A stretch of DNA of 64,000 nt, taken from Burkholderia latens. Lineage in GTDB: Bacteria > Pseudomonadota > Gammaproteobacteria > Burkholderiales > Burkholderiaceae. A program made the position numbers and the translations under genes. The notes under the pieces are model-generated. The model did no database searches. It saw only the letters and a program-made list of their open reading frames with translations, and was not told the DNA's origin. Below, in pieces: positions 1 to 64,000 of this stretch (the first letter of the stretch is position 1; every line of letters begins with the position of its first letter). Location of the stretch: contig NZ_CP013438.1 in NCBI RefSeq assembly GCF_001718795.1, positions 310,001 to 374,000 on the forward strand, written 5' to 3'.

Positions 1-1
1 C

Positions 2-1681
2 GATACGATCGACGGCCCGGCGATCGTCGCGGAGCGGAACGGCACGACCGTCGTCGAACCCGGCTGGCGCGCCGACATGACCGCGCAGGGCAACCTGGTC
101 CTGACGCGCACGACGCCGTTGCCGACGCGCCGCTCGCTCGGCACCGACGCCGATCCGGTGCGGCTCGAGATCTTCAACAACCTGTTCATGTCGATCGCCG
201 AGCAAATGGGACTGCGGCTGCAGAACACCGCGTACTCGGTGAACATCAAGGAACGGCTCGACTTCTCGTGCGCGATCTTCGACGGCGACGGCAACCTGAT
301 CGCGAACGCGCCGCACATGCCCGTGCATCTCGGCTCGATGGGCGAGAGCATCCGGACGGTGATCGAGCGCAACCGCGGCCGGATGCGCGACGGCGACGTG
401 TTCATGCTGAACGATCCGTATCACGGCGGCACGCATCTGCCCGACGTCACGGTGATCACGCCGGTGTTCGCGGACGGCTCGGACGCGCCGCTGTTCTACG
501 TCGGCTCGCGCGGCCACCATGCGGACATTGGCGGCACGACGCCGGGCTCGATGCCGCCCGATTCGACGCACATCGACGAAGAGGGCGTGCTGATCGACAA
601 CTGGCAGCTCGTGTCGGCGGGCGTGCTGCGCGATGCGGACACGCGCGCGCTGCTCGCGTCGGGCCGCTACCCGGCGCGCAACGTCGAGCAGAACATGGCC
701 GACTTGCGCGCGCAGATCGCCGCGAACCAGAAGGGCGTCGACGAGTTGCGGCGGATGGTTGCACAGTTCGGCCGCGACGTCGTGCTCGCATTCATGGGGC
801 ACGTGCAGGACAACGCCGAAGAAGCAGTGCGGCGGGTGATCGGCGCGCTGCAGGACGGCGCGTATCGCTATGCGCTCGACAACGGCGCCGAGATTCGCGT
901 CGCGATCCGCGTCGACCGTGCGGCACGGCGCGCGCAGATCGACTTCACCGGCACGTCCGCGCAGCTCGACAACAACTTCAACGCGCCGAAGGCCGTTTGC
1001 ATGGCCGCGGTGCTGTATGTGTTCCGCACGCTCGTCGGCGACGACATTCCGCTCAACGCCGGCTGTCTGAAGCCGCTCGACGTGATCGTGCCCGCGCGCT
1101 CGATGCTGAATCCCGAGTATCCGGCGGCGGTCGTGTCGGGCAACGTCGAAACGTCGTCGGCGATCACCAACGCGCTGTATGGCGCACTCGGCTGCGTCGC
1201 ATCGAGCCAGGGAACGATGAATAACTTCACATTCGGTAACGATCAATACCAGTACTACGAGACGATCGCCGGCGGCAGCGGCGCGGGCAACGGCTTCGCG
1301 GGCGTGGCCGCGGTGCAGACGCACATGACCAACTCGCGGCTGACCGATCCGGAGGTGCTCGAATGGCGTTACCCGGTGCGGCTCGAGTCGCACCGGCTGC
1401 GCGACGGGTCGGGTGGCGCCGGCCGCTGGCGCGGCGGCGACGGCGCCGTGCGGCGGATTCGGTTCCTCGAGGCGATGACCGCGTCGATCCTGTCGAACAA
1501 CCGGATCCACGCGCCGTTCGGCGCGGCGGGCGGCGAGGCCGGCGCGCTTGGCCGCAACACGATCGAGCGGGCGGACGGCACGGTCGAAACCCTGCGGCAT
1601 ATCGGCCGCGCGCAGATGGCGCCGGGCGACGTATTCGTCGTCGAGACCCCGGGCGGCGGCGGTTACGGCGCGGCGGGCTGA
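2..1681 (+). CDS. 5-oxoprolinase / hydantoinase B-type protein, C-terminal part (5' end outside window)
   Basis: The frame is open from base 2 with no start in the window, so this is the 3' part of a longer gene. The first ~25 residues (GPAIVAERNGTTVVEPGW) look like the end of a hydantoinase A/oxoprolinase domain. They run without a stop into a full hydantoinase B domain (from about RLEIFNNLFMSIAEQMG) that ends in the usual glycine-rich tail (ETPGGGGYG). This suggests a single-chain ATP-dependent 5-oxoprolinase-type amidohydrolase, cytosolic, opening lactam rings such as 5-oxoproline or hydantoins. The ATG at 77 lies inside the fused chain and is probably not a start. Substrate cannot be told from sequence. 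Confidence 0.85.
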   Translation, partial: DTIDGPAIVAERNGTTVVEPGWRADMTAQGNLVLTRTTPLPTRRSLGTDADPVRLEIFNNLFMSIAEQMGLRLQNTAYSVNIKERLDFSCAIFDGDGNLIANAPHMPVHLGSMGESIRTVIERNRGRMRDGDVFMLNDPYHGGTHLPDVTVITPVFADGSDAPLFYVGSRGHHADIGGTTPGSMPPDSTHIDEEGVLIDNWQLVSAGVLRDADTRALLASGRYPARNVEQNMADLRAQIAANQKGVDELRRMVAQFGRDVVLAFMGHVQDNAEEAVRRVIGALQDGAYRYALDNGAEIRVAIRVDRAARRAQIDFTGTSAQLDNNFNAPKAVCMAAVLYVFRTLVGDDIPLNAGCLKPLDVIVPARSMLNPEYPAAVVSGNVETSSAITNALYGALGCVASSQGTMNNFTFGNDQYQYYETIAGGSGAGNGFAGVAAVQTHMTNSRLTDPEVLEWRYPVRLESHRLRDGSGGAGRWRGGDGAVRRIRFLEAMTASILSNNRIHAPFGAAGGEAGALGRNTIERADGTVETLRHIGRAQMAPGDVFVVETPGGGGYGAAG

Positions 1682-2359
1682 CCCGCCTTCGGCACGTGAT
1701 GCGCGCGCAAGCGCAGCGGCGCCGGGGCTCGCCCCGGAATGCCGGCGCGCGCGCCGGCCGCGCGGATCGCACCGGTTCCATGCGCGTTGGCGCGACGGTC
1801 GGGCGGCTGGGCGAGACCGCCCGGCCAGCGTCGTTCGCGCCGATATTGCGCCGGCGGAGAGAATAAAAAAGCATATTCCGACCTGAACGGAAACGAATGT
1901 TCACGATGTCGCAGCGTGCTGCGACACGCTTTGACCCCACATGGGAGCACGCGCCGCGGCGCGATGAAGCCCCCCCGCGGGAAAGTCGGCAAACGCCCGT
2001 CGGACAAGCGTTTCCGGCGTTTTGGGGTGCGGTGCGGCGCGCCGGCGCCCGCTGCGCAAGCGGCGCCGGTCACGAACAGATCGCTGTGCCAATTGAGCGG
2101 CGATTCCTTGACACCCCGTTCTAAATGTGAGTGCCAATCTCCATCGTCATTTGATAAGATGGGATCCATCATTCGTTTGGAAATCAGCGCGCGTCGCGCG
2201 CATACGCCGGGTCGCATTGGCTGGGAACAAGGACGGAACGAGGGCAGCTGTCAACGCCATCGCGGTTGCCGTTCCGGGTGCGCGCGTCGCACCCCCGGAG
2301 GGCGGCGGCCAGCTCGCCTCCGTCTACACTGTGCGTTTTTTCTGGATCGGGGCGAATCC
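1682..2359. other. Intergenic region upstream of rpfR
   Basis: No convincing gene. An AT-richer patch (about 1860-1900) and a 20-bp palindrome (1907-1926) lie in the middle. A TTGACA hexamer at about 2107 has no good -10 at the right distance. TACACT near 2322 could be a -10 for rpfR, leaving a short leader. Short frames here are proline/arginine-rich and look like high-GC shadows. Confidence 0.5.
1907..1926. promoter_or_regulatory. Perfect 9-bp inverted repeat, 2-bp spacer
   Basis: Arms TGTCGCAGC and GCTGCGACA separated by GT. It is about 225 bp after the oxoprolinase stop and 430 bp before rpfR. No T-run follows, so an operator is somewhat more likely than an intrinsic terminator. The bound factor is unknown. 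Confidence 0.45.
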
Positions 2360-4363
2360 ATGGACGACGAAAACGATAGCGCGGTGCTGGAGGCGCATCT
2401 CGGTACGCGCAGCCCATGCTGGCGCCTCGGCAGCGACAGCAATGCACTCGAGCTGGCCGCCGTTCGAGGCCTCACCAATATCGCGGTGGCGCTGACCGGC
2501 GAGCAGGCCGCGCGGATTCGCGCGCTCACCGGCGTCACGTCCCACCTGGTGCTCGAGCTCGCGCTGTTCGGCGATGCGGTCAGCCTCCATCTGGTCGGCA
2601 AGAAGGTCGATACCGCGAACTGGGCCGGCACGGCGTCCGCTTATTCCGATACGGCGTCCGTTGCGAGCGACCTCGCGCACGGGCTCGCGTTCGCCGAGCA
2701 GGTCGTGTCCGAGGTGAACTCGCTGGTCGTGATCCTGGACCGCAACGGGATGGTGCAGCGCTTCAACCGGCTGTGCGAGGAAGTGACCGGCAAGCGCGAG
2801 GTCGACGTGATCGGCCGCAGCGCGTTCGAGCTGTTCATGAGCCCCGAGCAGGGCGCACAGTCGCGCAGCAACATCACCGGCTTTTTCGCGAGCAACAAGT
2901 CGTTCGCGGTCGAGCGCTACATCAACACGGTCAACGGGCCGCGCCTGTTTCAGTTCCGCAACAAGTTCGTGCAGAGCGGCAGCGGCGCCGACGAGCAGTT
3001 CCTGATCTGCTCGGGCATCGACATCACGGAGGAGCGCAACGCGCAGCAGCGGCTCACCGAGCTCGCGAACACCGACGGGCTGACCGGCTTGCCGAACCGT
3101 CACGCGATCAGCGAGCGCATCCGCATCGCGCTGGGCGCGGAGCGCGCCGACATGCGCGGCCAGGTGGGGATCCTGTTCCTCGATCTCGACAACTTCAAGC
3201 GCGTCAACGATCACTACGGCCACATCACCGGCGACCGGCTGCTGCAGGACGTGTCCGCGGTCATCGGCGGCTGCCTGCCGTCCGGTGCGACGCTTGCGCG
3301 GCTCGGCGGCGACGAGTTCCTGGTGTTGTTCGAGAACGGCACGCGCGCGCTGCTCGAGGCGACCGCGCAGATCATCCTCGAGCGGATGCGCACGCCGATT
3401 CATCTCGGGCTGGTCGAGGTCTACACGAGCTGCTCGATCGGCATCGCGATGTATCCGCACCACGGCGATTCGCTCGAAACGCTGATCCGCAGCGCCGATA
3501 CCGCGATGTACGTCGCGAAGGAAGAAGGCAAGCATACGTACCGCGTGTTCTCGATGGAGATGAACCAGAAGGTCGCGAAGTACATGTGGCTCGACACGAA
3601 CCTGCGCAAGGCGCTCGAGGAAGAGCAGTTCGTGCTGCACTACCAGCCGGTCATCGACATTGCGACCGGCGACGTGCACAGCGTCGAGGCGCTGATCCGC
3701 TGGCAGTCGCCCGATCGCGGGCTGGTCGCGCCGATCGAGTTCATCCGTTTCGCCGAGGAGTCGGGGCTGATCGCGCCGCTCGGCCGCTGGGTGATGCGCA
3801 CCGCGGCCGCGCAGGCCGCCGCGTGGAAGGCGAAGGGGCTCGGCGTACGGATTGCCGTGAACGTGTCCGCACGGCAGTTGCAGGACACGAACATCGTGCT
3901 GCAGTTCGCATCGATTCTCGACGGCGCGGCGCTCAAGCCCAGCCTCGTCGATATCGAGCTTACCGAAAGCAGCTTCATCGAAGACGAAGAAGCGGCGCAC
4001 GAGCTGATGAAGCAGTTCCGCCAACTCGGCGCAGAGATCCATCTCGACGATTTCGGCACCGGCTATTCGTCGCTGTCGCAACTGTCGCGGTTGCCGCTCG
4101 ATTCGATCAAGCTCGATCGCAGCTTCATCACCGGCATCGACCGCAACCCGCGCTCGCAGGCGCTGGTACGCTCGGTCGTGTCGCTCGCGAAGGCGCTGAG
4201 TTTTTCGGTGGTCGCCGAAGGCGTCGAAACGCGCGCCGAAGCCGACTTCCTGAAGCAGATCGACGTCGACCACGCACAGGGCTTCTACTTCGCGCGGCCG
4301 ATGCCGGCCCAGGCGTTCGAAGCGTGGCTCGCGGAAACGAGAAAGCTCAGGCTGATCGCCTGA
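2360..4363 (+). CDS. rpfR: BDSF receptor, cyclic-di-GMP synthase/phosphodiesterase RpfR
   Basis: 667 aa. The N-terminal ~100 residues form the domain that binds RpfF in the known protein. A PAS domain (about 110-230) is the BDSF (cis-2-dodecenoic acid) sensor. The GGDEF domain has an intact GGDEF signature at residues 316-320, and the EAL domain an intact EAL at 443-445 (VEALIRW) plus the DDFGTGYSS loop. In B. cenocepacia, BDSF binding stimulates c-di-GMP hydrolysis and so controls motility, biofilm and virulence. The convergent neighbour is the matching synthase. I chose ATG 2360 because the start matches the compact N-terminal domain; the frame is open upstream but the extension is low-complexity. 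Both catalytic motifs are intact, so the protein may be bifunctional. Confidence 0.93.
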   Translation: MDDENDSAVLEAHLGTRSPCWRLGSDSNALELAAVRGLTNIAVALTGEQAARIRALTGVTSHLVLELALFGDAVSLHLVGKKVDTANWAGTASAYSDTASVASDLAHGLAFAEQVVSEVNSLVVILDRNGMVQRFNRLCEEVTGKREVDVIGRSAFELFMSPEQGAQSRSNITGFFASNKSFAVERYINTVNGPRLFQFRNKFVQSGSGADEQFLICSGIDITEERNAQQRLTELANTDGLTGLPNRHAISERIRIALGAERADMRGQVGILFLDLDNFKRVNDHYGHITGDRLLQDVSAVIGGCLPSGATLARLGGDEFLVLFENGTRALLEATAQIILERMRTPIHLGLVEVYTSCSIGIAMYPHHGDSLETLIRSADTAMYVAKEEGKHTYRVFSMEMNQKVAKYMWLDTNLRKALEEEQFVLHYQPVIDIATGDVHSVEALIRWQSPDRGLVAPIEFIRFAEESGLIAPLGRWVMRTAAAQAAAWKAKGLGVRIAVNVSARQLQDTNIVLQFASILDGAALKPSLVDIELTESSFIEDEEAAHELMKQFRQLGAEIHLDDFGTGYSSLSQLSRLPLDSIKLDRSFITGIDRNPRSQALVRSVVSLAKALSFSVVAEGVETRAEADFLKQIDVDHAQGFYFARPMPAQAFEAWLAETRKLRLIA

Positions 4364-4383
4364 GCGTCCTCAGATGACCGAGT

Positions 4384-4407
4384 GCGCCGCCGGCTGGACG
4401 GCGGCGC
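4384..4407. terminator. GC-rich hairpin between convergent rpfR and rpfF
   Basis: Arms GCGCCGCCG and CGGCGGCGC (9 bp, perfect) with a 6-nt loop, in the 54-bp gap between two convergent stops. There is no U-run on either strand, so it may terminate weakly in both directions or protect 3' ends. Confidence 0.55.
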
Positions 4408-4417
4408 CGTCATCACG

Positions 4418-5281
4418 TCACACCGTGCGCAGCTTCGACACGCGCCGGTTCTGCAGCATCACCAGACGTTCCATGTACGCGAGGTCCTTCGGCTCGATCG
4501 TGAACGCCGCGCGCACCCATTCCTCGGTGATGTCCATCAGCTCCGAACGCGTGAGCTGGAACACGCGCTCGCGCGCGCGCAGCATCGCGCGGATGCCGTT
4601 CAGCTTCGGGGTCATCACGTCGATGAAGGTGCGTGTGGCGAGGTAAGCATCGCCCGCGTCGAAGGTCTGGTCGATCAGCCCGCGATCCTCGTACCACTCG
4701 GCCGCATGAGCTTCGCCGCTCGAGATCAGCGATTCCGCGAGCCCGCGGTCCGCCTTGCGGGCGACCAGCGAATACCCGCCCATCCCCGGAAACAGGTTGA
4801 ACGCGATCTCGGGAAAGCCGAGCTTCACGCCTTTCTGCGCGAGTACGTAGTGGTGGGCGAGCGCGGCCTCGAAGCCGCCGCCCAGCGCGCTGCCCTCGAC
4901 CATTGCGATCGAGATCGCACCGGTGCCGAAGCCCGTGTAGATCTCGTACACGCCGTCGATGCACGAGCGCGCGTAGGCCATCAGCTGATCGCGCCGGCCG
5001 CTGCGGATCGCGTCGACGAAGAAGCTCAGGTCGCCGCCGACGTTGAACAGCTCGGGCACGAGCGAGCCCGTCACCCAGAAGTCGAAGCGTAGACCCGACT
5101 CGCGTGCGACGCGCGCGAGATGGATGATGTCCGTGACGAGCTGCTGGTTGAAGCACGGCCGCGGCTCGGATCTCAGCATCATCCACATGACATTGCGCCC
5201 TTCCTCATAGAACGCGGTCAGTTGTGAGAGTTCTCCTGCTTCATAAAACGGACGGCACGCCGGATGGGATTGGAGTTGCAT
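4418..5281 (-). CDS. rpfF: BDSF synthase RpfF (crotonase-fold thioesterase/dehydratase)
   Basis: 287 aa enoyl-CoA hydratase/isomerase fold. In Burkholderia the homologue makes the diffusible signal cis-2-dodecenoic acid from 3-hydroxydodecanoyl-ACP by dehydration and thioester cleavage. The two catalytic glutamates known in RpfF proteins correspond to E138 (GGGFEAA) and E158 (GFPEIAF), 20 residues apart as in the Xanthomonas enzyme. The start at 5281 has GAGGAC seven bases upstream; an upstream in-frame extension is open but has no ribosome site. It faces rpfR tail to tail, the usual partner. The protein is also known to bind RpfR directly. Confidence 0.93.
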   Translation of the reverse strand: MQLQSHPACRPFYEAGELSQLTAFYEEGRNVMWMMLRSEPRPCFNQQLVTDIIHLARVARESGLRFDFWVTGSLVPELFNVGGDLSFFVDAIRSGRRDQLMAYARSCIDGVYEIYTGFGTGAISIAMVEGSALGGGFEAALAHHYVLAQKGVKLGFPEIAFNLFPGMGGYSLVARKADRGLAESLISSGEAHAAEWYEDRGLIDQTFDAGDAYLATRTFIDVMTPKLNGIRAMLRARERVFQLTRSELMDITEEWVRAAFTIEPKDLAYMERLVMLQNRRVSKLRTV

Positions 5282-6269
5282 GGTATGTCCTCGTGAGATG
5301 TGGTTTTCCAGAAGCACCGCGGCCGGCGTCGTGGAAAACCAGCCCCCGCACGGCGCCGGCCGCGAGGCATCGCCATTGTTGCGCGCACACAAAGGTCGAA
5401 TTGCGGGGAAAAACGCATGTCGCGGACATCGCGCACATCGCGGGCGACGTGCGCTGCGAGATCGATGCGAATGACGCGATCGGGGTGAACGCTCGACGGA
5501 AGAAGCGCGAGTGAAATGACGGTAGCGGCGCTGCGCGGCGTGGATCGATGCGGCGCGATGACGATGCGCGCGCTTGCAGTTCGGTGTTTCGATGCGATTC
5601 CTGTGCGCGCAAACGTTGGCGAGGCGTCAGCGACGCTCGACAAGATCACGCCGGCGCGGTTGGCGGCGAACGGCGTCGTGTGGCCGTCGCCCGTTGCATC
5701 GACGACGTCGGCACGCGGGCCATGCGCGGAACCGTCGCCTGGACCTCGTGCGGCAAGCGCGCGGACCTGGCCTGGCGCATGCGTTTTTCACGCGATCATC
5801 GAATCGTGACCATCCTCATTGCCACGGGAATTGCGACTGCACGGTGCCGGTTCAAGCAGGTGAATACATGCTGGCGCGGATGCGGCGCGGCAGGCGAGTC
5901 GATTGCCGCTCACGCAACGACGCACGAGCCGGCCAACGATAGACGACGTCCGCGGCGCGCCCCGCATTCCAGCAACCCGGCCATCGCCATTCCGGGGCCG
6001 GACTACGTTGCCCGCCTGCCAGGGATTTTGTATCGCGACGTGACATAAAAATCGGTCGTTCAGCCGACAGATCGTGAATGTGCGGCAATCCGGGTGTACG
6101 GTGCGCGACGCATTCCGGTCTGCCTGCGAGCGTGGAGGCAGAAGCCCGCGCGCGACGCCTTGACGGTCGCGGGCGCGTCGCCCACACTCGACTGAACGAC
6201 GGCGCGCGGCGTCCGTAAACGCGCGCCGTCGCGTGCCGACATGAACCCGACCGCGCGGAGAATTTCGAC
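5282..6269. other. Long intergenic region between rpfF and the DUF3857 gene
   Basis: 988 bp with no frame I can support on either strand; all open frames are arginine/alanine-rich shadows. It must carry the rpfF promoter (leftward) and that of the gene at 6270 (rightward). The only clear structure is the hairpin at 6197-6231. AT content rises modestly near 6030-6060. Confidence 0.5.
6197..6231. promoter_or_regulatory. 12-bp perfect GC stem 39 bp before the gene at 6270
   Basis: Arms CGACGGCGCGCG and CGCGCGCCGTCG with an 11-nt loop. It sits upstream of the start codon at 6270, so it could be a 5'-leader structure or an operator. No T-run follows. Confidence 0.5.
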
Positions 6270-8180
6270 GTGGTGCGCTTTCCATTTCCATCGAACGGCA
6301 TCCGGCCGCGCAGCGCCTTTGCGCTCGCGCTCGCCGCCGCCTGTGCCGCGCTCGCGTGCCCGGCGTTTGCTGGTGCCGCCGCCGACGACGTGCCGCCGGT
6401 CACGATCGTCAGCGATGTGCATGTGTTCGTGCTGCAGCACGACGGCTCGCTCGACGAGCAAGACGATTCGACGCTGCGTGCGAACGATGCGAACGGGATC
6501 GACGCAATCGCGCAACGCTACGTGTGGTTCGACAAGAACCTCGAAAAGGTCGAGCTGATCGCGGCCGAGACGATCGATCGCGACGGCGTCGCGCATCCGG
6601 TCGGCCCGGACGGCATCCGCGACGTCCAAGAGCCGCGTTCGGCCGGCGCGCCGACGTTTCAGGACGGGCTGTTGCGCACCGTCGTATTTCCCGGCGTCGA
6701 AGCCGGGTCGAGCACGCGCATCGCGTTCCGCAAGTCGCGCACGAAGCCCGTCAACGCCGGTTATTTCGGCTATACGGTCGAACCGTCGCGCGAGCCGGTG
6801 GAGAGCCAGAGGCTGATCTTCGACGTGCCGGCCGACCTGCCGCTGCATGCGGATGCGCGCGGCTACGTCGCGCTGCCGCCCGTCACCGCGAACGGCCGCA
6901 CGCGCTACGAATTTGACTACCGGCATGGCCCGTACGACCGGATCGAGAGCGGCTCGGTCGGCTATCCGACCTACGGCGACCGGCTCGTCGTGTCCACGCT
7001 GCCCGACTATGCAGCGTTCGCCGCGCGCTACCGCGACGCGGCCGTGGATCCGGGTGCGAACGATCCGGCCGTGGTGCAGCTGGCGCGCGCGCTCACCGCC
7101 GGCGCCGACGATCCGCACGACAAGGCGCGCATCCTGTACGACTGGGTGCAGGCGAACGTGCGGTACGTCGCGATCTTCCTCGGCGAGACGGCCGCCGCGC
7201 CGCATCGCGTGACGGACATCCTGCGCAATCGCTACGGCGACTGCAAGGACCACGTCGCGCTGTTCGGCGCGCTGCTCGCGGCGGTCGGCATCCGGAGCGA
7301 ACCGGTGCTGATCAATCTCGGCGCGGTGTACACGCTGCCGTCGGTGCCCGGTTACGGCGGCGGCGCGATCAATCATGCGATCACGTGGCTGCCGGATCTC
7401 GGCCTCTACGCGGACACCACGACAGCCGGCATCGCATTCGGCTACCTGCCGCCGATCGTGATGGACCGGCCGGCGCTGCTGGTCGATAGCGGCGTGCTGT
7501 CGCGTACTCCGGCCACGCAGACGAAGCGCCGCACCGCCCGCGTGGACATCGATGCGTCGCAACCGGGCGCGGCGCGATTTCACGCGCTCGTCAACGACGA
7601 AGGCTGGACGGCCGAGCTCGAGCGCAACGTGTTTCGCCGGGCGCCGCCCGAGCGCCTGCGGCAGCTCGCGAACGAACGGCTGCGACAAAGCGGGTTGCGC
7701 GGCCGCACGCAGATCGCGACGAGCGACCGCCGCGCGACCGGCGGCCCGTTCGACGTGACGTTCACCGGCACGCTCGATCACTTCGTCTGGCCGGACGGCA
7801 CGACCGCGGTGCCCGCGCTGTCGAGCGTGACCGGCGGGATCGCGACGCAGGTCGAAAGCTGGCTTGCCGAACCGGTGCGCACGCAGCCCTGGACGTGTGT
7901 CGGCGGCACGTTCGACGAGACCGGGCAGATCGCGCTGCCGGCCGACGTCGCGGTGACTGACCTGCCGGCCGACACCGCCGTGCGCGACCGCTTCATCGAT
8001 TTCACGTCGCATTACGTGTTCGATCCGGCCGCGCACGTCGTGCAGGTCACGCGGCGGATGACGGCCGAATTCGGCCGGCAGGTCTGCACGGCCGACGAGT
8101 TCACCGCGCTGCGTGCGTCGCTCGAGCGCATCGAGCGCGACGCGCAGGCGCAGATCGTCGTGAGGGCGAAGCAACGTTGA
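6270..8180 (+). CDS. Exported DUF3857 / transglutaminase-like protein
   Basis: 636 aa. GTG start at 6270 with GCGGAG about 10 bases upstream. An N-terminal hydrophobic segment (about 15-35, ending in PAFAGAA) looks like a Sec signal peptide, so the protein is probably periplasmic or surface-associated. A DUF3857 region (about 60-250) precedes a transglutaminase-like core with YGDCKDHVALF (nucleophile candidate C325), then INHAITWL and YADTTT, which supply the His and Asp of the papain-like triad. The family role is not settled; a peptidase or acyltransferase function is inferred from the triad only. It stands alone between rpfF and a tiny gene. Confidence 0.8.
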   Translation: MVRFPFPSNGIRPRSAFALALAAACAALACPAFAGAAADDVPPVTIVSDVHVFVLQHDGSLDEQDDSTLRANDANGIDAIAQRYVWFDKNLEKVELIAAETIDRDGVAHPVGPDGIRDVQEPRSAGAPTFQDGLLRTVVFPGVEAGSSTRIAFRKSRTKPVNAGYFGYTVEPSREPVESQRLIFDVPADLPLHADARGYVALPPVTANGRTRYEFDYRHGPYDRIESGSVGYPTYGDRLVVSTLPDYAAFAARYRDAAVDPGANDPAVVQLARALTAGADDPHDKARILYDWVQANVRYVAIFLGETAAAPHRVTDILRNRYGDCKDHVALFGALLAAVGIRSEPVLINLGAVYTLPSVPGYGGGAINHAITWLPDLGLYADTTTAGIAFGYLPPIVMDRPALLVDSGVLSRTPATQTKRRTARVDIDASQPGAARFHALVNDEGWTAELERNVFRRAPPERLRQLANERLRQSGLRGRTQIATSDRRATGGPFDVTFTGTLDHFVWPDGTTAVPALSSVTGGIATQVESWLAEPVRTQPWTCVGGTFDETGQIALPADVAVTDLPADTAVRDRFIDFTSHYVFDPAAHVVQVTRRMTAEFGRQVCTADEFTALRASLERIERDAQAQIVVRAKQR

Positions 8181-8256
8181 AGGCGGGCGCGGCGAGCGGG
8201 CGCCGTGCACGGGCAGACGCGCCCGGCCGAAGCCGGCCGACGCTCAGGAGACGAAC

Positions 8257-8424
8257 ATGACGGAACGGGAACACGAGACCGCAGCGCTGTCGAAAGAACT
8301 GCTGGGCGCGATCGTACAGGGCACGGAAACGAGCGGCGCGCCGGTGGATGCGCAACAGTGCGCGGCGCTGGCCGTGCAGTGCGCGACGGCGCTGATCGAC
8401 CAGCTGGACGCGCGCAGCGGCTGA
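8257..8424 (+). CDS. Small conserved-looking protein, 55 aa
   Basis: Starts MTEREHETAALSKELLG, ends TALIDQLDARSG. CAGGAG sits a few bases before the ATG and composition is that of a normal soluble protein (mixed E, Q, L, A), not a high-GC shadow. It contains two cysteines (QCAALAVQC) and is probably helical. It follows the DUF3857 gene by 76 bp in the same direction. No function recognised. Confidence 0.6.
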   Translation: MTEREHETAALSKELLGAIVQGTETSGAPVDAQQCAALAVQCATALIDQLDARSG

Positions 8425-8519
8425 GTGCGATCGTTGCGCGCTTGGTGAAGTATCGCGCGAAGCCTGCGTGACGCGACGGGCATTCGCGTTGCTGCGCGTT
8501 GCGCGCGAAGCGCCGGACT

Positions 8520-9521
8520 TTATGCGTCGGCGGGGGCGTCGGCGTGCGCGTCGCCTTCCGCACGCACCGCGCCCGGCGGCCGTCCGACCACGCGCTTGAA
8601 CGCGCGGCTGAACGCGGCGAGCGACCCGTAGCCGAGCCGGTACGCGACCGCCTCGATCGTCTCGCGGTCGCGCGCGATCCACTGTGCGGCGAGGCGCATT
8701 CTCAGCTCGGTCAGGTAGCGCACCGGCGTCATCCCGGTGGCCGCGAGAAAACGCTCGGCGAACACCGAGCGCGACACGCCGGCTTCGGCGGCCAGTTCGG
8801 CGACACTCCAGTTGCGGCCCGGATCGCGATGCAGCGCGACGATCGCGCGGCCGAGCTTCGGTTCGCGCAGCGCCTGCACCCAGCCGGTCGCATCGCCGCA
8901 GCCGCACTCGACCCAGCCGCGCACGATGAACGCGGCGACCACGTCCGCGAGCCGCGCGAGGATGCCTGCGAAACCCGCGCGCTCCGAGCACGATTCGCGT
9001 TCCATCGCGTCGAGTATCGGCCGGATTTCCGGGTAGCGCGCGAGCAGCGTGCCGACGTGCATGAACGCCGGCATTGTGCCGACGAGCGGTTGCATGCCGC
9101 CGAGATCGAGCTCCATGCACGCGCTGAAGATCAGCGCATCGCCGGCGGCGGGCTCCGCTGCCGCGCACGACGCGGCGCCGACCGACGCGACCGTATCGCA
9201 GATCTTCGCAGCCTCGAACCCGCCGATCTCGCGGCACGGGGCGTCCGGATCGGACAACAGCGCATGCTTGCGGCCGTGCGGCAGCAGGATCGCATCGCCG
9301 GCCTCGAGCCGCACCGTCGTGCCGTCCGAGTCGCGCAGCAGCACGGGGCCGCGCCCGACGAAATGGAACTGCGCACGGCCCGGCGCATGACCGAAGCTCA
9401 GCCCGAACGGCCGCGGCACGTGGATCCGGCGGTATTGGACGCCGCTCAGGCGCATGCCCAGCAGTAGTTCGCTGACGAGATCGTGCACGTCGGGCGCGGG
9501 AGGAAGCAGCGGTTCGGACAT
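8520..9521 (-). CDS. AraC-family regulator with N-terminal cupin domain
   Basis: 333 aa. The N-terminal ~200 residues resemble the cupin-type ligand domain common in AraC regulators beside MFS pumps (RPFGLSFGH, VLLRDSDGTTVRLEAGDAILLPHG). Two helix-turn-helix motifs follow (about 235-320: NWSVAELAAEAGVSRSVFAERFLAATGMTPVRYL and the YRLGYGSLAAFSRAFKRVVGRPPG signature). It is divergent from the MFS gene at 9636 across 114 bp, so the likely target is that promoter and its own. Confidence 0.9.
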   Translation of the reverse strand: MSEPLLPPAPDVHDLVSELLLGMRLSGVQYRRIHVPRPFGLSFGHAPGRAQFHFVGRGPVLLRDSDGTTVRLEAGDAILLPHGRKHALLSDPDAPCREIGGFEAAKICDTVASVGAASCAAAEPAAGDALIFSACMELDLGGMQPLVGTMPAFMHVGTLLARYPEIRPILDAMERESCSERAGFAGILARLADVVAAFIVRGWVECGCGDATGWVQALREPKLGRAIVALHRDPGRNWSVAELAAEAGVSRSVFAERFLAATGMTPVRYLTELRMRLAAQWIARDRETIEAVAYRLGYGSLAAFSRAFKRVVGRPPGAVRAEGDAHADAPADA

Positions 9522-9635
9522 ATGAGATTCGGACGATCGATCAACAATAACGGATTGTATGTCATAGACCGTCCTGACGCCGCTCCTTACGATACGTCGA
9601 CATCAGTACTTTCCCTATACGACACGGAACGACGC

Positions 9636-10844
9636 ATGAATCCCGGAATCTCTTCTGCCGCCACCACGGCGGCGCCCCGCGAGCCGGCCTGGGGCGCCGT
9701 TTTCGCGATGACGCTTGGCGTGTTCGGTCTCGTCACCGCCGAATTCTTGCCTGCGAGCCTGCTCACGCCGATGGCCGACAGCCTCGGCGTGACCGAGGGC
9801 GTTGCCGGCCAGGCCGTCACGGCCACCGCGACGGTCGCGCTCGTCACGAGCCTGCTGATTTCCGCGCTGACGCGCACGATCGATCGCCGCCGCGTGCTGC
9901 TCGCGTTCTCGGTGCTGCTCGTCGCGTCGAATCTCGCCGTTGCGTTCGCGCCGAACCTGGCGATGCTGCTGATCGGCCGCGTCGTGCTCGGCATCGCGCT
10001 CGGCGGCTTCTGGACGATGGCGACCGCCACCGCGATGCGGCTCGTGCCGACCGCGCTGGTGCCGCGCGCGCTGTCGATCATCTTCAGCGGCGTCGCGGTC
10101 GCGACGATCGCATCCGCGCCGATGGGCAGCTACTTCGGTCACCTGATCGGCTGGCGCAACGTGTTCCTGATCGCCGCCGGACTCGGCGGCGTCGCATTCC
10201 TGTCGCAGGTTGTCACGCTGCCGTCGATGCCGCCGAGTGGCACCACGCGGCTGCGTACGCTCGTCGACGTGCTGCGCCGGCCGACCGTCGGCCTCGGGAT
10301 GTTCGCGACGATCCTCGTGTTCACCGGACATTTCGCATTCTTCACGTATCTGCGGCCGTTCCTCGAACAGGTGGCGGGCGTCGGCGTGAACGGGTTGTCG
10401 GCGATCCTGCTCGGCTACGGAATCGCCAACTTCGTCGGCACGTCGCTCGCGGGCCGCGTGCTCGAACACCGGCTGCGGCCGATGCTGATCGGGATGCCGG
10501 CGTTGATGGTCGTGCTCGGCGTCGCGCTCGTCGCGCTTGGACGCGCGCCGATGTTCGACGCGGTGCTCGTCGCGTTGTGGGGGATGGCGTTCGGCGGCGT
10601 GCCGGTTGCGTGGTCGACGTGGGTCACGCGCACCGTGCCCGATGAGGCGGAGAGCGCGGGCGGGCTGATCGTCGCGGCGATCCAGCTCGCGATTGCCACG
10701 GGTGCGGCGGCGGGCGGCGTCGTGTTCGACGCGAACGGCGCGGGCGGCGTGTTCCTCGGTGCGGCCGCGGTGCTGGCCGTCGCGGTTGCGACGATCGTCA
10801 CCGGCGTGCCGAAGCGGGTCGGAGCGACGGCGCTGGCCGAATGA
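9636..10844 (+). CDS. MFS transporter, AraJ/NepI-like efflux type
   Basis: 402 aa with about 12 hydrophobic segments and the family pattern FAMTLGVFGLVTAEFLPASLLTPMADSLG in the first helix and an RVVLGIALGGFW loop. Related proton-driven drug/sugar exporters are about 400 aa. ATG 9636 is chosen because upstream in-frame residues are polar and unlike a transporter N-terminus. Divergent from the AraC gene, which probably controls it. A hairpin with T-run follows. Substrate unknown. Confidence 0.87.
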   Translation: MNPGISSAATTAAPREPAWGAVFAMTLGVFGLVTAEFLPASLLTPMADSLGVTEGVAGQAVTATATVALVTSLLISALTRTIDRRRVLLAFSVLLVASNLAVAFAPNLAMLLIGRVVLGIALGGFWTMATATAMRLVPTALVPRALSIIFSGVAVATIASAPMGSYFGHLIGWRNVFLIAAGLGGVAFLSQVVTLPSMPPSGTTRLRTLVDVLRRPTVGLGMFATILVFTGHFAFFTYLRPFLEQVAGVGVNGLSAILLGYGIANFVGTSLAGRVLEHRLRPMLIGMPALMVVLGVALVALGRAPMFDAVLVALWGMAFGGVPVAWSTWVTRTVPDEAESAGGLIVAAIQLAIATGAAAGGVVFDANGAGGVFLGAAAVLAVAVATIVTGVPKRVGATALAE

Positions 10845-10930
10845 TGCGGGGAAAGCCGATCGGCATGGGCGTCGACCGGCTGCCCCGGGCGATCTGGCAA
10901 ACAGCGGTGTGAATCCGCGGTTCCCTGTCG

Positions 10931-10967
10931 CGCGGGCACGTTGCATCACGCATCGTGCCCGCGTTTT
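10931..10967 (+). terminator. Intrinsic terminator after the MFS gene
   Basis: Perfect 10-bp arms CGCGGGCACG / CGTGCCCGCG with a 13-nt loop followed by TTTT. It lies 87 bp after the MFS stop and 31 bp from the end of the convergent gene at 10998. Confidence 0.7.
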
Positions 10968-10997
10968 GCATGCTTGATCCGGCTTGGTCGGGGGCGA

Positions 10998-11765
10998 TCA
11001 GCCGCGTTGCTTCACCACCGCCGCAAGCGCCTTCATCGCCTGAAGGTACGGGTATGGCCCGTGGCTGATGCGGGCGACGCCGTATTCGGCGAGTTCGGCG
11101 AGCGTCGGCGTTTCGTCGACGCGCATGATGTTCACCGGCAGCGGCGACGCAGCGGTGAGCGCGCGAATCAGCGCCGGCGAGCGAAGGCCCGGCACGAACA
11201 GGCCGTCGGCGCCTGCCGCCGCATAAGCGCGTGCGCGCGTCAGCGCGTCGTCGAGCAGCCGTTCGTCGTGCGCATCGGCCGCGACCGTGAAGAACACGTC
11301 GGTGCGCGCGTTGATGAAGTAGCCGCTTCCCGCGCGATCGGCCGCCTGCCGGGCCGCGGCGAGACGCGCTGCCGCGTCGTCGACGGTGCGCAGTTCGCCC
11401 GTCGCGGGAAAGCTGTCTTCGAGATTGCAGCCGATCGCGCCGGCGTCGATGCTGCGCGCGATCGTGTCGGCGACATCTTCCAGCCGCTCGCCGTACCCGC
11501 TTTCCAGATCGACGGTGACGGGCAAGTCCGTCGCCTGTGCGATCCTCGCGAGCACTTCCATCACGAGCGCTTTCGGCATCTGCTCCCCATCGACGAAACC
11601 GTTCGCGGCCGCGACCGACCAGCTGCCGGTCGCAAGCGCGACACCGCCTGCGTCGGCCACCGTGCGCGCGCTGCCGGCGTCCCACACGTTGAACAGCACG
11701 AGCGGCTGGCCCGCCCGGTGAAGCGAACGGAAATACGCGGCTTTTTCGGTGTTATTGCGGCTCAT
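10998..11765 (-). CDS. Isocitrate lyase / phosphoenolpyruvate mutase-family protein
   Basis: 255 aa TIM-barrel enzyme. Family signatures: VLFNVWDAGSAR near the N-terminus, VTVDLESGYG, GCNLEDS (metal-binding carboxylates) and INARTDVFF. The catalytic KKCGH loop of isocitrate lyase is absent, which fits the small PEP-mutase-like clade with carbon-carbon lyase activity on 2-oxo or 2-hydroxy acids. ATG 11765 is preceded by GGAGGG. It overlaps the end of the upstream gene by 14 bp, so the two form one operon, divergent from a TetR gene. Confidence 0.82.
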   Translation of the reverse strand: MSRNNTEKAAYFRSLHRAGQPLVLFNVWDAGSARTVADAGGVALATGSWSVAAANGFVDGEQMPKALVMEVLARIAQATDLPVTVDLESGYGERLEDVADTIARSIDAGAIGCNLEDSFPATGELRTVDDAAARLAAARQAADRAGSGYFINARTDVFFTVAADAHDERLLDDALTRARAYAAAGADGLFVPGLRSPALIRALTAASPLPVNIMRVDETPTLAELAEYGVARISHGPYPYLQAMKALAAVVKQRG

Positions 11766-12812
11766 GCTCGTCCCTCCAGTGGAAATTCGGATTGTTCGTG
11801 TTGCTGAACGATACATCGATCGTGTCGAGCGCCGCGAGAAAATCGCGTGCGTCGAACAGTTCGCCGACGCTGCGCACGCCGCCTGACGCGAGCGTCCTGC
11901 CGGTCAGCACGCGCAGCGTCGCCTCGACGATGATCGGCGCGCTGGTCGCATAGATGTCGCGTCCCGACGCGGTCGCGCGATGCGTGACGCCGTTCTGCAC
12001 GACGATGGCGTCCATCGCGAAGCGCTGCGCCGAACGGCCGAGTGCGTCGACCGGTTGCGGCGGCGGCGTGCCGGCATCGCGCACGTCGCGCAGCGCGAGC
12101 GTCGCGAGCCACGATTCGATGGTATCGATGCGCAGATGCCGCGCGAGCGTCATCACTTCGGTGAATGGCAGCAGCGTCACGTCGGCGTTGCCGAACGGCG
12201 GCGGGAACGGCCACGTGCGTGTGCGGGCGGTCGACGGCACCGCGGTCGGCTTGCCGTTGCGCTGGATCAGCCGGATCGCGTGATTGCGTTCGCTGGTCAC
12301 GCGCGTGCCGCGCGTCGGATGCCAGCTGTCGAGGCCGGTGGCGACGTCGACGCGGTCGACCGGGCGGCCCGGATCCACGAGCGCCGTCACGAGCAGATCG
12401 GCGAGCCCGCCGTAGAACGCGGCGGCCGGCACGAGCGTCACGCCGGCGGCGCGCGCCCGGCTGTCGCACTTGTCGGTCAGCGCCTGGACCGCCGGTTGCT
12501 CGGCCGTCAGGTCGAAATACGGAATGCCCGCCCGCAGCGCCGCATCCGCGACCAGCAGTGCGGTGTCGAGGTACGGTCCCGCGCAGTTGATCACCGCGTG
12601 CGCGCCGCGCAATGCGGCGGCGAGCGCATGCGCATCGTCGATCGGAGCGACGCGCCACGGCGCCCCGTGGTTGCCGCTTTGCGCGAGCCGTGCGGCGTCG
12701 CGCCCGATGCGGAGCGTGCCGACGCCGCGCCGCGCCGCTCCAGCTCCGCGACGACAAACCGCCCGGTGTGCCCGCTGGCGCCATACACGGCAACCGTCAT
12801 TCGATCGTTCAT
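11752..12812 (-). pseudogene. Saccharopine-dehydrogenase-like NAD(P)-binding protein, frameshifted near the N-terminus
   Basis: Starting at 12812 (GGAG upstream), the first ~28 codons give an excellent Rossmann start (MTVAVYGASGHTGRFVVAELERRG). The rest (GVGTLRIGRDAARLAQSG through INCAGPYLDTALLVADAAL to the stop at 11752) is in another frame. The switch lies at 12723-12737, where CGCCG is repeated three times. Removing one 5-bp unit restores one reading frame of about 350 codons with perfect continuity. Family members are about 350-aa oxidoreductases (saccharopine dehydrogenase/trans-enoyl-reductase type). This is either a real slippage mutation or an assembly error. The body of the protein shows no other damage. 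Confidence 0.75.
12723..12737. repeat. Triple CGCCG tandem at the frameshift site
   Basis: Three exact 5-bp units in a row inside the dehydrogenase-like gene. Two units would keep the gene in frame. Such short G+C repeats slip easily in replication and also in sequencing. Confidence 0.8.
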
Positions 12813-12825
12813 GATCCACTCCGAT

Positions 12826-12858
12826 ACAGACCGGTTTGTTTTATAGTACAGACCTGTA
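12826..12858. promoter_or_regulatory. Two operator-like palindromes between the TetR gene and its divergent operon
   Basis: ACAGACCGGTTTGT (12826-12839, near-perfect) and TACAGACCTGTA (12847-12858, arms TACAG/CTGTA) share the core ACAGACC[GT]GT. Their centres are 20 bp apart, about two helical turns, which suits two TetR dimers on one face of DNA. The site overlaps an AT-rich TTTTATAGTA stretch, a likely promoter element. Confidence 0.75.
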
Positions 12859-12932
12859 TCGTCGTCAATCGCCGGGTGCTATCATCGGGCGCACTAATTG
12901 GCGGCACGGGCGGCCATCGCGGCCGGGCTGGG

Positions 12933-13526
12933 ATGAAACAGGGAAACGACACGAACGGGAGCGCGTCCGATACGCGCGAGCGCATTCTGCAGACGGCGAG
13001 CGAGCTGTTCTATCGGGAAGGCACGCGGGCGGTCGGCGTCGATCTGATCGTCGCGCAGGCGGGCGTCGCGAAGACGAGCCTGTACCGCTACTTCGCAACG
13101 AAGGACGACCTGATCGAAGCGTTTCTGCTGCGCGAGGATGCCGATTTCTGGGCGCACTGGGATGCGGTGGCCGCGCAGCACCGCCGCTCGCCGCGCGACG
13201 AACTCGATGCGCAACTGCAGTGGATCGGCGAGCGCATCGAGCGCCCCGGCTATCGCGGCTGCCCGCAGATCAACATCGCCGCCGAATACGCGGATAGTAA
13301 TCATCCGGCCCGCAAGGTCGCCGTCGCGCACAAGCAGGAATTGCGGCGCAGGCTGACCGAGCTGGCGAGCGCGATGCGGATCGACGCACCTGAAACTTAC
13401 GCGCTGCGGCTCGCGACCGTCATCGACGGCGCACTGAGCAGCGGACAGGCGCTGCATGCGCATGGGCCGGTGCGCTTCCTGCAGGAATTCGCGCAACTGC
13501 TGATGCCGAAGAAGGGCCGGAAGTAG
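12933..13526 (+). CDS. TetR-family repressor
   Basis: 197 aa. The helix-turn-helix is at about 12-58 (TRERILQTASELFYREGTRAVGVDLIVAQAGVAKTSLYRYFATKDDLIEAFL), a textbook TetR N-terminus. The C-terminal ligand/dimer domain (with RPGYRGCPQINIAAEY) resembles the AcrR-like clade. ATG 12933 fits the family length. It is divergent from the dehydrogenase/PEP-mutase-like operon, with two matching palindromes between, so autoregulation and repression of that operon are likely. The inducer is unknown. Confidence 0.9.
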   Translation: MKQGNDTNGSASDTRERILQTASELFYREGTRAVGVDLIVAQAGVAKTSLYRYFATKDDLIEAFLLREDADFWAHWDAVAAQHRRSPRDELDAQLQWIGERIERPGYRGCPQINIAAEYADSNHPARKVAVAHKQELRRRLTELASAMRIDAPETYALRLATVIDGALSSGQALHAHGPVRFLQEFAQLLMPKKGRK

Positions 13527-13545
13527 CGCGCGGGGCCGCGCGGTG

Positions 13546-14013
13546 TCAGCCGCGCGTGGCCGGATCCTCCGACAGCGCGCGCAACTGGTCGCGCAACACG
13601 TCGACCTCGCCGTCGGCGAACGGCCGTTCGATCTCGGCGTGCGTCTGCTGCCACAGCGGAAACGCGTCGGCGAGCAGCCGATGGCCGGCCGGCGTGAGTT
13701 CGAGCAGGCGGCTGCGCTTGTCGTCCGGATCCTGCGTGATGGTGACGAGCCCGCGCCGCTCGAGCGGTTTCAGCGCGGCGGTGAGCGTCGTGCGGTCCAT
13801 CGCGAGCAGCGACGCGACCGACTTCATCGCGGCCGGCTGCGGCCGGTTCAGCGACATCAACAGCGAAAACTGGCCGTTGGTGAGATCCAGCGGACGCAGC
13901 ACATCGTCGAAGATGCGCGCGAGATTGCGGGCCGCGCGCTGCATGTGCAGGCACAGGCAGCAATCGCGCACCATCAGCGTCGTCTCGAACGGAAGCTTTT
14001 CTTTGCGTGCCAT
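13546..14013 (-). CDS. MarR-family regulator with an N-terminal cysteine cluster
   Basis: 155 aa winged-helix protein: recognition region SVASLLAMDRTTLTAALKPLERRGLVTITQDPDDKRSRLLELT, with the wing DxRxR pattern. Residues C18, C19 and C21 (RDCCLCLH) lie before the first helix, where some MarR/OhrR proteins carry redox-sensing thiols; a redox or electrophile sensor is therefore possible but not shown. Divergent from the YCII/GST operon with a perfect palindrome between. Confidence 0.88.
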   Translation of the reverse strand: MARKEKLPFETTLMVRDCCLCLHMQRAARNLARIFDDVLRPLDLTNGQFSLLMSLNRPQPAAMKSVASLLAMDRTTLTAALKPLERRGLVTITQDPDDKRSRLLELTPAGHRLLADAFPLWQQTHAEIERPFADGEVDVLRDQLRALSEDPATRG

Positions 14014-14024
14014 GTTGCAATTGT

Positions 14025-14036
14025 GTTGATATCAAC
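14025..14036. promoter_or_regulatory. Perfect 12-bp palindrome, probable MarR operator
   Basis: GTTGATATCAAC in the 82-bp gap between the MarR gene and the divergent YCII gene. AT-centred palindromes of this kind are typical MarR sites and this one is placed to control both promoters. Confidence 0.7.
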
Positions 14037-14095
14037 CTATCGTGTCAAGGGCGAGGAGCGGCAGCCCGCCGCTCCCGTCACCGGACGGAGGAAGC

Positions 14096-14464
14096 ATGAG
14101 TGCCCAACAGCAGTTGTATCTCGCGGTATTCCTCGGCAGCAAGGAAAGTCCCGGCATGAAGGCGTGGATGGCGCTGCCGGAGGACGAACGGCGCGCGCGC
14201 GAGCGGGACGGAATCGCCGCGTGGCATGCGTGGGTCGACCGGCATCGCGATGCGATCGTCGAACTCGGCGGTCCGCTCGGCAAGACCAAGACGATCGGCA
14301 AGGGCGGTGTCGCGGATACCGCCAATGCGATGAGCGGCTTCACCGTCGTGCGCGCCGCATCGCACGACGCGGCGGCCGCGCTGTTCGAAGGTCATCCGCA
14401 TTTCACGCTGTTCCCGGGCGACGCGATCGACGTGATGCCGGTGCTCGCCGTGCCCGGCATGTGA
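14096..14464 (+). CDS. YCII-related domain protein
   Basis: 122 aa. Starts MSAQQQLYLAVFLGSKESPGM after ACGGAGGAAG. The dimeric alpha-beta barrel fold is suggested by the HP-F end pattern (FEGHPHFTLFPGDAIDVMPV) and GPLGKTKTIG. Family members are small enzymes or accessory proteins; no reaction is known for most. First gene of an operon with the GST at 14599, under likely MarR control, which hints at a role with reactive small molecules. Confidence 0.8.
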   Translation: MSAQQQLYLAVFLGSKESPGMKAWMALPEDERRARERDGIAAWHAWVDRHRDAIVELGGPLGKTKTIGKGGVADTANAMSGFTVVRAASHDAAAALFEGHPHFTLFPGDAIDVMPVLAVPGM

Positions 14465-14490
14465 TCGGCAGCGGGCGCGCTGCGCGTGCG

Positions 14491-14544
14491 GCCGACGTGG
14501 CCGAAGCGGCCGAAGCGGCCGAAGCGGCCGAAGCGGCCGAACGG
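14491..14544. repeat. 9-bp tandem repeat (GCCGAAGCG), about six units
   Basis: Four exact units at 14500-14535 flanked by one degenerate unit each side. It lies in the gap between the YCII and GST genes. The array is in frame with the GST and would encode repeats of E-A-A if translation began upstream (for example GTG 14461, which overlaps the YCII stop), but ATG 14599 gives the normal GST length. The copy number may vary between strains. Confidence 0.8.
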
Positions 14545-14598
14545 GCCGGAGTCGCCTGCGCACCGCGTGTTCCGCGACATCTTGATGGAGACATTGCG

Positions 14599-15216
14599 AT
14601 GAAGCTATACGGATTCGCCGGAACGCGCTCGCAACGCGCGCTCTGGGGGCTCAGGGAACTGGACGCGGATTTCGAATTCGTGTCCGTCAATCTGCTGGCG
14701 GGCGAGCACAAGCGGCCCGAATTCCTGCAAATCAATCCGGCCGGCAAGGTGCCCGTGCTGGTGGACGGCGATCTCGTGATCCCGGAGTCGGCCGCGATCG
14801 TGCTGTACCTCGCGGACAAGTATCCGGAGAAGGCGCTGCTGCCGACCGATCCGGCGCTGCGTGCGCACGCTTACCGCTGGGTGATGTTCGCGGTGACGGA
14901 ACTCGAGCAGCCGCTGTGGCGCATCACGCGGCATACGTTCCTCTACCCGCCGGAGAAGCGGCTGCCGGCCGATATCGAACTCGCGCGCGAGGATTTCAAC
15001 GCAATGGCCGGAATTCTCGACCGGCATCTCGAGGGGCGTGAATTCATCGTCGGCGACACGCTGACGGTCGCCGATTGCGTGACTGCGTATCTGATCGACT
15101 GGGCGAGCGAGTGTCAGCTGCTCGATGGGTTCCCGCAGTTGCGGGCGTACCTCGCGCGCCTTTACGCGCGGCCGAAGGCGCCGCAACGGATCGCGGACGC
15201 GCGCAAGGCCGCGTGA
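14599..15216 (+). CDS. Glutathione S-transferase family protein
   Basis: 205 aa. Thioredoxin-like N-domain: MKLYGFAGTRSQRALWGLRELDADFEFV, then NPAGKVPVLVDGDLVIPESAAIVLYLADKY with the cis-Pro and the ES motif that bind glutathione. All-helical C-domain with FIVGDTLTVADCVTAYLIDWA. The first-domain serine (TRSQR) is the likely glutathione-activating residue. GGAG precedes ATG 14599. With the YCII protein it forms a MarR-controlled pair, suggesting detoxification of an electrophile. Confidence 0.88.
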   Translation: MKLYGFAGTRSQRALWGLRELDADFEFVSVNLLAGEHKRPEFLQINPAGKVPVLVDGDLVIPESAAIVLYLADKYPEKALLPTDPALRAHAYRWVMFAVTELEQPLWRITRHTFLYPPEKRLPADIELAREDFNAMAGILDRHLEGREFIVGDTLTVADCVTAYLIDWASECQLLDGFPQLRAYLARLYARPKAPQRIADARKAA

Positions 15217-15250
15217 GTGGCCGTGGAGCGCGCCGACGGCCGCGAGCGGG

Positions 15251-15279
15251 CGCGATGGCGCGCTGTCGCGATGGCGCGC
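15251..15279. repeat. 13-bp direct repeat, 3-bp spacer
   Basis: CGCGATGGCGCGC occurs twice, separated by TGT, in the gap between the convergent GST and HAD genes. No function is apparent. Confidence 0.6.
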
Positions 15280-15288
15280 CGTGCGGGG

Positions 15289-16011
15289 CTACTGCACGGC
15301 GGCCGGGCCGCCCAGCGCGTGGCACAGCACCGACAAGTCGCGAACGGTCAGATGCGGGGATGGGGCGCGATGCGCAGCGCGCTCCGTTTCCGTGTGTTCG
15401 TCGCGTACGACCCACGCGGCCTGAAGCCCCGCCTTCAACGCGCCGACGACGTCGAGATGAAAATCGTCGCCGACGTGCAGCAGTTCCGCCGCCCGCACCC
15501 CGAGCGTCGTCGCAGCCGCATGAAAAATCTCCGGCTCGGGTTTTGCAAATCCGAACGCGCGCGCGCTGATCGTTTCGCGGAAGAACTCGGCGCCGCCGGT
15601 CAAGCGAAGATCCGCATTGCCGTTCGTCACCGCGATCAGCGGAAACCGTGCGCTCAACCACGCGAGCGCCGGCAGTGCATCGTCGAAGAACTCGACCTGA
15701 TTCCGCGCCGCATAGAACGCATCGTATGCGTGGTCGGTCAGTTCGACGTCTTCGTTTGCGCGCGCCAGCGCGAGCCGGATCGATCCGATGCGCAGCGCGC
15801 GATAGTCGCCGACGAGATCGGGCCGCGAACGTTCGTATTCGTCGCGCAATCGGCTTAACGCGTGCGGCGTCGGCAGCACATTCGCGATATTCGGCGCGCG
15901 CGCGAGCAGCCACGCGTGCAGCGACGCCTCGGCACGAACGACGGCCGCGCCGAACGGCCACAGTGTGTCGTCGAGGTCGAACGAGATGGCGGAAACTTTG
16001 GCAAGCGGCAT
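15289..16011 (-). CDS. HAD-superfamily hydrolase
   Basis: 240 aa. Motif I is FDLDDTLWP near residue 12 (nucleophile and acid/base aspartates), motif II VTNGN, motif III KPEPEIFHAA, motif IV HVGDDFHLDVVGA. The helical cap lies between I and II, as in the YjjG/REG-2-type phosphatases. Last gene of the leftward LysR-linked set, 29 bp after the cyclodeaminase-like gene. The substrate is unknown; a phosphate ester or nucleotide is typical of the family. Confidence 0.87.
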   Translation of the reverse strand: MPLAKVSAISFDLDDTLWPFGAAVVRAEASLHAWLLARAPNIANVLPTPHALSRLRDEYERSRPDLVGDYRALRIGSIRLALARANEDVELTDHAYDAFYAARNQVEFFDDALPALAWLSARFPLIAVTNGNADLRLTGGAEFFRETISARAFGFAKPEPEIFHAAATTLGVRAAELLHVGDDFHLDVVGALKAGLQAAWVVRDEHTETERAAHRAPSPHLTVRDLSVLCHALGGPAAVQ

Positions 16012-16040
16012 GGTGACGGAAGATATCACGCAGTTGCCGT

Positions 16041-17012
16041 TCACCACGCCCACGGGATCGAACGGCCCGCGCCGTTGTCGACAGCCTGCCGGTACAGGAG
16101 ACGCGCGACGGTCAGGTCCTGCAGCGCAAGCCCCGTCATGTCGAAGACGGTGATCTCGTTCGCGGAGCGACCGATCGACACGGTGCCGGCGAGTACGTCG
16201 CCGATTTCGGTGCGCGGCAGATCGGGCGCCCACTGGCACTCGCCGATGGTGCGCGCCTGCTCGTGATCGTCGACGAAAATCCGCGCGCGCGCCAAAACAC
16301 CTTCGGGCAGTTCGCGCTTGCCCGCGGTGTCCGCGCCCACGCAGGTCAGATGCGTGCCCGGCCGGACAGCATCGGCGTCGAACAACGGGCCGCCGCCCGG
16401 CGTCGCGGTAATCACGACGTCGCTGTCGGCCACAGCATCGTTCCGGCTTCGCGCGACGCGAATGTCGCAGCGTCCGCGGAATGCCGCTTCGAATACCGGA
16501 TCCGGCTCGCCGCCGACGTTCACGTACTGCACCGTGCACCGTTGCGGCAGCAGCCGTATCGCGTAGTCGAGCTGGACGTGCGCCTGCACGCCGGTGCCGA
16601 ATACGCAGATCCGTGAACTGTCGCGCCGCGCGAGCGCCTGGAGCCCGAGGCCGCCCGCCGCACCCGTTCGCGCGGTGGTGATCGCATTGCCGTCCATGAT
16701 GCAGAGCGGGCGGCCGCTGGCCGGATCGAATAGCGCGATCGTCGCCTGATGCGGCTCGCCGCCGCGGCGGCGATTGCCTGGCCAGAACCCCGCGGCCTTG
16801 AAACCGAGCAGATCCTGGCTCGCGACGTCACCGGCTTTGATGCCGAATACGCCGCCGGTATGCAGCTTCTCGCGCACGACCGGAAACACGCGCCCGGCGC
16901 GCCGACTGTGCAGCACGAACGCTTCGCGGACCGCCGCCATCACCGGCTCGGCTTGCAGAGCCGGTTCGACCGCATCGCGATCGAGAAGGAGGAGTTGGGC
17001 GTCTGTCGGCAT
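16041..17012 (-). CDS. Ornithine cyclodeaminase / mu-crystallin family protein
   Basis: 323 aa NAD(P)-dependent enzyme family. Seen: GGVFGIKAG near the substrate site, TTARTGAAGGLGLQALAR, the Rossmann loop VFGTGVQAHVQLDYA, and LTCVGADTAGKRELPEGVLARARIFVDD. Relatives include ornithine cyclodeaminase, alanine dehydrogenase and iminosuccinate reductase. ATG 17012 gives the family length. The neighbour upstream is a D-threonine-aldolase-like enzyme; that pairing also occurs in the beta-hydroxyaspartate pathway, where this family reduces iminosuccinate, but only two of those enzymes are present here. Confidence 0.85.
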   Translation of the reverse strand: MPTDAQLLLLDRDAVEPALQAEPVMAAVREAFVLHSRRAGRVFPVVREKLHTGGVFGIKAGDVASQDLLGFKAAGFWPGNRRRGGEPHQATIALFDPASGRPLCIMDGNAITTARTGAAGGLGLQALARRDSSRICVFGTGVQAHVQLDYAIRLLPQRCTVQYVNVGGEPDPVFEAAFRGRCDIRVARSRNDAVADSDVVITATPGGGPLFDADAVRPGTHLTCVGADTAGKRELPEGVLARARIFVDDHEQARTIGECQWAPDLPRTEIGDVLAGTVSIGRSANEITVFDMTGLALQDLTVARLLYRQAVDNGAGRSIPWAW

Positions 17013-17168
17013 GGTCGGGAGCCTGTCGAGTGTGGAACGATGTGCGGATTTTATGGTTTGTCCAGATATGGGCAAACGGTCACCGATTGTTGAACGACGA
17101 TGGCGCGATCGATGTCGTCAGATGAAACGGACGATCACGCCACACCACCGTTTCAGCACGCCTTCCGA

Positions 17169-18299
17169 TTACCAGCCGTAGAAGCGCGGCCACGTCTGTA
17201 TGGCGCCGTCGCCGCTCAGCGCGTGGTATTCCGGATGCTGCGCGCCGGTCGCGCATGCATGGTTCGGCAGGATTCGCAGGCGGGTGCCGATCGGAAACCG
17301 CTTTGCGATATCCGCATCGATCGTGCCGGCGCGCGACACGATTCCGTGTTCCTGATTGGCCGCGCTGATCACGTAGTCGCCGAGCACGTCGCCGTCCTCG
17401 GTGCACACCTGCCCGTAGCCGAAATCGCGCGCCTGCCGCTGCGTGCCGCGATCGCGGCTCATCGCCATCCAGCCCGCATCGACGATTGCCCAGCCTTTCT
17501 CTTCCTGATGTCCGATGACGGTGGTCAGCACCGATAGCGCGATATCGGACAGCGCGCACACGCCGACGTTGTGCATCACGAGGTCGAACAGCACGTACAC
17601 GCCCGCGCGGACTTCGGTTGCGCCGGCCAGATGCTCGGCGGACAGCGCGGTCGGCGTCGACCCGATGCTCACGACCGGGCACGGCAAGCCGGCGGCCCTG
17701 AGGCGCTCGGCGGCGCGTACGGTCCGGCTGCGCTCCTGTTCCGCGATCGCGACGAGCGCGTCGCGGGTGTCGTAGTCGTAGCTGGAGCCGGCGTGCGCCA
17801 ACACGCCGCCGAGCGTCATGCCGCCGTCAACCAGCGCGCGGCCGACGTCGATCAGCCGATCGTCGTCGGGCGGAATGCCCGACCGGTGCCCGTCGACGTC
17901 GACCTCGATCCAGACCTCGAAACGTTCGCCGTGCTCGCGCCCGAATTCGGCAATCGCTCGGGCGGCCGGTACGCTGTCCGCGACGATCTTCAGATCGCAG
18001 CCCTGCCGGCGCAGCGCGAGCGCCTGGCCGAGCTTCGCGGGAATCATCCCGACCGCATAGACAATGTCGCGCACGCCGCCCGCGAAGAACTGCTCTGCTT
18101 CCTTCAGCGTGGATACCGTGATGCCCCGCGCGCCGGCCGCGATCTGCGCGTCGACGACGTGCTGGCACTTCGTCGTCTTCACGTGCGGCCGGAATCGGAC
18201 GCCGAGCGCGTCCAGACGCGTCTGCATGCGCGCAATGTTGTCACGCATGCGTTCGATGTCGATCAGTGCGGCGGGGGTATTGACGGTTGGGACGCCCAT
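17169..18299 (-). CDS. D-threonine aldolase / D-serine dehydratase-like PLP enzyme
   Basis: 376 aa, fold-type III (alanine racemase-like) enzyme. K41 in RPHVKTTK is the expected PLP lysine. The C-terminal PNHAC motif (H347, C349) matches the metal-binding His/Cys of the D-serine dehydratase and D-threonine aldolase families. Likely acts on D- or threo-3-hydroxy amino acids such as D-threonine or 3-hydroxyaspartate. ATG 18299 is chosen by family length. A perfect LysR-type box lies 80-100 bp upstream, just before the LysR gene ends. Confidence 0.87.
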   Translation of the reverse strand: MGVPTVNTPAALIDIERMRDNIARMQTRLDALGVRFRPHVKTTKCQHVVDAQIAAGARGITVSTLKEAEQFFAGGVRDIVYAVGMIPAKLGQALALRRQGCDLKIVADSVPAARAIAEFGREHGERFEVWIEVDVDGHRSGIPPDDDRLIDVGRALVDGGMTLGGVLAHAGSSYDYDTRDALVAIAEQERSRTVRAAERLRAAGLPCPVVSIGSTPTALSAEHLAGATEVRAGVYVLFDLVMHNVGVCALSDIALSVLTTVIGHQEEKGWAIVDAGWMAMSRDRGTQRQARDFGYGQVCTEDGDVLGDYVISAANQEHGIVSRAGTIDADIAKRFPIGTRLRILPNHACATGAQHPEYHALSGDGAIQTWPRFYGW

Positions 18300-18378
18300 G
18301 GTGCGTTGCCTCGAGAGTGGCCGATGCAAGCATCGTAGGACGGTTGATGCGTCGCCGGTTTAACGTGCAGCAAATGAT

Positions 18379-18399
18379 CCATTAAGCAAGCGTTAATGG
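18379..18399. promoter_or_regulatory. LysR-type box upstream of the aldolase-like gene
   Basis: CCATTAA-N7-TTAATGG, a perfect 7-bp inverted repeat. It contains the LysR consensus T-N11-A (ATTAA-N7-TTAAT). It lies between the stop of the LysR gene (18411) and the start of the aldolase-like gene (18299), the right place for the LysR protein to activate the operon. Confidence 0.8.
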
Positions 18400-18410
18400 C
18401 CGGCTGCGCG

Positions 18411-19337
18411 TCACGCCTTCCCGCGCCACGGCGGCGGATCGAGAAACTGCTTTGCGGCGTCGACGAAAATGCGTTGCCGCGCGGAGCGGCCGGTGCGCGA
18501 CGGCAGCAGCGCGGTCACCGGCGCGGGAGGCAGATGCCAGTCGGGTAGCAGCCTGACCAGCTTGCCGCTCGCGAGCAGCGGCGCGACGTCCCATTCGGAC
18601 CGTTCGACGATGCCGAGCCCGGCCAGCGCCCAGTCGGTGATGACGGTGCCGTCGTTCGACGACAGTGCGCCCGTTACGCGGATCACCGCCGAGCGCCGGG
18701 ATTCGCCTTTGCCATCGGCCCTTTGCGAGAAGCGCCAGCGCGGAATGTCCTCGTCGTTCTCGCGCAGGCACAGGCAGTCGTAGCGGGCGAGGTCGGAAGG
18801 GTGGTTCAGTGCAGTGATGCGACGCGCGTAACCGGGGCTCGCGCACAGGAAGCGCTCGTTCGGCGCAAGCGGATAGCCGATCCACGACGACGATTTCAGG
18901 CTGCCGACGTGAATCACGACGTCGGCACCGGACGCGCTGGTCAGCGGGCTCTCGGATAGATGCAGCGAGATGTCGAGCTTGCGATGCGCGCGCTGCACGT
19001 CGCGCACGATCCGCGCGACGTACTTGCGTCCGAAGCCGAACGGCGCGACGACGCGCAGCGTGCCCTGCACGTCGCCGTGATCGCCCGCGATATTGCCCGG
19101 CAGTGCGTCCACGCGCTCGAGAATGTCGACGGCCTCCTGATGGAGCCGCTGCCCTTCGTCGGTCAATTCGATGCCTTTCGGCTGCCGTACGGCGAGCCTC
19201 ACGCCGAGCCGGGACTCCATCCGCTGCAGGCGGACCGTGACCGCGGGCGGCGTGAGATCGAGCAGGCGCGCGGCGGATGCCAGTGATCGCGACGCGCCGA
19301 TCGCGCGCACGAGTCGAAGGTCGTCGAGATCGAGCAT
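18411..19337 (-). CDS. LysR-family regulator
   Basis: 308 aa. Winged helix at the N-terminus (LDLDDLRLVRAIGASRSLASAARLLDLTPPAVTVRLQRMESRLGVRL) and a periplasmic-binding-like effector domain with SPGYARR and the VITDWALAGLGIVERSEWDV pattern, closest to the CrgA/DsdC-like subgroup. ATG 19337 is preferred; an alternative ATG at 19370 adds 11 residues without a ribosome site. It is in the same direction as the three enzyme genes it probably regulates, with a LysR box in between. Confidence 0.87.
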   Translation of the reverse strand: MLDLDDLRLVRAIGASRSLASAARLLDLTPPAVTVRLQRMESRLGVRLAVRQPKGIELTDEGQRLHQEAVDILERVDALPGNIAGDHGDVQGTLRVVAPFGFGRKYVARIVRDVQRAHRKLDISLHLSESPLTSASGADVVIHVGSLKSSSWIGYPLAPNERFLCASPGYARRITALNHPSDLARYDCLCLRENDEDIPRWRFSQRADGKGESRRSAVIRVTGALSSNDGTVITDWALAGLGIVERSEWDVAPLLASGKLVRLLPDWHLPPAPVTALLPSRTGRSARQRIFVDAAKQFLDPPPWRGKA

Positions 19338-19561
19338 TTCGTGTCCATGAATGACGGCGTGGGCAGGCATTAATTAGACATCACATCGAGCATCGAATCC
19401 ATCCATGCGGCCGCGCAGCCAAGCATCCGCGAGAATCGACGTCGGCGAACGCGCTTCAGGCTCGGGAGAATGAGCGCTCCTCGCGCGTCGCCCGTACCGC
19501 ATCCGATCGCGCGGCGAAACGAAGACGACGCCGCGTTACCTCGCGTGCGAAGTCGTTCACT

Positions 19562-20476
19562 TCACGCATCGAGCCCGAAAATCAACGACCGATGCGCACC
19601 CACCCCGGCCGCGACACCCGAGGCCGACGCGAACGTCGCATTGGTCATCAGGCTCGACGCGTCGCCGGCCGCGAACACGCCGGGCACGCTCGTCTGCTTC
19701 CACATGTCGACGCGGATCGCCGCACCCAGCGGCCCTTCGTCGAACGCGCAGCCGAGCTGTTGCGCGAGATCGCTGGCCATCTCGGTGCGTGCGCCGACGA
19801 ACAGCGCATCGATCGGCACCATCTTGCCGTCCGCGAGCCGCAGCGCGTCGATTCGCGGTGCTTCGCCAAGGATTTCGACGACGGGCGAGTGCTCGATGCG
19901 CACGCCGCGTGCGGCGAGCAATGCGGCTTCTGCTTCGTTTGCTTCGACCATGCGTTGCGTGAACCACGTCGTCGGCCCCCAGTCCGGAATCAGGATTGCC
20001 TGATGCACGGAAAGCGGATGCGTGGCGAGCACGCCGAGTTGCCGGCCCGCGACCTCGTAGCCATGGCAATACGGACAGTGCAGCACGCTGATCCCCCAGC
20101 GTTCCGCGAGTCCCGGCAGCGCGGGCAATTGGTCGCGGATGCCGGTCGCGAGGATCAGGCGCTCGGCGCTCGCGCGGCTGCCGTCCGCCAGCGTCACGTG
20201 AAAGCGGCCGGCCGCATCGCGCGCGGCGGTGTGCGCTTCGCCGGCGATCCGCTGTACGGTCGGATAGGCCGCGAGTTGCGCGGCGGCGCCGGCGACGATC
20301 TGCGCCGGCGGCTTGCCGTCCTGCCCGAAAAAAACGTGCGCATGTTCGGCGAAGCGGTTACGCGGCCGACCCGCGTCGATCACGAGCACGCGTCGTCGTG
20401 CACGCGCCAGTTGCGTCGCGGCGGACAGCCCGGCAAAGCTGCCGCCGATCACGATCACTTCATGATGGCTCTGCAT
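19562..20476 (-). CDS. NAD(P)/FAD oxidoreductase, thioredoxin-reductase-like
   Basis: 304 aa. FAD-binding GGSFAGLSAA at 11-20, redox-active CPYC (C134, C137) in HCPYCHGYE, and the second FAD motif VPGVFAAGDAS near the end. This is the thioredoxin-reductase fold, but the length and FAGLSAATQLARARRRV start match the stand-alone oxidoreductases often found beside an Rrf2 or AraC regulator. It probably passes electrons from NAD(P)H to a disulfide or small acceptor. Divergent from the Rrf2 gene with a dyad between. Confidence 0.85.
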   Translation of the reverse strand: MQSHHEVIVIGGSFAGLSAATQLARARRRVLVIDAGRPRNRFAEHAHVFFGQDGKPPAQIVAGAAAQLAAYPTVQRIAGEAHTAARDAAGRFHVTLADGSRASAERLILATGIRDQLPALPGLAERWGISVLHCPYCHGYEVAGRQLGVLATHPLSVHQAILIPDWGPTTWFTQRMVEANEAEAALLAARGVRIEHSPVVEILGEAPRIDALRLADGKMVPIDALFVGARTEMASDLAQQLGCAFDEGPLGAAIRVDMWKQTSVPGVFAAGDASSLMTNATFASASGVAAGVGAHRSLIFGLDA

Positions 20477-20550
20477 CCGTTCACTCCTTTCATGACTCCG
20501 TTCAAGCGAGAGCGTGCTCCGATGGCGGTCAACTCATGAAACACGAGGAG

Positions 20551-20583
20551 TTGCATGATAGGTCGATGGTATCATTCATGCAA
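20551..20583. promoter_or_regulatory. Dyad between the flavoprotein and Rrf2 genes
   Basis: TTGCATGATA and TATCATTCATGCAA form a near-perfect inverted repeat (2-nt bulge) around a 9-bp centre. It sits 18 bp before the Rrf2 start and 75 bp from the flavoprotein start, placed for dual repression by the Rrf2 protein. Confidence 0.65.
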
Positions 20584-20600
20584 CTTCAGAAGTTTCGAGA

Positions 20601-21053
20601 GTGAGCGAGCCCGTGAGAACCGATAGCCGTTTGTCGCGCATCCTGCATGCGCTGATCCACATGGACCAGGCCGACGGCCCGCTGACGTCGGAGGCGATCG
20701 CAGCGATGCTGTGCACAAGTCCGGTCGTCGTGCGGCGCTTGCTCGGCGGGCTGCGCGACTGCGGCTACGTGCAGTCGGAAAAGGGCCACGGCGGCGGCTG
20801 GGCGCTCCGCGTCGCACTCGACGACATCACGCTGCTCGACGTTTATCGTGCGGTCGGCGAGCCGCCGGTGTTTTCCGATCTGGTGACCCAGGACGCGCCC
20901 GACTGCCTGATCGAACAGGCCGTCAACGCGCATCTGTCCGCCACGCTGAAAGAGGCCGAAGCGGTGCTGCTCGCCCGCTTCGGCGAGGTCAAGCTCGGGA
21001 TGTTGTCGCGGGATTTCGAAACGAAAGCCGCACGCCGCCGCAAGTCGCGCTGA
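20601..21053 (+). CDS. Rrf2-family transcriptional regulator
   Basis: 150 aa. Winged helix with TSEAIAAMLCTSPVVVRRLLGGLRDCGYVQSEKGHGGGWAL, the standard Rrf2 core. Cysteines at 38, 54 and 102 are not in the tight cluster of Fe-S IscR/NsrR types, so this is closer to the YwnA group; a thiol sensor is possible. GTG 20601 is the longest start; GTG 20613 (GAG upstream) is an alternative. Divergent from a disulfide-type flavoprotein. Confidence 0.85.
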   Translation: MSEPVRTDSRLSRILHALIHMDQADGPLTSEAIAAMLCTSPVVVRRLLGGLRDCGYVQSEKGHGGGWALRVALDDITLLDVYRAVGEPPVFSDLVTQDAPDCLIEQAVNAHLSATLKEAEAVLLARFGEVKLGMLSRDFETKAARRRKSR

Positions 21054-21202
21054 CGCGCCGCACAATATCGAGGCCCCACCGACAGCCGGCAGTCCGACGT
21101 CATTCCGCCCGCACCCGGTACGGCGCAAAACTCGCGCGCGACCGCGTTCTGTCCCCCAACTTCTGCCCGGTTCGCCCGCCACAGGGCAAAATACGGGTTT
21201 TC

Positions 21203-21220
21203 CGCACCCGCACGGGTGCG
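21203..21220. promoter_or_regulatory. 8-bp perfect inverted repeat upstream of the Hsp70 operon
   Basis: CGCACCCG-CA-CGGGTGCG in the 269-bp gap before the DUF2760 gene, about 100 bp from its start. Could be an operator; no T-run makes a terminator less likely. Confidence 0.4.
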
Positions 21221-21322
21221 TCCGAATCATGCGCCGGGCACGGCGATGCGCAACCGCACGTCGTCGCCGGGCGCCCAGGCAAGCTGCTCGCCATGTCGCG
21301 AGCCCAAAGGAGTCCAGACCCC

Positions 21323-21916
21323 ATGCCCGAATCCAACCTGTCCTTCTTCGGCCGGCTGTCGCTGGCCGTCGGCACGTTTTTCTCCGTGCTCGGCAACCGC
21401 GAGTTCGCGGCCGAAGTGCTGCGCGTGCGCGACGGCGTCCCGGCGGTCGCGCCGGCTCCGGCAGCCCCGGCTCCCGCCGCAGCGCCGGCCGCCGCCGCCG
21501 CGCCCGTGAAGGCTCCGGCGCCGGAACTGCGCGAAGCGAGCCCGCAAGCGGCGCTGCAGCTGCTCGGCCTGCTGCAGCGCGATGCGCGCTTCATCGACTT
21601 CGTCGAGGAGGACATCGCCGGCTACGCGGATGCCGACATCGGCGCCGCCGCGCGTCTCGTGCACGACGGCTGCCGCGCCGCGCTGCGCGAGCACTTCACG
21701 ATCGTGCCGGTGCGCGACGAAGCGGAAGGCGCGCGCGTGACGCTGCCGGCCGGCTTCGACGCGACAGCCGTGCGCGTGACCGGCAACGTGGTCGGTTCCG
21801 CGCCGTTCACGGGCACCGTCAGCCACCGTGGCTGGCGCGTGGCCGACGTGCGCCTGCCGAAGCTGACGGGCAGCCACGACGCATCGGTGATCGCGCCGGC
21901 GGAGGTGGAACTGTGA
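21323..21916 (+). CDS. DUF2760 protein, first gene of the Hsp70-like operon
   Basis: 197 aa. An N-terminal amphipathic/hydrophobic stretch (SFFGRLSLAVGTFFSVLGN), an Ala/Pro-rich linker (about 38-70), then a conserved-looking domain (ALQLLGLLQRDARFIDFVEEDIAGYADADIGAAARLVHDGCR). AAAGGAG precedes the ATG. DUF2760 genes typically precede two Hsp70-like genes, as here; a cofactor role is inferred from that. The stop overlaps the next start. Confidence 0.85.
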   Translation: MPESNLSFFGRLSLAVGTFFSVLGNREFAAEVLRVRDGVPAVAPAPAAPAPAAAPAAAAAPVKAPAPELREASPQAALQLLGLLQRDARFIDFVEEDIAGYADADIGAAARLVHDGCRAALREHFTIVPVRDEAEGARVTLPAGFDATAVRVTGNVVGSAPFTGTVSHRGWRVADVRLPKLTGSHDASVIAPAEVEL

Positions 21917-23754
21917 GCGATCCGCGCTATTCGATCGGTATCGACCTCGGGACGACCCACTGCGCGCTGTCGTACGTCGACGGCGGCGCGAGCGACGGCG
22001 AAAAGATCGCGCAGCAGGTACTCCCGATCCCGCAACTGACCGCGCCTGGCGCGCTGGAGTCGCGCGACCTGCTGCCGTCGTTCCTCTACCTTCCGCATGA
22101 AAGCGAGCTCACGCAGGGCGACCTGACGCTGCCGTGGACGGCCTCGCGCGGTTTCGCGGTCGGCGAGATGGCGCGCACGCGCGGCGCAGGCACGCCGATC
22201 CGCCTCGTGTCGAGCGCGAAGAGCTGGCTGTGTCACCCGGGCGTCGACCGCCGCGCGGCGATCCTGCCGAGCGATGCGCCGCCCGAAGTGTCCCGCGTGT
22301 CGCCGCTGGAAAGCTCGATCCGCTATCTCACGCACCTGCGCGAAGCGTGGGACCACGCGCATCCCGATGCGCCGTTCGCCGACCAGGACGTGACGGTCAC
22401 GATCCCCGCGTCGTTCGACCCGGCCGCGCGCGAGTTGACGGCGGAAGCCGCGCGTGCCGCCGGCTATTCGCGGATGACGCTGCTCGAGGAGCCGCAGGCG
22501 GCGCTCTACAGCTGGATCCAGAAGAGCGAAGGCGGCTGGCGCAAGCAGGTGCAGGTGGGCGACCTGATCCTGTGCGTGGACGTCGGCGGCGGCACGACCG
22601 ACCTGTCGCTGATCGCGGTGGTCGAGCGTGACGGCAATCTGGAGCTGCATCGCGTCGCGGTCGGCGAGCACATTCTGCTCGGCGGCGACAACATGGACCT
22701 CGCGCTCGCGCACGTCGTCGCCCGCAAGCTCGCGCAGCAGGGCACGCAGGCCGATCCATGGCAACTGCGCGCGCTGACCTACGCGTGCCGTTCCGCGAAG
22801 GAAACGCTGCTGTCGGACCCGGCGATCGACGCGGTGCCGCTCGTCGTGCCGAGCCGCGGCTCGAAGCTGATCGGCGGCTCGATCCGCACCGAACTGACGC
22901 GCGCCGAACTCACGCAGACGATCCTCGAAGGCTTCTTCCCGCAAGTCGATGCGGCCGCGCGCCCGGTCAGCCGCGCGCGCGTCGGCCTGACGCAGCTGGG
23001 CCTGCCGTATGCGCAGGACGCGGGCATTACGCGCCATCTCGCGGCGTTTCTCGGCCGCCAGGTCGCGGCGCTCGACACGCTCGAAGGCGTGCAGCGCACG
23101 CTGCCGCAAGGCGCGACGTTCCTGCATCCGACCGCGGTGTTGTTCAACGGCGGCGTGTTCAAGTCGACGCTGCTCACCCAGCGCGTGCTCGATACGCTCA
23201 ACAGCTGGCTTACCGCCCAAGGCGCGCCGGCCGCGCGCCTGCTCGAAGGCGCGGACCTCGATTTGGCGGTGGCACGCGGCGCGGCCTATTACGGTTACGT
23301 GAAGCGCGGTCGCGGCGTGCGCATTCGCGGCGGCACGGCGCGCGCGTACTACGTCGCGATCGAGTCGGCGATGCCGGCAGTGCCTGGGCTCGAGCCGCCG
23401 GTGCAGGCGCTGTGCGTCGCGCCGTTCGGGATGGAGGAAGGCACCGACGCGGCGCTGCCGCCGCAGGAGTTCGGCCTCGTCGTCGGCGAACCGGTGCAGT
23501 TCCGCTTCTTCGGATCGTCGGTGCGGCGTCAGGACCAGGTCGGCACGCTGCTCGACTACTGGTCGCCGGACGAACTGCAGGAACTCGACGCAATCCAGGC
23601 GACGCTGCCTGCCGAAGGCCGTTCGGTCGGCGAGGTCGTGCCGGTGAAGCTGCACGCGCGCGTGACCGAAGCCGGCACGCTCGAACTCGAGGCAATCCCG
23701 AGCGGCACGGACGAGCGCTGGAAGGTCGAGTTCGACGTGCGCGGCGCCGCCTGA
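21913..23754 (+). CDS. Hsp70-family chaperone-like ATPase (first paralogue)
   Basis: 613 aa. GTG start overlaps the DUF2760 stop (GTGA) with GGAGGTGG upstream. Actin-like ATPase: GIDLGTTHCALSYV (phosphate 1), VDVGGGTTDLS (phosphate 2), the adenosine region FNGGVF, and VTIPASFDPAARELTAEAARAAG. The substrate-binding half is short and unlike DnaK. There is no C-terminal EEVD-like tail or partner J-protein here. Belongs to the divergent Hsp70 group found as pairs with DUF2760. Cytosolic; clients unknown. Confidence 0.88.
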   Translation: MSDPRYSIGIDLGTTHCALSYVDGGASDGEKIAQQVLPIPQLTAPGALESRDLLPSFLYLPHESELTQGDLTLPWTASRGFAVGEMARTRGAGTPIRLVSSAKSWLCHPGVDRRAAILPSDAPPEVSRVSPLESSIRYLTHLREAWDHAHPDAPFADQDVTVTIPASFDPAARELTAEAARAAGYSRMTLLEEPQAALYSWIQKSEGGWRKQVQVGDLILCVDVGGGTTDLSLIAVVERDGNLELHRVAVGEHILLGGDNMDLALAHVVARKLAQQGTQADPWQLRALTYACRSAKETLLSDPAIDAVPLVVPSRGSKLIGGSIRTELTRAELTQTILEGFFPQVDAAARPVSRARVGLTQLGLPYAQDAGITRHLAAFLGRQVAALDTLEGVQRTLPQGATFLHPTAVLFNGGVFKSTLLTQRVLDTLNSWLTAQGAPAARLLEGADLDLAVARGAAYYGYVKRGRGVRIRGGTARAYYVAIESAMPAVPGLEPPVQALCVAPFGMEEGTDAALPPQEFGLVVGEPVQFRFFGSSVRRQDQVGTLLDYWSPDELQELDAIQATLPAEGRSVGEVVPVKLHARVTEAGTLELEAIPSGTDERWKVEFDVRGAA

Positions 23755-23759
23755 GCGCG

Positions 23760-26579
23760 ATGAAACGCTATACGGTCGGCATCGACCTTGGCACGAGCAA
23801 CACGGTCGTCGCATACGTCGAGGCCGGGTCGGACACGATCCGCGTGTTCGACGTCGACCAACTGGTCGGCCCCGGCGCGGTGGCCGCGCAGCCGCTGTTG
23901 CCGTCGGTGCGCTATCACCCGGCAGCGGGGGAGCTGCCGCCGGATGCGCTGCGGTTGCCGTGGACTTCCGGCTCGAACGCTCATGCCACGGCCGGTGCAA
24001 AGGCCGATGTGAAAACAGGCGCGACGGCCGATGTGAACGCCGACGCGAACGCAGGTGCGAACGCCGATGCGCTGCCGGCCGTGATCGGACGCTATGCGCG
24101 CACGCTCGGTGCGCAGGTGCCGGGGCGGCTCGTGACCAGCGCGAAGAGCTGGCTGTCGCACGCGTCGGTCGACCGGCTCGCGGCGATCCTGCCGTGGGGG
24201 GCGGCCGACGGCGTCGACAAGGTGTCGCCGGTCGACGCGAGCGCGAGTTATCTCGCGCACGTGCGTGCCGCCTGGGACGCACGCTTTCCCGATGCGCCGC
24301 TCGCGAAGCAGGACGTGATCCTCACTGTGCCGGCGTCGTTCGACGACGGCGCGCGCGCGTTGACGGTCGAAGCCGCCCGGCGCGCGAAACTGCCGGCGCT
24401 GCGGCTGCTGGAAGAGCCGCAAGCCGCGTTCTACGACTGGCTGTACGGTCAGCGCGCGACGTTGCGCGACACGTTCGCCGTGCCCCGCCGCGTGTTGATC
24501 TGCGACGTCGGCGGCGGCACGACCGATCTGACGCTGGTCGACGTCGCGCCCGGCGACGACGGCGAGCCGGCCTTCACGCGCGTCGGTGTCGGCGACCACC
24601 TGATGCTTGGCGGCGACAACATGGACCTCGCGCTCGCGCGTCTGGTCGAAAGCCGGCTGACCGAGCCGGGCACGCGGCTGTCCGCCGCGAGCCTGTCGCA
24701 GCTCGTCGAACGCTGCCGCGCGGCGAAGGAGCGGTTGCTCGGCGACGACGCGCCCGCGTCCGTCACCGTGACGCTGCTCGGCGCGGGCAGCAAGCTCGTC
24801 GGCGGCGCGCGCTCGGCCGAGCTGACGCGCGACGAAGTCGAACGGATCGTCGTCGACGGTTTCTTTCCGCAGGTCGATGCCGGCGAGTTGCCGCGTCGTG
24901 CGCGCGCCGCGATCGTCGAATTCGGGTTGCCGTATGCAAGCGACGCGGCCGTCACACGGCACGTCGCCGCGTTCCTTGAGCGTCATGCGCAAGGCCCGCT
25001 GCCTGACACGCTGCTGCTCAACGGCGGCGTATTCCGCGCGCGTGCGCTCGCCGGTCGCCTCGCGCACACGCTCGGCGCGTGGCGCGGCGCGCCGCTCGAC
25101 GTGCTGCACAACGCGCATCCGGACGTGGCCGTCGCGCGCGGCGCGGTGGCCTACGGGCTCGCACGCGCCGGCCATGCGCCGCGTATCGGCGGCGGCTCGG
25201 CGCGCAGCTATTTCCTCGTGCTCGACGACGGCGATGCCGGCTCGGCACCGCGCGGCGTCTGCCTGCTGCCGCGCGGTTCGGAGGAGGGGCGCGAGATCCG
25301 GCTCGAGGAGCGCACGTTCGCGCTGCAGCTCGGGCAGCCGGTGCGCTTCCACCTCGTGTCGACCGTGGCCGACACCAGGTACCAGCCCGGCGACCTCGTC
25401 GAACTGGACGGCGGCGACTTCGTGCGGCTGCCCCCGATCGCGACGGTGGTCGACCGGCAAGCCAGCGGCGCTGCACACGAAACGCCGGTGAAACTGACCG
25501 CGTCGCTGACCGAAGTCGGTACGCTCGAAATGCACTGCATCGCGACCGACGACCCGTCGCGGCGCTGGCGACTCGAGTTCCAGCTGCGCGGCGACGCGCC
25601 CGCGCACGGCGGCGATCCCGCGCGCGCGCGCCATCCGCGTATCGATCAAGCGCTCGAGCTGATCGATCGCTCGTTCGGCAGCAAGTCGGCGAACGTGACG
25701 CCGAAGGACACGCGACGGTTGCGCGCGCAACTTGAACAAGTGCTCGGCCCGCGCGACGAGTGGGATGTCGCGCTCGCGCGCGAACTGTTCGATGCATTGC
25801 TCGCGCGCGCGCGCCGCCGGCGGCGTTCGGCCGATCACGAGCGTGCGTGGCTGAATCTCGCCGGCTATTGCCTGCGTCCGGGCTTCGGCCATCCGCTCGA
25901 TGCGTGGCGAATCGAGCAACTGTGGCCGCTGTTCGACGACGGTATCCAGTATGTGAACGACTCCCAGGTGTGGTCCGAGTGGTGGACGCTGTGGCGGCGC
26001 GTGGCTGGCGGACTCGACGACGATGCGCAGGCGCAGGTGCGCGATGCGATCGCATTCCTCGAACCGTCCGACGACAAGCGCCGCAAGCTGCCGTTCGATC
26101 CGGCCAAGGTCGGCCCGGCCGACATGACGCGCTTGTCCGCATCGCTCGAACGGTTGCCCGTGGCGCGCAAGGTGGAACTCGGCGAGCGGCTGATCGCGCA
26201 GTTGCAGAAGCCGGCCGATCGTACGCTCTGCGCTTGGGCGCTCGGGCGGATCGGCGCGCGGCGGCCGTTTTACGGCAGCGCGCACAGCGTCGTGCCGCCT
26301 GACGTCGCGCAGCATTGGCTCGACGCGCTGTTCGCACTCGACTGGAAGCAGGTCGAGCCGGCGGCATTCGCGGCCGCGCAAATCGCGCGAATGACTGGCG
26401 ATCGCGAGCGCGATCTGCCGGACGACACGCGCGAAGCGGTGATCAAACGGCTGTCGGCCGCGAACGCATCGACCGCATGGATCGAGATGGTGCGCGAGGC
26501 GATTGCCTTCGATGAAGCCGATACGGTGCGTGTGTTCGGTGAAACGCTACCGGCCGGGTTGAAACTGCTGGCGGCGTGA
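23760..26579 (+). CDS. Hsp70-family protein with C-terminal DUF3731-type domain (second paralogue)
   Basis: 939 aa, six bases after the first paralogue. ATPase motifs GIDLGTSNTVVAYV, CDVGGGTTDLTLVDV and LNGGVF are intact. It aligns through the first paralogue and then adds about 320 residues (from RIDQALELIDRSFGSK) rich in W, R and helices, the extension typical of the second gene in these pairs. Residues 75-104 are a low-complexity insert rich in Ala, Asn and Asp that the paralogue lacks (it has FAVGEMARTRG at this point). Together the three genes probably make one chaperone-like machine. Confidence 0.88.
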   Translation: MKRYTVGIDLGTSNTVVAYVEAGSDTIRVFDVDQLVGPGAVAAQPLLPSVRYHPAAGELPPDALRLPWTSGSNAHATAGAKADVKTGATADVNADANAGANADALPAVIGRYARTLGAQVPGRLVTSAKSWLSHASVDRLAAILPWGAADGVDKVSPVDASASYLAHVRAAWDARFPDAPLAKQDVILTVPASFDDGARALTVEAARRAKLPALRLLEEPQAAFYDWLYGQRATLRDTFAVPRRVLICDVGGGTTDLTLVDVAPGDDGEPAFTRVGVGDHLMLGGDNMDLALARLVESRLTEPGTRLSAASLSQLVERCRAAKERLLGDDAPASVTVTLLGAGSKLVGGARSAELTRDEVERIVVDGFFPQVDAGELPRRARAAIVEFGLPYASDAAVTRHVAAFLERHAQGPLPDTLLLNGGVFRARALAGRLAHTLGAWRGAPLDVLHNAHPDVAVARGAVAYGLARAGHAPRIGGGSARSYFLVLDDGDAGSAPRGVCLLPRGSEEGREIRLEERTFALQLGQPVRFHLVSTVADTRYQPGDLVELDGGDFVRLPPIATVVDRQASGAAHETPVKLTASLTEVGTLEMHCIATDDPSRRWRLEFQLRGDAPAHGGDPARARHPRIDQALELIDRSFGSKSANVTPKDTRRLRAQLEQVLGPRDEWDVALARELFDALLARARRRRRSADHERAWLNLAGYCLRPGFGHPLDAWRIEQLWPLFDDGIQYVNDSQVWSEWWTLWRRVAGGLDDDAQAQVRDAIAFLEPSDDKRRKLPFDPAKVGPADMTRLSASLERLPVARKVELGERLIAQLQKPADRTLCAWALGRIGARRPFYGSAHSVVPPDVAQHWLDALFALDWKQVEPAAFAAAQIARMTGDRERDLPDDTREAVIKRLSAANASTAWIEMVREAIAFDEADTVRVFGETLPAGLKLLAA

Positions 26580-26679
26580 TCGAAGGCGGGATGGTTCGGT
26601 CTGGGGCGCCATGTTCAGGCTCGCAGACCGAAGCACTGCGTGGCCGCACTGCGACATCTGCCCGGACGCGTTCACGGAA

Positions 26680-28095
26680 TCATCGAGACTCCGGCCCGGT
26701 ACGCCGCGGAAACGTCAACACCACGGCAAACCCGCCTCGCTCGGGGAACGCGAACCCCACACGGCCGCCGTGCGCTTTCATCACTTCCTGCACGATCGCG
26801 AGGCCGAGTCCCGACCCGGTGCGGCGCTCGCTGCCGTCCGGTGCGATCCTCACGAACGGCTGCAATGCCGCGTCCCAATGCGCACGCGGAATGCCGCGGC
26901 CGTTGTCGGTGACGGTCAGCGTGACCGTACCGTCAACGCTCCCCGCGGTCGCGACCGACACGACGATGTCGTCCGCATGCCCATGCAGCAATGCGTTGTG
27001 CACCACGTTCGACAACGCTTCCTGCAAGCTGATCGCATCGCCGTCGATCCACGCCTGCGACGCATCGCTCGCGAACGCGACGGCGACGTCGCGTTCGTCC
27101 GCGAGTGGAATTGCGCGGCCGAGCACGTCCTTCGCCAGCGCGACGAGCTCGACCGGCTGCAGCGGCACGGCCTCGGTGCGATGGATCACCATCGCATGAT
27201 TGAGCAGCTGCCCGGTGAGACGCCCGACATCCGAGCACGTCGCGCGCAATGCATCGAGCCGTGCCGCATGACGAGCCGGATCGTCTTCCCCGTCGAGCAG
27301 CTCGATCTGCGCATCGAGCCGCGCGAGCGGCGTACGCATCTGGTGTGCGGCATCGGCGATGAAGCGCTGCATCGCGTTGATCCGCTCGGCCAGCCGGCGT
27401 ATCAGTCCGTTGATCGACCCGATGATCGCGTCGATCTCGCTCGGCGTATCGACGGCGACCGGCCGCAGGTCGGCCGGATCGCGCGCGGCAATGATCGCGT
27501 CGATCTGCGCGAGCGGACGCAGCCCGCGCCGGATCGCGAGTCCGCTCGCACCGATCGCGAGCACGCTCATCAGCAGGATCAGCGTCCATACCTTGATGCT
27601 CATGTCGTTCGTCAGCTGCTGCCGCGCATTGGTTGTCTGCGCAACGGTTACGAGCGCCCAGCCCGGCGTGCTTTCCTCCGGCATGTAGCGCGCGATGGTC
27701 GCCGTGCGGATCCGGTGCCCCTGGTAGACGCCATTCGCGAACGCAGGGCCCTGCTTCGCGGCGGCGAGCGTCGCGGGGCTCGCGAGATCGTTGTAACCGG
27801 CCACGACGACGCCGCGCGAATCGACGACCTTGTAATAGACGAGGTCGTAGCGCGACAGCGTCGACAACGCGGCCACGGGCGGATTCAGTGCGAGCACGCC
27901 GCCTTGCACGTACAGGTTCTCCGCGACCTGGATCGACGCGCCCGCGAGCAACTGATCGTACGCACGTTCGGCCGCGACGCCGGCGTAATAGCGCGCGATC
28001 GCGGCCAGCGCAAACGCGCCGCTCGCGACGACGAGCGCGATGAACAGCAGCGTGCGCCCGAACAGCGTCTTCGGGAACCAGTCAATGCGCGGCAA
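26680..28095 (-). CDS. Sensor histidine kinase, TctE-like
   Basis: 471 aa. TM1 at about 12-35, periplasmic sensor region to about 165, TM2 at 168-188. HisKA phospho-accepting H251 (IADAAHQMRTPLARL), ATPase boxes N (NVVHNALLHG) and G (DNGRGIP, GSGLGLAIV). The start is TTG at 28095, overlapping the regulator gene by 14 bp; no ATG fits. With the RR it forms a system of the tricarboxylate (TctDE) type, probably sensing a carboxylate for the transport genes on the other strand. Confidence 0.88.
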   Translation of the reverse strand: MPRIDWFPKTLFGRTLLFIALVVASGAFALAAIARYYAGVAAERAYDQLLAGASIQVAENLYVQGGVLALNPPVAALSTLSRYDLVYYKVVDSRGVVVAGYNDLASPATLAAAKQGPAFANGVYQGHRIRTATIARYMPEESTPGWALVTVAQTTNARQQLTNDMSIKVWTLILLMSVLAIGASGLAIRRGLRPLAQIDAIIAARDPADLRPVAVDTPSEIDAIIGSINGLIRRLAERINAMQRFIADAAHQMRTPLARLDAQIELLDGEDDPARHAARLDALRATCSDVGRLTGQLLNHAMVIHRTEAVPLQPVELVALAKDVLGRAIPLADERDVAVAFASDASQAWIDGDAISLQEALSNVVHNALLHGHADDIVVSVATAGSVDGTVTLTVTDNGRGIPRAHWDAALQPFVRIAPDGSERRTGSGLGLAIVQEVMKAHGGRVGFAFPERGGFAVVLTFPRRTGPESR

Positions 28096-28747
28096 TCTGA
28101 TACCCCATCCCGCGGGCGGTGCGGATCTCGACCGAGCTGCCCTGCAGCTTCTTGCGCACGCGCGTCACGTATTGCTCGACCGCGTTCGCGGTCGGCTCGT
28201 TGCCGAAGCTGAACAGCTGGTTCAGCAGTTCGTCCTTCGAAAAGATCCGCTGCGGGCGGCTCGCGAGAATCTCGAGCAGCGCGAATTCCTGCCGCGACAA
28301 CGACAGCGGCCGGCCGTCGAGTTCGGCGAGGCGGCTGCTGCGGTCGATCACGAGGCCGCCGAGCGTCAGCACGTCGTTCGCATGCCCGCTGTTGCGGCGC
28401 AGCAGCGCCTGCACACGCGCATCGAGCTCGCGATAGTCGAACGGCTTCACGAGATAGTCGTCGGCGCCGAGCCCGAGGCCGCTCACGCGATCGTCGATCG
28501 CCGAGCGCGCGGTGACGAGCAGCACCGGCGTCGTGCTGCCCGATGCGCGCAGATTGCGCAGCACCGCGAAGCCGTCGAGGCCGGGCAGGTTCGCATCGAG
28601 CACGACGAGATCGAAGCGCTCGACGCGCAGCAGGCCGTTCGCGGTCGAGCCGTCGGTTTCGAGATCGACGGCGTGGCCGAGCCGCGCGAGGCGGCTGCGG
28701 ATCGCCGCGCCGATTTCGGCATCGTCCTCCACGACGAGAATGCGCAT
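28082..28747 (-). CDS. OmpR-family response regulator, TctD-like
   Basis: 221 aa. Receiver with acidic pocket EDD (7-9) and phosphorylation site D51, K-containing loop VKPFDYRELD, then a winged helix with LSLSRQEFALLEILASRPQRIFSKDELLNQL and AVEQYVTRVRKKL. First gene of the two-component operon, divergent from the small ORF/binding-protein/MFS genes, so these are its likely targets. Confidence 0.9.
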   Translation of the reverse strand: MRILVVEDDAEIGAAIRSRLARLGHAVDLETDGSTANGLLRVERFDLVVLDANLPGLDGFAVLRNLRASGSTTPVLLVTARSAIDDRVSGLGLGADDYLVKPFDYRELDARVQALLRRNSGHANDVLTLGGLVIDRSSRLAELDGRPLSLSRQEFALLEILASRPQRIFSKDELLNQLFSFGNEPTANAVEQYVTRVRKKLQGSSVEIRTARGMGYQIAAH

Positions 28748-28878
28748 GGTGCCGTTTGCAGGTAGAGGGTTAGGGGTTTTCCCCGGGGCGGGATGTCAGC
28801 ATTTTCTCAGACTCGGCCGATAACCTGTGTTCAGCCGGAACGATCGACGACGGCATTAATACCAGAGGAGACGACAAC

Positions 28879-28989
28879 ATGCAGCATGGGACGCGCACGA
28901 CGAACGCGCAGCCGGATCGGCGGCAACGCGTGACGCCGGCTGCCGCGTCGGCACATGCAGCGTGCCGCGCGGAGGCGCGCGAATGTTGA
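28879..28989 (+). CDS. Putative 36-aa leader peptide, overlapping the binding-protein start
   Basis: ATG 28879 has a near-ideal AGAGGAG seven to ten bases upstream. The frame encodes MQHGTRTTNAQPDRRQ... and ends with TGA at 28987-28989 within ATGTTGA, so its stop overlaps the start of the next gene (28983). The arrangement suggests translational coupling or a regulatory leader. No similarity recognised; it may not make a stable protein. Confidence 0.5.
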   Translation: MQHGTRTTNAQPDRRQRVTPAAASAHAACRAEAREC

Positions 28990-30008
28990 CGTCGGCCCGC
29001 CGCCGCACGTTGCTTGCCGCCGGCCTCGGGATGCTGGGCGCGCTCGGCGCGCCGTCGCTGGTGCGCGCGACGCCGCGCACGGTGCGGATCTCGAAAGGCT
29101 ATGGCGTGCTTTACCTGCCGCTGCTCGTGATGGAGAAGCAGCGGCTGTTCGAGCGGCACGCGGCGCGGCACGGCCTGCGCGATGTCGCGGTCGACTGGGT
29201 GCTGCTCGACGGCGGCAATTCCGTCAACGACGCGATGATGGCCGGCACGCTGGACTTCGCCGGCGCCGGCGCACCGGGCTTCATCGAGCTGTGGGCGCGC
29301 GCGCGCGGCATTCCGAACGTCGAGGTGATCGGTATCAGCGGATTGTCGACGACGTCGCTGTCGCTCAACGCCAATCGTCCGGGCCTCGCGTCGCTGCGCG
29401 ACTTCACGCGGTCCGACCGGATCGCGGTGCCGGGCATCCGCACGTCGTTGTCGGCGGTCGTGCTGCAGATGGTCGCGAGCCGGCAGCTCGGCGCCGCGCA
29501 TTTCGCGCAGCTCGATTCGATCACGGTGAACCTGCCGCATCCGCAGGCGATGCAGGCGCTGATTCGCCGCGACAGCGGCGTCACCGCGCACTTCACGTCG
29601 CCGCCGTTCTCGACGCTCGAATTGCGGCAGCCGGGCATTCATCGCGTCGTGAACTCGATTGACGTGCTCGGCCCGATGACGCTCGACGTCGTGTTCGCGC
29701 CGAAGCGTCTCATCGATGCGGAGCCGGCGCTGGCCAGCGCGTTTCTCGGCGCGCTCGACGAAGCGAACCGGCTGATCGCGCAGGATCGGCGCGCGGCCGC
29801 CGCGCTGTATGCGGCGTCATCGGGCGTCGGCGTGTCGCACGACGATGTAATGCGGATGCTCGCCGCGCCGGACACGCGGTTCTCTGTGCAGCCCAACCAG
29901 CTGATGGACTACGTCGAGTTTCTGTATCTCGCCGGGACGATCAAGGCGAAGCCGCGCGCGTGGCGCGACATGTTCGCGCCGATGCTCGACGACTACCGGA
30001 CCGGCTGA
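28983..30008 (+). CDS. ABC-type substrate-binding protein, NitT/TauT family
   Basis: 341 aa. Twin-arginine-like or Sec signal (RRRTLLAAGLGMLGALGAPSLVRA), then a type II binding fold with VRISKGYGVLYLPLLVMEKQ, AGAGAPGFIELWARARG and NPN-like tail features of the aliphatic sulfonate/nitrate/taurine class. GGAGG lies 8 bases before ATG 28983. No ABC permease or ATPase genes adjoin; the next gene is an MFS permease, so this may be an orphan binding protein or act with a remote transporter. Confidence 0.82.
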   Translation: MLTSARRRTLLAAGLGMLGALGAPSLVRATPRTVRISKGYGVLYLPLLVMEKQRLFERHAARHGLRDVAVDWVLLDGGNSVNDAMMAGTLDFAGAGAPGFIELWARARGIPNVEVIGISGLSTTSLSLNANRPGLASLRDFTRSDRIAVPGIRTSLSAVVLQMVASRQLGAAHFAQLDSITVNLPHPQAMQALIRRDSGVTAHFTSPPFSTLELRQPGIHRVVNSIDVLGPMTLDVVFAPKRLIDAEPALASAFLGALDEANRLIAQDRRAAAALYAASSGVGVSHDDVMRMLAAPDTRFSVQPNQLMDYVEFLYLAGTIKAKPRAWRDMFAPMLDDYRTG

Positions 30009-30121
30009 CGACGGACGTTCTGCACTCGACCACGATTTTCACGAACACCTCGGCGCCCGCGCATATGTCGCGCGGTGCGCCGATTCAACCGACAAGCAAC
30101 CGATTCACGGAGGAGCCCGCA

Positions 30122-31435
30122 GTGAATGTCACCACCGAAACCCAGGACGCCGCGTCCGTCGAAGAGCAGCGCATCATGTCGAAGATGGCGCGGCGCCTGC
30201 TGCCCATTCTCGTCGTGATGTTCCTGATCGCGTTCATCGACCGGCAGAACGTCGGCTTCGCGAAACTGCAGATGGTGCACAGCCTCGGGATGACCGAGGC
30301 CGCGTTCGGTCTCGCGTCCTCGCTGTTCTTCATCGGCTACCTGCTGTTCGAGGTGCCGAGCACGCTCGCGCTGCATCGTTACGGCGCGCGCGTATGGCTC
30401 GCGCGGATCATGCTGACGTGGGGGCTCATCACGGTGCTGATGGGCTTCACGACGTCGATGCCCGCGTTCTGCTCGCTGCGCTTTGTGCTCGGGATCGCCG
30501 AAGCCGGCTTCTATCCGGGCGTGATCTATTACCTGACGCTGTGGTTCCCGCAGAGCTACCGCGCGAAGGTGCTCGGGATCTTCACGCTCGGCAGCGCGCT
30601 CGCGAACATGCTCGGCTCGCTGGTCGGCGGCGTATTGCTGAGCCTGAACGGCGTGTGGGGGCTCGCGGGCTGGCAGTGGGTGTTCGTGGCGACGGGGCTG
30701 CCGGCCGTGATCGTCGCGATCGTCGTGTTTCGCGTGCTGCCGGCGTCGTTCCGCGACGCGCCGTTCCTCGACGACCGCGAGAAGCAGATCGTTGCAGCCG
30801 CGCTGGAGCGCGAGAAACCGGCGCACGCCGAGCATGCGCAGCCGTGGAAGGCGCTGCTCGATCCGCGCGTGATGCTGTTCGCCGCGACGTACATGCTGAT
30901 GTCGACGTCGCTGTACGGCGTCACGTACTGGCTGCCGACCCTCGTGAAATCGTTCGGCGTGTCGAGCACGACGAACGGTTTCCTGAGTATGCTGCCGTGG
31001 GCGCTCGCGGTGGTGCTGCTGGTGTGGCTGCCGTCGAAGCTGCGCCGCGCGAAGAGCATCCTGCGCACGATCGCGATCGTCGCGGCGCTGGGTGCGCTCG
31101 GCTTCCTGCTGAGCCTCGTGCTGCCGTCGACGCCGCTGCGCTTCATCGCGCTCGTGCTGGGCGGCGCCTGCATTCCGCTGCTGTATCCGTGCTTCTGGTC
31201 GATGCCGCCGCGTTACTTCACCGGCGCGCGCGCGGCGGCGAGCGTTGCCGCGATCAATTCGATCGGCAACCTCGGCGGTTTCTTCAGCCAGAACCTGATG
31301 CCGTTCGCGGGCAAGGTCACGGGCACCGCGTTCGGGCCGATGATCGTGCCGATCGTGTGCCTCGCGTTGCTCGGGATCGGCGCACTGGTTGCATGGACGC
31401 GGTCCGAGCGCGGGATGGTGGCGGCGCGGGCGTAA
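30122..31435 (+). CDS. MFS transporter, anion:cation symporter (ACS) family
   Basis: 437 aa from GTG 30122 (CGGAGGAG upstream). Family features: SKMARRLLPILVVMFLIAFIDRQNVGFAKLQM at the first helix, the GIAEAGFYPGVIYYLTLWFP helix typical of tartrate/phthalate/glucarate permeases, twelve hydrophobic segments. A proton symporter for organic anions is likely. It follows the binding-protein gene by 113 bp and lies across from a TctDE-like system, consistent with carboxylate uptake. Confidence 0.88.
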   Translation: MNVTTETQDAASVEEQRIMSKMARRLLPILVVMFLIAFIDRQNVGFAKLQMVHSLGMTEAAFGLASSLFFIGYLLFEVPSTLALHRYGARVWLARIMLTWGLITVLMGFTTSMPAFCSLRFVLGIAEAGFYPGVIYYLTLWFPQSYRAKVLGIFTLGSALANMLGSLVGGVLLSLNGVWGLAGWQWVFVATGLPAVIVAIVVFRVLPASFRDAPFLDDREKQIVAAALEREKPAHAEHAQPWKALLDPRVMLFAATYMLMSTSLYGVTYWLPTLVKSFGVSSTTNGFLSMLPWALAVVLLVWLPSKLRRAKSILRTIAIVAALGALGFLLSLVLPSTPLRFIALVLGGACIPLLYPCFWSMPPRYFTGARAAASVAAINSIGNLGGFFSQNLMPFAGKVTGTAFGPMIVPIVCLALLGIGALVAWTRSERGMVAARA

Positions 31436-31494
31436 GCCCGCCGGCCGCCCCACGCGACCGAACGGCCGACCGTCGTGGACCGGCCCGGGTTTCA

Positions 31495-31520
31495 CCGTGC
31501 ATGACAGGTGTCATGCACGG
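31495..31520. terminator. 12-bp perfect inverted repeat with 2-bp centre between convergent genes
   Basis: Arms CCGTGCATGACA and TGTCATGCACGG flank GG. It lies between the ends of the MFS gene (31435) and the kinase gene (31572). Position favours a bidirectional terminator, but no T-run follows and near-continuous palindromes of this type are also protein-binding sites. Confidence 0.5.
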
Positions 31521-31571
31521 AGAGAGCACCGACCGCTCCCGGCGACCGCCGCCATTGCGGCGTCGAGCGCA

Positions 31572-33374
31572 TCACGCGTTCGTTCGCGACGCCCTCGTTC
31601 CTTCATGCGCAATCGCCACATGCGCGGACCCCACCGGAATATCCACCTCCACCGTCGTTCCTTCGCCGAGCGTCGTGTCGATGCGCAGCGTGCCGCCGAC
31701 GAGATATGCGCGCTCGCGCAGCCCGACCAGCCCGAACGATCCCGACTTGCGCGGCGCGCCCGGATCGAAACCCGCGCCGTCGTCGCGAATCGTCAGCGCG
31801 ATCGTCTCGTCCCGATAAAGGAGTTCGACGGTCGCGCATGACGCCGCCGCGTGCCGCGCGACGTTCGCGAGCGCTTCCTGCGCGATGCGGAACACGGCCG
31901 TCGCATACGGTTCGTCGAGGTGCAGCTCGCCCGGCTCGACGTGCAGCGTGCACGCCATTCCGTGACGGTGCCGGAAATTTTCCACGAGCCATTGCATCGC
32001 AGCCGCGAACCCGAGATCGTCGAGCATCAGCGGGCGCAGATCGGATGCGATGCGCCGCGTGGCCGTCACCGCGCCGCGCGCGAGCGCGTGCATCGCGGCG
32101 ATCTTGCGTGCAAGCGGCGCGTCGTCCTGCGGCACGTGATCGAGCAGCCATTCGAGATCGTTCTTCAGCGTCGCGAGCGTCTGCGCGAGTTCGTCGTGCA
32201 GTTCGCGCGCGATGCGGCGTTGTTCGGCCTCGCGCGCGCTCGCGCTGATCGCCGCGATCTCGCGCAGCTCCTCGCGCGACGCCTTCAGCGCGCGTTCGGC
32301 ACGTACGCGTTCCTCGACTTCGCGCCGCAGGTCGCGGTTCGACGCGCTCAACTGCGCGGTGCGCGCGGCGACGCGCTGTTCGAGCCGTTCGTTCGCGTCG
32401 TTCAGCTGCGCGCTCTTCTGCACGACGAGCAGATGCTGGTAGCGCGCGCCGGCGAGCGCACGCACCGTCTGCGCATGCAAGCGGCCGTTCTCGAACAGCA
32501 GCGCGAACAGCACGATGCCCGACGCGACGAGACCGTAGGTGCGGCCAGCGTAGAAGCCGAGATCGAAGCGCCCGTGGTTCAGCATCGACGCCAGCGCAAT
32601 GTCGAACAGCCATGCGACCAGCACGATCATCACCCACAGGTCGAGCACCGAATGGCGTCGCCGCTGTCGCCACATCAGCACGAGCGCGCCGAGGTTCAGC
32701 GTCCATACGACGACGATCGCGTCGGTCATCGTCGGCGTCATCCGGTTGCCTTGCATGATCCGCGGCAGCAAATCGTGACCGGCGGTGGCCAGTAGCGCGA
32801 GCGCGGCGGTCGCGCCGCCCGTCAGCACGATGCACAGCACGATCGGAATCGCGGCGCGGCGCTGCTCGCGCGACGGCGGCCGCGCGCGCGGCGCCGTGCG
32901 CAGCAGCACGTATGCGGCGACCGCCAGCGGAAAGCCGCCGTGCCAGAACAGATAGAGCCACGCGGTGGTCTGTTCGCCCGCGCCGAGCAGGCCCGTTGGC
33001 GTGAACAGCCCCGGAAAGGTCAGCATGTGCGTGCCGGCCATGAAACCGGTGAACAGGTAGCCGCCCGCGAGCGCGAGCAGCGATTTCTCGCGCAGGATCG
33101 CGTACTGGCCGAGCAGCAGGCCGGCCGTCACCATGTCGTTGACGACGATCGCCGACTGATACACGGGAATGAAGCCCCACACGCGAGCAAGCGGCATGCC
33201 GGCGAATGGCGCGACGGCGACGAAGATCAGCGCCGAAACGATCACCGTCGCGAGCGCGAGCCGCCGCTCGCGCCGCCCGGGCGGCAGCGACGACATGAAC
33301 AGCAGCGACGGGTCCTGCGCATCGTCATCGTCGTCGCCGGTCGGGGCGGGCGGGAAGCGGAATGCGGCCATCAT
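31572..33374 (-). CDS. Membrane sensor histidine kinase, NarX/DegS type with MASE-like input
   Basis: 600 aa. Residues about 37-295 hold eight or so hydrophobic segments (VWGFIPVYQSAIVVNDMVTAGLLLGQY), resembling the MASE4 integral membrane sensor. A coiled coil (about 318-385) follows, then the HisKA_3 site H393 (RRIARELHDELAQTL) and an ATPase domain with NVARHA and DDGAGF. The start overlaps the RR stop by ATGA, so the two are translationally coupled. The signal is unknown. Confidence 0.88.
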   Translation of the reverse strand: MMAAFRFPPAPTGDDDDDAQDPSLLFMSSLPPGRRERRLALATVIVSALIFVAVAPFAGMPLARVWGFIPVYQSAIVVNDMVTAGLLLGQYAILREKSLLALAGGYLFTGFMAGTHMLTFPGLFTPTGLLGAGEQTTAWLYLFWHGGFPLAVAAYVLLRTAPRARPPSREQRRAAIPIVLCIVLTGGATAALALLATAGHDLLPRIMQGNRMTPTMTDAIVVVWTLNLGALVLMWRQRRRHSVLDLWVMIVLVAWLFDIALASMLNHGRFDLGFYAGRTYGLVASGIVLFALLFENGRLHAQTVRALAGARYQHLLVVQKSAQLNDANERLEQRVAARTAQLSASNRDLRREVEERVRAERALKASREELREIAAISASAREAEQRRIARELHDELAQTLATLKNDLEWLLDHVPQDDAPLARKIAAMHALARGAVTATRRIASDLRPLMLDDLGFAAAMQWLVENFRHRHGMACTLHVEPGELHLDEPYATAVFRIAQEALANVARHAAASCATVELLYRDETIALTIRDDGAGFDPGAPRKSGSFGLVGLRERAYLVGGTLRIDTTLGEGTTVEVDIPVGSAHVAIAHEGTRASRTNA

Positions 33375-34018
33375 GCGTCGTCGACGCCGAGGTCGAGATC
33401 GTGACGCGCCGCATAGCGGACCAGCGCAGCTTCGTGCGGCAGGTCCATCTTCTCGAGGATGCGGGTTTTGTAGGTACTGACCGTCTTCGCGCTCAGTGTG
33501 AGATCCGATGCGATCCGCGTGATCGTCTGGCCGGCGACGATGCGGCGCATCACGTCGAGCTCGCGCGCCGACAGCCGTTCGTGCGGCAGCATGTCGGCCG
33601 GTGTGCGCAACGTGCGAGCGAGGCTTTCGGCCGCCGACGCGCTCACGTAGACGCCGCCGGCCGCGACCTTGATGACGGCCTCGACCAGCCCGGCGGTCGC
33701 GCTGTCCTTCGTCAGGTAGCCGGTCGCGCCGGCCTTGAACGCGCGCGCCGCGTACTGCGTCTCCGCGTGCATGGTCAGCACGAGCATCCGCAGCGCCGGG
33801 ACGTGCGTCTTGATCAGCCGGATCAGCTCGATGCCGGTCGGCCCGGGCATCGACAAGTCGAGCAGCAGCACGTCGGCGGCGCGGCTTTCGGCCAGCGCGA
33901 GCGTGGCAGCGCCATCGCTCGCCTCGCCGACGACTTCGAAGCCGCCGGCCGTTTCCAGGATGTGACGCAGTCCGTCCCGCATGACTGCGTGATCGTCAGC
34001 CAGAATTACCCTGATCAT
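33371..34018 (-). CDS. NarL/FixJ-family response regulator
   Basis: 215 aa. Receiver with DD at 8-9, phosphorylation site D54 (LLLDLSMPG) and K in LTKDSATAG. LuxR-type helix-turn-helix at about 148-205 (LSARELDVMRRIVAGQTITRIASDLTLSAKTVSTYKTRILEKM). First gene of a two-gene operon with the membrane kinase, upstream of an AT-rich divergent region. Confidence 0.9.
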   Translation of the reverse strand: MIRVILADDHAVMRDGLRHILETAGGFEVVGEASDGAATLALAESRAADVLLLDLSMPGPTGIELIRLIKTHVPALRMLVLTMHAETQYAARAFKAGATGYLTKDSATAGLVEAVIKVAAGGVYVSASAAESLARTLRTPADMLPHERLSARELDVMRRIVAGQTITRIASDLTLSAKTVSTYKTRILEKMDLPHEAALVRYAARHDLDLGVDDA

Positions 34019-34327
34019 CTAGCGTTCCTCTTCGGGATGGCGTCGCGGGCTGTCCTGCCGGTTGCCGCCGCGACCGTTCTTCTGATCAATATATTCCGCC
34101 GAAGCGGGAAATGGTGGATCTGAAGGAAATTTTTGAGATATATCGGCGGTGAATGTGTCGTCAAAGGAAATAGTCCGCCCGAAAACCGTCCCGCCCGAAG
34201 CGCCAGACCGGGCGGCCCTCAGTGCCGGCGGGCCTTCCCTGGCCGGAGGCGGCGCCTCGCGGTCGGCGCCGATTCGGAGATAAACTGGTGCTCGATTGCA
34301 CCGTTTCCGAACGCAGGAGCCTGCACG
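34019..34327. other. Divergent promoter region between the NarL-type regulator and HExxH gene
   Basis: 309 bp with no gene. The first half (about 34080-34150) is AT-rich for this genome (ATCAATATATTCC, GAGATATATCGG) and likely contains the leftward regulator promoter. The second half is normal GC-rich DNA leading to the gene at 34328. Confidence 0.5.
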
Positions 34328-34780
34328 ATGATCGACCTCGCCGAGATACTGCCTTCCGTGCTGCCAGACGTCGTCGCGTGGGCCGGCGCGCAGGCGGCGC
34401 ACGGGATCGCAAGCGGCGTGCCGCTGACGCCCGCGCAGGCAGACGACGCGCGCACCGTGGGCGTCGCGCAGCCGGAGCGGATCCGCGTCGTGATCGCCGA
34501 CCGGCTCCCGTTTCCGGACACGCCGGCGCTGGGCGCGATCGCGCGCGACACGGGGCTGCTGGCGCCCGGAACGATCGGCCTCACGCTCGGCCACGCCGTG
34601 TTCGTGCTTCGCGGTCACGGCACGCGACGCTTGCTTACCCATGAATTCCGCCATGTTCACCAGTACGAGGCAGCCGGGTCGATCCGTGCATTTCTCGCGC
34701 GCTATTTGCACGAGATTGCAACGGTCGGCTATCACGACGCGCCGCTCGAAGCCGACGCGCGGCAGCACGAGTTCGACTGA
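34328..34780 (+). CDS. Small HExxH-motif (zincin-like) protein
   Basis: 150 aa. The sequence THEFRHVHQYEAAG contains H-E-x-x-H, and a later acidic segment (PLEADARQHEFD) could give a third ligand, the pattern of DUF4157-like zincins. No signal peptide. ATG 34328 has CAGGAG upstream. A metalloprotease function is possible but unproven; without the motif it would be called hypothetical. It precedes the DedA-fusion gene by 102 bp in the same direction. Confidence 0.6.
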   Translation: MIDLAEILPSVLPDVVAWAGAQAAHGIASGVPLTPAQADDARTVGVAQPERIRVVIADRLPFPDTPALGAIARDTGLLAPGTIGLTLGHAVFVLRGHGTRRLLTHEFRHVHQYEAAGSIRAFLARYLHEIATVGYHDAPLEADARQHEFD

Positions 34781-34882
34781 CGCCGCCGGCTGCCGCGAAC
34801 ACGTGCTCGTTCCGGTGAACGCTTCCGACGCCACTGCCGGGCCGGGGCACGCGCCCGGCGCGGTCACGCCGCGCGGCCCGCG

Positions 34883-36898
34883 ATGAGCGAGACGATTCAC
34901 GCGTGGCTCGGGGCGATCGGTGCGCATCCGGCGCTCGTGTTGGCGATCGTGTTCGCCACTGCCTGCGCGGAGGCGATCGCGCTGATCGGCACGGTCGTGC
35001 CGGCGGGGGCCGTGATGTTCGCGGCCGGCACGCTGATCGGCGCGGGGGCGCTCGACGCGTGGACGACGATCGGGGTCGCGGCCGCCGGCGCAATCGCCGG
35101 CGACGGGATCAGCTACGAGCTCGGACGGCGCTACCGCGGCGCGATCCGCAACGGCTGGGTCAGGTTCGGTTACGCGGACGCCTATGCGCGCGGCGAGCAG
35201 TTCGTGCTGCGCCACGGGATGAAGAGCATCGTGCTCGCGCGCTTTCTGGCCCCGGTGCGCGCGGTCGTGCCGGTCGTGGTCGGCTGCGCGACGCTGCCGC
35301 GCCGGTCGTTCTATCCGGTCAACGTCGTGTCGGCGCTGATCTGGGCGCCCGTGCACGTCGCGCCCGGCGTCCTGTTCGGTGCGTCGGCCGCACTTGCCGC
35401 GGCGATCAGCGTGCGGGTCGCCGCGATCCTGCTGGTCGTGGCCGCGCTGGTTGCGCTAGTGTGGATCGGCGTGCGGGTCGCACTGCGCCGCGGCTGGCCG
35501 TTGCTGTGCCGCGCGGCCGGCGCGGCTGTGCATGCGTGCGTGCGCCGCTGGCCGCGCTTCGGTGCGCGGCTGCACGACGCCATCGTGAAGGTGCGCCGCC
35601 TGCCAGGCGCGGTGCCGGCGTTCGCGCTGCTGTTCGTCGGCTGCGTGTGGCTGTTCGCCGGCATCGTGCAGGACGTCGTCGCGAACGATCCGCTGATGCA
35701 TGCCGACATCGCGCTCTATGCGTTTCTGCAGAGCCTGCGCACGCCGCCCGTCGATGCGACGATGCGTGCGCTCGCGGTGCTGCACGGTCACGATACGGGG
35801 CTGATCGTCGCGGCCGCGTTTCTCGTGTGGCTGATGATCCATCGTTGCTGGTGGACGTCCGCCTGGTGGCTCGGCACGATCGGCATAGCGGTCGTGCTCG
35901 TGCCCGCGTTCGCCGGCATGCCCGGCACGACGCCCGCGAGCCTGCCGCCCGGCGCGCCGCACGTGCCGCTGCCCGACGCCGATGCGGCGTTCGCGATACT
36001 CGCGAGCAGCGGCATCGGCTGGGTGCTGACGCGCGACCGGCCCGCGCTGTGGCGCATTCCGGTCGTGACGGCGGTGGTGCTGTGGATCGTGCTCGGCGGC
36101 TTCGCGCGGCTGTACGTCGGCGACACGTGGCTGTCGGGACTGCTCGGCGGATGGAGCCTCGGCCTCGCATGGTTCGCGGTGCTGGCGGGTGCCTATGCGT
36201 ACTGGCACGTGCGCGAGCACGTCCAGCCGCGCGGCGCACTCGTCGCCGTGCTCGTCGTGCTCGCGACGGCCGGCGTGTGGACGGTGCCTGCACAATGGCA
36301 GCTCGATCGCGCGGCGCGTCCGCACGTGGGCGACGTCGTCGCGATGACCGTCGATCAGTGGCTGCGCGATGGCTGGCAGCGCGTGCCGGCGTGGCGCAGC
36401 GAGATCGGCGGCGATCGCGAGGAATATCTGCCGCTGCAATGGTGCGCGACGTCGGACACGCTCGATCGTCATCTCGCGCTCGCCGGCTGGCAACGCGCGA
36501 CGCCGTGGTCGCCCGCGACTGCGCTGCGCTGGCTGTTGCCGCAGGCGCCGGCCGACGCATTGCCGGTGCTGCCGCGCTACACGCACGGCGAGAGCACGCG
36601 CCGCGTGTTCGTGCGCACCGATCCGGCGCACCCGGACAGTCGGCTCGTGCTGCGGTTATGGCGGTATCCGTACGTGCTGCAGGATGCGCTCGGGACGCGG
36701 CCGCTGTGGTATGGCGCGCTCTATCGCGAGACGCTGCATCGGCCCGCGCGACTGATGACGTTCGTGCGCTCTGCGACCCTCGACGATGCGGCGACGATCG
36801 CGCACGCGTTGAACGTCGAGCCGAAGATCGAGCAGCCGCCAGCGGGGATGAGCGCGGCGCCGCGTGCGATGGTGCTCGTCTGGATGGTGCAGCCTTGA
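34883..36898 (+). CDS. DedA / PAP2-like / LssY C-terminal fusion membrane protein
   Basis: 671 aa. DedA domain (about 15-200: ALIGTVVPAGAVMFAAGTLIGAG, GDGISYELGRRY, FLAPVRAVVPVVVGCATLPRRSFYPVNVVSALIW). A PAP2-like membrane domain (about 240-455) follows, then a soluble LssY-type domain to the end. The PAP2 catalytic motifs are degraded: where PSGH is expected there is SSGI (375-378), and where the SRxxxxxH signature is expected there is AR then D (R409, D414), so both catalytic histidines seem absent. The DedA part probably moves undecaprenyl phosphate or phospholipids; phosphatase activity is doubtful. Confidence 0.82.
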   Translation: MSETIHAWLGAIGAHPALVLAIVFATACAEAIALIGTVVPAGAVMFAAGTLIGAGALDAWTTIGVAAAGAIAGDGISYELGRRYRGAIRNGWVRFGYADAYARGEQFVLRHGMKSIVLARFLAPVRAVVPVVVGCATLPRRSFYPVNVVSALIWAPVHVAPGVLFGASAALAAAISVRVAAILLVVAALVALVWIGVRVALRRGWPLLCRAAGAAVHACVRRWPRFGARLHDAIVKVRRLPGAVPAFALLFVGCVWLFAGIVQDVVANDPLMHADIALYAFLQSLRTPPVDATMRALAVLHGHDTGLIVAAAFLVWLMIHRCWWTSAWWLGTIGIAVVLVPAFAGMPGTTPASLPPGAPHVPLPDADAAFAILASSGIGWVLTRDRPALWRIPVVTAVVLWIVLGGFARLYVGDTWLSGLLGGWSLGLAWFAVLAGAYAYWHVREHVQPRGALVAVLVVLATAGVWTVPAQWQLDRAARPHVGDVVAMTVDQWLRDGWQRVPAWRSEIGGDREEYLPLQWCATSDTLDRHLALAGWQRATPWSPATALRWLLPQAPADALPVLPRYTHGESTRRVFVRTDPAHPDSRLVLRLWRYPYVLQDALGTRPLWYGALYRETLHRPARLMTFVRSATLDDAATIAHALNVEPKIEQPPAGMSAAPRAMVLVWMVQP

Positions 36899-36939
36899 TC
36901 CGTGGGGCGTGATGCGTGCGACGGCCGGGACGGTTGCGC

Positions 36940-37105
36940 AGGGACGACGGGCAGGCGCAGCCCGACCGTCTTGAGCACCGCGAGCAGCGTTTTGAGCGTG
37001 GGTTGCCGTTCGGCGACAGCGTGCGCTACAGCGATTCGCGGCCGATGCCGGCTTCGGCCGCGAGATAGCGACGTGGCCGGCTCAGGTGACGGATGGCGCC
37101 GATGA
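36940..37105 (-). pseudogene. Relic of an addiction-module antidote (HigA-like) gene
   Basis: Read leftward, the DNA gives AAEAGIGRESL, then a TAG stop (37026-37028) where the family has Tyr, RTLSPNGNP, then after a single-base shift near 37001, TLKTLLAVLKTVGLRL. In family terms this spells the C-terminal half of a toxin-antitoxin antidote (usual form: GRESLYKALSxxGNPxxxTLLKVLxALGLRL). No start, no intact frame and no toxin gene remain. Confidence 0.65.
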
Positions 37106-37400
37106 AGCGAACGGGCACGACGGGACAACCGGCTGGTCGAGACGAAGCGCAATGCAGGCGGTGCACGGGAATGTGCCCGGCGCGCACGATGGCGGTTCGG
37201 CCGAACGGCCGATCTCATTGGCGTGTACGGCACGTTTGTCGATCGCGCGGGCAGCCGTACGTGCGGCAATCGTGGCGGCAGTCGCCGGATCGACCGACAA
37301 GGGCGTTTCTGGCACCATCGCGCGCTATGCGCGGCACGCGGCGCCAGCGCTCCGACGCCGCTTCAATCCCGCTTCAATTCCTCGACTCGCAAGGACTCGC

Positions 37401-37910
37401 ATGATCACGCTTCGCCCGATGACCGAAGACGACTTCCTCCGCTTCTGGCCCACGTACCGCGCGATCGTCGCCGCGCAGGAGACCTACGCATTCGATCCCG
37501 CGCCGACGCGCGAAGCGGCGCGCGCGATCTGGCTCGACGCGCCGCTCTGCACGTGGGTGGCGGAAGAGGACGGCGTGCTGCTCGGTTCGTACTTTCTGAA
37601 GGCGAACGCGGCCGGGCCCGGCAATCACGTGTGCAATTGCGGCTATATGGTCGACGCAGCCGCGCGCGGCAAGGGCGTCGCCCGGTTGATGTGCGAGCAC
37701 TCGCAGCAGGTCGCGCGCGAGCGCGGCTTCCTCGCGATGCAGTTCAACTCGGTGGTCGCGACGAACGAGGTGGCGGTTGCGCTGTGGCGGAAGCTCGGCT
37801 TCGACGTCGTCGGCCGTTTGCCGCGCGCGTATCGTCACGCGCGGCTCGGCTTCGTCGATTGCCTCGTGATGTACAAGTGGCTCGGCGACGCGGCAGCTGC
37901 CGACGCCTGA
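37401..37910 (+). CDS. GNAT-family N-acetyltransferase
   Basis: 169 aa. ITLRPMTEDDFLRFWPTYRAIV is a standard GNAT N-terminus; the acetyl-CoA loop is DAAARGKGVARLMCEHSQ (motif A) and ATNEVAVALWRKLGFDVVGRLPRA the C-terminal part. AAGGA precedes ATG 37401. Substrate unknown. It is convergent with the M29-like gene, 8 bp between stops, and could modify that system's product, but there is no direct evidence. Confidence 0.87.
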   Translation: MITLRPMTEDDFLRFWPTYRAIVAAQETYAFDPAPTREAARAIWLDAPLCTWVAEEDGVLLGSYFLKANAAGPGNHVCNCGYMVDAAARGKGVARLMCEHSQQVARERGFLAMQFNSVVATNEVAVALWRKLGFDVVGRLPRAYRHARLGFVDCLVMYKWLGDAAAADA

Positions 37911-37918
37911 TTCCCGGG

Positions 37919-38872
37919 TCAGACGGCGAACGCGCCGTCGAACACGATCCGCTCGTCGAACGCGAGCGTGCCGCGCGCGAAGATCAAATCGAGGTGGTGG
38001 CTGCCGTTCGCGCCGCCGCCGAGACCGAGGTGCAGGCCCGGGTGGCGTTCCTCGAAGCCGGCGTTGCGGCCGTACAGCCTGCGGATCCCGACGTTCGTGC
38101 CGATGCCGAATTCCTCTATGCGCCGGTGGTTTTCATGCCGGTCGAGATAGGTCGCGAAGTCGCGCCGGAAGCCGGGGTCGTCGCTGTCGAAATCGACGAT
38201 CAGGCTGTCCTCGACATGCAGCGTCGCGAGCCGCTCTGCGACACGGTACTTGATCGCGAACGGCACGGTGCCGAGAAACGTGCCGCTGAACACGATCGAG
38301 CCGCGCAAATCGGTGACGTGCGTCGCAATCTCGCCGGGCACAACGTCCAGATTGCCCATCCCGTCGACGCTCGTCCATTTCTGGTCCGGCGCGAGCGAGC
38401 CGGTCAGCGTGTTGCCGGCTTCGTCGATGAAGTGAAGCTGCGACGCTCGCGCCGCGGCTTCGATCAGGCGGCCGTTGCGCGCGGCGATGTCGTCGAGCGA
38501 TTCGGCGAACGCCTCGTCGAGATGCGGGCCGTAATCCTTGAACAGCACGGATTTGTTCCAGTGCTCGACAATCGCCGGCCGGATTGCGGCAAGGAACGGC
38601 GGCCCGCTCGGCGACGGCGTCGGCAGGCAAGACGAGTCGTACAGCAGCACGAAGAGATCCGCGTGCGCGAGCGCGGCGGCGATGTCGGCGGGCGGCGTGC
38701 TTTCCAGGCAGAGGGTGATCGCGTCGAGCGAGTCGGGCAGCGCGGAAAACGCGCGCAGTGCGGTGTCGCGGTTGCGGGTGTCGTAGCCGACCAGCAGCTT
38801 GCCCGTCTCGCCGCGTGCGAGCTTGTCGCGCAGCGCCGGATGGAAGCCCAGCGCGCGGTGCAGGTTCAGCAT
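37919..38872 (-). CDS. M29 aminopeptidase-T-fold metalloenzyme
   Basis: 317 aa. The C-terminal half carries the M29 metal-ligand pattern: PGE (E181) after the NLDVV strand, EFGIGTN (E254), HLGLGGG (H281) and HHLD (H293, D295). Known members are dinuclear aminopeptidases or the iron dioxygenase NicX, so cleavage or ring oxidation are both possible. It is shorter than typical aminopeptidase T (about 410 aa). ATG 38872 is chosen; in-frame extension upstream runs through the hairpin and is low-complexity. It directly follows the 40-aa peptide gene. Confidence 0.72.
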   Translation of the reverse strand: MLNLHRALGFHPALRDKLARGETGKLLVGYDTRNRDTALRAFSALPDSLDAITLCLESTPPADIAAALAHADLFVLLYDSSCLPTPSPSGPPFLAAIRPAIVEHWNKSVLFKDYGPHLDEAFAESLDDIAARNGRLIEAAARASQLHFIDEAGNTLTGSLAPDQKWTSVDGMGNLDVVPGEIATHVTDLRGSIVFSGTFLGTVPFAIKYRVAERLATLHVEDSLIVDFDSDDPGFRRDFATYLDRHENHRRIEEFGIGTNVGIRRLYGRNAGFEERHPGLHLGLGGGANGSHHLDLIFARGTLAFDERIVFDGAFAV

Positions 38873-38889
38873 GCGTGTCTCCGGAAGCG

Positions 38890-38913
38890 GCGGAAGGGCC
38901 GCAGCCCTTCCGC
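38890..38913 (-). terminator. Intercistronic 10-bp hairpin between the peptide and M29-like genes
   Basis: Arms GCGGAAGGGC and GCCCTTCCGC with a 4-nt loop, 17 bp after the peptide stop and 17 bp before the enzyme start. It lacks a U-run, so it would act as a partial attenuator or RNA stabiliser that keeps the peptide mRNA in excess, a common device after RiPP precursor genes. Confidence 0.6.
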
Positions 38914-38930
38914 GGGAACGGGCTGGCCGC

Positions 38931-39053
38931 TCAGACCGGCCAGAGCGCGGTGCCGAACGGCACCACGGCATCCTCGACCATCATGTCGACGGCCTCGGGG
39001 TGCGTGTCTTCCTTCATCCAGTCAAGCAATTCGATCTGCTGGGTTTCCTGCAT
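38931..39053 (-). CDS. 40-aa peptide, possible RiPP precursor
   Basis: ATG 39053 follows ACAGGAG by a good distance. The peptide starts MQETQQIELLDWMKEDTHPE, an acidic amphipathic stretch like a leader, and ends VVPFGTALWPV, a hydrophobic tail with aromatic residues and Pro-Val terminus. Composition is unlike high-GC shadow frames. It is first in a two-gene unit with the M29-like enzyme, has a hairpin behind it and two AT-rich palindromes in front. I recognise no family. A plain small regulatory protein is the alternative. Confidence 0.65.
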   Translation of the reverse strand: MQETQQIELLDWMKEDTHPEAVDMMVEDAVVPFGTALWPV

Positions 39054-39093
39054 GTCAATTCTCCTGTGATGAACAGCGATTCAACATGAAAGC

Positions 39094-39139
39094 GCGATAA
39101 AAAATTTATCGCCGCTCATTCGGTATTTTTTGAATACCG
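39094..39139. promoter_or_regulatory. Two adjacent AT-rich palindromes before the 40-aa peptide gene
   Basis: GCGATAAA-N3-TTTATCGC (39094-39112) and CGGTATT-N5-AATACCG (39121-39139), 41-86 bp upstream of the peptide start. A TTCAAA/GATAAA pair with about 18-bp spacing on the leftward strand overlaps them, so binding here would control the promoter. Confidence 0.65.
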
Positions 39140-39320
39140 GACGAGTGGCATCGATATTAGTCTGATGAATTTGCGAATGCAATGGACCGCAAGATTTTTA
39201 GCCGATGCGTGCTAAACACGCGGATTTTGGGGGCAATTTTGCGACGACAATGGATAAGCGAAGCGATATCGGCGCTGTTTTTTATCGAATATAGGGGACA
39301 TGTCGACTTAATCGATGCTT

Positions 39321-39335
39321 GGATTTTTTAAATCC
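39321..39335. promoter_or_regulatory. Short palindrome in the AT-rich region
   Basis: GGATTT-N3-AAATCC, about 280 bp before the MFS start and 270 bp from the peptide start. Possible third binding site or promoter element. Confidence 0.4.
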
Positions 39336-39616
39336 GAATCCAATTGCGCCGATCGTTTCGGTTTACGTGATGCGCCGGACGATGGACGCGCGGTTGCACC
39401 ACGCGGCACGCGCGACCGATTGCTGGCGACCGCGTGGCCGGCGGCGCGCGGCGGCATTTGAAAGTATCATCGGCCGATCGGCGCGCCGGCCCCGCAAACG
39501 CGATCGGCGCCCGCCAACAATCGGCCTGCGTATCGACGCCGCCGCGCGCTGTCGCGCCGCGCCGCCGCCGCCGGCCCGAGGCCGCACCGGCCGAGAACCA
39601 CGATGGAGACACCGCG

Positions 39617-40867
39617 ATGCGCGCAGCGCCGCAACCGGAGCACGCCGGCCGAGCACGGCCGCACACCGGCGCCACCGAACCCGACCGCATGGCCGCGTGG
39701 CGGCTCGCGATCTGCCTGTCGCTCGGCAGCGCGATCGCGCTCGGCCTCGCGCGCTTCGCGTATGCGCTGCTCTTGCCGCCGATGAAGGCCGATCTCGGCT
39801 GGACGTTCGCGCAGGCCGGCGCGCTGAACACGGCCAACGCGGCCGGCTACCTGATCGGCGCGGTCGTTTTCCCGCTCCTGTCGCGCCGCTGGCGCAGCGG
39901 CACGCTGCTCGCGTGCGGCTGCGTGCTGACAGCGCTGCTGATGGGCGCATGCGGGTTCACGTCCGCGATGAACGCGCTGCTGGTCGAGCGGCTCGCGACC
40001 GGTGTCGGCAGCGCGCTGATCTTCATCAGTGGCGGCGTGCTGGCCGCGCGGCTCGCGTCCGCGTCGCCGCGCGATGCGGGGCTGCTGCTCGGGCTCTATT
40101 ACGGCGGCACGGGCTGGGGCATCGTCGCGTCGTCGCTGCTCGTGCCGGCAACGCTCGCGCATCGCGCGCACGGCTGGCAGCCAGCGTGGTTCGCGCTCGC
40201 GTTCGCATGCGTGCTGTTTTCGGCGGTGGCCGTGTCGGCCGCGCGCAGGATCGAGCGCGCACATGCGGCGCCGGCCGCACCGCGCGACGGCGCCGCGCCG
40301 GCGGCGAGCGCGAGTCCCGCTCGCTTCGCGCTCGCGCTCGGCGGTTATGGCCTGTTCGGCGTCGGCTATATCGGCTACATGACGTTCATCGTCGCGCTGC
40401 TGCGCGGCGCGGGGATGAGCGCAACGGTCGTGGCCGCTTTCTACGTGATGCTGGGCGTCGCGACCGTCGTATCGGCGCGCTTGTGGTCGGGGTTGCTCGA
40501 CCGGATGCGCGGCGGCCAGGCGCTCGCTGTGCTGAACGCGCTGCTCGGCGTCGCGACACTGATGCCGGCGCTGTTCGTGCATCCGGCGGCCGCGTTCGCG
40601 TCGGGCGTGCTGTTCGGTGCGACGTTTCTTTCGGCAGTCGCGGCGACGACGGCATTCGTGCGCCACAACCTGCCGCCGCAGGGTTGGGCGAAGGGAATCA
40701 GCGCGTTCACGACGATCTTCGCGTTCGGACAGATCGCCGGGCCGGTCGCGATCGGCTGGGTGTCGGACAGCGCGGGGCTTGCACGCGGGCTTGTGTATTC
40801 GGCGCTGACGCTGTTCGCGGGCGCCGCTCTTGCAGCCGGACAGCGTGCGTTGCGCGCACCGGCGTAG
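39617..40867 (+). CDS. MFS transporter, YbfB/YjiJ family
   Basis: 416 aa with about 12 hydrophobic segments. Family pattern at the start: LAICLSLGSAIALGLARFAYALLLPPMKADLGWTFAQAGALNTANAAGYLIGA. A GGAG lies before ATG 39617. An open frame upstream is arginine-rich and not part of the protein. Substrates of this family are poorly known; export is likely. It is divergent from the peptide/M29-like unit and may export its product, an inference from position only. Confidence 0.85.
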   Translation: MRAAPQPEHAGRARPHTGATEPDRMAAWRLAICLSLGSAIALGLARFAYALLLPPMKADLGWTFAQAGALNTANAAGYLIGAVVFPLLSRRWRSGTLLACGCVLTALLMGACGFTSAMNALLVERLATGVGSALIFISGGVLAARLASASPRDAGLLLGLYYGGTGWGIVASSLLVPATLAHRAHGWQPAWFALAFACVLFSAVAVSAARRIERAHAAPAAPRDGAAPAASASPARFALALGGYGLFGVGYIGYMTFIVALLRGAGMSATVVAAFYVMLGVATVVSARLWSGLLDRMRGGQALAVLNALLGVATLMPALFVHPAAAFASGVLFGATFLSAVAATTAFVRHNLPPQGWAKGISAFTTIFAFGQIAGPVAIGWVSDSAGLARGLVYSALTLFAGAALAAGQRALRAPA

Positions 40868-41047
40868 CACGGGCGCCGGCGCGGGCGCGCGTCACGCGAG
40901 CAGGCGCGTGCGCCCGCGATGCATGCGCGCGCTGTGACCGGGTATTGCCGAAACCGCCGCCCTGGCGAATCCGCCGGAAACGGCGCCGTCGTCGCCCGCA
41001 AACGACGATCGCGGCGCGCGCGGCCGGTCCCGCGCGCGTGGCGCCGA

Positions 41048-42100
41048 TTACCGCTCGATCTGCCGGTTCCAGCGCGTATCCCATTGCGCGCGGCGTGCAT
41101 TGATCGCAGTCCAGTCGACCACCGTCACCTTGCGCACCAGATCGTCGACGCTGCCGAGGCTTTGCTGCATCGCCGCCGGCATCTTCGCGAGACGGTTGGT
41201 CGGGATCTGCTTGCCGGCGTCGGCCGCCTTCGTCTGCGCGGGCGCGGACAGCAGGAACTGCGCGAGCCTCTGCGCGAGCTGCGGATCCGGATTGTTCGCG
41301 ACCACGCACAGATCGACGAGCAGCAGCACCGGGCCTTCCTTCGGATTCGCATACGCGACCGGAATGCCCTTGTCCTGCAGATCGCCGACGCCGGTCGGCG
41401 TCAGCGGGAACAGGCCGGCTTCGCCCGTCTGCACCATCTCGGAGATCTTCGCCGAGTTCGGAATGTATTCGACGACGTTCGGCCCGACCGTGCTCGCCCA
41501 CTTGCTGAAGCCCGGCTCGACGTTCTGTTCGTTGCCGCCGAGCAGCCGGTTGATCGCGAGGAAGCCATGCAGCCCGAACGTGCTGCTCGACGCGGACTGG
41601 AACACGACCTTGCCCTTGTATTTCGGATCGGCGAAATCCATCCACGACGTCGGCGGCGCCCAGCCCTTGTCCGCGAACAGCTTCTTGTTGTACGCGATGC
41701 CGGTCATTCCGAGCTGCACGCCTGCGCCGACGTCGTCCTTCATCCGCGCGAACGGGTACAACTCCTTCAGCACCGGCGAATCGTCGAGCTTCTGGCACAC
41801 GCCGAGGCTGACTGCGCGCGCCATCACGCCGTCGTCGAGGAACGCGACGTGGATCTGCGGCTTGTTGCGGTTCGCGAGCAGCTTCGCGAGCACGTCCGAC
41901 GACGTGCCGGGCACGACGACGACCTTCACGTTGTTCGCCTTCTCGAAGTCGGGCAGCACCTGGCTCGTATAGGCCTTTTCCATCGGGCCGCCGTTCATGC
42001 CGATGTAGATCGTCTTCGCTTGCGCGAACGCGGGCGCCGGTGCGCCGACGCCCGCCACGCACAGTGCGGCAGCCGCCGCGATCGTTCCGAGCAGTTTCAT
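41048..42100 (-). CDS. ABC transporter substrate-binding protein, polyamine/opine type
   Basis: 350 aa. Signal peptide (KLLGTIAAAAALCVAGVGAPAPAFAQA). Type II binding fold as in PotD: IYIGMNGGPMEKAYTSQVLPDFEKANNVKV, GMTGIAYNKKLFADKG, FPLTPTGVGDLQDKGIPVAYANPKEGP. AGGAG precedes the ATG, which overlaps the stop of the oxidase gene (ATGA). Last gene of the seven-gene leftward operon; delivers the substrate to the permease pair encoded upstream. Confidence 0.88.
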   Translation of the reverse strand: MKLLGTIAAAAALCVAGVGAPAPAFAQAKTIYIGMNGGPMEKAYTSQVLPDFEKANNVKVVVVPGTSSDVLAKLLANRNKPQIHVAFLDDGVMARAVSLGVCQKLDDSPVLKELYPFARMKDDVGAGVQLGMTGIAYNKKLFADKGWAPPTSWMDFADPKYKGKVVFQSASSSTFGLHGFLAINRLLGGNEQNVEPGFSKWASTVGPNVVEYIPNSAKISEMVQTGEAGLFPLTPTGVGDLQDKGIPVAYANPKEGPVLLLVDLCVVANNPDPQLAQRLAQFLLSAPAQTKAADAGKQIPTNRLAKMPAAMQQSLGSVDDLVRKVTVVDWTAINARRAQWDTRWNRQIER

Positions 42101-43248
42101 CTTTGGGTCTCCTCTTGACGGAAAGGGCCGGTCGGCGTCGCTCGCGGTGCGAAGCGGCCGATCGAGAAAGCATCGAGCGGGGTGGCGGTTTCGCCGGTCG
42201 TGACGAGATCGGCGAGCACGTCGCCGACGCCCGGTGCGAGCAGGAAGCCGCCGCCGGAAAATCCGAACGCATGCAGCAGGTTCGGCGTGGTGCCGCTCGC
42301 GCCGATGACCGGGTTGTGGTCGGGCGTGCAGCCTTCGACGCCGCTCCACGTGCGGATCAGCAATGCGTCGCGCAGCGCGGGCAACAGCGCGCACGCGTCG
42401 CGCATCGCCGCGCGCGTCGTGTCGACCGACGGCTGGCCGAATTCGCCGTCGCCGCGGCCGCGGCCGCCGCCGATCACGCAGTTGCCGCGCGCGACCTGCC
42501 GCGCATACACGCCGCCGCCATACACGCCGAGGTTGTGCGTGATGAACGGCGGCAGCGGTTCGGTCACCCACATGTTCGGGTAGATCGGCTCCATCGGCAC
42601 GGCCTCGCCGAAGCGCCCGGCGATCGTGTTCGCCCACGCGCCGGCCGAGTTGATCAGCCACGTCGCGGTGCATGCACGGCCGCCGGCATCCACATGGAAA
42701 CGCGTGCCGTCGTGCCGGACGTCGTCGACCGGCGTGTGCTCGAACACGTCGGCGCCGGCCGCGCGGGCCGCACGCGCGAATGCGGGCGACACGATGCGCG
42801 GGTTCGCGTGTCCGTCGGTCGCGCACAGCGAGCCGCCGAGCGCCGCACGGCCCAGCCACGGATAGCGGCGGCGGAACGCGTCGCCGCGCATCACCTGCAG
42901 CGGCAGGCCGTGCTCGCCGGCGAGCGTCGCGTACGCGTCGAGCGCGTCGAGGTCGGCGTCGCTGCGCGCGAGACGCAAATGACCGGACACGACGAACTCG
43001 CCGTCGATGCCGATCAGCTCGGGCAGGCGGCTCCAGATGCGCCGCGCGCGCAGCGCGAGCGGCAGCTGTTCGACGGGACGGCCCTGGCAGCGCACGCCAC
43101 CGTAGTTCACGCCGCTTGCCTGCGCGCCGCAATCGCGGCGCTCGAACAGCGCGACGCGCAGCCCGCGTTGCGCGAGCGCGAGCGCGGCGGATGCGCCGAC
43201 AAGCCCGCCGCCGACGATCGCGACATCGTAGTGGCGGCGCTCATTCAT
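42097..43248 (-). CDS. FAD-dependent amino/imino acid oxidoreductase (DAO family), HcnC/OoxB-like subunit
   Basis: 383 aa. FAD motif YDVAIVGGGLVGASAALALAQRGLRVALFER; C-terminal GCTPDHNPVIGASG and AFGFSGGGFLLAPGVGDVLADLV typical of D-amino-acid-oxidase-type enzymes. Next to HcnB-like and 2Fe-2S genes it forms the catalytic subunit of a three-part dehydrogenase such as opine, D-hydroxyproline or proline dehydrogenases. Its stop overlaps the binding-protein start and its start overlaps the previous stop. Confidence 0.88.
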   Translation of the reverse strand: MNERRHYDVAIVGGGLVGASAALALAQRGLRVALFERRDCGAQASGVNYGGVRCQGRPVEQLPLALRARRIWSRLPELIGIDGEFVVSGHLRLARSDADLDALDAYATLAGEHGLPLQVMRGDAFRRRYPWLGRAALGGSLCATDGHANPRIVSPAFARAARAAGADVFEHTPVDDVRHDGTRFHVDAGGRACTATWLINSAGAWANTIAGRFGEAVPMEPIYPNMWVTEPLPPFITHNLGVYGGGVYARQVARGNCVIGGGRGRGDGEFGQPSVDTTRAAMRDACALLPALRDALLIRTWSGVEGCTPDHNPVIGASGTTPNLLHAFGFSGGGFLLAPGVGDVLADLVTTGETATPLDAFSIGRFAPRATPTGPFRQEETQR

Positions 43249-44686
43249 CGCGCGCCTCGTCGGGAATCGCCGCGACGTCGTCGCCCGCGAGCGCAGCCGA
43301 GATCGGGAACGGCTTCACCGGCGGTTGTGCGCGCAACCGGCCGACCTCGGCGAGCGGCCGACCGGTTTCGGCCGCGAGCACGAGCGCGGTTGCGTCGCCG
43401 CACATGCGGCCCTGGCAGCGCCCCATGCCGGCACGCGTGAGCGCTTTCAGCCGGTTCAGTTCGGTTGCTTCGCCGCCGCGAATGCAGCGCCGCAGCGCGC
43501 CGGCGTCGATTTCCTCGCAACGGCACACGATCGTGTCGTCCGGACAGCCTGCGGCGAGCGTGGCCGGCGGCGCGAACGCCGCCTCGAGGCCGACGCGGAA
43601 TGCGCGATGCCGCGCAAGCGTGCGCTCCAGTGCAGCGGCATCGGGCTTGGCCGACAGCTCCGGCGATGGTCGCGGCTTCGCGATCCCCGCGTCGTCGAGC
43701 AGCGCGAGTGCTGCGCGGCGCCCGGATGCCTCGGCCGCGTCCGCGCCGGCGATTCCGGCGCCGTCGCCCGCGACATAGATGCCGCGCACCGACGTGCGGC
43801 CGGCCGAATCGCGTTCCGGCAGCCATGCGCCGTCGAGCGGATCGAAACGGAACCGGCACCCGGCGAGATCGGCGAGCTGCGTTTCGGCGCGCAGCCCGAA
43901 GCCGAGGCCGAGCGCGTCGCATTCGATCAGCCGCGGCGGCGCGTCGTTGGCCGCTGCGCGCCATGCAAGCGCGGTGACGTGCCGCTCGCCGAGCACACGC
44001 TCGAGCGTGACGCCGGTTTCGATCGCGACGCCGTGTGCGCGCAGCCAGCCGATGTAATACAGCCCCTTTGCGAAGGACGACGGCATCCGCAACAGTGCCG
44101 GTGCGGCCGCGGCCTGCCGGCGCAGCGGACTCGTATCGAGCACGGCCGCGACGTGTGCGCCGGCCTTCGCGTACTGATACGCGACGAGATACAGCAGCGG
44201 CCCGGTGCCGGCGAACACGATGCGGCTGCCGATTGCGCAGCCCTGCGACTTCAGCGCGACCTGCGCGCCGCCGAGCGTGTAGACACCGGCGAGCGTCCAC
44301 CCCGGCACCGGCAGCATGCGGTCGGTCGCGCCGCTCGCGACGATCAGATGCGAGAACGGCACGGTCGTCTCGCGGCCGTCCTGCAACGTGTCGACGCGGC
44401 CTGCACCGCACGCCCATGCGAGCGTGTTCGGTCGATAGTCGACGTACGGCAGCAGCGCGGCCATCGTCCGGTGTACGGCATCAGCTTTCGCTGCGTCGAA
44501 GCCGTACAGCGCGCGCTTGCCGCGCGAGAATGCGCCGGCGGCCGGCGGCTGGCGATAGATCTGCCCGCCCCAGCGCGCGTTTTCGTCGATCACGACCGGG
44601 CGCAGCCCCGCGTCGACGAGCGCCTCGGCCGCGCGCACGCCGGCCGGCCCCGCGCCGACGATCACCGGTCGCAGTGCATCGCTCAT
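43241..44686 (-). CDS. FAD/NAD(P)-binding oxidoreductase, HcnB/OoxA-like subunit
   Basis: 481 aa. FAD motif VIVGAGPAGVRAAEALVDAG, WGGQIYRQPPAAG, second motif GIYVAGDGAGIAGADAA. A C-terminal BFD-like [2Fe-2S] segment has four cysteines in VCRCEE... and GRCQGRMC. This is the electron-transfer subunit of HcnABC/opine-oxidase-like complexes. ATG 44686 overlaps the preceding 2Fe-2S gene stop. Confidence 0.88.
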   Translation of the reverse strand: MSDALRPVIVGAGPAGVRAAEALVDAGLRPVVIDENARWGGQIYRQPPAAGAFSRGKRALYGFDAAKADAVHRTMAALLPYVDYRPNTLAWACGAGRVDTLQDGRETTVPFSHLIVASGATDRMLPVPGWTLAGVYTLGGAQVALKSQGCAIGSRIVFAGTGPLLYLVAYQYAKAGAHVAAVLDTSPLRRQAAAAPALLRMPSSFAKGLYYIGWLRAHGVAIETGVTLERVLGERHVTALAWRAAANDAPPRLIECDALGLGFGLRAETQLADLAGCRFRFDPLDGAWLPERDSAGRTSVRGIYVAGDGAGIAGADAAEASGRRAALALLDDAGIAKPRPSPELSAKPDAAALERTLARHRAFRVGLEAAFAPPATLAAGCPDDTIVCRCEEIDAGALRRCIRGGEATELNRLKALTRAGMGRCQGRMCGDATALVLAAETGRPLAEVGRLRAQPPVKPFPISAALAGDDVAAIPDEARDE

Positions 44687-45027
44687 GATGCGTCTCCGGC
44701 TGCGGCGGGCTGCGCATTCGTGAGAATCCGCATGCCCGCGGCGATCGGGGTCGAGCATGCGCGCACGCGCGCACCGGCTTCGGTGCGCACCCAGCAGTCC
44801 TGGCACGCGCCGATCAGGCAGAAGCCCGCGCGCGGCTTGCCGCTGAATTCGCTCACGCGCACACGGCGTTGCGCGACGAGGATCGCGGTAAGCACGGTGT
44901 CGCCGGCGAGTGCGTGTGCAGGCCGGCCGTCGAGCGTGAATGCGACGGCGTCGCGCTCGCGCTCGGCAACGCGCACGAACTGCGCGCCGTCGTCGGCGGC
45001 ATCGGTTGAACGGGATACGGAAGTCAT
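44683..45027 (-). CDS. [2Fe-2S]-binding protein, HcnA-like subunit
   Basis: 114 aa. Cysteines in GFCLIGACQDCW and VRACSTP give a plant-ferredoxin-like (Fer2_4) cluster site. Small subunit of the three-part dehydrogenase. ATG 45027 follows the permease stop by two bases and relies on coupling; TTG 45033 is an alternative start. Confidence 0.85.
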   Translation of the reverse strand: MTSVSRSTDAADDGAQFVRVAERERDAVAFTLDGRPAHALAGDTVLTAILVAQRRVRVSEFSGKPRAGFCLIGACQDCWVRTEAGARVRACSTPIAAGMRILTNAQPAAAGDAS

Positions 45028-45029
45028 CG

Positions 45030-45824
45030 TCAATGTTGGCCGATCAGAATGCGGTTCAGGCCGTACACGCGATCAAGCAGCAGCATCGCGCCGGCCGTGA
45101 TGAAGATGACGAGCGTCGATACCGACGCCATCATCGGATCGATCGATTCGGTCGCGTACATGTACATGCGCACCGGCAGCGCGACCGTTTGCGGCGACGT
45201 GACGAAGATCGACATCGTCAGTTCGTCGAAGCTGTTGATGAACGCGAGCAGCCAGCCCCCGGTAATGCCGGGCACGATCATCGGCAGCGTGATGCGGCGG
45301 AACGTCGTCCACGGATCGGCGCCGAGCGAGCACGCAGCGTGCTCGACGCTGCGGTCGAGCCCCGCGACGGATGCGAGCACGAGCCGCATCACGAACGGCG
45401 TGACGACGATCACGTGCGCGGCCACCAGCCACGCGAACGAGCCGGTCGCGCCGATCAGCGCGAAGAAGCGAAGCAGCGCGATGCCGAGCACGAGACCGGG
45501 GATCACGAGCGGCGACAGCAGCAGCCCGTTCAGGAACGCACGGCCTGGAAACGTCGCGCGGCCGATTGCGAGCCCTGCCGGCAATGCGATCGCGAGCGAC
45601 AGCGTGGCCGATGCGAACGCGAGCTTCACGCTGTTCGCGAACGCGGTGACGAAGTCCGGATAGTCGAGAATCGCGCGGAACCAGCGCAGCGACAGACCGT
45701 GCGTGGGCAGCGTCAGCGTCTCGTCCGGCGTGAACGCGACCAGTACGACGATCGCGAGCGGCGCGAGCACGAACAGGATCACGAGCGTGTGGAACGCGAG
45801 CGCGAAGGGGCCGTTCTTTCTCAT
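45030..45824 (-). CDS. ABC transporter permease, PotC-like
   Basis: 264 aa with six hydrophobic helices. The EAA loop is EHAACSLGADPWTTFRRITLPMIVPGI, which docks the ATPase. Signature TPDETLTLPTHGLSLRWF and the INSFDELTMSIFV segment are typical of spermidine/putrescine/opine permeases. Starts in an ATGA overlap with the partner permease. Confidence 0.88.
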   Translation of the reverse strand: MRKNGPFALAFHTLVILFVLAPLAIVVLVAFTPDETLTLPTHGLSLRWFRAILDYPDFVTAFANSVKLAFASATLSLAIALPAGLAIGRATFPGRAFLNGLLLSPLVIPGLVLGIALLRFFALIGATGSFAWLVAAHVIVVTPFVMRLVLASVAGLDRSVEHAACSLGADPWTTFRRITLPMIVPGITGGWLLAFINSFDELTMSIFVTSPQTVALPVRMYMYATESIDPMMASVSTLVIFITAGAMLLLDRVYGLNRILIGQH

Positions 45825-46780
45825 CGGGAAGCGCCTCCGAGGGTGCGCGCGTAGCGGCGTTCGAGCACGCGGTAGTAGGTGAGCATCACGACCAGGTTCG
45901 CGACGAGCAGCAGCACCGCGATCGTCGCGCCGAGCGGCCAGTTCAGCGAACCGAGGAACTCGTCGTAGACGGTGGTTGCCGCGACCTTGAGGCGCCGGCC
46001 GCCGAGCAGGCCGGGAATCGCGAACGCGCTTGCCGATAGCCCGAACACCATCAGGCTGCCGGACAGCACGCCGGGCATCAGTTGCGGCACGACGATGCGG
46101 CGCAGTGTGGTGAAGGGCGACGCGCCGAGCGACAGCGCCGCATGCTCGGTCTGCGGATCGAGCCGCTGCAATGCGGTCCACACCGGGATCACCATGAACG
46201 GCAGCATCACGTGCACGAGCGCGATCACGATCGCGAACGTCGTGTATTCGAGCTTGTACGGGCCGAGGCCGACGAGCGCGAGCGTCTGGTTCACGAGGCC
46301 GCTCGTGTTCAGCAGCATGCTCCAGCCAAACGCGCGCACGACGACCGACACGAGCAGCGGCGCGAGGATGACGAGCAGGAACAGCGAACGCCACGGATCG
46401 CGCATTTTCGACAGCACGTATGCTTCCGGCGTGCCGATCGCGACGCAGATCGCGGTCGTGAGCGCGGCGATGCCGAACGTGCGCGCGAAGATCGTATGGA
46501 AGTACGATGCGCCGAGCACTTCCGCGTAGTTGCCGAAGTGGAACGCGGCGATCGGGCCGGTGGCCGGATCGTAACGGTAGAACGTCAGCACGAACGTCAT
46601 TGCGAGCGGCACGAGCACGAGCGCGGCGAACAGCGCGAACGCGGGTGCGCACATCAGCCACAGCGGCGCATGCGCGCGCCATGTCGCGCGCAGCGCGCGG
46701 CCGCCGGCCGCACCGCGCGGTGCGGTATCGGACGGCGCGGCTGCGGCTGCGCTCGGCAGCGGGCGGGTCGGCTGTGCCAT
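45821..46780 (-). CDS. ABC transporter permease, PotB-like
   Basis: 319 aa. Six hydrophobic helices after a 45-residue polar start; EAA loop EHAALSLGASPFTTLRRIVVPQLMPGV. Pairs with the PotC-like permease. Directly abuts the ATPase gene. The long N-terminus is common in Burkholderia members of this family. Confidence 0.87.
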   Translation of the reverse strand: MAQPTRPLPSAAAAAPSDTAPRGAAGGRALRATWRAHAPLWLMCAPAFALFAALVLVPLAMTFVLTFYRYDPATGPIAAFHFGNYAEVLGASYFHTIFARTFGIAALTTAICVAIGTPEAYVLSKMRDPWRSLFLLVILAPLLVSVVVRAFGWSMLLNTSGLVNQTLALVGLGPYKLEYTTFAIVIALVHVMLPFMVIPVWTALQRLDPQTEHAALSLGASPFTTLRRIVVPQLMPGVLSGSLMVFGLSASAFAIPGLLGGRRLKVAATTVYDEFLGSLNWPLGATIAVLLLVANLVVMLTYYRVLERRYARTLGGASR

Positions 46781-47863
46781 TCAGGCCTCCCGGCGCATCA
46801 CGCGCACCGCGTCGCTGTGCCAGTCGACGCCGACCGGTGCACCCTCCGCGAGCGGCTCGGCGCCTTCGTTCTGGCAGCACACGAGCACTTCGCCGAGCGC
46901 GCTGTCGACGCGGTACAGCCACTGGCTGCCGAGGAAGAAGCGGCTCGTGACGGTCGCGGCGAAGCGGCCGGCGCCGGGCGCGCACAGCCGCAATTTCTCG
47001 GGACGGATGCAAACCGACACGGCATCGCCGATGCGCACGTCGCGCTCGCGCGCGGGCAAATGCGCGGTGCGCCCCGTTTCCGCGAGATCGTGGCCGAGGT
47101 CGATCCGGATCGCATCGCCGTCGTGCGCGACGATCGTGCCGGGCAGCAGGTTGGCCTTGCCGATGAACTGCGACACGAAAGGGTTCTCCGGGCGTTCGTA
47201 CGCGCGGTATGGCGTATCCGTCTGCGTGATGCGCCCGGCCTCCATCACGACCACGCGATCGCTGATCGACAGCGCTTCCGATTGATCGTGCGTGACCATG
47301 ATCGTCGTCGTGCCGATCTTGCGCTGGATCGCACGCAGTTCGAACTGCATGTCCTCGCGCAGCTTCGCGTCGAGGTTCGACATCGGCTCGTCGAGCAGCA
47401 GCACCGGCGGTTCGATCACGACCGCGCGCGCGATCGCGACGCGCTGCCGCTGGCCGCCGGACAGCTCGCGCGGGTAACGGTGCGCGAGCGCGTCGAGACG
47501 CACGAGCGCAAGCGCGGCGCGGATGCGATCCGCGCGCTCGGCCTTGTCGATGCCGCGCATGTCGAGCCCGAAGCCGACGTTCTCGGCCACGCTCATGTGC
47601 GGAAACAGCGCATAGCTCTGGAACACGATGCCGAGCCCGCGGCGGTTCGGCTTCATGTGCGTGATGTCCCGCCCGTCGAGCGTGACGCGGCCGCGCGTGA
47701 CGTCGACGAAGCCGGCGATCATCTGCAGCGTCGTGGTCTTGCCGCAGCCTGACGGCCCGAGCAGCGACACGAACTCGCCTTGCTCGACCGACAGGTTGAC
47801 GTCCGCGACGGCGGTGAGGTTGCCGAACGATTTCGTCAGATCCGTAAGCGTGAGAAACGACAT
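46781..47863 (-). CDS. ABC transporter ATPase, PotA-like
   Basis: 360 aa. Walker A GPSGCGKTT (36-44), Q-loop FQSYALFPHMSV, signature LSGGQRQR, Walker B VLLLDEP, H-loop VTHDQSEAL, and a C-terminal TOBE-like regulatory domain (about 280-360). First gene of the operon; its promoter lies in the intergenic region shared with the IclR gene. Confidence 0.92.
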   Translation of the reverse strand: MSFLTLTDLTKSFGNLTAVADVNLSVEQGEFVSLLGPSGCGKTTTLQMIAGFVDVTRGRVTLDGRDITHMKPNRRGLGIVFQSYALFPHMSVAENVGFGLDMRGIDKAERADRIRAALALVRLDALAHRYPRELSGGQRQRVAIARAVVIEPPVLLLDEPMSNLDAKLREDMQFELRAIQRKIGTTTIMVTHDQSEALSISDRVVVMEAGRITQTDTPYRAYERPENPFVSQFIGKANLLPGTIVAHDGDAIRIDLGHDLAETGRTAHLPARERDVRIGDAVSVCIRPEKLRLCAPGAGRFAATVTSRFFLGSQWLYRVDSALGEVLVCCQNEGAEPLAEGAPVGVDWHSDAVRVMRREA

Positions 47864-47952
47864 GGGATGCTCCGGGTGTGCGCACCGGATGGCCGGTGCG
47901 TCATTGACGCGGACTCTAGCCAGCCATATTTCGGCGCGTCAATTTGGAATTC

Positions 47953-48135
47953 TGTTCAACGAGAGGAATTTCGGAAAAATTCCGATGAGTGGAACGGATA
48001 CGCGCGCCCGCAAAAAATCGTTCCGTTCAATGAAGCGCGGCCGGGCCGTGAAATCGCACGTCAATCCGGTGCACACCCGGATGCCCGGCGTTTTTCGGCG
48101 GGACGACAATGACGTTTCACGTATTCCATTGAACG
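47953..48135. promoter_or_regulatory. Operator elements between the IclR gene and ABC operon
   Basis: Several related half-sites: TGTTCAAC (47953-47960), CGGAA-N3-TTCCG (47972-47984), CGTTCAATG (48024-48032) and its inverse CATTGAACG (48127-48135). A GGAACG/CGTTCC pair spans 47991-48024. The density of GTTCAA-type sites suggests IclR-family binding controlling both directions. Confidence 0.6.
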
Positions 48136-48156
48136 AAATCATCGAGGAGAACCGGC

Positions 48157-49047
48157 ATGCAGGAATCCCCTTTGCGCGGAACGTCGCGTGGCGCGCGCAT
48201 GCCGCATCCGGACGACGACGCAGCAGCGAACGCAGCCGGCGCGCCGGGCAGCGGCATGCTGCAGCGCGCGTTCGCGATTCTGCGCGCACTGGCCGGCATG
48301 CAGCAGGACGGCGTGCGCGTCACGCACCTCGCGAAGGCGGTCGGCCTGACGCAGGGCACCGCGCACCGGATCCTGCAGTCGCTGATCGCCGAGGGAATGG
48401 TTGAGCAGGACGAGCAATCGAAACTGTATCGACTGAGTGTCGATTTCTTCGCGCTTGCCGCGCTGGCCGGTAATCCGAGCAGCATGCGCACGTTGTGCCG
48501 GCCTGCGCTGCTGCGGCTGTGCGCGAGCCTCGGCGAGACGATCTTCCTGCTCGTGAAGAGCGGCTTCGACGCAGTGTGCCTCGATCTGTGCGAAGGCCCG
48601 TTTCCGATCCGCTCGTTTACCGGCGACATCGGCGGGCGCATCGCGCTCGGCGTCGGGCAGGGCAGCCTCGCGATCCTCGCGTTCCTGCCCGAAGCGGAGC
48701 GCGAGGAAGTGATCCGCTTCAACGTGCCGCGCATTCGCGGCTACGGCGTGCTCGACGAGGTGTACCTGCGCACCGAGATCGAACGCGTGCGGCAACTCGG
48801 CTACGCAGGCCGCAACAGCGGCGTGCTCGACGGGATGGCCGGCGTTGCGGTGCCGATCCTCGATCGCACCGGCTACCCGGTCGGTGCGCTGAGCGTCGGC
48901 ACGCTCGCGTCGCGGCTCGGCGACGACCGGATGCCGATGGTCGTCGAATTGTTGCGCCGCCAGGCCGATGCGATTGGCCCGCGTACGAATCCGTTCGACG
49001 CCGCGCTGCGTCGGCCGATGCACGGGCTCTCCGGGAAAACCGCATAG
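48157..49047 (+). CDS. IclR-family transcriptional regulator
   Basis: 296 aa. Winged helix at about 33-90 (MLQRAFAILRALAGMQQDGVRVTHLAKAVGLTQGTAHRILQSLIAEGMVEQDEQSKLYRL) and an effector domain with GYGVLDEVYLRTEIERVRQLGYA and GMAGVAVPILDRTGYPVGALSVGT. AGGAG before ATG 48157. Divergent from the ABC/dehydrogenase operon, its likely target; it may also act on the porin operon that follows. Confidence 0.9.
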   Translation: MQESPLRGTSRGARMPHPDDDAAANAAGAPGSGMLQRAFAILRALAGMQQDGVRVTHLAKAVGLTQGTAHRILQSLIAEGMVEQDEQSKLYRLSVDFFALAALAGNPSSMRTLCRPALLRLCASLGETIFLLVKSGFDAVCLDLCEGPFPIRSFTGDIGGRIALGVGQGSLAILAFLPEAEREEVIRFNVPRIRGYGVLDEVYLRTEIERVRQLGYAGRNSGVLDGMAGVAVPILDRTGYPVGALSVGTLASRLGDDRMPMVVELLRRQADAIGPRTNPFDAALRRPMHGLSGKTA

Positions 49048-49356
49048 ACGCGCGTGAGCGCATCGTACGTCGCCGTTTCGTCGGCTTGCTTACGCAAGCC
49101 ATTCACGTCCGATCCACATGCGCCGCGTCCCGCGAGCCTGCATGCTTTCCATTGGCTTGCCGACGTACACCTTGCACCGCAGTCTCCGCCTCACTCGCCT
49201 CCATTCGATTTTCAACTGCAGGCCAGTTGAACATTTCATTTCTTGATGTGATTGCGGCTGGATACCATCCAGCCACTGTCTATACAAGCCGACCGGCGCG
49301 TATGGCCAGCATCAACGAAACACAACACAACATCGACAAGAAAGTTTGGAGACGAC
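49048..49356. other. Promoter region of the porin operon with two inverted repeats
   Basis: 309 bp without a gene. It holds TTCAACTG-N5-CAGTTGAA (49211-49231) and GGCTGGAT-N3-ATCCAGCC (49256-49274), both perfect 8-bp repeats. The first contains TGTTCAACTG in reverse, close to the half-sites beside the IclR gene. The second ends 82 bp before the porin start, followed by TATACA, a candidate -10. Confidence 0.6.
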
Positions 49357-50499
49357 ATGACGGAGATGATGCGAACGATGGACGGGAGCGGGCGTAGCGC
49401 GCGCAGAGGCGCGGCCGTCGCCATCGCGATCGCGTTTGCCGGCGCCGCGCACGCGCAGTCGACGGTCACGCTGTACGGGATCGTCGACGCCGGCGTGACC
49501 TACGCGAACAACGTGAAGGGCCATGCGCTGTGGCAATTCACGGGCGGCAACGAATCGGGGCCGCGCTGGGGCCTGATCGGCAGCGAGGATCTCGGCGGCG
49601 GGCTGAAGGCGAACTTCCGGCTCGAGAACGGCTTCAACGTCGCGAACGGCGCGCTCGGGCAGGGCGGACGGATGTTCGGACGCTCCGCGTGGGTCGGCCT
49701 GAGCGGCGCGAACTGGGGCGCGGTGACGCTCGGCCGCCAGTACAACTCGACGCAGGACATCCTCGGCTCGCTGCAGATGAGCAGCTTTCTCGCGCAGTAC
49801 TCGACGCACCCGTTCGACAACGACGACATCAACAACACGTTCCGCACCAACAACGCGATCAAGTACGTATCGCCGACGATCGCCGGGCTGCAGGCGAATC
49901 TGATGTACGGGTTCTCGAACGCGACGGGCTTCGCGAACGACAACAGCTGGAGCGCCGGGCTCACGTACGTACACGGGCCGCTCAATGCCGGCGCCGCGTA
50001 CGCGCGCGTGAACCATCCGGCGGCCAGCGCGACGGGCGCGGTCGCGTCCGACAACTACTACCCGGGCGCGGCGTCGGTGTTCGGCGCCGGCTTGTCGGGC
50101 GCGGTGCGCCAGCAGATCTGGGGCGCCGGCGCGAGCTACACGATCGGGCCGGCGACGCTCGGGCTGCTGTACACCGGTTCGAATTTCGGCCAGGCGACGG
50201 GCGGCGCGCTGCGCTTTGGCAACTACGAAGGCAGCGTGCGATACCTGATCACGCCCGCGCTGATGGCCGCAGCCGGCTACACCTATACGAAGGTCGCGCG
50301 CGGCGACGACGGCGGCCACTATCAGCAGGTGTCGGCGGGCTTGCAGTACCTGCTGTCGAAGCGCACCGACGTGTACGTGAACGGCTTCTTCCAGAAGGCG
50401 TCGTCCGGTGTCGGTCACGCGTGGATCGACGGCACCGACGGGCCGTCGTCGACGCAATCGCAGGTCGCGGTGGTGGTCGGCATTCGCCAGAAGTTCTGA
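49357..50499 (+). CDS. Outer-membrane porin, Burkholderia general porin family
   Basis: 380 aa. Signal peptide ending AGAAHAQ, then STVTLYGIVDAGVTYANN, the classical start of beta-proteobacterial 16-strand porins. RWGLIGSEDLGGGLKANFRLENGF, FGRSAWVGLSGANWGAVTLGRQY, and a C-terminal F (VVVGIRQKF) for outer-membrane insertion. First gene of the symporter/amidohydrolase operon, so it probably admits the same substrate. ATG 49357 has a TTTGGAG site; other Mets upstream are out of context. Confidence 0.92.
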   Translation: MTEMMRTMDGSGRSARRGAAVAIAIAFAGAAHAQSTVTLYGIVDAGVTYANNVKGHALWQFTGGNESGPRWGLIGSEDLGGGLKANFRLENGFNVANGALGQGGRMFGRSAWVGLSGANWGAVTLGRQYNSTQDILGSLQMSSFLAQYSTHPFDNDDINNTFRTNNAIKYVSPTIAGLQANLMYGFSNATGFANDNSWSAGLTYVHGPLNAGAAYARVNHPAASATGAVASDNYYPGAASVFGAGLSGAVRQQIWGAGASYTIGPATLGLLYTGSNFGQATGGALRFGNYEGSVRYLITPALMAAAGYTYTKVARGDDGGHYQQVSAGLQYLLSKRTDVYVNGFFQKASSGVGHAWIDGTDGPSSTQSQVAVVVGIRQKF

Positions 50500-50538
50500 G
50501 GTCCTGACGCGTTCGCGCGTGCCCCGAAGGAGTCAACG

Positions 50539-50778
50539 ATGAAATTCAAACTGTTGCTGGCGGCGCTGCCGTTCGTCGGGATGTACACCGGCGGCGCGCT
50601 CGCCGAAGTGCGGCCGCTGCTGTTCGGCCTGCCGTTCCTGCTCGTGTGGAACCTGCTCTGGATGGCGGCCACCGCCGCGATTCTCGCGATCCTGTTCCAC
50701 CTCGACGAACGCGATGCGCGCGACGGGCAACGCGAACGCGACTTGGCCCGCGACGGCCGCACGGGAGACGCGCGATGA
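50539..50778 (+). CDS. DUF3311 small membrane protein
   Basis: 79 aa with two hydrophobic segments (about 3-25 and 30-52) and a charged tail. DUF3311 proteins typically precede sodium:solute symporters; this one overlaps the symporter start by ATGA. Likely an accessory subunit. GAAGGAG before ATG. Confidence 0.85.
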   Translation: MKFKLLLAALPFVGMYTGGALAEVRPLLFGLPFLLVWNLLWMAATAAILAILFHLDERDARDGQRERDLARDGRTGDAR

Positions 50779-52253
50779 ATGCATCGATCATCATCATCGC
50801 GGCGTTCGCCGTGTTCGCGCTCGCGATCGGCGTGATGGCGCGGCGCGGCCGCAAGCTCACGCTTGAACAGTGGGCAGTGGGAGGGCGCGGTTTCGGTTCG
50901 CTGCTCACGTTCCTGCTGATGGCCGGCGAGGCGTTCTCGACGTTCTCGTTCCTCGGTGCGAGCGGCTGGACCTACAGCAAGGGCGTGCCCGCGTTCTACA
51001 TCCTGTCGTACGGCTGCCTCGCATTTGTGATCGGTTACTGGATGCTGCCTGCGGTGTGGCGCTACGCGAAGGCGCGCGGGCTCGTGTCGTTCGCCGACTA
51101 CTTCGCGTCGAAATACGACAGCCGCGCGATCGGCGTGCTCGTGTCGGTGGTCGCCGTGTTCGCGATGGTGTCGCTGTTGATGATCCAGCTTCGCGGCCTC
51201 GGCGTGATCGTGTCGGAGATGTCGTACGGGCTGATTCCGCAGGCGGCCGCGATCTGGATTGCCGCGACGCTGATGGCCGTGTACATGGTCGTGTCTGGCA
51301 TTCACGGCTCGGCGAGCATCGCGATCTTCAAGGACGTGCTGATTCTGGCGATCGCGATCTTCCTCGGCCTGTATCTGCCGATCCACTACTACGGCGGCCT
51401 GGGCGAGATGTTTGCGAAGATCGACGCCGCGCATCCCGAACTGCTGCGCATGCCCGAGCACGGTTTCAACCTCAGCTGGTACAACTCGACGATCCTGCTC
51501 ACGTCGCTCGGCTACTACCTGTACCCGCACGGCTTCACCGCGATCTACGTCGCGAAGGACGAACGCGCGTTGCGCCGCAACGTGATCCTGATGCCGCTGT
51601 ACCAGGTGCTGATCGCGTTCCTGTTTCTCGTCGGCTTCGCGGCCGTGATGACCGTGCAAGGGCTCGAAGGCGCACAGACCGACCTCGCGCTGCTGCGGCT
51701 GGTGAAGCAGACGTTCCCGGCATGGTTCGTCGGCATCGTCGGCGGCACGGGACTTCTGACCGCGCTGGTGCCGGGCTCGCTGATCATGCTGAACGCATCG
51801 ACGACGATCGCACGCAACATCTATCGGGAAGGCTTCGCACCTCATGCGACCGATCGCCAGGTAACGCGCGTCGCGCGGATCGCGCTGCCGATCTTCACGC
51901 TGGTGGTCGTGTATTTCGTGCTGCGCGGGGGCGCGACGTTCGTCACGCTCGCGATCTTCTCGTCGAGCCTGCTCACGCAGCTCGTGCCGATGCTCGCGTC
52001 GAGCTTTCTGAAGCGGCCGTTCGGTACGCGCGAAGGCGCGTTCGCCGGGATCGTGGCCGGCGCGATCGTGATCGCAATGACGAACTACTACGGCGTGACG
52101 CTCGCGTCGCTGTTCCCCGGCGCGTCGAGCACGCTGACGTCGATCAATCCGGGGCTCGTCGCGCTTGTCGCGAACGCAGTAGTGTTCATCGCGATCAGCG
52201 CGGTGCAGCGCAAGCTGAAGGCGCGGGTGTCCGCGCCGGCCCGCTCCGCGTAA
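50775..52253 (+). CDS. Sodium:solute symporter (SSS family)
   Basis: 492 aa with 12-13 hydrophobic segments. Seen: EQWAVGGRGFGSLLTFLLMAGEAFSTFSFLGASGWTYSKG, the sodium-site region, and TGLLTALVPGSLIMLNASTTIARNIY, a usual SSS motif. Substrate probably a small organic compound handled by the amidohydrolase next door. Start overlaps DUF3311. Confidence 0.9.
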   Translation: MNASIIIIAAFAVFALAIGVMARRGRKLTLEQWAVGGRGFGSLLTFLLMAGEAFSTFSFLGASGWTYSKGVPAFYILSYGCLAFVIGYWMLPAVWRYAKARGLVSFADYFASKYDSRAIGVLVSVVAVFAMVSLLMIQLRGLGVIVSEMSYGLIPQAAAIWIAATLMAVYMVVSGIHGSASIAIFKDVLILAIAIFLGLYLPIHYYGGLGEMFAKIDAAHPELLRMPEHGFNLSWYNSTILLTSLGYYLYPHGFTAIYVAKDERALRRNVILMPLYQVLIAFLFLVGFAAVMTVQGLEGAQTDLALLRLVKQTFPAWFVGIVGGTGLLTALVPGSLIMLNASTTIARNIYREGFAPHATDRQVTRVARIALPIFTLVVVYFVLRGGATFVTLAIFSSSLLTQLVPMLASSFLKRPFGTREGAFAGIVAGAIVIAMTNYYGVTLASLFPGASSTLTSINPGLVALVANAVVFIAISAVQRKLKARVSAPARSA

Positions 52254-52334
52254 CGACCGCTGCGGCCGGCCGCCGGGCGGTTGTTCCGCTCGGCGGCATT
52301 CGCATCATTTCGAACCGAAACAGGACTCCAGACG

Positions 52335-53807
52335 ATGACCACCGACGACAGGCACGCCGACCGGCGCGAAGCAATCGATACGCTGATCGCGAACGGCTGC
52401 GTAATCACGATGGACCCGCAGCGCCGCGTGATCGGGAACGGCGCGGTTGCGGTAAGCGGCGATCGTATCGTCGCGGTCGGCGACACCGCGGAGCTGCAGG
52501 CGCGCTACCGCGCCGCGCGCACGATCGATGCGCGCCGCAAGGCCGTGCTGCCGGGGCTGATCGATTCGCACGCGCACGCGGGGCACGCGATGCTGCGCAC
52601 GATCGGCGGCGCGGACGGCGATGCATGGTCGGCCGCGGCCGAAACGATCTACACGCGCGCATCGGACGAGGCGTTTTGGGAAACCGAATCGCATCTTGCG
52701 GCGCTCGAGCGGCTGAAGGCCGGCGTGACGACGGGTGTGTCGCTGCTCGGCGGCGGCAATTCGATCATGCGCGTCGACGATCCGGTCTATGCGAGGCGTC
52801 ATTGCGATGCGGTGGTGCGCACCGGCACGCGCTCGATCGTCGCCGTCGGCCCGTCGCGCCCGCCCGCGCCGCGCGCTTATACGCGCTACACGCCGCACGG
52901 CGCCGATACGCAAGACATCGATTTCGACACGATGTACGACGTGTGCGAGGACATCGTCGACGCGTGCCACGGCGATGCCGGCGGCCGGATCAGGATCGCG
53001 CTCACGCTGCCGGTGTACGGGCCGCAGCACGATCCGGAACTCGCACAGTACGAGCGCGAGTTTCGCGACCAGGCGGCGCGCTATCGCGCGCTCGCGCGCG
53101 AGCGCGGGCTGACGTTCACGCAGGACGGCCATCGCGCCGGCACGCTCGCGTTCGCACATCGCGAGCTCGGGCTGCTCGGCCCGACGTCGTTCATGTCGCA
53201 CAGCATCGATCTGACCGACGACGACGTCGCCGCGTGCGTGGAGACGGGTACAGCGATCGTTCACAATCCGAGTGCGATCATGTCGATCATCGGCCGCTGC
53301 CCGGTGCCCGAGCTGATCGATGCGGGCGTGACGGTCGCGATTGCATCGGATGGCGCGGCGCCCGATCGCGGCTACGACATGTTCCGTCACATGTGGCAGT
53401 GCATGCACTACCATCGCCGCCATTTCCGCGACCCCGACGTGCTGCCGCACGGCAAGGTGCTCGAGATGGTGACGATCGATGCGGCGAAGGCCCTGTCGCT
53501 CGATCGCGAGATCGGCTCGCTCGAAGCCGGCAAGCTCGCCGACGTCATCCTCGTCGACCTGTTCCGCCCGCACATGATGCCGATGAACATGCCCGTGCAC
53601 CGCGTCACGTGTTTCGCGAATGCGGCCGACGTGTGCATGACGATGGTCGGCGGGCGCGTGCTGATGGAGGATCGCCGTGTTCTGTCGGTCGACGAAGGCG
53701 AGATTCTCGAACGCGTGATGACGGTAGCGGACACGATGATCGAGCGCAGCGGCCTGCATCCTCTGCTCGACGCGCCGAAGACGCTGTGGCGGCGTAGCCG
53801 CTACTGA
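52335..53807 (+). CDS. Amidohydrolase-superfamily protein (TRZ/ATZ-like)
   Basis: 490 aa. Metal site HAH (H79, H81) in LIDSHAHAGH, later TQDGHRAG, MSHSIDLT and the aspartate in ASDGAAPDRG; C-terminal composite domain GSLEAGKLADVILVDL and MVGGRVLMEDRRV. Cleaves C-N bonds of cyclic or amine substrates in relatives (atrazine, guanine, cytosine deaminases). Last gene of the porin/symporter operon before a strong terminator. ATG 52335 chosen by family start. Confidence 0.88.
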   Translation: MTTDDRHADRREAIDTLIANGCVITMDPQRRVIGNGAVAVSGDRIVAVGDTAELQARYRAARTIDARRKAVLPGLIDSHAHAGHAMLRTIGGADGDAWSAAAETIYTRASDEAFWETESHLAALERLKAGVTTGVSLLGGGNSIMRVDDPVYARRHCDAVVRTGTRSIVAVGPSRPPAPRAYTRYTPHGADTQDIDFDTMYDVCEDIVDACHGDAGGRIRIALTLPVYGPQHDPELAQYEREFRDQAARYRALARERGLTFTQDGHRAGTLAFAHRELGLLGPTSFMSHSIDLTDDDVAACVETGTAIVHNPSAIMSIIGRCPVPELIDAGVTVAIASDGAAPDRGYDMFRHMWQCMHYHRRHFRDPDVLPHGKVLEMVTIDAAKALSLDREIGSLEAGKLADVILVDLFRPHMMPMNMPVHRVTCFANAADVCMTMVGGRVLMEDRRVLSVDEGEILERVMTVADTMIERSGLHPLLDAPKTLWRRSRY

Positions 53808-53853
53808 GCGCTGTCGCGGTCGCGGTGCTTCGCACGGCGCCCGATCGGCGCGG

Positions 53854-53879
53854 CCGGCCCCAATAGGGGCGGTTTTTTT
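53854..53879 (+). terminator. Intrinsic terminator after the amidohydrolase gene
   Basis: GCCCC-AATA-GGGGC core extended by flanking CC/GG pairs (one bulged G), followed by seven T residues. It lies 47 bp after the stop and closes the porin operon. Confidence 0.85.
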
Positions 53880-53889
53880 GCTATCTCCG

Positions 53890-53918
53890 TTGACGGGGCG
53901 TGCTAGGATTTCCGTCAA
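53890..53918. promoter_or_regulatory. Inverted repeat upstream of the zinc-ribbon gene
   Basis: TTGACGG-N15-CCGTCAA, 7-bp perfect arms, ending 18 bp before the start codon of the gene at 53937. May be an operator or overlap its promoter. Confidence 0.45.
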
Positions 53919-53936
53919 ACAACTCCGGAGACTGCT

Positions 53937-54320
53937 ATGCCGTTCATCTGTGAAAACGTTGAATGCCGTGCCGTGCTGGCTCGCGGGCAAGTCAAGGCCA
54001 GTCACGAAGACGCCGGGTGGTGCTTTTACTGCCCGGACTGCAAGGCCCGGAACGAGTTGATGGAGGTCGGCGTGCCAGGCGGTCCCGTCGAGTTGATTCA
54101 GCCGGAGCGAGCCGGTCCGCCGCACCGCATCATTGCGACGGCCCGCGTGCTGGAGGACGGCCGCTTCGCGGCGCAACTGCGCGTTCAGCGTGCGCTCCCC
54201 GTGAAAGGCACCTACGCGGCCGAAGAGCGCTGGGATGAGCTCGGCGTATTCGCCGATGCACAGGAAGCGGTCGCGCACGCGAAGTCGTTCGCGACGGACC
54301 TGTTGGCACGGGCCGCGTAG
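53937..54320 (+). CDS. Hypothetical protein with zinc-ribbon-like cysteines
   Basis: 127 aa. Cysteines at 5, 10, 29, 32 and 35 (ICENVECRA and CFYCPDC) suggest a zinc-binding N-terminal knuckle; the rest (about 45-127) is mixed with no known motif. GGAG lies before the ATG. Single-gene unit bounded by a terminator and a convergent chemoreceptor. No function recognised. Confidence 0.72.
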   Translation: MPFICENVECRAVLARGQVKASHEDAGWCFYCPDCKARNELMEVGVPGGPVELIQPERAGPPHRIIATARVLEDGRFAAQLRVQRALPVKGTYAAEERWDELGVFADAQEAVAHAKSFATDLLARAA

Positions 54321-54433
54321 CCGCAAGCCGCCCGCCTGCCGACCCGCATGCCGCCGTCACGGCACCGCGCTGCGGCCCGATGTCGCGACGTGCGGTCGCG
54401 CCGGCGCGCGGACACGTCGGGCTGCCGCGCGCG

Positions 54434-55996
54434 TCATGCCGCCGCGCTTTCGCGCAGCCTGAACTGCGCGACTGCGTCGCTGAGCCGCGCGCCCTGATCT
54501 TCCAGCGACAGCGCCGCGGCAGCGGCCTCTTCGACCAACGCGGCGTTGCGCTGCATCGTCTGCTCCATCTGGATCACGGCCGCATTCACCTGTTCGATGC
54601 CGGACGTTTGCTCGTCGAACGCGATGCTCGTTTCGCCCATGATCGCGTTCACGCGCTCGACCGCCGCGACGAGTTCCGTCATCGCTGCGCCGGCGAGCGC
54701 GACGAGACTGCTGCCGTCTTCGACGCGTTGCGTCGAATCGCCGATGAGTTCGCGAATTTCCTTCGCGGCCGACGCGCAACGCTGCGCGAGCCCGCGCACC
54801 TCCGTGGCGACCACCGCGAAACCACGCCCCTGTTCGCCGGCGCGCGCCGCTTCGACGGCGGCGTTCAGCGCGAGGATGTTCGTCTGGAACGCGATGCTTT
54901 CGATTACGCCGACGATGCCGGAAATGCGCGCCGAGCTGTTCGATATCGACGACATCGTTTCGACGACGCGCTGCATCGCATCTCCGCCACGCGTCGCGAT
55001 CCCGGCGGCGCCTTCGGCGTAAGTGCGGGCGTCGCGTGCGTTGTCCGCGTTCTGGCGTACGGTCGCGGTCAGCTGCTCGACACTTGCCGCTGCCTGCTGC
55101 AGCGACACGGCCTGCTGCTCCGTGCGCGTGGACAGATCGACGTTGCCGCTCGCGATCGTGCGCACGTCGCCGACGATCGTCTCCGTGCTCGCGCGCACCT
55201 GCGTGACGGTTTCGACGAGGCCGTCCTGCATCCGCTTCAACGCGCCCAGCAGATACGCCATTTCGTTTTCGCCACGAATGGCGACCGTGCCGGTCAGGTC
55301 GCCTTTCGAGATCCTGTCGAACTGCGCGACGGCCAGATGGATCGGCGCGATGATCGCCTTCGCGAGCACGCGCTGCGCAATGAAGCCGATCACCAGTGCG
55401 AACGCGGCGACGGCCGCCATCGCCCACACGATCCGGTGGAAACGCTCGCCGGCCGCGTCGTAGCGCGCCTTCTGGCGCGCGACCTGGAACGCTTCGAGCG
55501 CGTCGATCGCATCCTGGTACGCGGTGAAGAGCGCGGGCGGCGTGTTGCGGTGCGTGTCGAGGAAGTCGAACGAATTGTCCTGGTCCAGCTGCGACATCGC
55601 CTTCAGGAATACCTGGTCGAGCAGCGTGCGGCGCCGGCTCTCCAGCGTATCGAACAGCGTTTGCTCGTCGGCGTCGCGTGCATGCAGCCGCGCGTACGCA
55701 TCCAGTTCGTCGTTGCTTTGCTTGAGAAGCGTGTGCAGCTGCGCGATTTCCGTCTTCGCGGGCTGTCCGGCGCTGATGATCTGCGCGACGTCGCTCACGC
55801 GCTCGCGCAGCACGAGCATGCGCTCGGAGCTGGTTTTCAGGTGCAGCAGCGACGCGGTGTCGTCGCGGTACATCGCCTCGAGCGAGTTGTTGCCGGCGTA
55901 GAGCGCGGCAATGCACGCGCCGACGACCAGCACGAGCAGCGTCGTATAGCCGGCGATAGTCGCGACGAGTCCGCCGCGGATGGTGAGTTTTCGCAT
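54434..55996 (-). CDS. Methyl-accepting chemotaxis protein
   Basis: 520 aa. TM1 about 12-36, periplasmic four-helix-type sensor region, TM2 about 188-208, HAMP-like segment, then the conserved signalling hairpin ([54 protein letters not shown]). No C-terminal CheR pentapeptide. ATG 55996 is chosen; upstream frame is unlike a protein start. The ligand is unknown. Confidence 0.92.
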
Positions 55997-56460
55997 GACG
56001 TTCCCTTGCCGGCGGCCCGAAGGGCGACCGACGGCGGATATGAATTCCGGATCACGAACGACGAGCGGCGCCGCATCGCAATGCGGGGCGCTGGGATTGC
56101 GTACGGGATAACGGCACGCGCGGGCGAACGGTTTTGTCTGCACGCGACGTCGATCTGAGCGTGCGCGACACGAGGATGTTCGGGATCCGGAAACGGGGGA
56201 ATGAACGCGTCGTTCCGGGAAACGGCAACGCGCGGGGCGTCGGGTGCGCATCGCCGCCCGGCATGCACCGGAACCGCTTGGTGCGCCCGGTTATCGGCCG
56301 GCGATTTGCGCGCAGTCGCAGCGCCGGACGGAACGCGCGCCGTGCGTGAAAGCGCCTGCCTGAAGGAAAGACGAAGAGACGCAGTGCGCGCGGCGCATTC
56401 GCGCGGCGGTGCGCGGACGGCCGCACCGGATACGATCGCAGCTGCCGCGCACGCGCGAAA
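55997..56460. other. Intergenic region upstream of the chemoreceptor gene
   Basis: 464 bp between the chemoreceptor start and the phosphoesterase stop, both genes leftward. No supported frame and no strong repeat; normal GC throughout. Must hold the chemoreceptor promoter near 56000-56100. Confidence 0.5.
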
Positions 56461-57939
56461 TCAGCTGCCGGTCTGGAACCCCAGCGCCGCCGCCTTCGCG
56501 CGCAATTCCGAGAAACGTTCGGCGGTCGGATTGGCCGCCATTTTCGCCGGATCGACGCCGGATACCGAGCTGGACGGCGAAGGTGCGGTGGCGCCTGCGC
56601 ACGCTCCGGCGAACGGCCCCTGCGCGACCGTGAACGCCGGCGCGTCCGTGCGCGGTGCGCCGCCCAGATCGAGTGCGTACGCGAGATTGAAGGTTGCCGG
56701 ATCGCTGCCGCGCACGCCGAGCGGCTTCAGTCCGAAGCGCCACTGCAGCAGCGCGTGAATCGAACTCGGATCGAACGGATAGCGCGTTACCGTGCCCGCG
56801 CGGACACGCGGACCGAGCAGTGCAAGCGGCACGCGACAGCCGAGCTTGCCGTCGTTGCCGAGTGCCAGCTCGTTGTTGCTGATCGGCCGGGTCGGCGGTA
56901 CGACGTGCTCGAGAAAGCCGCCCCATTCGTCGTACACGACGATCATCAACGTGCGGCTCCACGCGGGACTCGTGCGCAGCGCGTCATACACCTGGTTCAG
57001 AAATGCCTGGCCGTTGCGGATGTCCGCATGCGGATGGTCGTCGGCGGACGTCCCTTCCTGCTCGCCCGCGAATGCCGGGTCGACCATGCAGAACGACGGC
57101 AGCGTTCCCGCTGCCGCGTCCGACAGGAATGACGAGAACGGGTGCGAGATGCCAACATGGCGCGTACCGTACAGCGCGGTGAACGGCACGTCGTGATAGT
57201 AGTAGTTGCAATCGACTTTGGCGTCGCTCAGGTTGTCCCAGATCGTGCGGAGCGACGAGGTGTCCACGGAGTCGGTGAGACGATCCGTGGCGCCGCTGTG
57301 CAGGTAAATGCGATTCGGAAACGTGTTGGCCAGGATGCCGGTGAAGTAAAAGTCGCCGATCGTGTAGCTGCTCGCGACCGCGCTGAAGAACGGCAGGTCC
57401 GCCTGCGTGTAGTAGCCGATCGGCAGCAGATCGCCCTGCGTCAGGCTCGTGCCCGGCGTGAGGAGCCAGCCGTTCATCTCGCCCGAAGCCAATTGTGTGC
57501 GGCCGCCCTGGTACGTGTGGTTCGGATCGTGGTACGCGCACGCCTGATAGCCGTACGCGGGATCGGCCGAGAGCGCGAAGGGCGCGTGCGTCGCGCCGAA
57601 CGCATCCTTGAACTGCCGGTTGGCGGGCATGCCCTCGGCGCCCGGAACCCAGCTCAGGTAGTGATCGAACGAACGATTCTCCATCGTGACCAGCACGATA
57701 TGGTCGATGCCGGAACTTGCGGGGTCGGGCAGCGCCGGCCGCGGCAGGCTGTAGCGGTTGCCCGCGTTAGGCGAGGGCGTGTCGCCGATCGACGGTGCGG
57801 CCGCGTTGCCGTCCGGGCTCGATATGTCGCCGTCGCCGCCGCCCCCGCAACCCGGCAGCGCGACGCTGCCGGCCACCGCGGCAACTCCGGCGAGAAAACG
57901 GCGGCGATCGTAGCGCCGATATCCATTCGTATCGTCCAT
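56461..57939 (-). CDS. Tat-exported phosphoesterase (phospholipase C / acid phosphatase AcpA-like family)
   Basis: 492 aa. Twin-arginine signal RRRFLAGVAAVAGSVALPG ending in a C (LPGC) that could be lipidated. Phosphoesterase-family core: DHIVLVTMENRSFDHYLSWVPG (metal-site Glu-Asn), FPNRIYLHSGATDR, DDHPHADIRNGQAFLN, VVYDEWGGFLEHVVPP. Length fits the shorter AcpA-type members rather than 700-aa phospholipases. AAGGAGAC before ATG 57939. Probably releases phosphate from phospholipid head groups or phosphomonoesters in the periplasm. Confidence 0.85.
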   Translation of the reverse strand: MDDTNGYRRYDRRRFLAGVAAVAGSVALPGCGGGGDGDISSPDGNAAAPSIGDTPSPNAGNRYSLPRPALPDPASSGIDHIVLVTMENRSFDHYLSWVPGAEGMPANRQFKDAFGATHAPFALSADPAYGYQACAYHDPNHTYQGGRTQLASGEMNGWLLTPGTSLTQGDLLPIGYYTQADLPFFSAVASSYTIGDFYFTGILANTFPNRIYLHSGATDRLTDSVDTSSLRTIWDNLSDAKVDCNYYYHDVPFTALYGTRHVGISHPFSSFLSDAAAGTLPSFCMVDPAFAGEQEGTSADDHPHADIRNGQAFLNQVYDALRTSPAWSRTLMIVVYDEWGGFLEHVVPPTRPISNNELALGNDGKLGCRVPLALLGPRVRAGTVTRYPFDPSSIHALLQWRFGLKPLGVRGSDPATFNLAYALDLGGAPRTDAPAFTVAQGPFAGACAGATAPSPSSSVSGVDPAKMAANPTAERFSELRAKAAALGFQTGS

Positions 57940-58328
57940 GACTGCGTCTCCTTCATTATTGGATGCGGCGCAGGCGAGCCCGGCACGCATCGCAGCCGCG
58001 GAGCGATGCGCACTCGCGGTCCCAAGGAATGCGAGCGGCGGAAACGCGCAAACCGCGTTCCCGTCGACGCCCGTTCATGCTTCTTCGCCCATGCGCCGCG
58101 GTGCGGGACCTCGCTCGCAGCCCGGCCGCACCGGTCATGCAGCGTGCGAGTATCGTCGCGCCGTTCGCGCGCACGCCGCCGACAATGCCATCGTCATACG
58201 TTTGTTCGACGCCATTGCGCGGCACGTCGAGCAAAAAGGAATCGGTGGCTCGCCAATGCAAACGGGCGCCGCACTCGTGCGACGCCAGCTGGTACGTGCG
58301 GCCGGCTGCCGCCGGTTGCGCTGCCGGT
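57940..58328. other. Intergenic region before the phosphoesterase gene
   Basis: About 390 bp with no supported gene. The phosphoesterase promoter should lie here. All frames are arginine/alanine-rich shadows. The left-facing gene fragment at 58329 abuts it. Confidence 0.45.
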
Positions 58329-58391
58329 TCAGTTGTAAATGTCGAATGAGAAGTATTTCTTCGCGATGCGCTGATATGTGCTGGCGTGACG
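58329..58391 (-). pseudogene. 3' fragment of an amino-acid ABC binding-protein gene
   Basis: The leftward frame ends STYQRIAKKYFSFDIYN and stop. This is the usual C-terminus of polar-amino-acid substrate-binding proteins (family form: TYxKIxxKYFxFDVY). Upstream of it the frame is only high-GC shadow (an inverted repeat, then the end of the MFS gene), so no body remains. AT-richer codons than its surroundings also mark it as true old coding DNA. Confidence 0.45.
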
Positions 58392-58416
58392 GCCCGCGCC
58401 CGGCCATGCGCGGGCC
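58391..58416. terminator. GC-rich 8-bp hairpin after the CynX-type MFS gene
   Basis: GGCCCGCG-N10-CGCGGGCC, perfect arms. It lies 56 bp beyond the MFS stop (leftward). No U-run; a weak or Rho-assisted end is likely. Confidence 0.45.
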
Positions 58417-58471
58417 GCTGGACGTGCGCCCGGTGGTGCAGGCGCTCGCGAAGACCGGGAAATGCGGTGAG

Positions 58472-59707
58472 TCAGTGCCGGTGCGCGGCGGCCCCCATGC
58501 GCGCCATACTGCGCCGGTAGCCGGCCGGCGAGAACGCAGCGTTGAGCGCGGCCATCGCCGCGACCACGCCGACATGCATCCACCATGCGATCGCGAAGCC
58601 GCCGCCCGCGTCGCGCAGCCAGCCGATCAGCCAGGGGCTCGCCGCGACCGTCAGAAAGCCGACGCCCTGCACGAAGGCGGCGAGCGCGCCCGCGAACCGC
58701 GCATCGGGCAAATGGTCGAGCGTGACGATCAGGCTCATCGAGAAGAAACCGCCCAGTCCCAGGCCGACGCTCGCGACCCAGAGCCACGGCGCGAACGCGG
58801 GCATCGTTGCGAACCCGGCGAAGCCTGCGGCCTGCAATGCGAGCGTGAGCCACAGCATGGGGCGGCGATCGGACGAACGTTTCGCGAGCAGCGGCATCGC
58901 GAGCGCGCCAGCCGCCTGGAGCAGCGCCATTCCTGCGAGCAGATTGCCGCTTGCCTGCGCGCTCATGCCGACGCTCTGATAGAACGCGGGCAGCCACGCG
59001 ACGAGACTCGCGTAACCGCTATTGCTCAAGCCGAAGAACAGCGCGAGCTGCCACGCACGCGGAATGCGGACGAACGCGCTCACGCGCGCCGCTGCCGGCA
59101 GCGCATTCACCGCATCGGACGGCGCCTTCGCGCGCCACAGTGCGAGCGTGACGAGCGCGGGCAGCGCCCATACGGCGAGCGACAGGTGCCAGCCGCCGTG
59201 CGTGGCGAGCCACGGGCTCGCGACCGCGCCGAATGCGCCGCCGCCGACGAGCGCCGCCGAATAGAGGCCCATCGCGAGCGGCAGCCGGTCGACGAACCAG
59301 CGTTTCGCGAGGCCCGGCGCGAGCGACTGGATTACCGCGACGCCCGCGCCCGCGACGATCGCCGTCACGACGAGGCCCGTGCTGCTGCCGGCCCACAGGC
59401 GTGCGCTGCAGCCGGCAGCAATCAGTGCGAGCGCGGCGAGCATCGCGCGCGGTTCGCCGACGCGCCGCGCGAGCCGCACGCCGATGCCGGCGACGACGCC
59501 CATCAGCACGAACGGCAGCGTAGTCAGCAGCGCGGCCGCGCGAAAGCCGAGGCCGGTGTCGGCGCGCACGACATCGAGCACCGGGCCGAACGCGGTCAGG
59601 AACGGGCGCAGGTTGAGACCGGCCAGCACCAGCAGTAAGAGCGCGCTGCGGGACGCGGAAGCCGCGCGCGTGCGGGGAACGGCTTGCGCGGTGCCGGATT
59701 CGGTCAT
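58472..59707 (-). CDS. MFS transporter, CynX/NimT family
   Basis: 411 aa with 12 hydrophobic segments. Start LLLLVLAGLNLRPFLTAFGPVLDVVRADTGLGFRAAALLTTLPFVLMGV is the CynX pattern (NLRPxxTSxGPLL). These proteins export or import cyanate, nitroimidazoles or other small anions/aromatics. GGAG lies before the ATG 59707. Single-gene unit, 127 bp from the XRE gene end, same direction. Confidence 0.87.
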   Translation of the reverse strand: MTESGTAQAVPRTRAASASRSALLLLVLAGLNLRPFLTAFGPVLDVVRADTGLGFRAAALLTTLPFVLMGVVAGIGVRLARRVGEPRAMLAALALIAAGCSARLWAGSSTGLVVTAIVAGAGVAVIQSLAPGLAKRWFVDRLPLAMGLYSAALVGGGAFGAVASPWLATHGGWHLSLAVWALPALVTLALWRAKAPSDAVNALPAAARVSAFVRIPRAWQLALFFGLSNSGYASLVAWLPAFYQSVGMSAQASGNLLAGMALLQAAGALAMPLLAKRSSDRRPMLWLTLALQAAGFAGFATMPAFAPWLWVASVGLGLGGFFSMSLIVTLDHLPDARFAGALAAFVQGVGFLTVAASPWLIGWLRDAGGGFAIAWWMHVGVVAAMAALNAAFSPAGYRRSMARMGAAAHRH

Positions 59708-59834
59708 CGGAATGCTCCAGAGGACGGGCCGTGGCCCTGTGATGCGATGCCGAAAGGGTAAAGGCGCGCCCGTCCAGAGGAAAATTAAATATTCGACTGG
59801 TGATCAGTGCGGATTGCGATGGCGCCGCGCGCGC

Positions 59835-60692
59835 CTAGGCAGCCGGCGCGTGCGGTTGCCGTGCCGCGTCACGTGTTGCGACCAGCATCCGGATCCGTGC
59901 ACGATCGGCCGGCGTCGCAGGCGTGAACACCACGAGCGTCAGATCGGGATGGCTGATCGCCGAGAACGCCGAGTATTCGAGCGCGATCCGGCCGGCCTGC
60001 GCATGGCGGATTTCCTTCGTTCCTTCGTGCTGGGAATGGATGTCGTGGCTGCGCCACATCGCGTCGAATTCGGCGCTCGTCGTACGCATCTCGTCGACGA
60101 ATGCCTGCACTGCCTGCGTCGCACCGCAGCGCGCGACGTCGGCGCGAAACGCGCCTACCGCGAATCGCGCGACGCGTTCCCAGTTCGGTTGCGCATGGCG
60201 CACGCCGGCATCGCCGAAGATCAGCCGCAGGATATTGCGCGCGGGCGGCGGCAGCGTCGCGTAGTCGGTGAGCGTCGCGGCGGCCGCGTCGTTCCACGCG
60301 ACGACGTCCCACGTCGCCGTGCGCACGATCGCGGGGCTCGACTCGAGCGAATCGAGCACGTGCTGCAAACCGGGCGTCACGCCGTTGCTCGCGCGATACC
60401 GGACTTCCGGCGGATGGCCGACGCCGATCAGGAACAGGTGCTCGCGTTCGGCGTCGTTGAGCAGCAGCGCGCGAGCGAGCCGGTCGAGCACGTCGGCCGA
60501 CGGTGCGCCGCCGCGCCCCTGTTCGAGCCACGTGTACCAAGCCGCGCTCACGTTCGCGCGCTGCGCGACTTCCTCGCGCCGCAGGCCCGGCGTGCGGCGG
60601 CGCGCGACGGGCAGCCCCAGCGCGGCCGGGTCGAGTTTCTCGCGGCGATCCCGCAGGTATGCGCCGAGCAGGTTGTCGGATGCGTCTGCCAT
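59835..60692 (-). CDS. XRE-family regulator with MmyB-like ligand domain
   Basis: 285 aa. Helix-turn-helix at about 12-75 (LGAYLRDRREKLDPAALGLP, RRTPGLRREEVAQRANVSAAWYTWLEQGRGGAPSADVLDRLARAL), the fixed start of this family, followed by a PAS-like MmyB ligand-binding domain (VVAWNDAAAATL, FGDAGVRHAQPNWERVAR). Divergent from an epimerase gene with a perfect palindrome between; such pairs usually repress the neighbour reductase/dehydrogenase. Confidence 0.88.
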   Translation of the reverse strand: MADASDNLLGAYLRDRREKLDPAALGLPVARRRTPGLRREEVAQRANVSAAWYTWLEQGRGGAPSADVLDRLARALLLNDAEREHLFLIGVGHPPEVRYRASNGVTPGLQHVLDSLESSPAIVRTATWDVVAWNDAAAATLTDYATLPPPARNILRLIFGDAGVRHAQPNWERVARFAVGAFRADVARCGATQAVQAFVDEMRTTSAEFDAMWRSHDIHSQHEGTKEIRHAQAGRIALEYSAFSAISHPDLTLVVFTPATPADRARIRMLVATRDAARQPHAPAA

Positions 60693-60705
60693 AGCCTGTT
60701 AGTTC

Positions 60706-60719
60706 GTTTACCGGTAAAC
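60706..60719. promoter_or_regulatory. Perfect 14-bp palindrome, probable XRE operator
   Basis: GTTTACCGGTAAAC in the 95-bp gap between the XRE gene and the divergent epimerase gene, 14 bp from the XRE start. The TTTACCGGTAAA core is a typical repressor site. Confidence 0.75.
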
Positions 60720-60787
60720 CGTCACGTCTTCACGGCGCACGACGGTCGACAGATAGTAAGCCTCCAATTCATCCGGAGGTATCGAAC

Positions 60788-61681
60788 ATGCGTGTCTTCG
60801 TTACGGGAGCGTCGGGTTTCGTCGGCTCCGCGGTGGTCGCCGAACTCGTCGCGGCCGGGCATTCGGTGCTGGGCCTCGCGCGTTCCGACGTGGCCGCGGC
60901 GGCAGTTGCGGCAGCGGGCGCCGACGTCCATCGCGGGTCGCTCGAGGATTTGCAGAGTCTTGCGCGGGGCGCCGAGGCCGCCGACGCGGTCATCCACACG
61001 GGATTCAACCACGACTTCTCGCGCTTCGCGGAAAATTGCGAACTCGATCGCCGCGCGATCGACACGATCGGCGCGGTACTCGCCGGGTCGGCGCGGCCGC
61101 TGCTGGTCACGTCGGGCCTCGCGCTCGTCGCGCCCGGTCGTGCGGCGACCGAGGACGATCCGCACGTGCCGGTGTCGCCTGCCTATCCGCGCGCGTCCGA
61201 AGCGGCCGCCGTCGCGCTGGAAGCGCGCGGCGTGTGCGCGTCCGTCGTGCGCCTGCCGCCGTCCGTGCACGGCGACGGCGACCACGCGTTCGTGCCGCGG
61301 CTGATCGCGTTCGCGCGAGAAAAGCGCGAGTCGGCTTATCTCGGCGACGGCGGCAATCGCTGGCCGGCCGTGCACCGGCTCGATGCGGCGCGCGTATACC
61401 GGCTCGCGGTCGAGCGCGGTGTCGCAGGCGAGCGCTATCACGCGGTCGACGATACCGGCGTGCCGTTTCGCGAGATCGCGGCGGTGATCGGCCGCCGCTT
61501 GAACGTGCCGGTCGTGTCGAAATCGGCCGAGCAGGCCGGCGAACACTTCGGCTGGTTCGCGAGGTTCGCCGGAATGGATGCGCCCGCAACGAGCGAGCGT
61601 ACGCGTGCACTGCTCGGCTGGGCGCCGACGCAGCCCGGATTGCTGGCCGATATCGACCGGCCGCGATACTTCGAAGCGTGA
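60788..61681 (+). CDS. NAD-dependent epimerase/dehydratase-family (extended SDR) protein
   Basis: 297 aa. Rossmann motif [12 protein letters not shown] (about 6-17), [52 protein letters not shown] and [13 protein letters not shown]. YxxxK is altered (YPRASEAAA), so this may be an atypical SDR with reductase or regulatory role. GGAGG before ATG 60788. Likely repressed by the divergent XRE protein. Confidence 0.85.
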
Positions 61682-61731
61682 CGAACGCGTGCGTGCGGCC
61701 AGCGAGCAGGACGTCGCCGGCCCGCGATCGG

Positions 61732-63108
61732 TCATTGCACCGGATGCAGATCCTGCAACAGCGTGGGCAGCAGTTCCGACACGGTCGGATGAATGTGCAT
61801 CGCGCGGCTGATCGTCGTGTACGGCGCGCCGGCGGCCATCACGTCGAGCAGCCCGTGCACCACTTCGTCGCCCGTCACGCCGAGGATCGACGCGCCCAGA
61901 ATCGCATGGGTGTCTGCGTCGACGATCACCTTCATGAAGCCCTGGCTCTCGCCTTTCTCGACCGCGCGGCCGACGCGCGTCATCGGGCGCGTGCCGACCA
62001 GCAGCCGGCGGCCGGTCTGCTTCGCTTCGGCGAGCGTCATGCCGACCCGTCCGAGCGGCGGATCGATGTACATCGCATACGCGGGAATGCGGTCGGACAC
62101 CTTGCGCGGATCGCCGTCGAGCAGGTTCGCCGCGACGATCTCGTAGTCGTTGTACGCGGTGTGCGTGAACGCGCCGCGCCCGTTGCAGTCGCCCAGCGCC
62201 CAGATGCCCGGCACGTTGGTGCGCAGTTGATCGTCGACCGTGATGTAGCCGCGCGCGTCGGTCGCGACGCCGGCGAGTTCCAGGCCCAGATCGTCGGTGT
62301 TCGGCACGCGGCCGACCGCGAGCAGCAAATGCGAGCCCGCGACTTCGCGGCCGCCGCCGGTGCAGTCGAGGCCGACCACGACACCGTCGCCGTCGCGCCG
62401 CGCGTTCAGGCAGTTCGCGTCGAGCTGCACGTCGATGCCTTCGTTCGCGAGAATGTCGCGCACGGCTTGCGACACGTCCTCGTCTTCGCGATGGATCAGG
62501 CGCGAGCCTTTCTCGACGATCGTGACCTTGGAGCCGAAGCGCCGGTACATCTGACCGAATTCGAGACCGACGTAGCTGCCGCCGACGATCACGAGATGCC
62601 CGGGCAGAAAGTCGACGTCCATCATCGTCGAGTTGGTCAGGTACGGCACCGAGTCGAGGCCCGGCATCTTCGGAATCTGCGCGCGTCCGCCGACGTTGAT
62701 GAAGACGCGCTCGGCCTCGAGCAGTTCATCGCCGACGCGCACGGCATTCGGGCGCTCGAAGCGGGCATGACCCTGAAACACGGACGTGTTGTCGAGGCCG
62801 CGCACCCATTGCTCGACTCCGTGGTTCGAGCGGCCGGACACCCGGTCCTTGCGCGCCTTCACCGCTTTCATGTCGACGCTGACCGGGCCGACCGACACGC
62901 CGTACTCTTGCGCGCGCCGAGCGAGCTGCGCCGCGTAGGCGCTCGCGATCAGCGTCTTGGTCGGGATGCATCCGGTGTTCACGCAGGTGCCGCCGAAGCG
63001 GCCGCGCTCGATGATCGCGACTTTCATGCCGGCGCCCGCGAGCCGCGCCGCAAGCGGCGGCCCGGCTTGGCCGGTGCCGATGACGATCGCGTCGAAGTGT
63101 TGCGTCAT
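61732..63108 (-). CDS. FAD-containing pyridine nucleotide-disulfide oxidoreductase, mercuric-reductase-like
   Basis: 458 aa. FAD site GTGQAGPPLAARLAGAG, redox pair in GGTCVNTGCIPTKT (C42, C47), NAD site VIVGGSYVGLEFGQMYRRFG, FAD-2 GIWALGDCNGRGAFTHTAYND, and C-terminal interface HIHPTVSELLPTL. It lacks the N-terminal heavy-metal domain and C-terminal Cys pair of true mercuric reductase, so the substrate is unknown; dihydrolipoamide-dehydrogenase-like enzymes are close. CAGGAGG before ATG 63108. Convergent with the epimerase gene (50-bp gap). Confidence 0.88.
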   Translation of the reverse strand: MTQHFDAIVIGTGQAGPPLAARLAGAGMKVAIIERGRFGGTCVNTGCIPTKTLIASAYAAQLARRAQEYGVSVGPVSVDMKAVKARKDRVSGRSNHGVEQWVRGLDNTSVFQGHARFERPNAVRVGDELLEAERVFINVGGRAQIPKMPGLDSVPYLTNSTMMDVDFLPGHLVIVGGSYVGLEFGQMYRRFGSKVTIVEKGSRLIHREDEDVSQAVRDILANEGIDVQLDANCLNARRDGDGVVVGLDCTGGGREVAGSHLLLAVGRVPNTDDLGLELAGVATDARGYITVDDQLRTNVPGIWALGDCNGRGAFTHTAYNDYEIVAANLLDGDPRKVSDRIPAYAMYIDPPLGRVGMTLAEAKQTGRRLLVGTRPMTRVGRAVEKGESQGFMKVIVDADTHAILGASILGVTGDEVVHGLLDVMAAGAPYTTISRAMHIHPTVSELLPTLLQDLHPVQ

Positions 63109-63532
63109 GACGTCCTCCTGCGCTGGTTCAACGTGGGAACGGGAACGCGCAAGCCGCGTGCCGCAGCGGCGCGCGCCGGAACGGCGACGAGCGACTATGG
63201 TAGACCCGTTGGCCGGTGCGTGCGAGTGCCGGACGGCGCGGCTTCGCGCGATGCTGCGTGGCTGACGCCCGGGCTCGCGAAGTACTCGCGGAAGATCGCT
63301 TCGACCGCGGCGGCGGCCCCGGATAGCGGGCGGCTCGGATATCGATCGCGGCTGGCGGGGCGAACGGGCGGGGCGGCGGCCGGCATGGCAGAACCCGGCT
63401 GCTTTCGGCCGCCCGCGAAGCGTGCCAGAATCAACGGCTTCATCGTCGGAAATCGACGCAACGCGACGCGACAATGTTGCGATCCGCCCCGCAGGCGCCG
63501 GCGCTTCGGCGTCGCTGATCAAGGAGACTTCG
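63109..63532. other. Divergent intergenic region before the LysE-type gene
   Basis: 424 bp. No frame I can support; a leftward 88-codon frame (63195-63461) has shadow-like composition. Promoters for both flanking genes must lie here. No strong repeat seen. Confidence 0.5.
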
Positions 63533-64000
63533 ATGACTGCATCGGCTGCCGTACTCGCCATCCTGGCTGCGCTGTGGCTCGGCGCGATGATTCCGGGCCC
63601 GAGCTTCGTGCTGGTTGCCCGCAACGCGATCGGGTTGTCGCGCCGCGACGGGCTCGCGACCGCGCTCGGCATGGGCGTCGGCGGAATCGCGTTCGGCGGC
63701 GTCGCGCTGGCCGGGCTGTACACGCTGTTGCAGGCGGTCGAATGGCTGTACGTCGCGCTCAAGCTCGCGGGCGGCGCGTACCTGATCTACATGGCGTCGA
63801 AGATCTGGCGCGGCGCCGACCGGCCGATCGCGATGGACGATCCGCAGGCGGCCGTCGGCGGCAGCGCACGCAAGTCGTTCTGGACCGGCCTCACGACGCA
63901 GCTGAGCAACCCGAAGACGGCGATCTGGTACGGCAGCATCTTCGCGGCGCTGTTGCCGCAGCATCCGCCGCTGTGGTGCTACCTGGCGCTGCCGCCGCTC
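63533..64000 (+). CDS. LysE/RhtB-family amino-acid exporter, N-terminal part
   Basis: 156 codons are in the window, cut at the right edge (family length about 205-215 aa). AAGGAG before ATG 63533. LWLGAMIPGPSFVLVARNAIGLSRRDGLATALGMGVGG is the family signature in the first helix and loop, then LKLAGGAYLIYMASKIWRG and FWTGLTTQLSNPKTAIWYGSIFAALLP. Inner-membrane exporter of amino acids such as homoserine or threonine; exact substrate not predictable. Confidence 0.9.
   Translation, partial: MTASAAVLAILAALWLGAMIPGPSFVLVARNAIGLSRRDGLATALGMGVGGIAFGGVALAGLYTLLQAVEWLYVALKLAGGAYLIYMASKIWRGADRPIAMDDPQAAVGGSARKSFWTGLTTQLSNPKTAIWYGSIFAALLPQHPPLWCYLALPPL

Follow-up and report, generated by a model that had tools for sequence, protein, structure and literature searches.

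A conserved precursor-like peptide gene is linked to a CgnB/E-type metalloprotein gene in Burkholderia and other genera

In the window, the whole 64,000-nt stretch of DNA analyzed here, a 40-aa precursor-like peptide is encoded beside an M29-fold metalloprotein, and the two genes are conserved as a linked pair in several genera. They stay together even where their order differs, and the C-terminal tail of the peptide is more conserved than its leader. We read the pair, with a probability of roughly two in three, as a minimal one-enzyme precursor-plus-enzyme (RiPP-like) system, in which the peptide is the substrate and its tail would give one fixed small product. If true, a ribosomal peptide system is here cut down to a precursor and one enzyme. 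The pairing of a peptide precursor with an M29-fold metalloprotein had been proposed in an earlier sequence-only reading of this DNA, and the linkage in several genera supports it.

Results

Organization of the locus

The peptide gene (38931–39053, minus strand) is separated by 58 bases from the 317-codon gene of the metalloprotein (37919–38872, minus strand), whose closest relative found among named genomes is from Burkholderia latens (96% identity). A ribosome-binding site, AGGAG (39061–39065, minus strand), stands 5′ of the peptide ATG, and a stem-loop with a 10-bp stem and a 4-base loop (38890–38913, minus strand) lies directly 3′ of the peptide gene. An MFS_4 gene (39617–40867, plus strand) is divergent from the pair and a GNAT gene (37401–37910, plus strand) is convergent with it. 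Residues 1–28 of the window peptide, nine of them acidic and one a lysine, form an acidic, partly helical part, which is followed by the conserved tail AVVPFGTALW and then by PV; AlphaFold predicted helices at residues 9–14 and 19–28 and an unstructured tail, with a modest mean pLDDT of 71.6.

The short frame is a conserved gene with a nearly fixed tail

The 40-codon gene with its ribosome site, first recognized from the sequence alone, held up: the 40-aa peptide was found 5′ of the enzyme in all 28 full-length Burkholderia loci (L002–L029), starting 180–181 bases and ending 57–58 bases before the enzyme, so that the frame is conserved beside homologous enzymes. It was also present in B. cenocepacia (L001) and in a Burkholderia-like genome (G326, L034), both outside the 28. 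Among 29 sequences of the peptide gene, 7, 5, and 21 of the 41 sites at codon positions 1, 2, and 3, respectively, were variable and pN/pS was 0.15; by these counts the gene is under purifying selection. When a profile of six peptides was run against 5.8 billion proteins, 56 of 60 candidates were matched at E up to 10, all but two of them below 1e-10. Named sources include Burkholderia, Paraburkholderia, Pseudomonas, Vibrio aquimaris, Piscirickettsia litoralis, Chromobacterium, and Photorhabdus, with Vibrio, Chromobacterium, and Photorhabdus known from peptide matches alone, enzyme linkage aside. Many matches are nameless and most of the others are called ‘hypothetical protein’; three precursor homologues (P0123, P0161, and P0165) carry the UniRef name ‘Mercuric reductase’, which looks wrong. 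Pfam and NCBIfam scans assigned neither the peptide nor the enzyme to a family, the Pfam library used being one without PF26231.

The tail statistics were calculated from 54 distinct 30-residue ends aligned on the last Trp, with P0176 (cut) and P0177 (doubtful start) excluded. Thr at −3 and Leu or Met at −1 were found in 54/54 ends, Ala −9 and Val −8 each in 53/54, and Ala −2 in 52/54, and the tail Phe was replaced by Val in three. Leader positions were more variable than those of the tail, save Trp −26 (53/54) and Met −13 (51/54). After the last Trp stand one or two residues, mostly Pro and a variable one, and the L059 peptide carries AIV in place of AVV. Such an arrangement would correspond to the layout of a RiPP-type precursor, that is, a short peptide with a recognition part and a core next to a linked enzyme gene, where the division is drawn from conservation and the modification is presumed.

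Peptide and enzyme are linked across genera

The pair recurs in Burkholderia, Pseudomonas-like, Xenorhabdus, and Piscirickettsia genomes. In the Pseudomonas-like genus (the genus of G288, so labeled because its peptides resemble named Pseudomonas ones), the enzyme was detected at E ≤ 1e-10 in 72/199 genomes, and a DNA pattern for the tail V-P-F-G-T-A-x-W was matched once each in 69 of the 199. All 69 are among the 72 enzyme genomes, with the motif on the same contig and strand, 73–108 bases before the enzyme match; the remaining three (G547, G575, and G577) have a one-residue tail variant, DAVVAFGTAMWPF, and the exact motif was found in none of the 127 genomes without the enzyme (Fisher p = 1.7e-50 over the 199 genomes, ignoring relatedness).

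In the Xenorhabdus-like genus (that of G298), the enzyme was present in 9/30 genomes, of which eight gave scorable loci, the contig of the ninth stopping at the enzyme. The peptide lies upstream in three of these (L146, L148, and L150) and downstream on the same strand, roughly 200–300 nt away, in the other five (L142–L145 and L147). The sequence-only reading had asked whether the peptide always precedes the M29-like gene with its tail conserved: the peptide came first in 28/28 Burkholderia loci, and the exact tail motif stood before the enzyme in 69 of the 72 Pseudomonas-like genomes, whereas the order, though not the association, failed in 5/8 Xenorhabdus-like loci. When a looser tail pattern was run over the 30 Xenorhabdus-like genomes, it matched at 12 places in nine genomes, versus 10 for the backward control, and a single match (G1010) adjoins an enzyme; the pattern was too loose, and the true Xenorhabdus-like tails, PVGTAMW, were missed by it.

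In wider samples, which overlap, each contain their centre, and were searched with cut-offs of 1e-10 or 1e-30, the enzyme was rare: 8/398 genomes of the phylum (seven strong), 1/200 and 1/247 genomes of two orders (both times only the centre itself), 3/119 of a family, and 3/369 of a class, one of the latter being a partial gene. Its copy number was low as well. Among 28 Burkholderia genomes searched at E ≤ 1e-30, 25 had one match, one had none, and two had a second, distant enzyme that sits on a separate contig and has a precursor of its own; of the 72 Pseudomonas-like genomes (E ≤ 1e-10), 70 had one match and two a further weak partial one.

The second-type enzymes, i.e. those of the two Burkholderia genomes (L116 and L117) and an Enterobacterales-like one (L152), go with tails SAVIPFATALWA. 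Judged from these sequences, peptide and enzyme subtypes match each other, and a B. dolosa enzyme (P0041, 51% identity) together with a B. dolosa peptide (P0167, tail AVVQFGTAMWPL) suggests a third subtype. In L116, a terminator-like hairpin was seen 3′ of the peptide.

The following loci were excluded from the counts: shorter or repeat copies of counted loci (L032, L033, L087–L115, L118, and L122–L129); a fragmentary contig that matches part of the enzyme and lacks a precursor (L031); one genome, listed as L035, L121, and L149, whose contig ends at the enzyme and in which no precursor was seen; and a distant M29 match (L040). Some of L071–L086 repeat genomes of L036–L070.

The enzyme keeps a candidate CgnB-like metal site

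The M29 ligand set named in the sequence-only reading (E181, E254, H281, H293, and D295) proved invariant in 25/25 aligned enzyme sequences, as were E274 and E275. The six candidate ligands E181, E254, E275, H281, H293, and D295 match those of CgnB (E, E, E, H, H, D) by order and spacing. The predicted structure (pLDDT 94.7) has the same fold as 6zsv/6zsu and, by structure comparison, shares it with M29 aminopeptidases, while sequence searches of the PDB gave no matches. In the source annotation, many relatives of this enzyme carry the label PF26231 or crocagin CgnE/B domain, and by these labels it is of the CgnB/E type. The earlier statement that no named family of this form is known is thus not supported, the family also being described in the available text of PMC10070186.

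Public names of the relatives are ‘hypothetical protein’ or ‘leucyl aminopeptidase’ (P0002 and others), the latter of which looks wrong. L154 and L156 hold only the C-terminal half of the enzyme and no precursor with the tail motif; in L156 (G1153:C9, 11 kb, from a 1.7 Mb genome) this metal-ligand half is a 148-codon open frame, and no tail-motif precursor was found within the 11 kb.

Stem-loops and a promoter-like block around the peptide gene

The 10-bp intercistronic hairpin described earlier is present at 38890–38913, with a fold energy unexceptional for a GC-rich stretch (z = −1.18; 23/200 shuffles as good). By a simple finder with no shuffle control, stems of at least nine pairs were detected between peptide and enzyme in 59/70 distinct regions, the other 11 having shorter ones or none, and a stem-loop of at least 10 pairs was found 3′ of the peptide in all five loci with a downstream peptide. 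Because it trails the peptide in all of these five, the stem-loop belongs with the peptide gene. T-rich stretches follow the hairpin in some loci (L078, L079, L116, and L120).

Upstream of the peptide gene, 13 aligned Burkholderia sequences share TTGC.T and TAA.AT with 17 bases between the hexamers, in the window TTGCAT-N17-TAATAT (39154–39182, minus strand), and 10 of the 12 hexamer positions are invariant. Since the consensus promoter scan gave no sigma-70 match for this block, it is called promoter-like from its conservation only. Between it and the peptide start codon sit the two AT-rich palindromes that had been taken for operators. Both exist, one as the second 5′ stem-loop (39094–39112, minus strand; 3/7 pairs changed on both sides, 88.4% of cells paired) and the other, with a longer outer stem, as the first (39115–39145, minus strand; 5/12 pairs changed on both sides, 94.0% of cells paired). 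Over both stem-loops, 92% of cells pair in 21 sequences and 8/19 pairs are changed on both sides, in a structure drawn from the window sequence and compared within one genus, whose related rows inflate the counts; none of 500 shuffles reached this pairing, and slid versions gave 34–51%. Because the palindromes vary in sequence yet largely keep their pairing, and lie downstream of the promoter-like block, the protein-operator assignment is disfavored and was rejected; the pattern supports, without proving, that they are RNA stem-loops. An Rfam search over 38700–39700 gave no matches at E up to 1.

Neighboring genes differ between groups

Neighboring frames were compared among Burkholderia (8/28 loci), Paraburkholderia, Pseudomonas-like (16), Xenorhabdus-like (9), and second-type loci. 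No accessory gene was common to all groups compared; only the enzyme itself and frames that overlap with it were. As candidates for a conserved third gene, amino-acid permeases (Pseudomonas- and Xenorhabdus-like), response regulators, and LysR genes clustered between some groups, with differing places; they were rejected and are read as members of common families. Of the 16 Pseudomonas-like loci, 12 have an amino-acid permease on one side, and in 10 an S4-domain gene, which we take to be rluB-like, was called on the other.

The divergent MFS gene, correctly noted from the sequence alone, was found by tblastn in 23/28 Burkholderia loci (L002–L029; one partial, distance varying) and in none of L030, L071–L086, L116, L117, and L142–L150; being local to part of Burkholderia, it was rejected as a part of the system. 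A Pfam scan of ten sequences (nine from relatives, including one 60-aa piece, and the GNAT of the window) returned transporters, a LysR regulator, GNATs, S4, and DUF417, one sequence being without a family; no oxygenase and no radical-SAM gene was among these ten, which cover some of the neighbors. Most Burkholderia loci have a GNAT gene convergent with the pair, and Xenorhabdus-like pairs have another GNAT nearby (L143:7526–8029); the two were not clustered by BLAST, and their occurrence may be coincidence. In B. anthina LMG 20980 (L029), the enzyme is followed downstream by two frames that have no Pfam match (164 and 201 aa) and then by a response regulator and a hybrid histidine kinase.

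Discussion

A one-enzyme system as the preferred reading, and its alternatives

In the preferred reading of a one-enzyme precursor system, the peptide behaves like a substrate: the acidic, partly helical leader, with its near-invariant Trp12 and Met25, would be bound by the metalloprotein, and the C-terminal tail would become one fixed small product. The alternative that best withstands the data is that the unmodified peptide is a small stable subunit, an inhibitor, or a chaperone-like partner of a metalloenzyme acting on some other substrate. The strict 1:1 linkage with one exact tail match per Pseudomonas-like genome would suit a subunit equally, no accessory gene is common to all the genera compared, and the leader positions W12 and M25 are conserved too. 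However, the tail is predicted to be unstructured and yet is the most conserved part, carrying an invariant Thr and one or two variable end residues, and the labeled family includes proteins shown in the available text of PMC10070186 to bind a RiPP precursor; we consider a mere partner role unlikely.

The sequence-only reading had the enzyme cleave or oxidize the peptide, and both ideas stand here among the less probable alternatives. That a true M29-type peptidase merely trims the peptide, releasing an unmodified signal or nutrient-like peptide, appears quite unlikely, given that CgnB and CgnE are described in the available text of PMC10070186 as without aminopeptidase activity and that the solved M29 aminopeptidases compared below exceed the enzyme in length by about 80–96 residues. 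Far less probable is a NicX-like iron oxygenase oxidizing the Trp or Phe of the tail: the six candidate ligands resemble, by order and spacing, the two-zinc site of CgnB, and that Phe is Val in 3/54 distinct ends. As for a regulatory leader peptide acting by nascent-chain arrest or attenuation, with the hairpin controlling the enzyme gene, the order of short frame, hairpin, and gene and the T-rich stretches 3′ of some hairpins would fit, but in 5/8 Xenorhabdus-like loci the peptide is downstream of the enzyme and therefore no leader-peptide attenuator there, the hairpin moves with the peptide, and either one or two codons separate Trp from the stop, so that such a role is rejected as the shared function and would survive, very improbably, as an added one elsewhere.

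Returning to the one-enzyme system, the chemistry that we favor, tentatively and provided that modification occurs at all, is modeled by analogy on crocagin. The enzyme would dehydrate Thr35 with the assistance of its metals, the indole of Trp38 would attack and close a ring over T-A-[L/M]-W, and the one or two residues after Trp would be trimmed off. The invariant Thr at −3 already bears a β-hydroxyl, and this would explain why no CgnC-like partner was seen beside the pair. A more far-reaching proposal, which we regard as doubtful, is that of a single-enzyme RiPP class, in which the M29-fold metalloprotein alone cyclizes T-A-[L/M]-W by Thr dehydration and capture by the Trp indole, the natural β-hydroxyl replacing the oxygenase step of crocagin. 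Its product would then be a single signal or cofactor-like molecule common to these bacteria and not an antibiotic family, because the core hardly changes between Burkholderia and Piscirickettsia. A core so little changed over such a distance points to a shared small molecule of which we found no description. More than a third of the Pseudomonas-like genomes sampled (72/199) have the pair, yet those of its proteins with public names go by ‘hypothetical protein’ or ‘leucyl aminopeptidase’, and a literature search covering few subscription journals returned no description of the peptide–enzyme pair among the matches listed.

Comparison with crocagin and other known systems

PqqA-type cofactor precursors are short peptides with a nearly fixed core over a wide phylogenetic distance. 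In this respect the pair is like them, and the near-fixed core suggests a single constant product and not an antibiotic that diversifies; PqqA-type systems, however, use a different enzyme family, and a radical-SAM gene was unseen among the scanned neighbors here. For NicX, a 2,5-dihydroxypyridine dioxygenase, we know of no peptide partner. Its structures (7cn3 and 7cup) show 16% identity to the enzyme, and by their PDB titles it acts on a small pyridine. The M29 aminopeptidases AmpT (2ayi), PepS (4icr), and AmpS (1zjc) share the fold and the candidate two-metal site, but they have 397–413 residues, whereas the present enzyme is shorter and is recurrently paired with one peptide gene.

The closest likeness is to crocagin, a cluster type in antiSMASH 7 according to the available text of PMC10320115, in which the precursor CgnA is accompanied by CgnB, CgnC, and CgnE. 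The CgnB/CgnE family was founded by Adam et al., 2023 (PMC10070186), and, in the available text of that paper, CgnB binds the precursor, CgnC hydroxylates the Tyr Cβ, and the metal ions of CgnB are proposed to eliminate the Tyr hydroxyl before attack by the Trp; without CgnC, no observable product was formed from CgnA by CgnB. Single-copy CgnB/E homologues are stated there to keep the metal site and were mined for precursors, with the results placed in supplementary files. In both systems, a short precursor with a Trp near its C terminus adjoins a protein of the same fold and source-labeled family, PF26231, and the ligand positions are intact here as in CgnB. In contrast, the crocagin cluster contains two neighboring CgnB/E genes, the metal site of one being broken, whereas one copy is present at the locus here, and the CgnC of crocagin has no counterpart seen beside the pair in the neighbor comparison and the ten Pfam-scanned sequences. 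The leader is basic in crocagin and acidic here, and the crocagin core is I-Y-W, while that of the pair is T-A-[L/M]-W plus one or two residues, so that the Trp is kept and the Tyr-Trp end is absent. By this analogy, the pair looks like a reduced relative of the machinery that modifies the crocagin peptide, and it would allow the action of the CgnB fold on its own to be tested directly.
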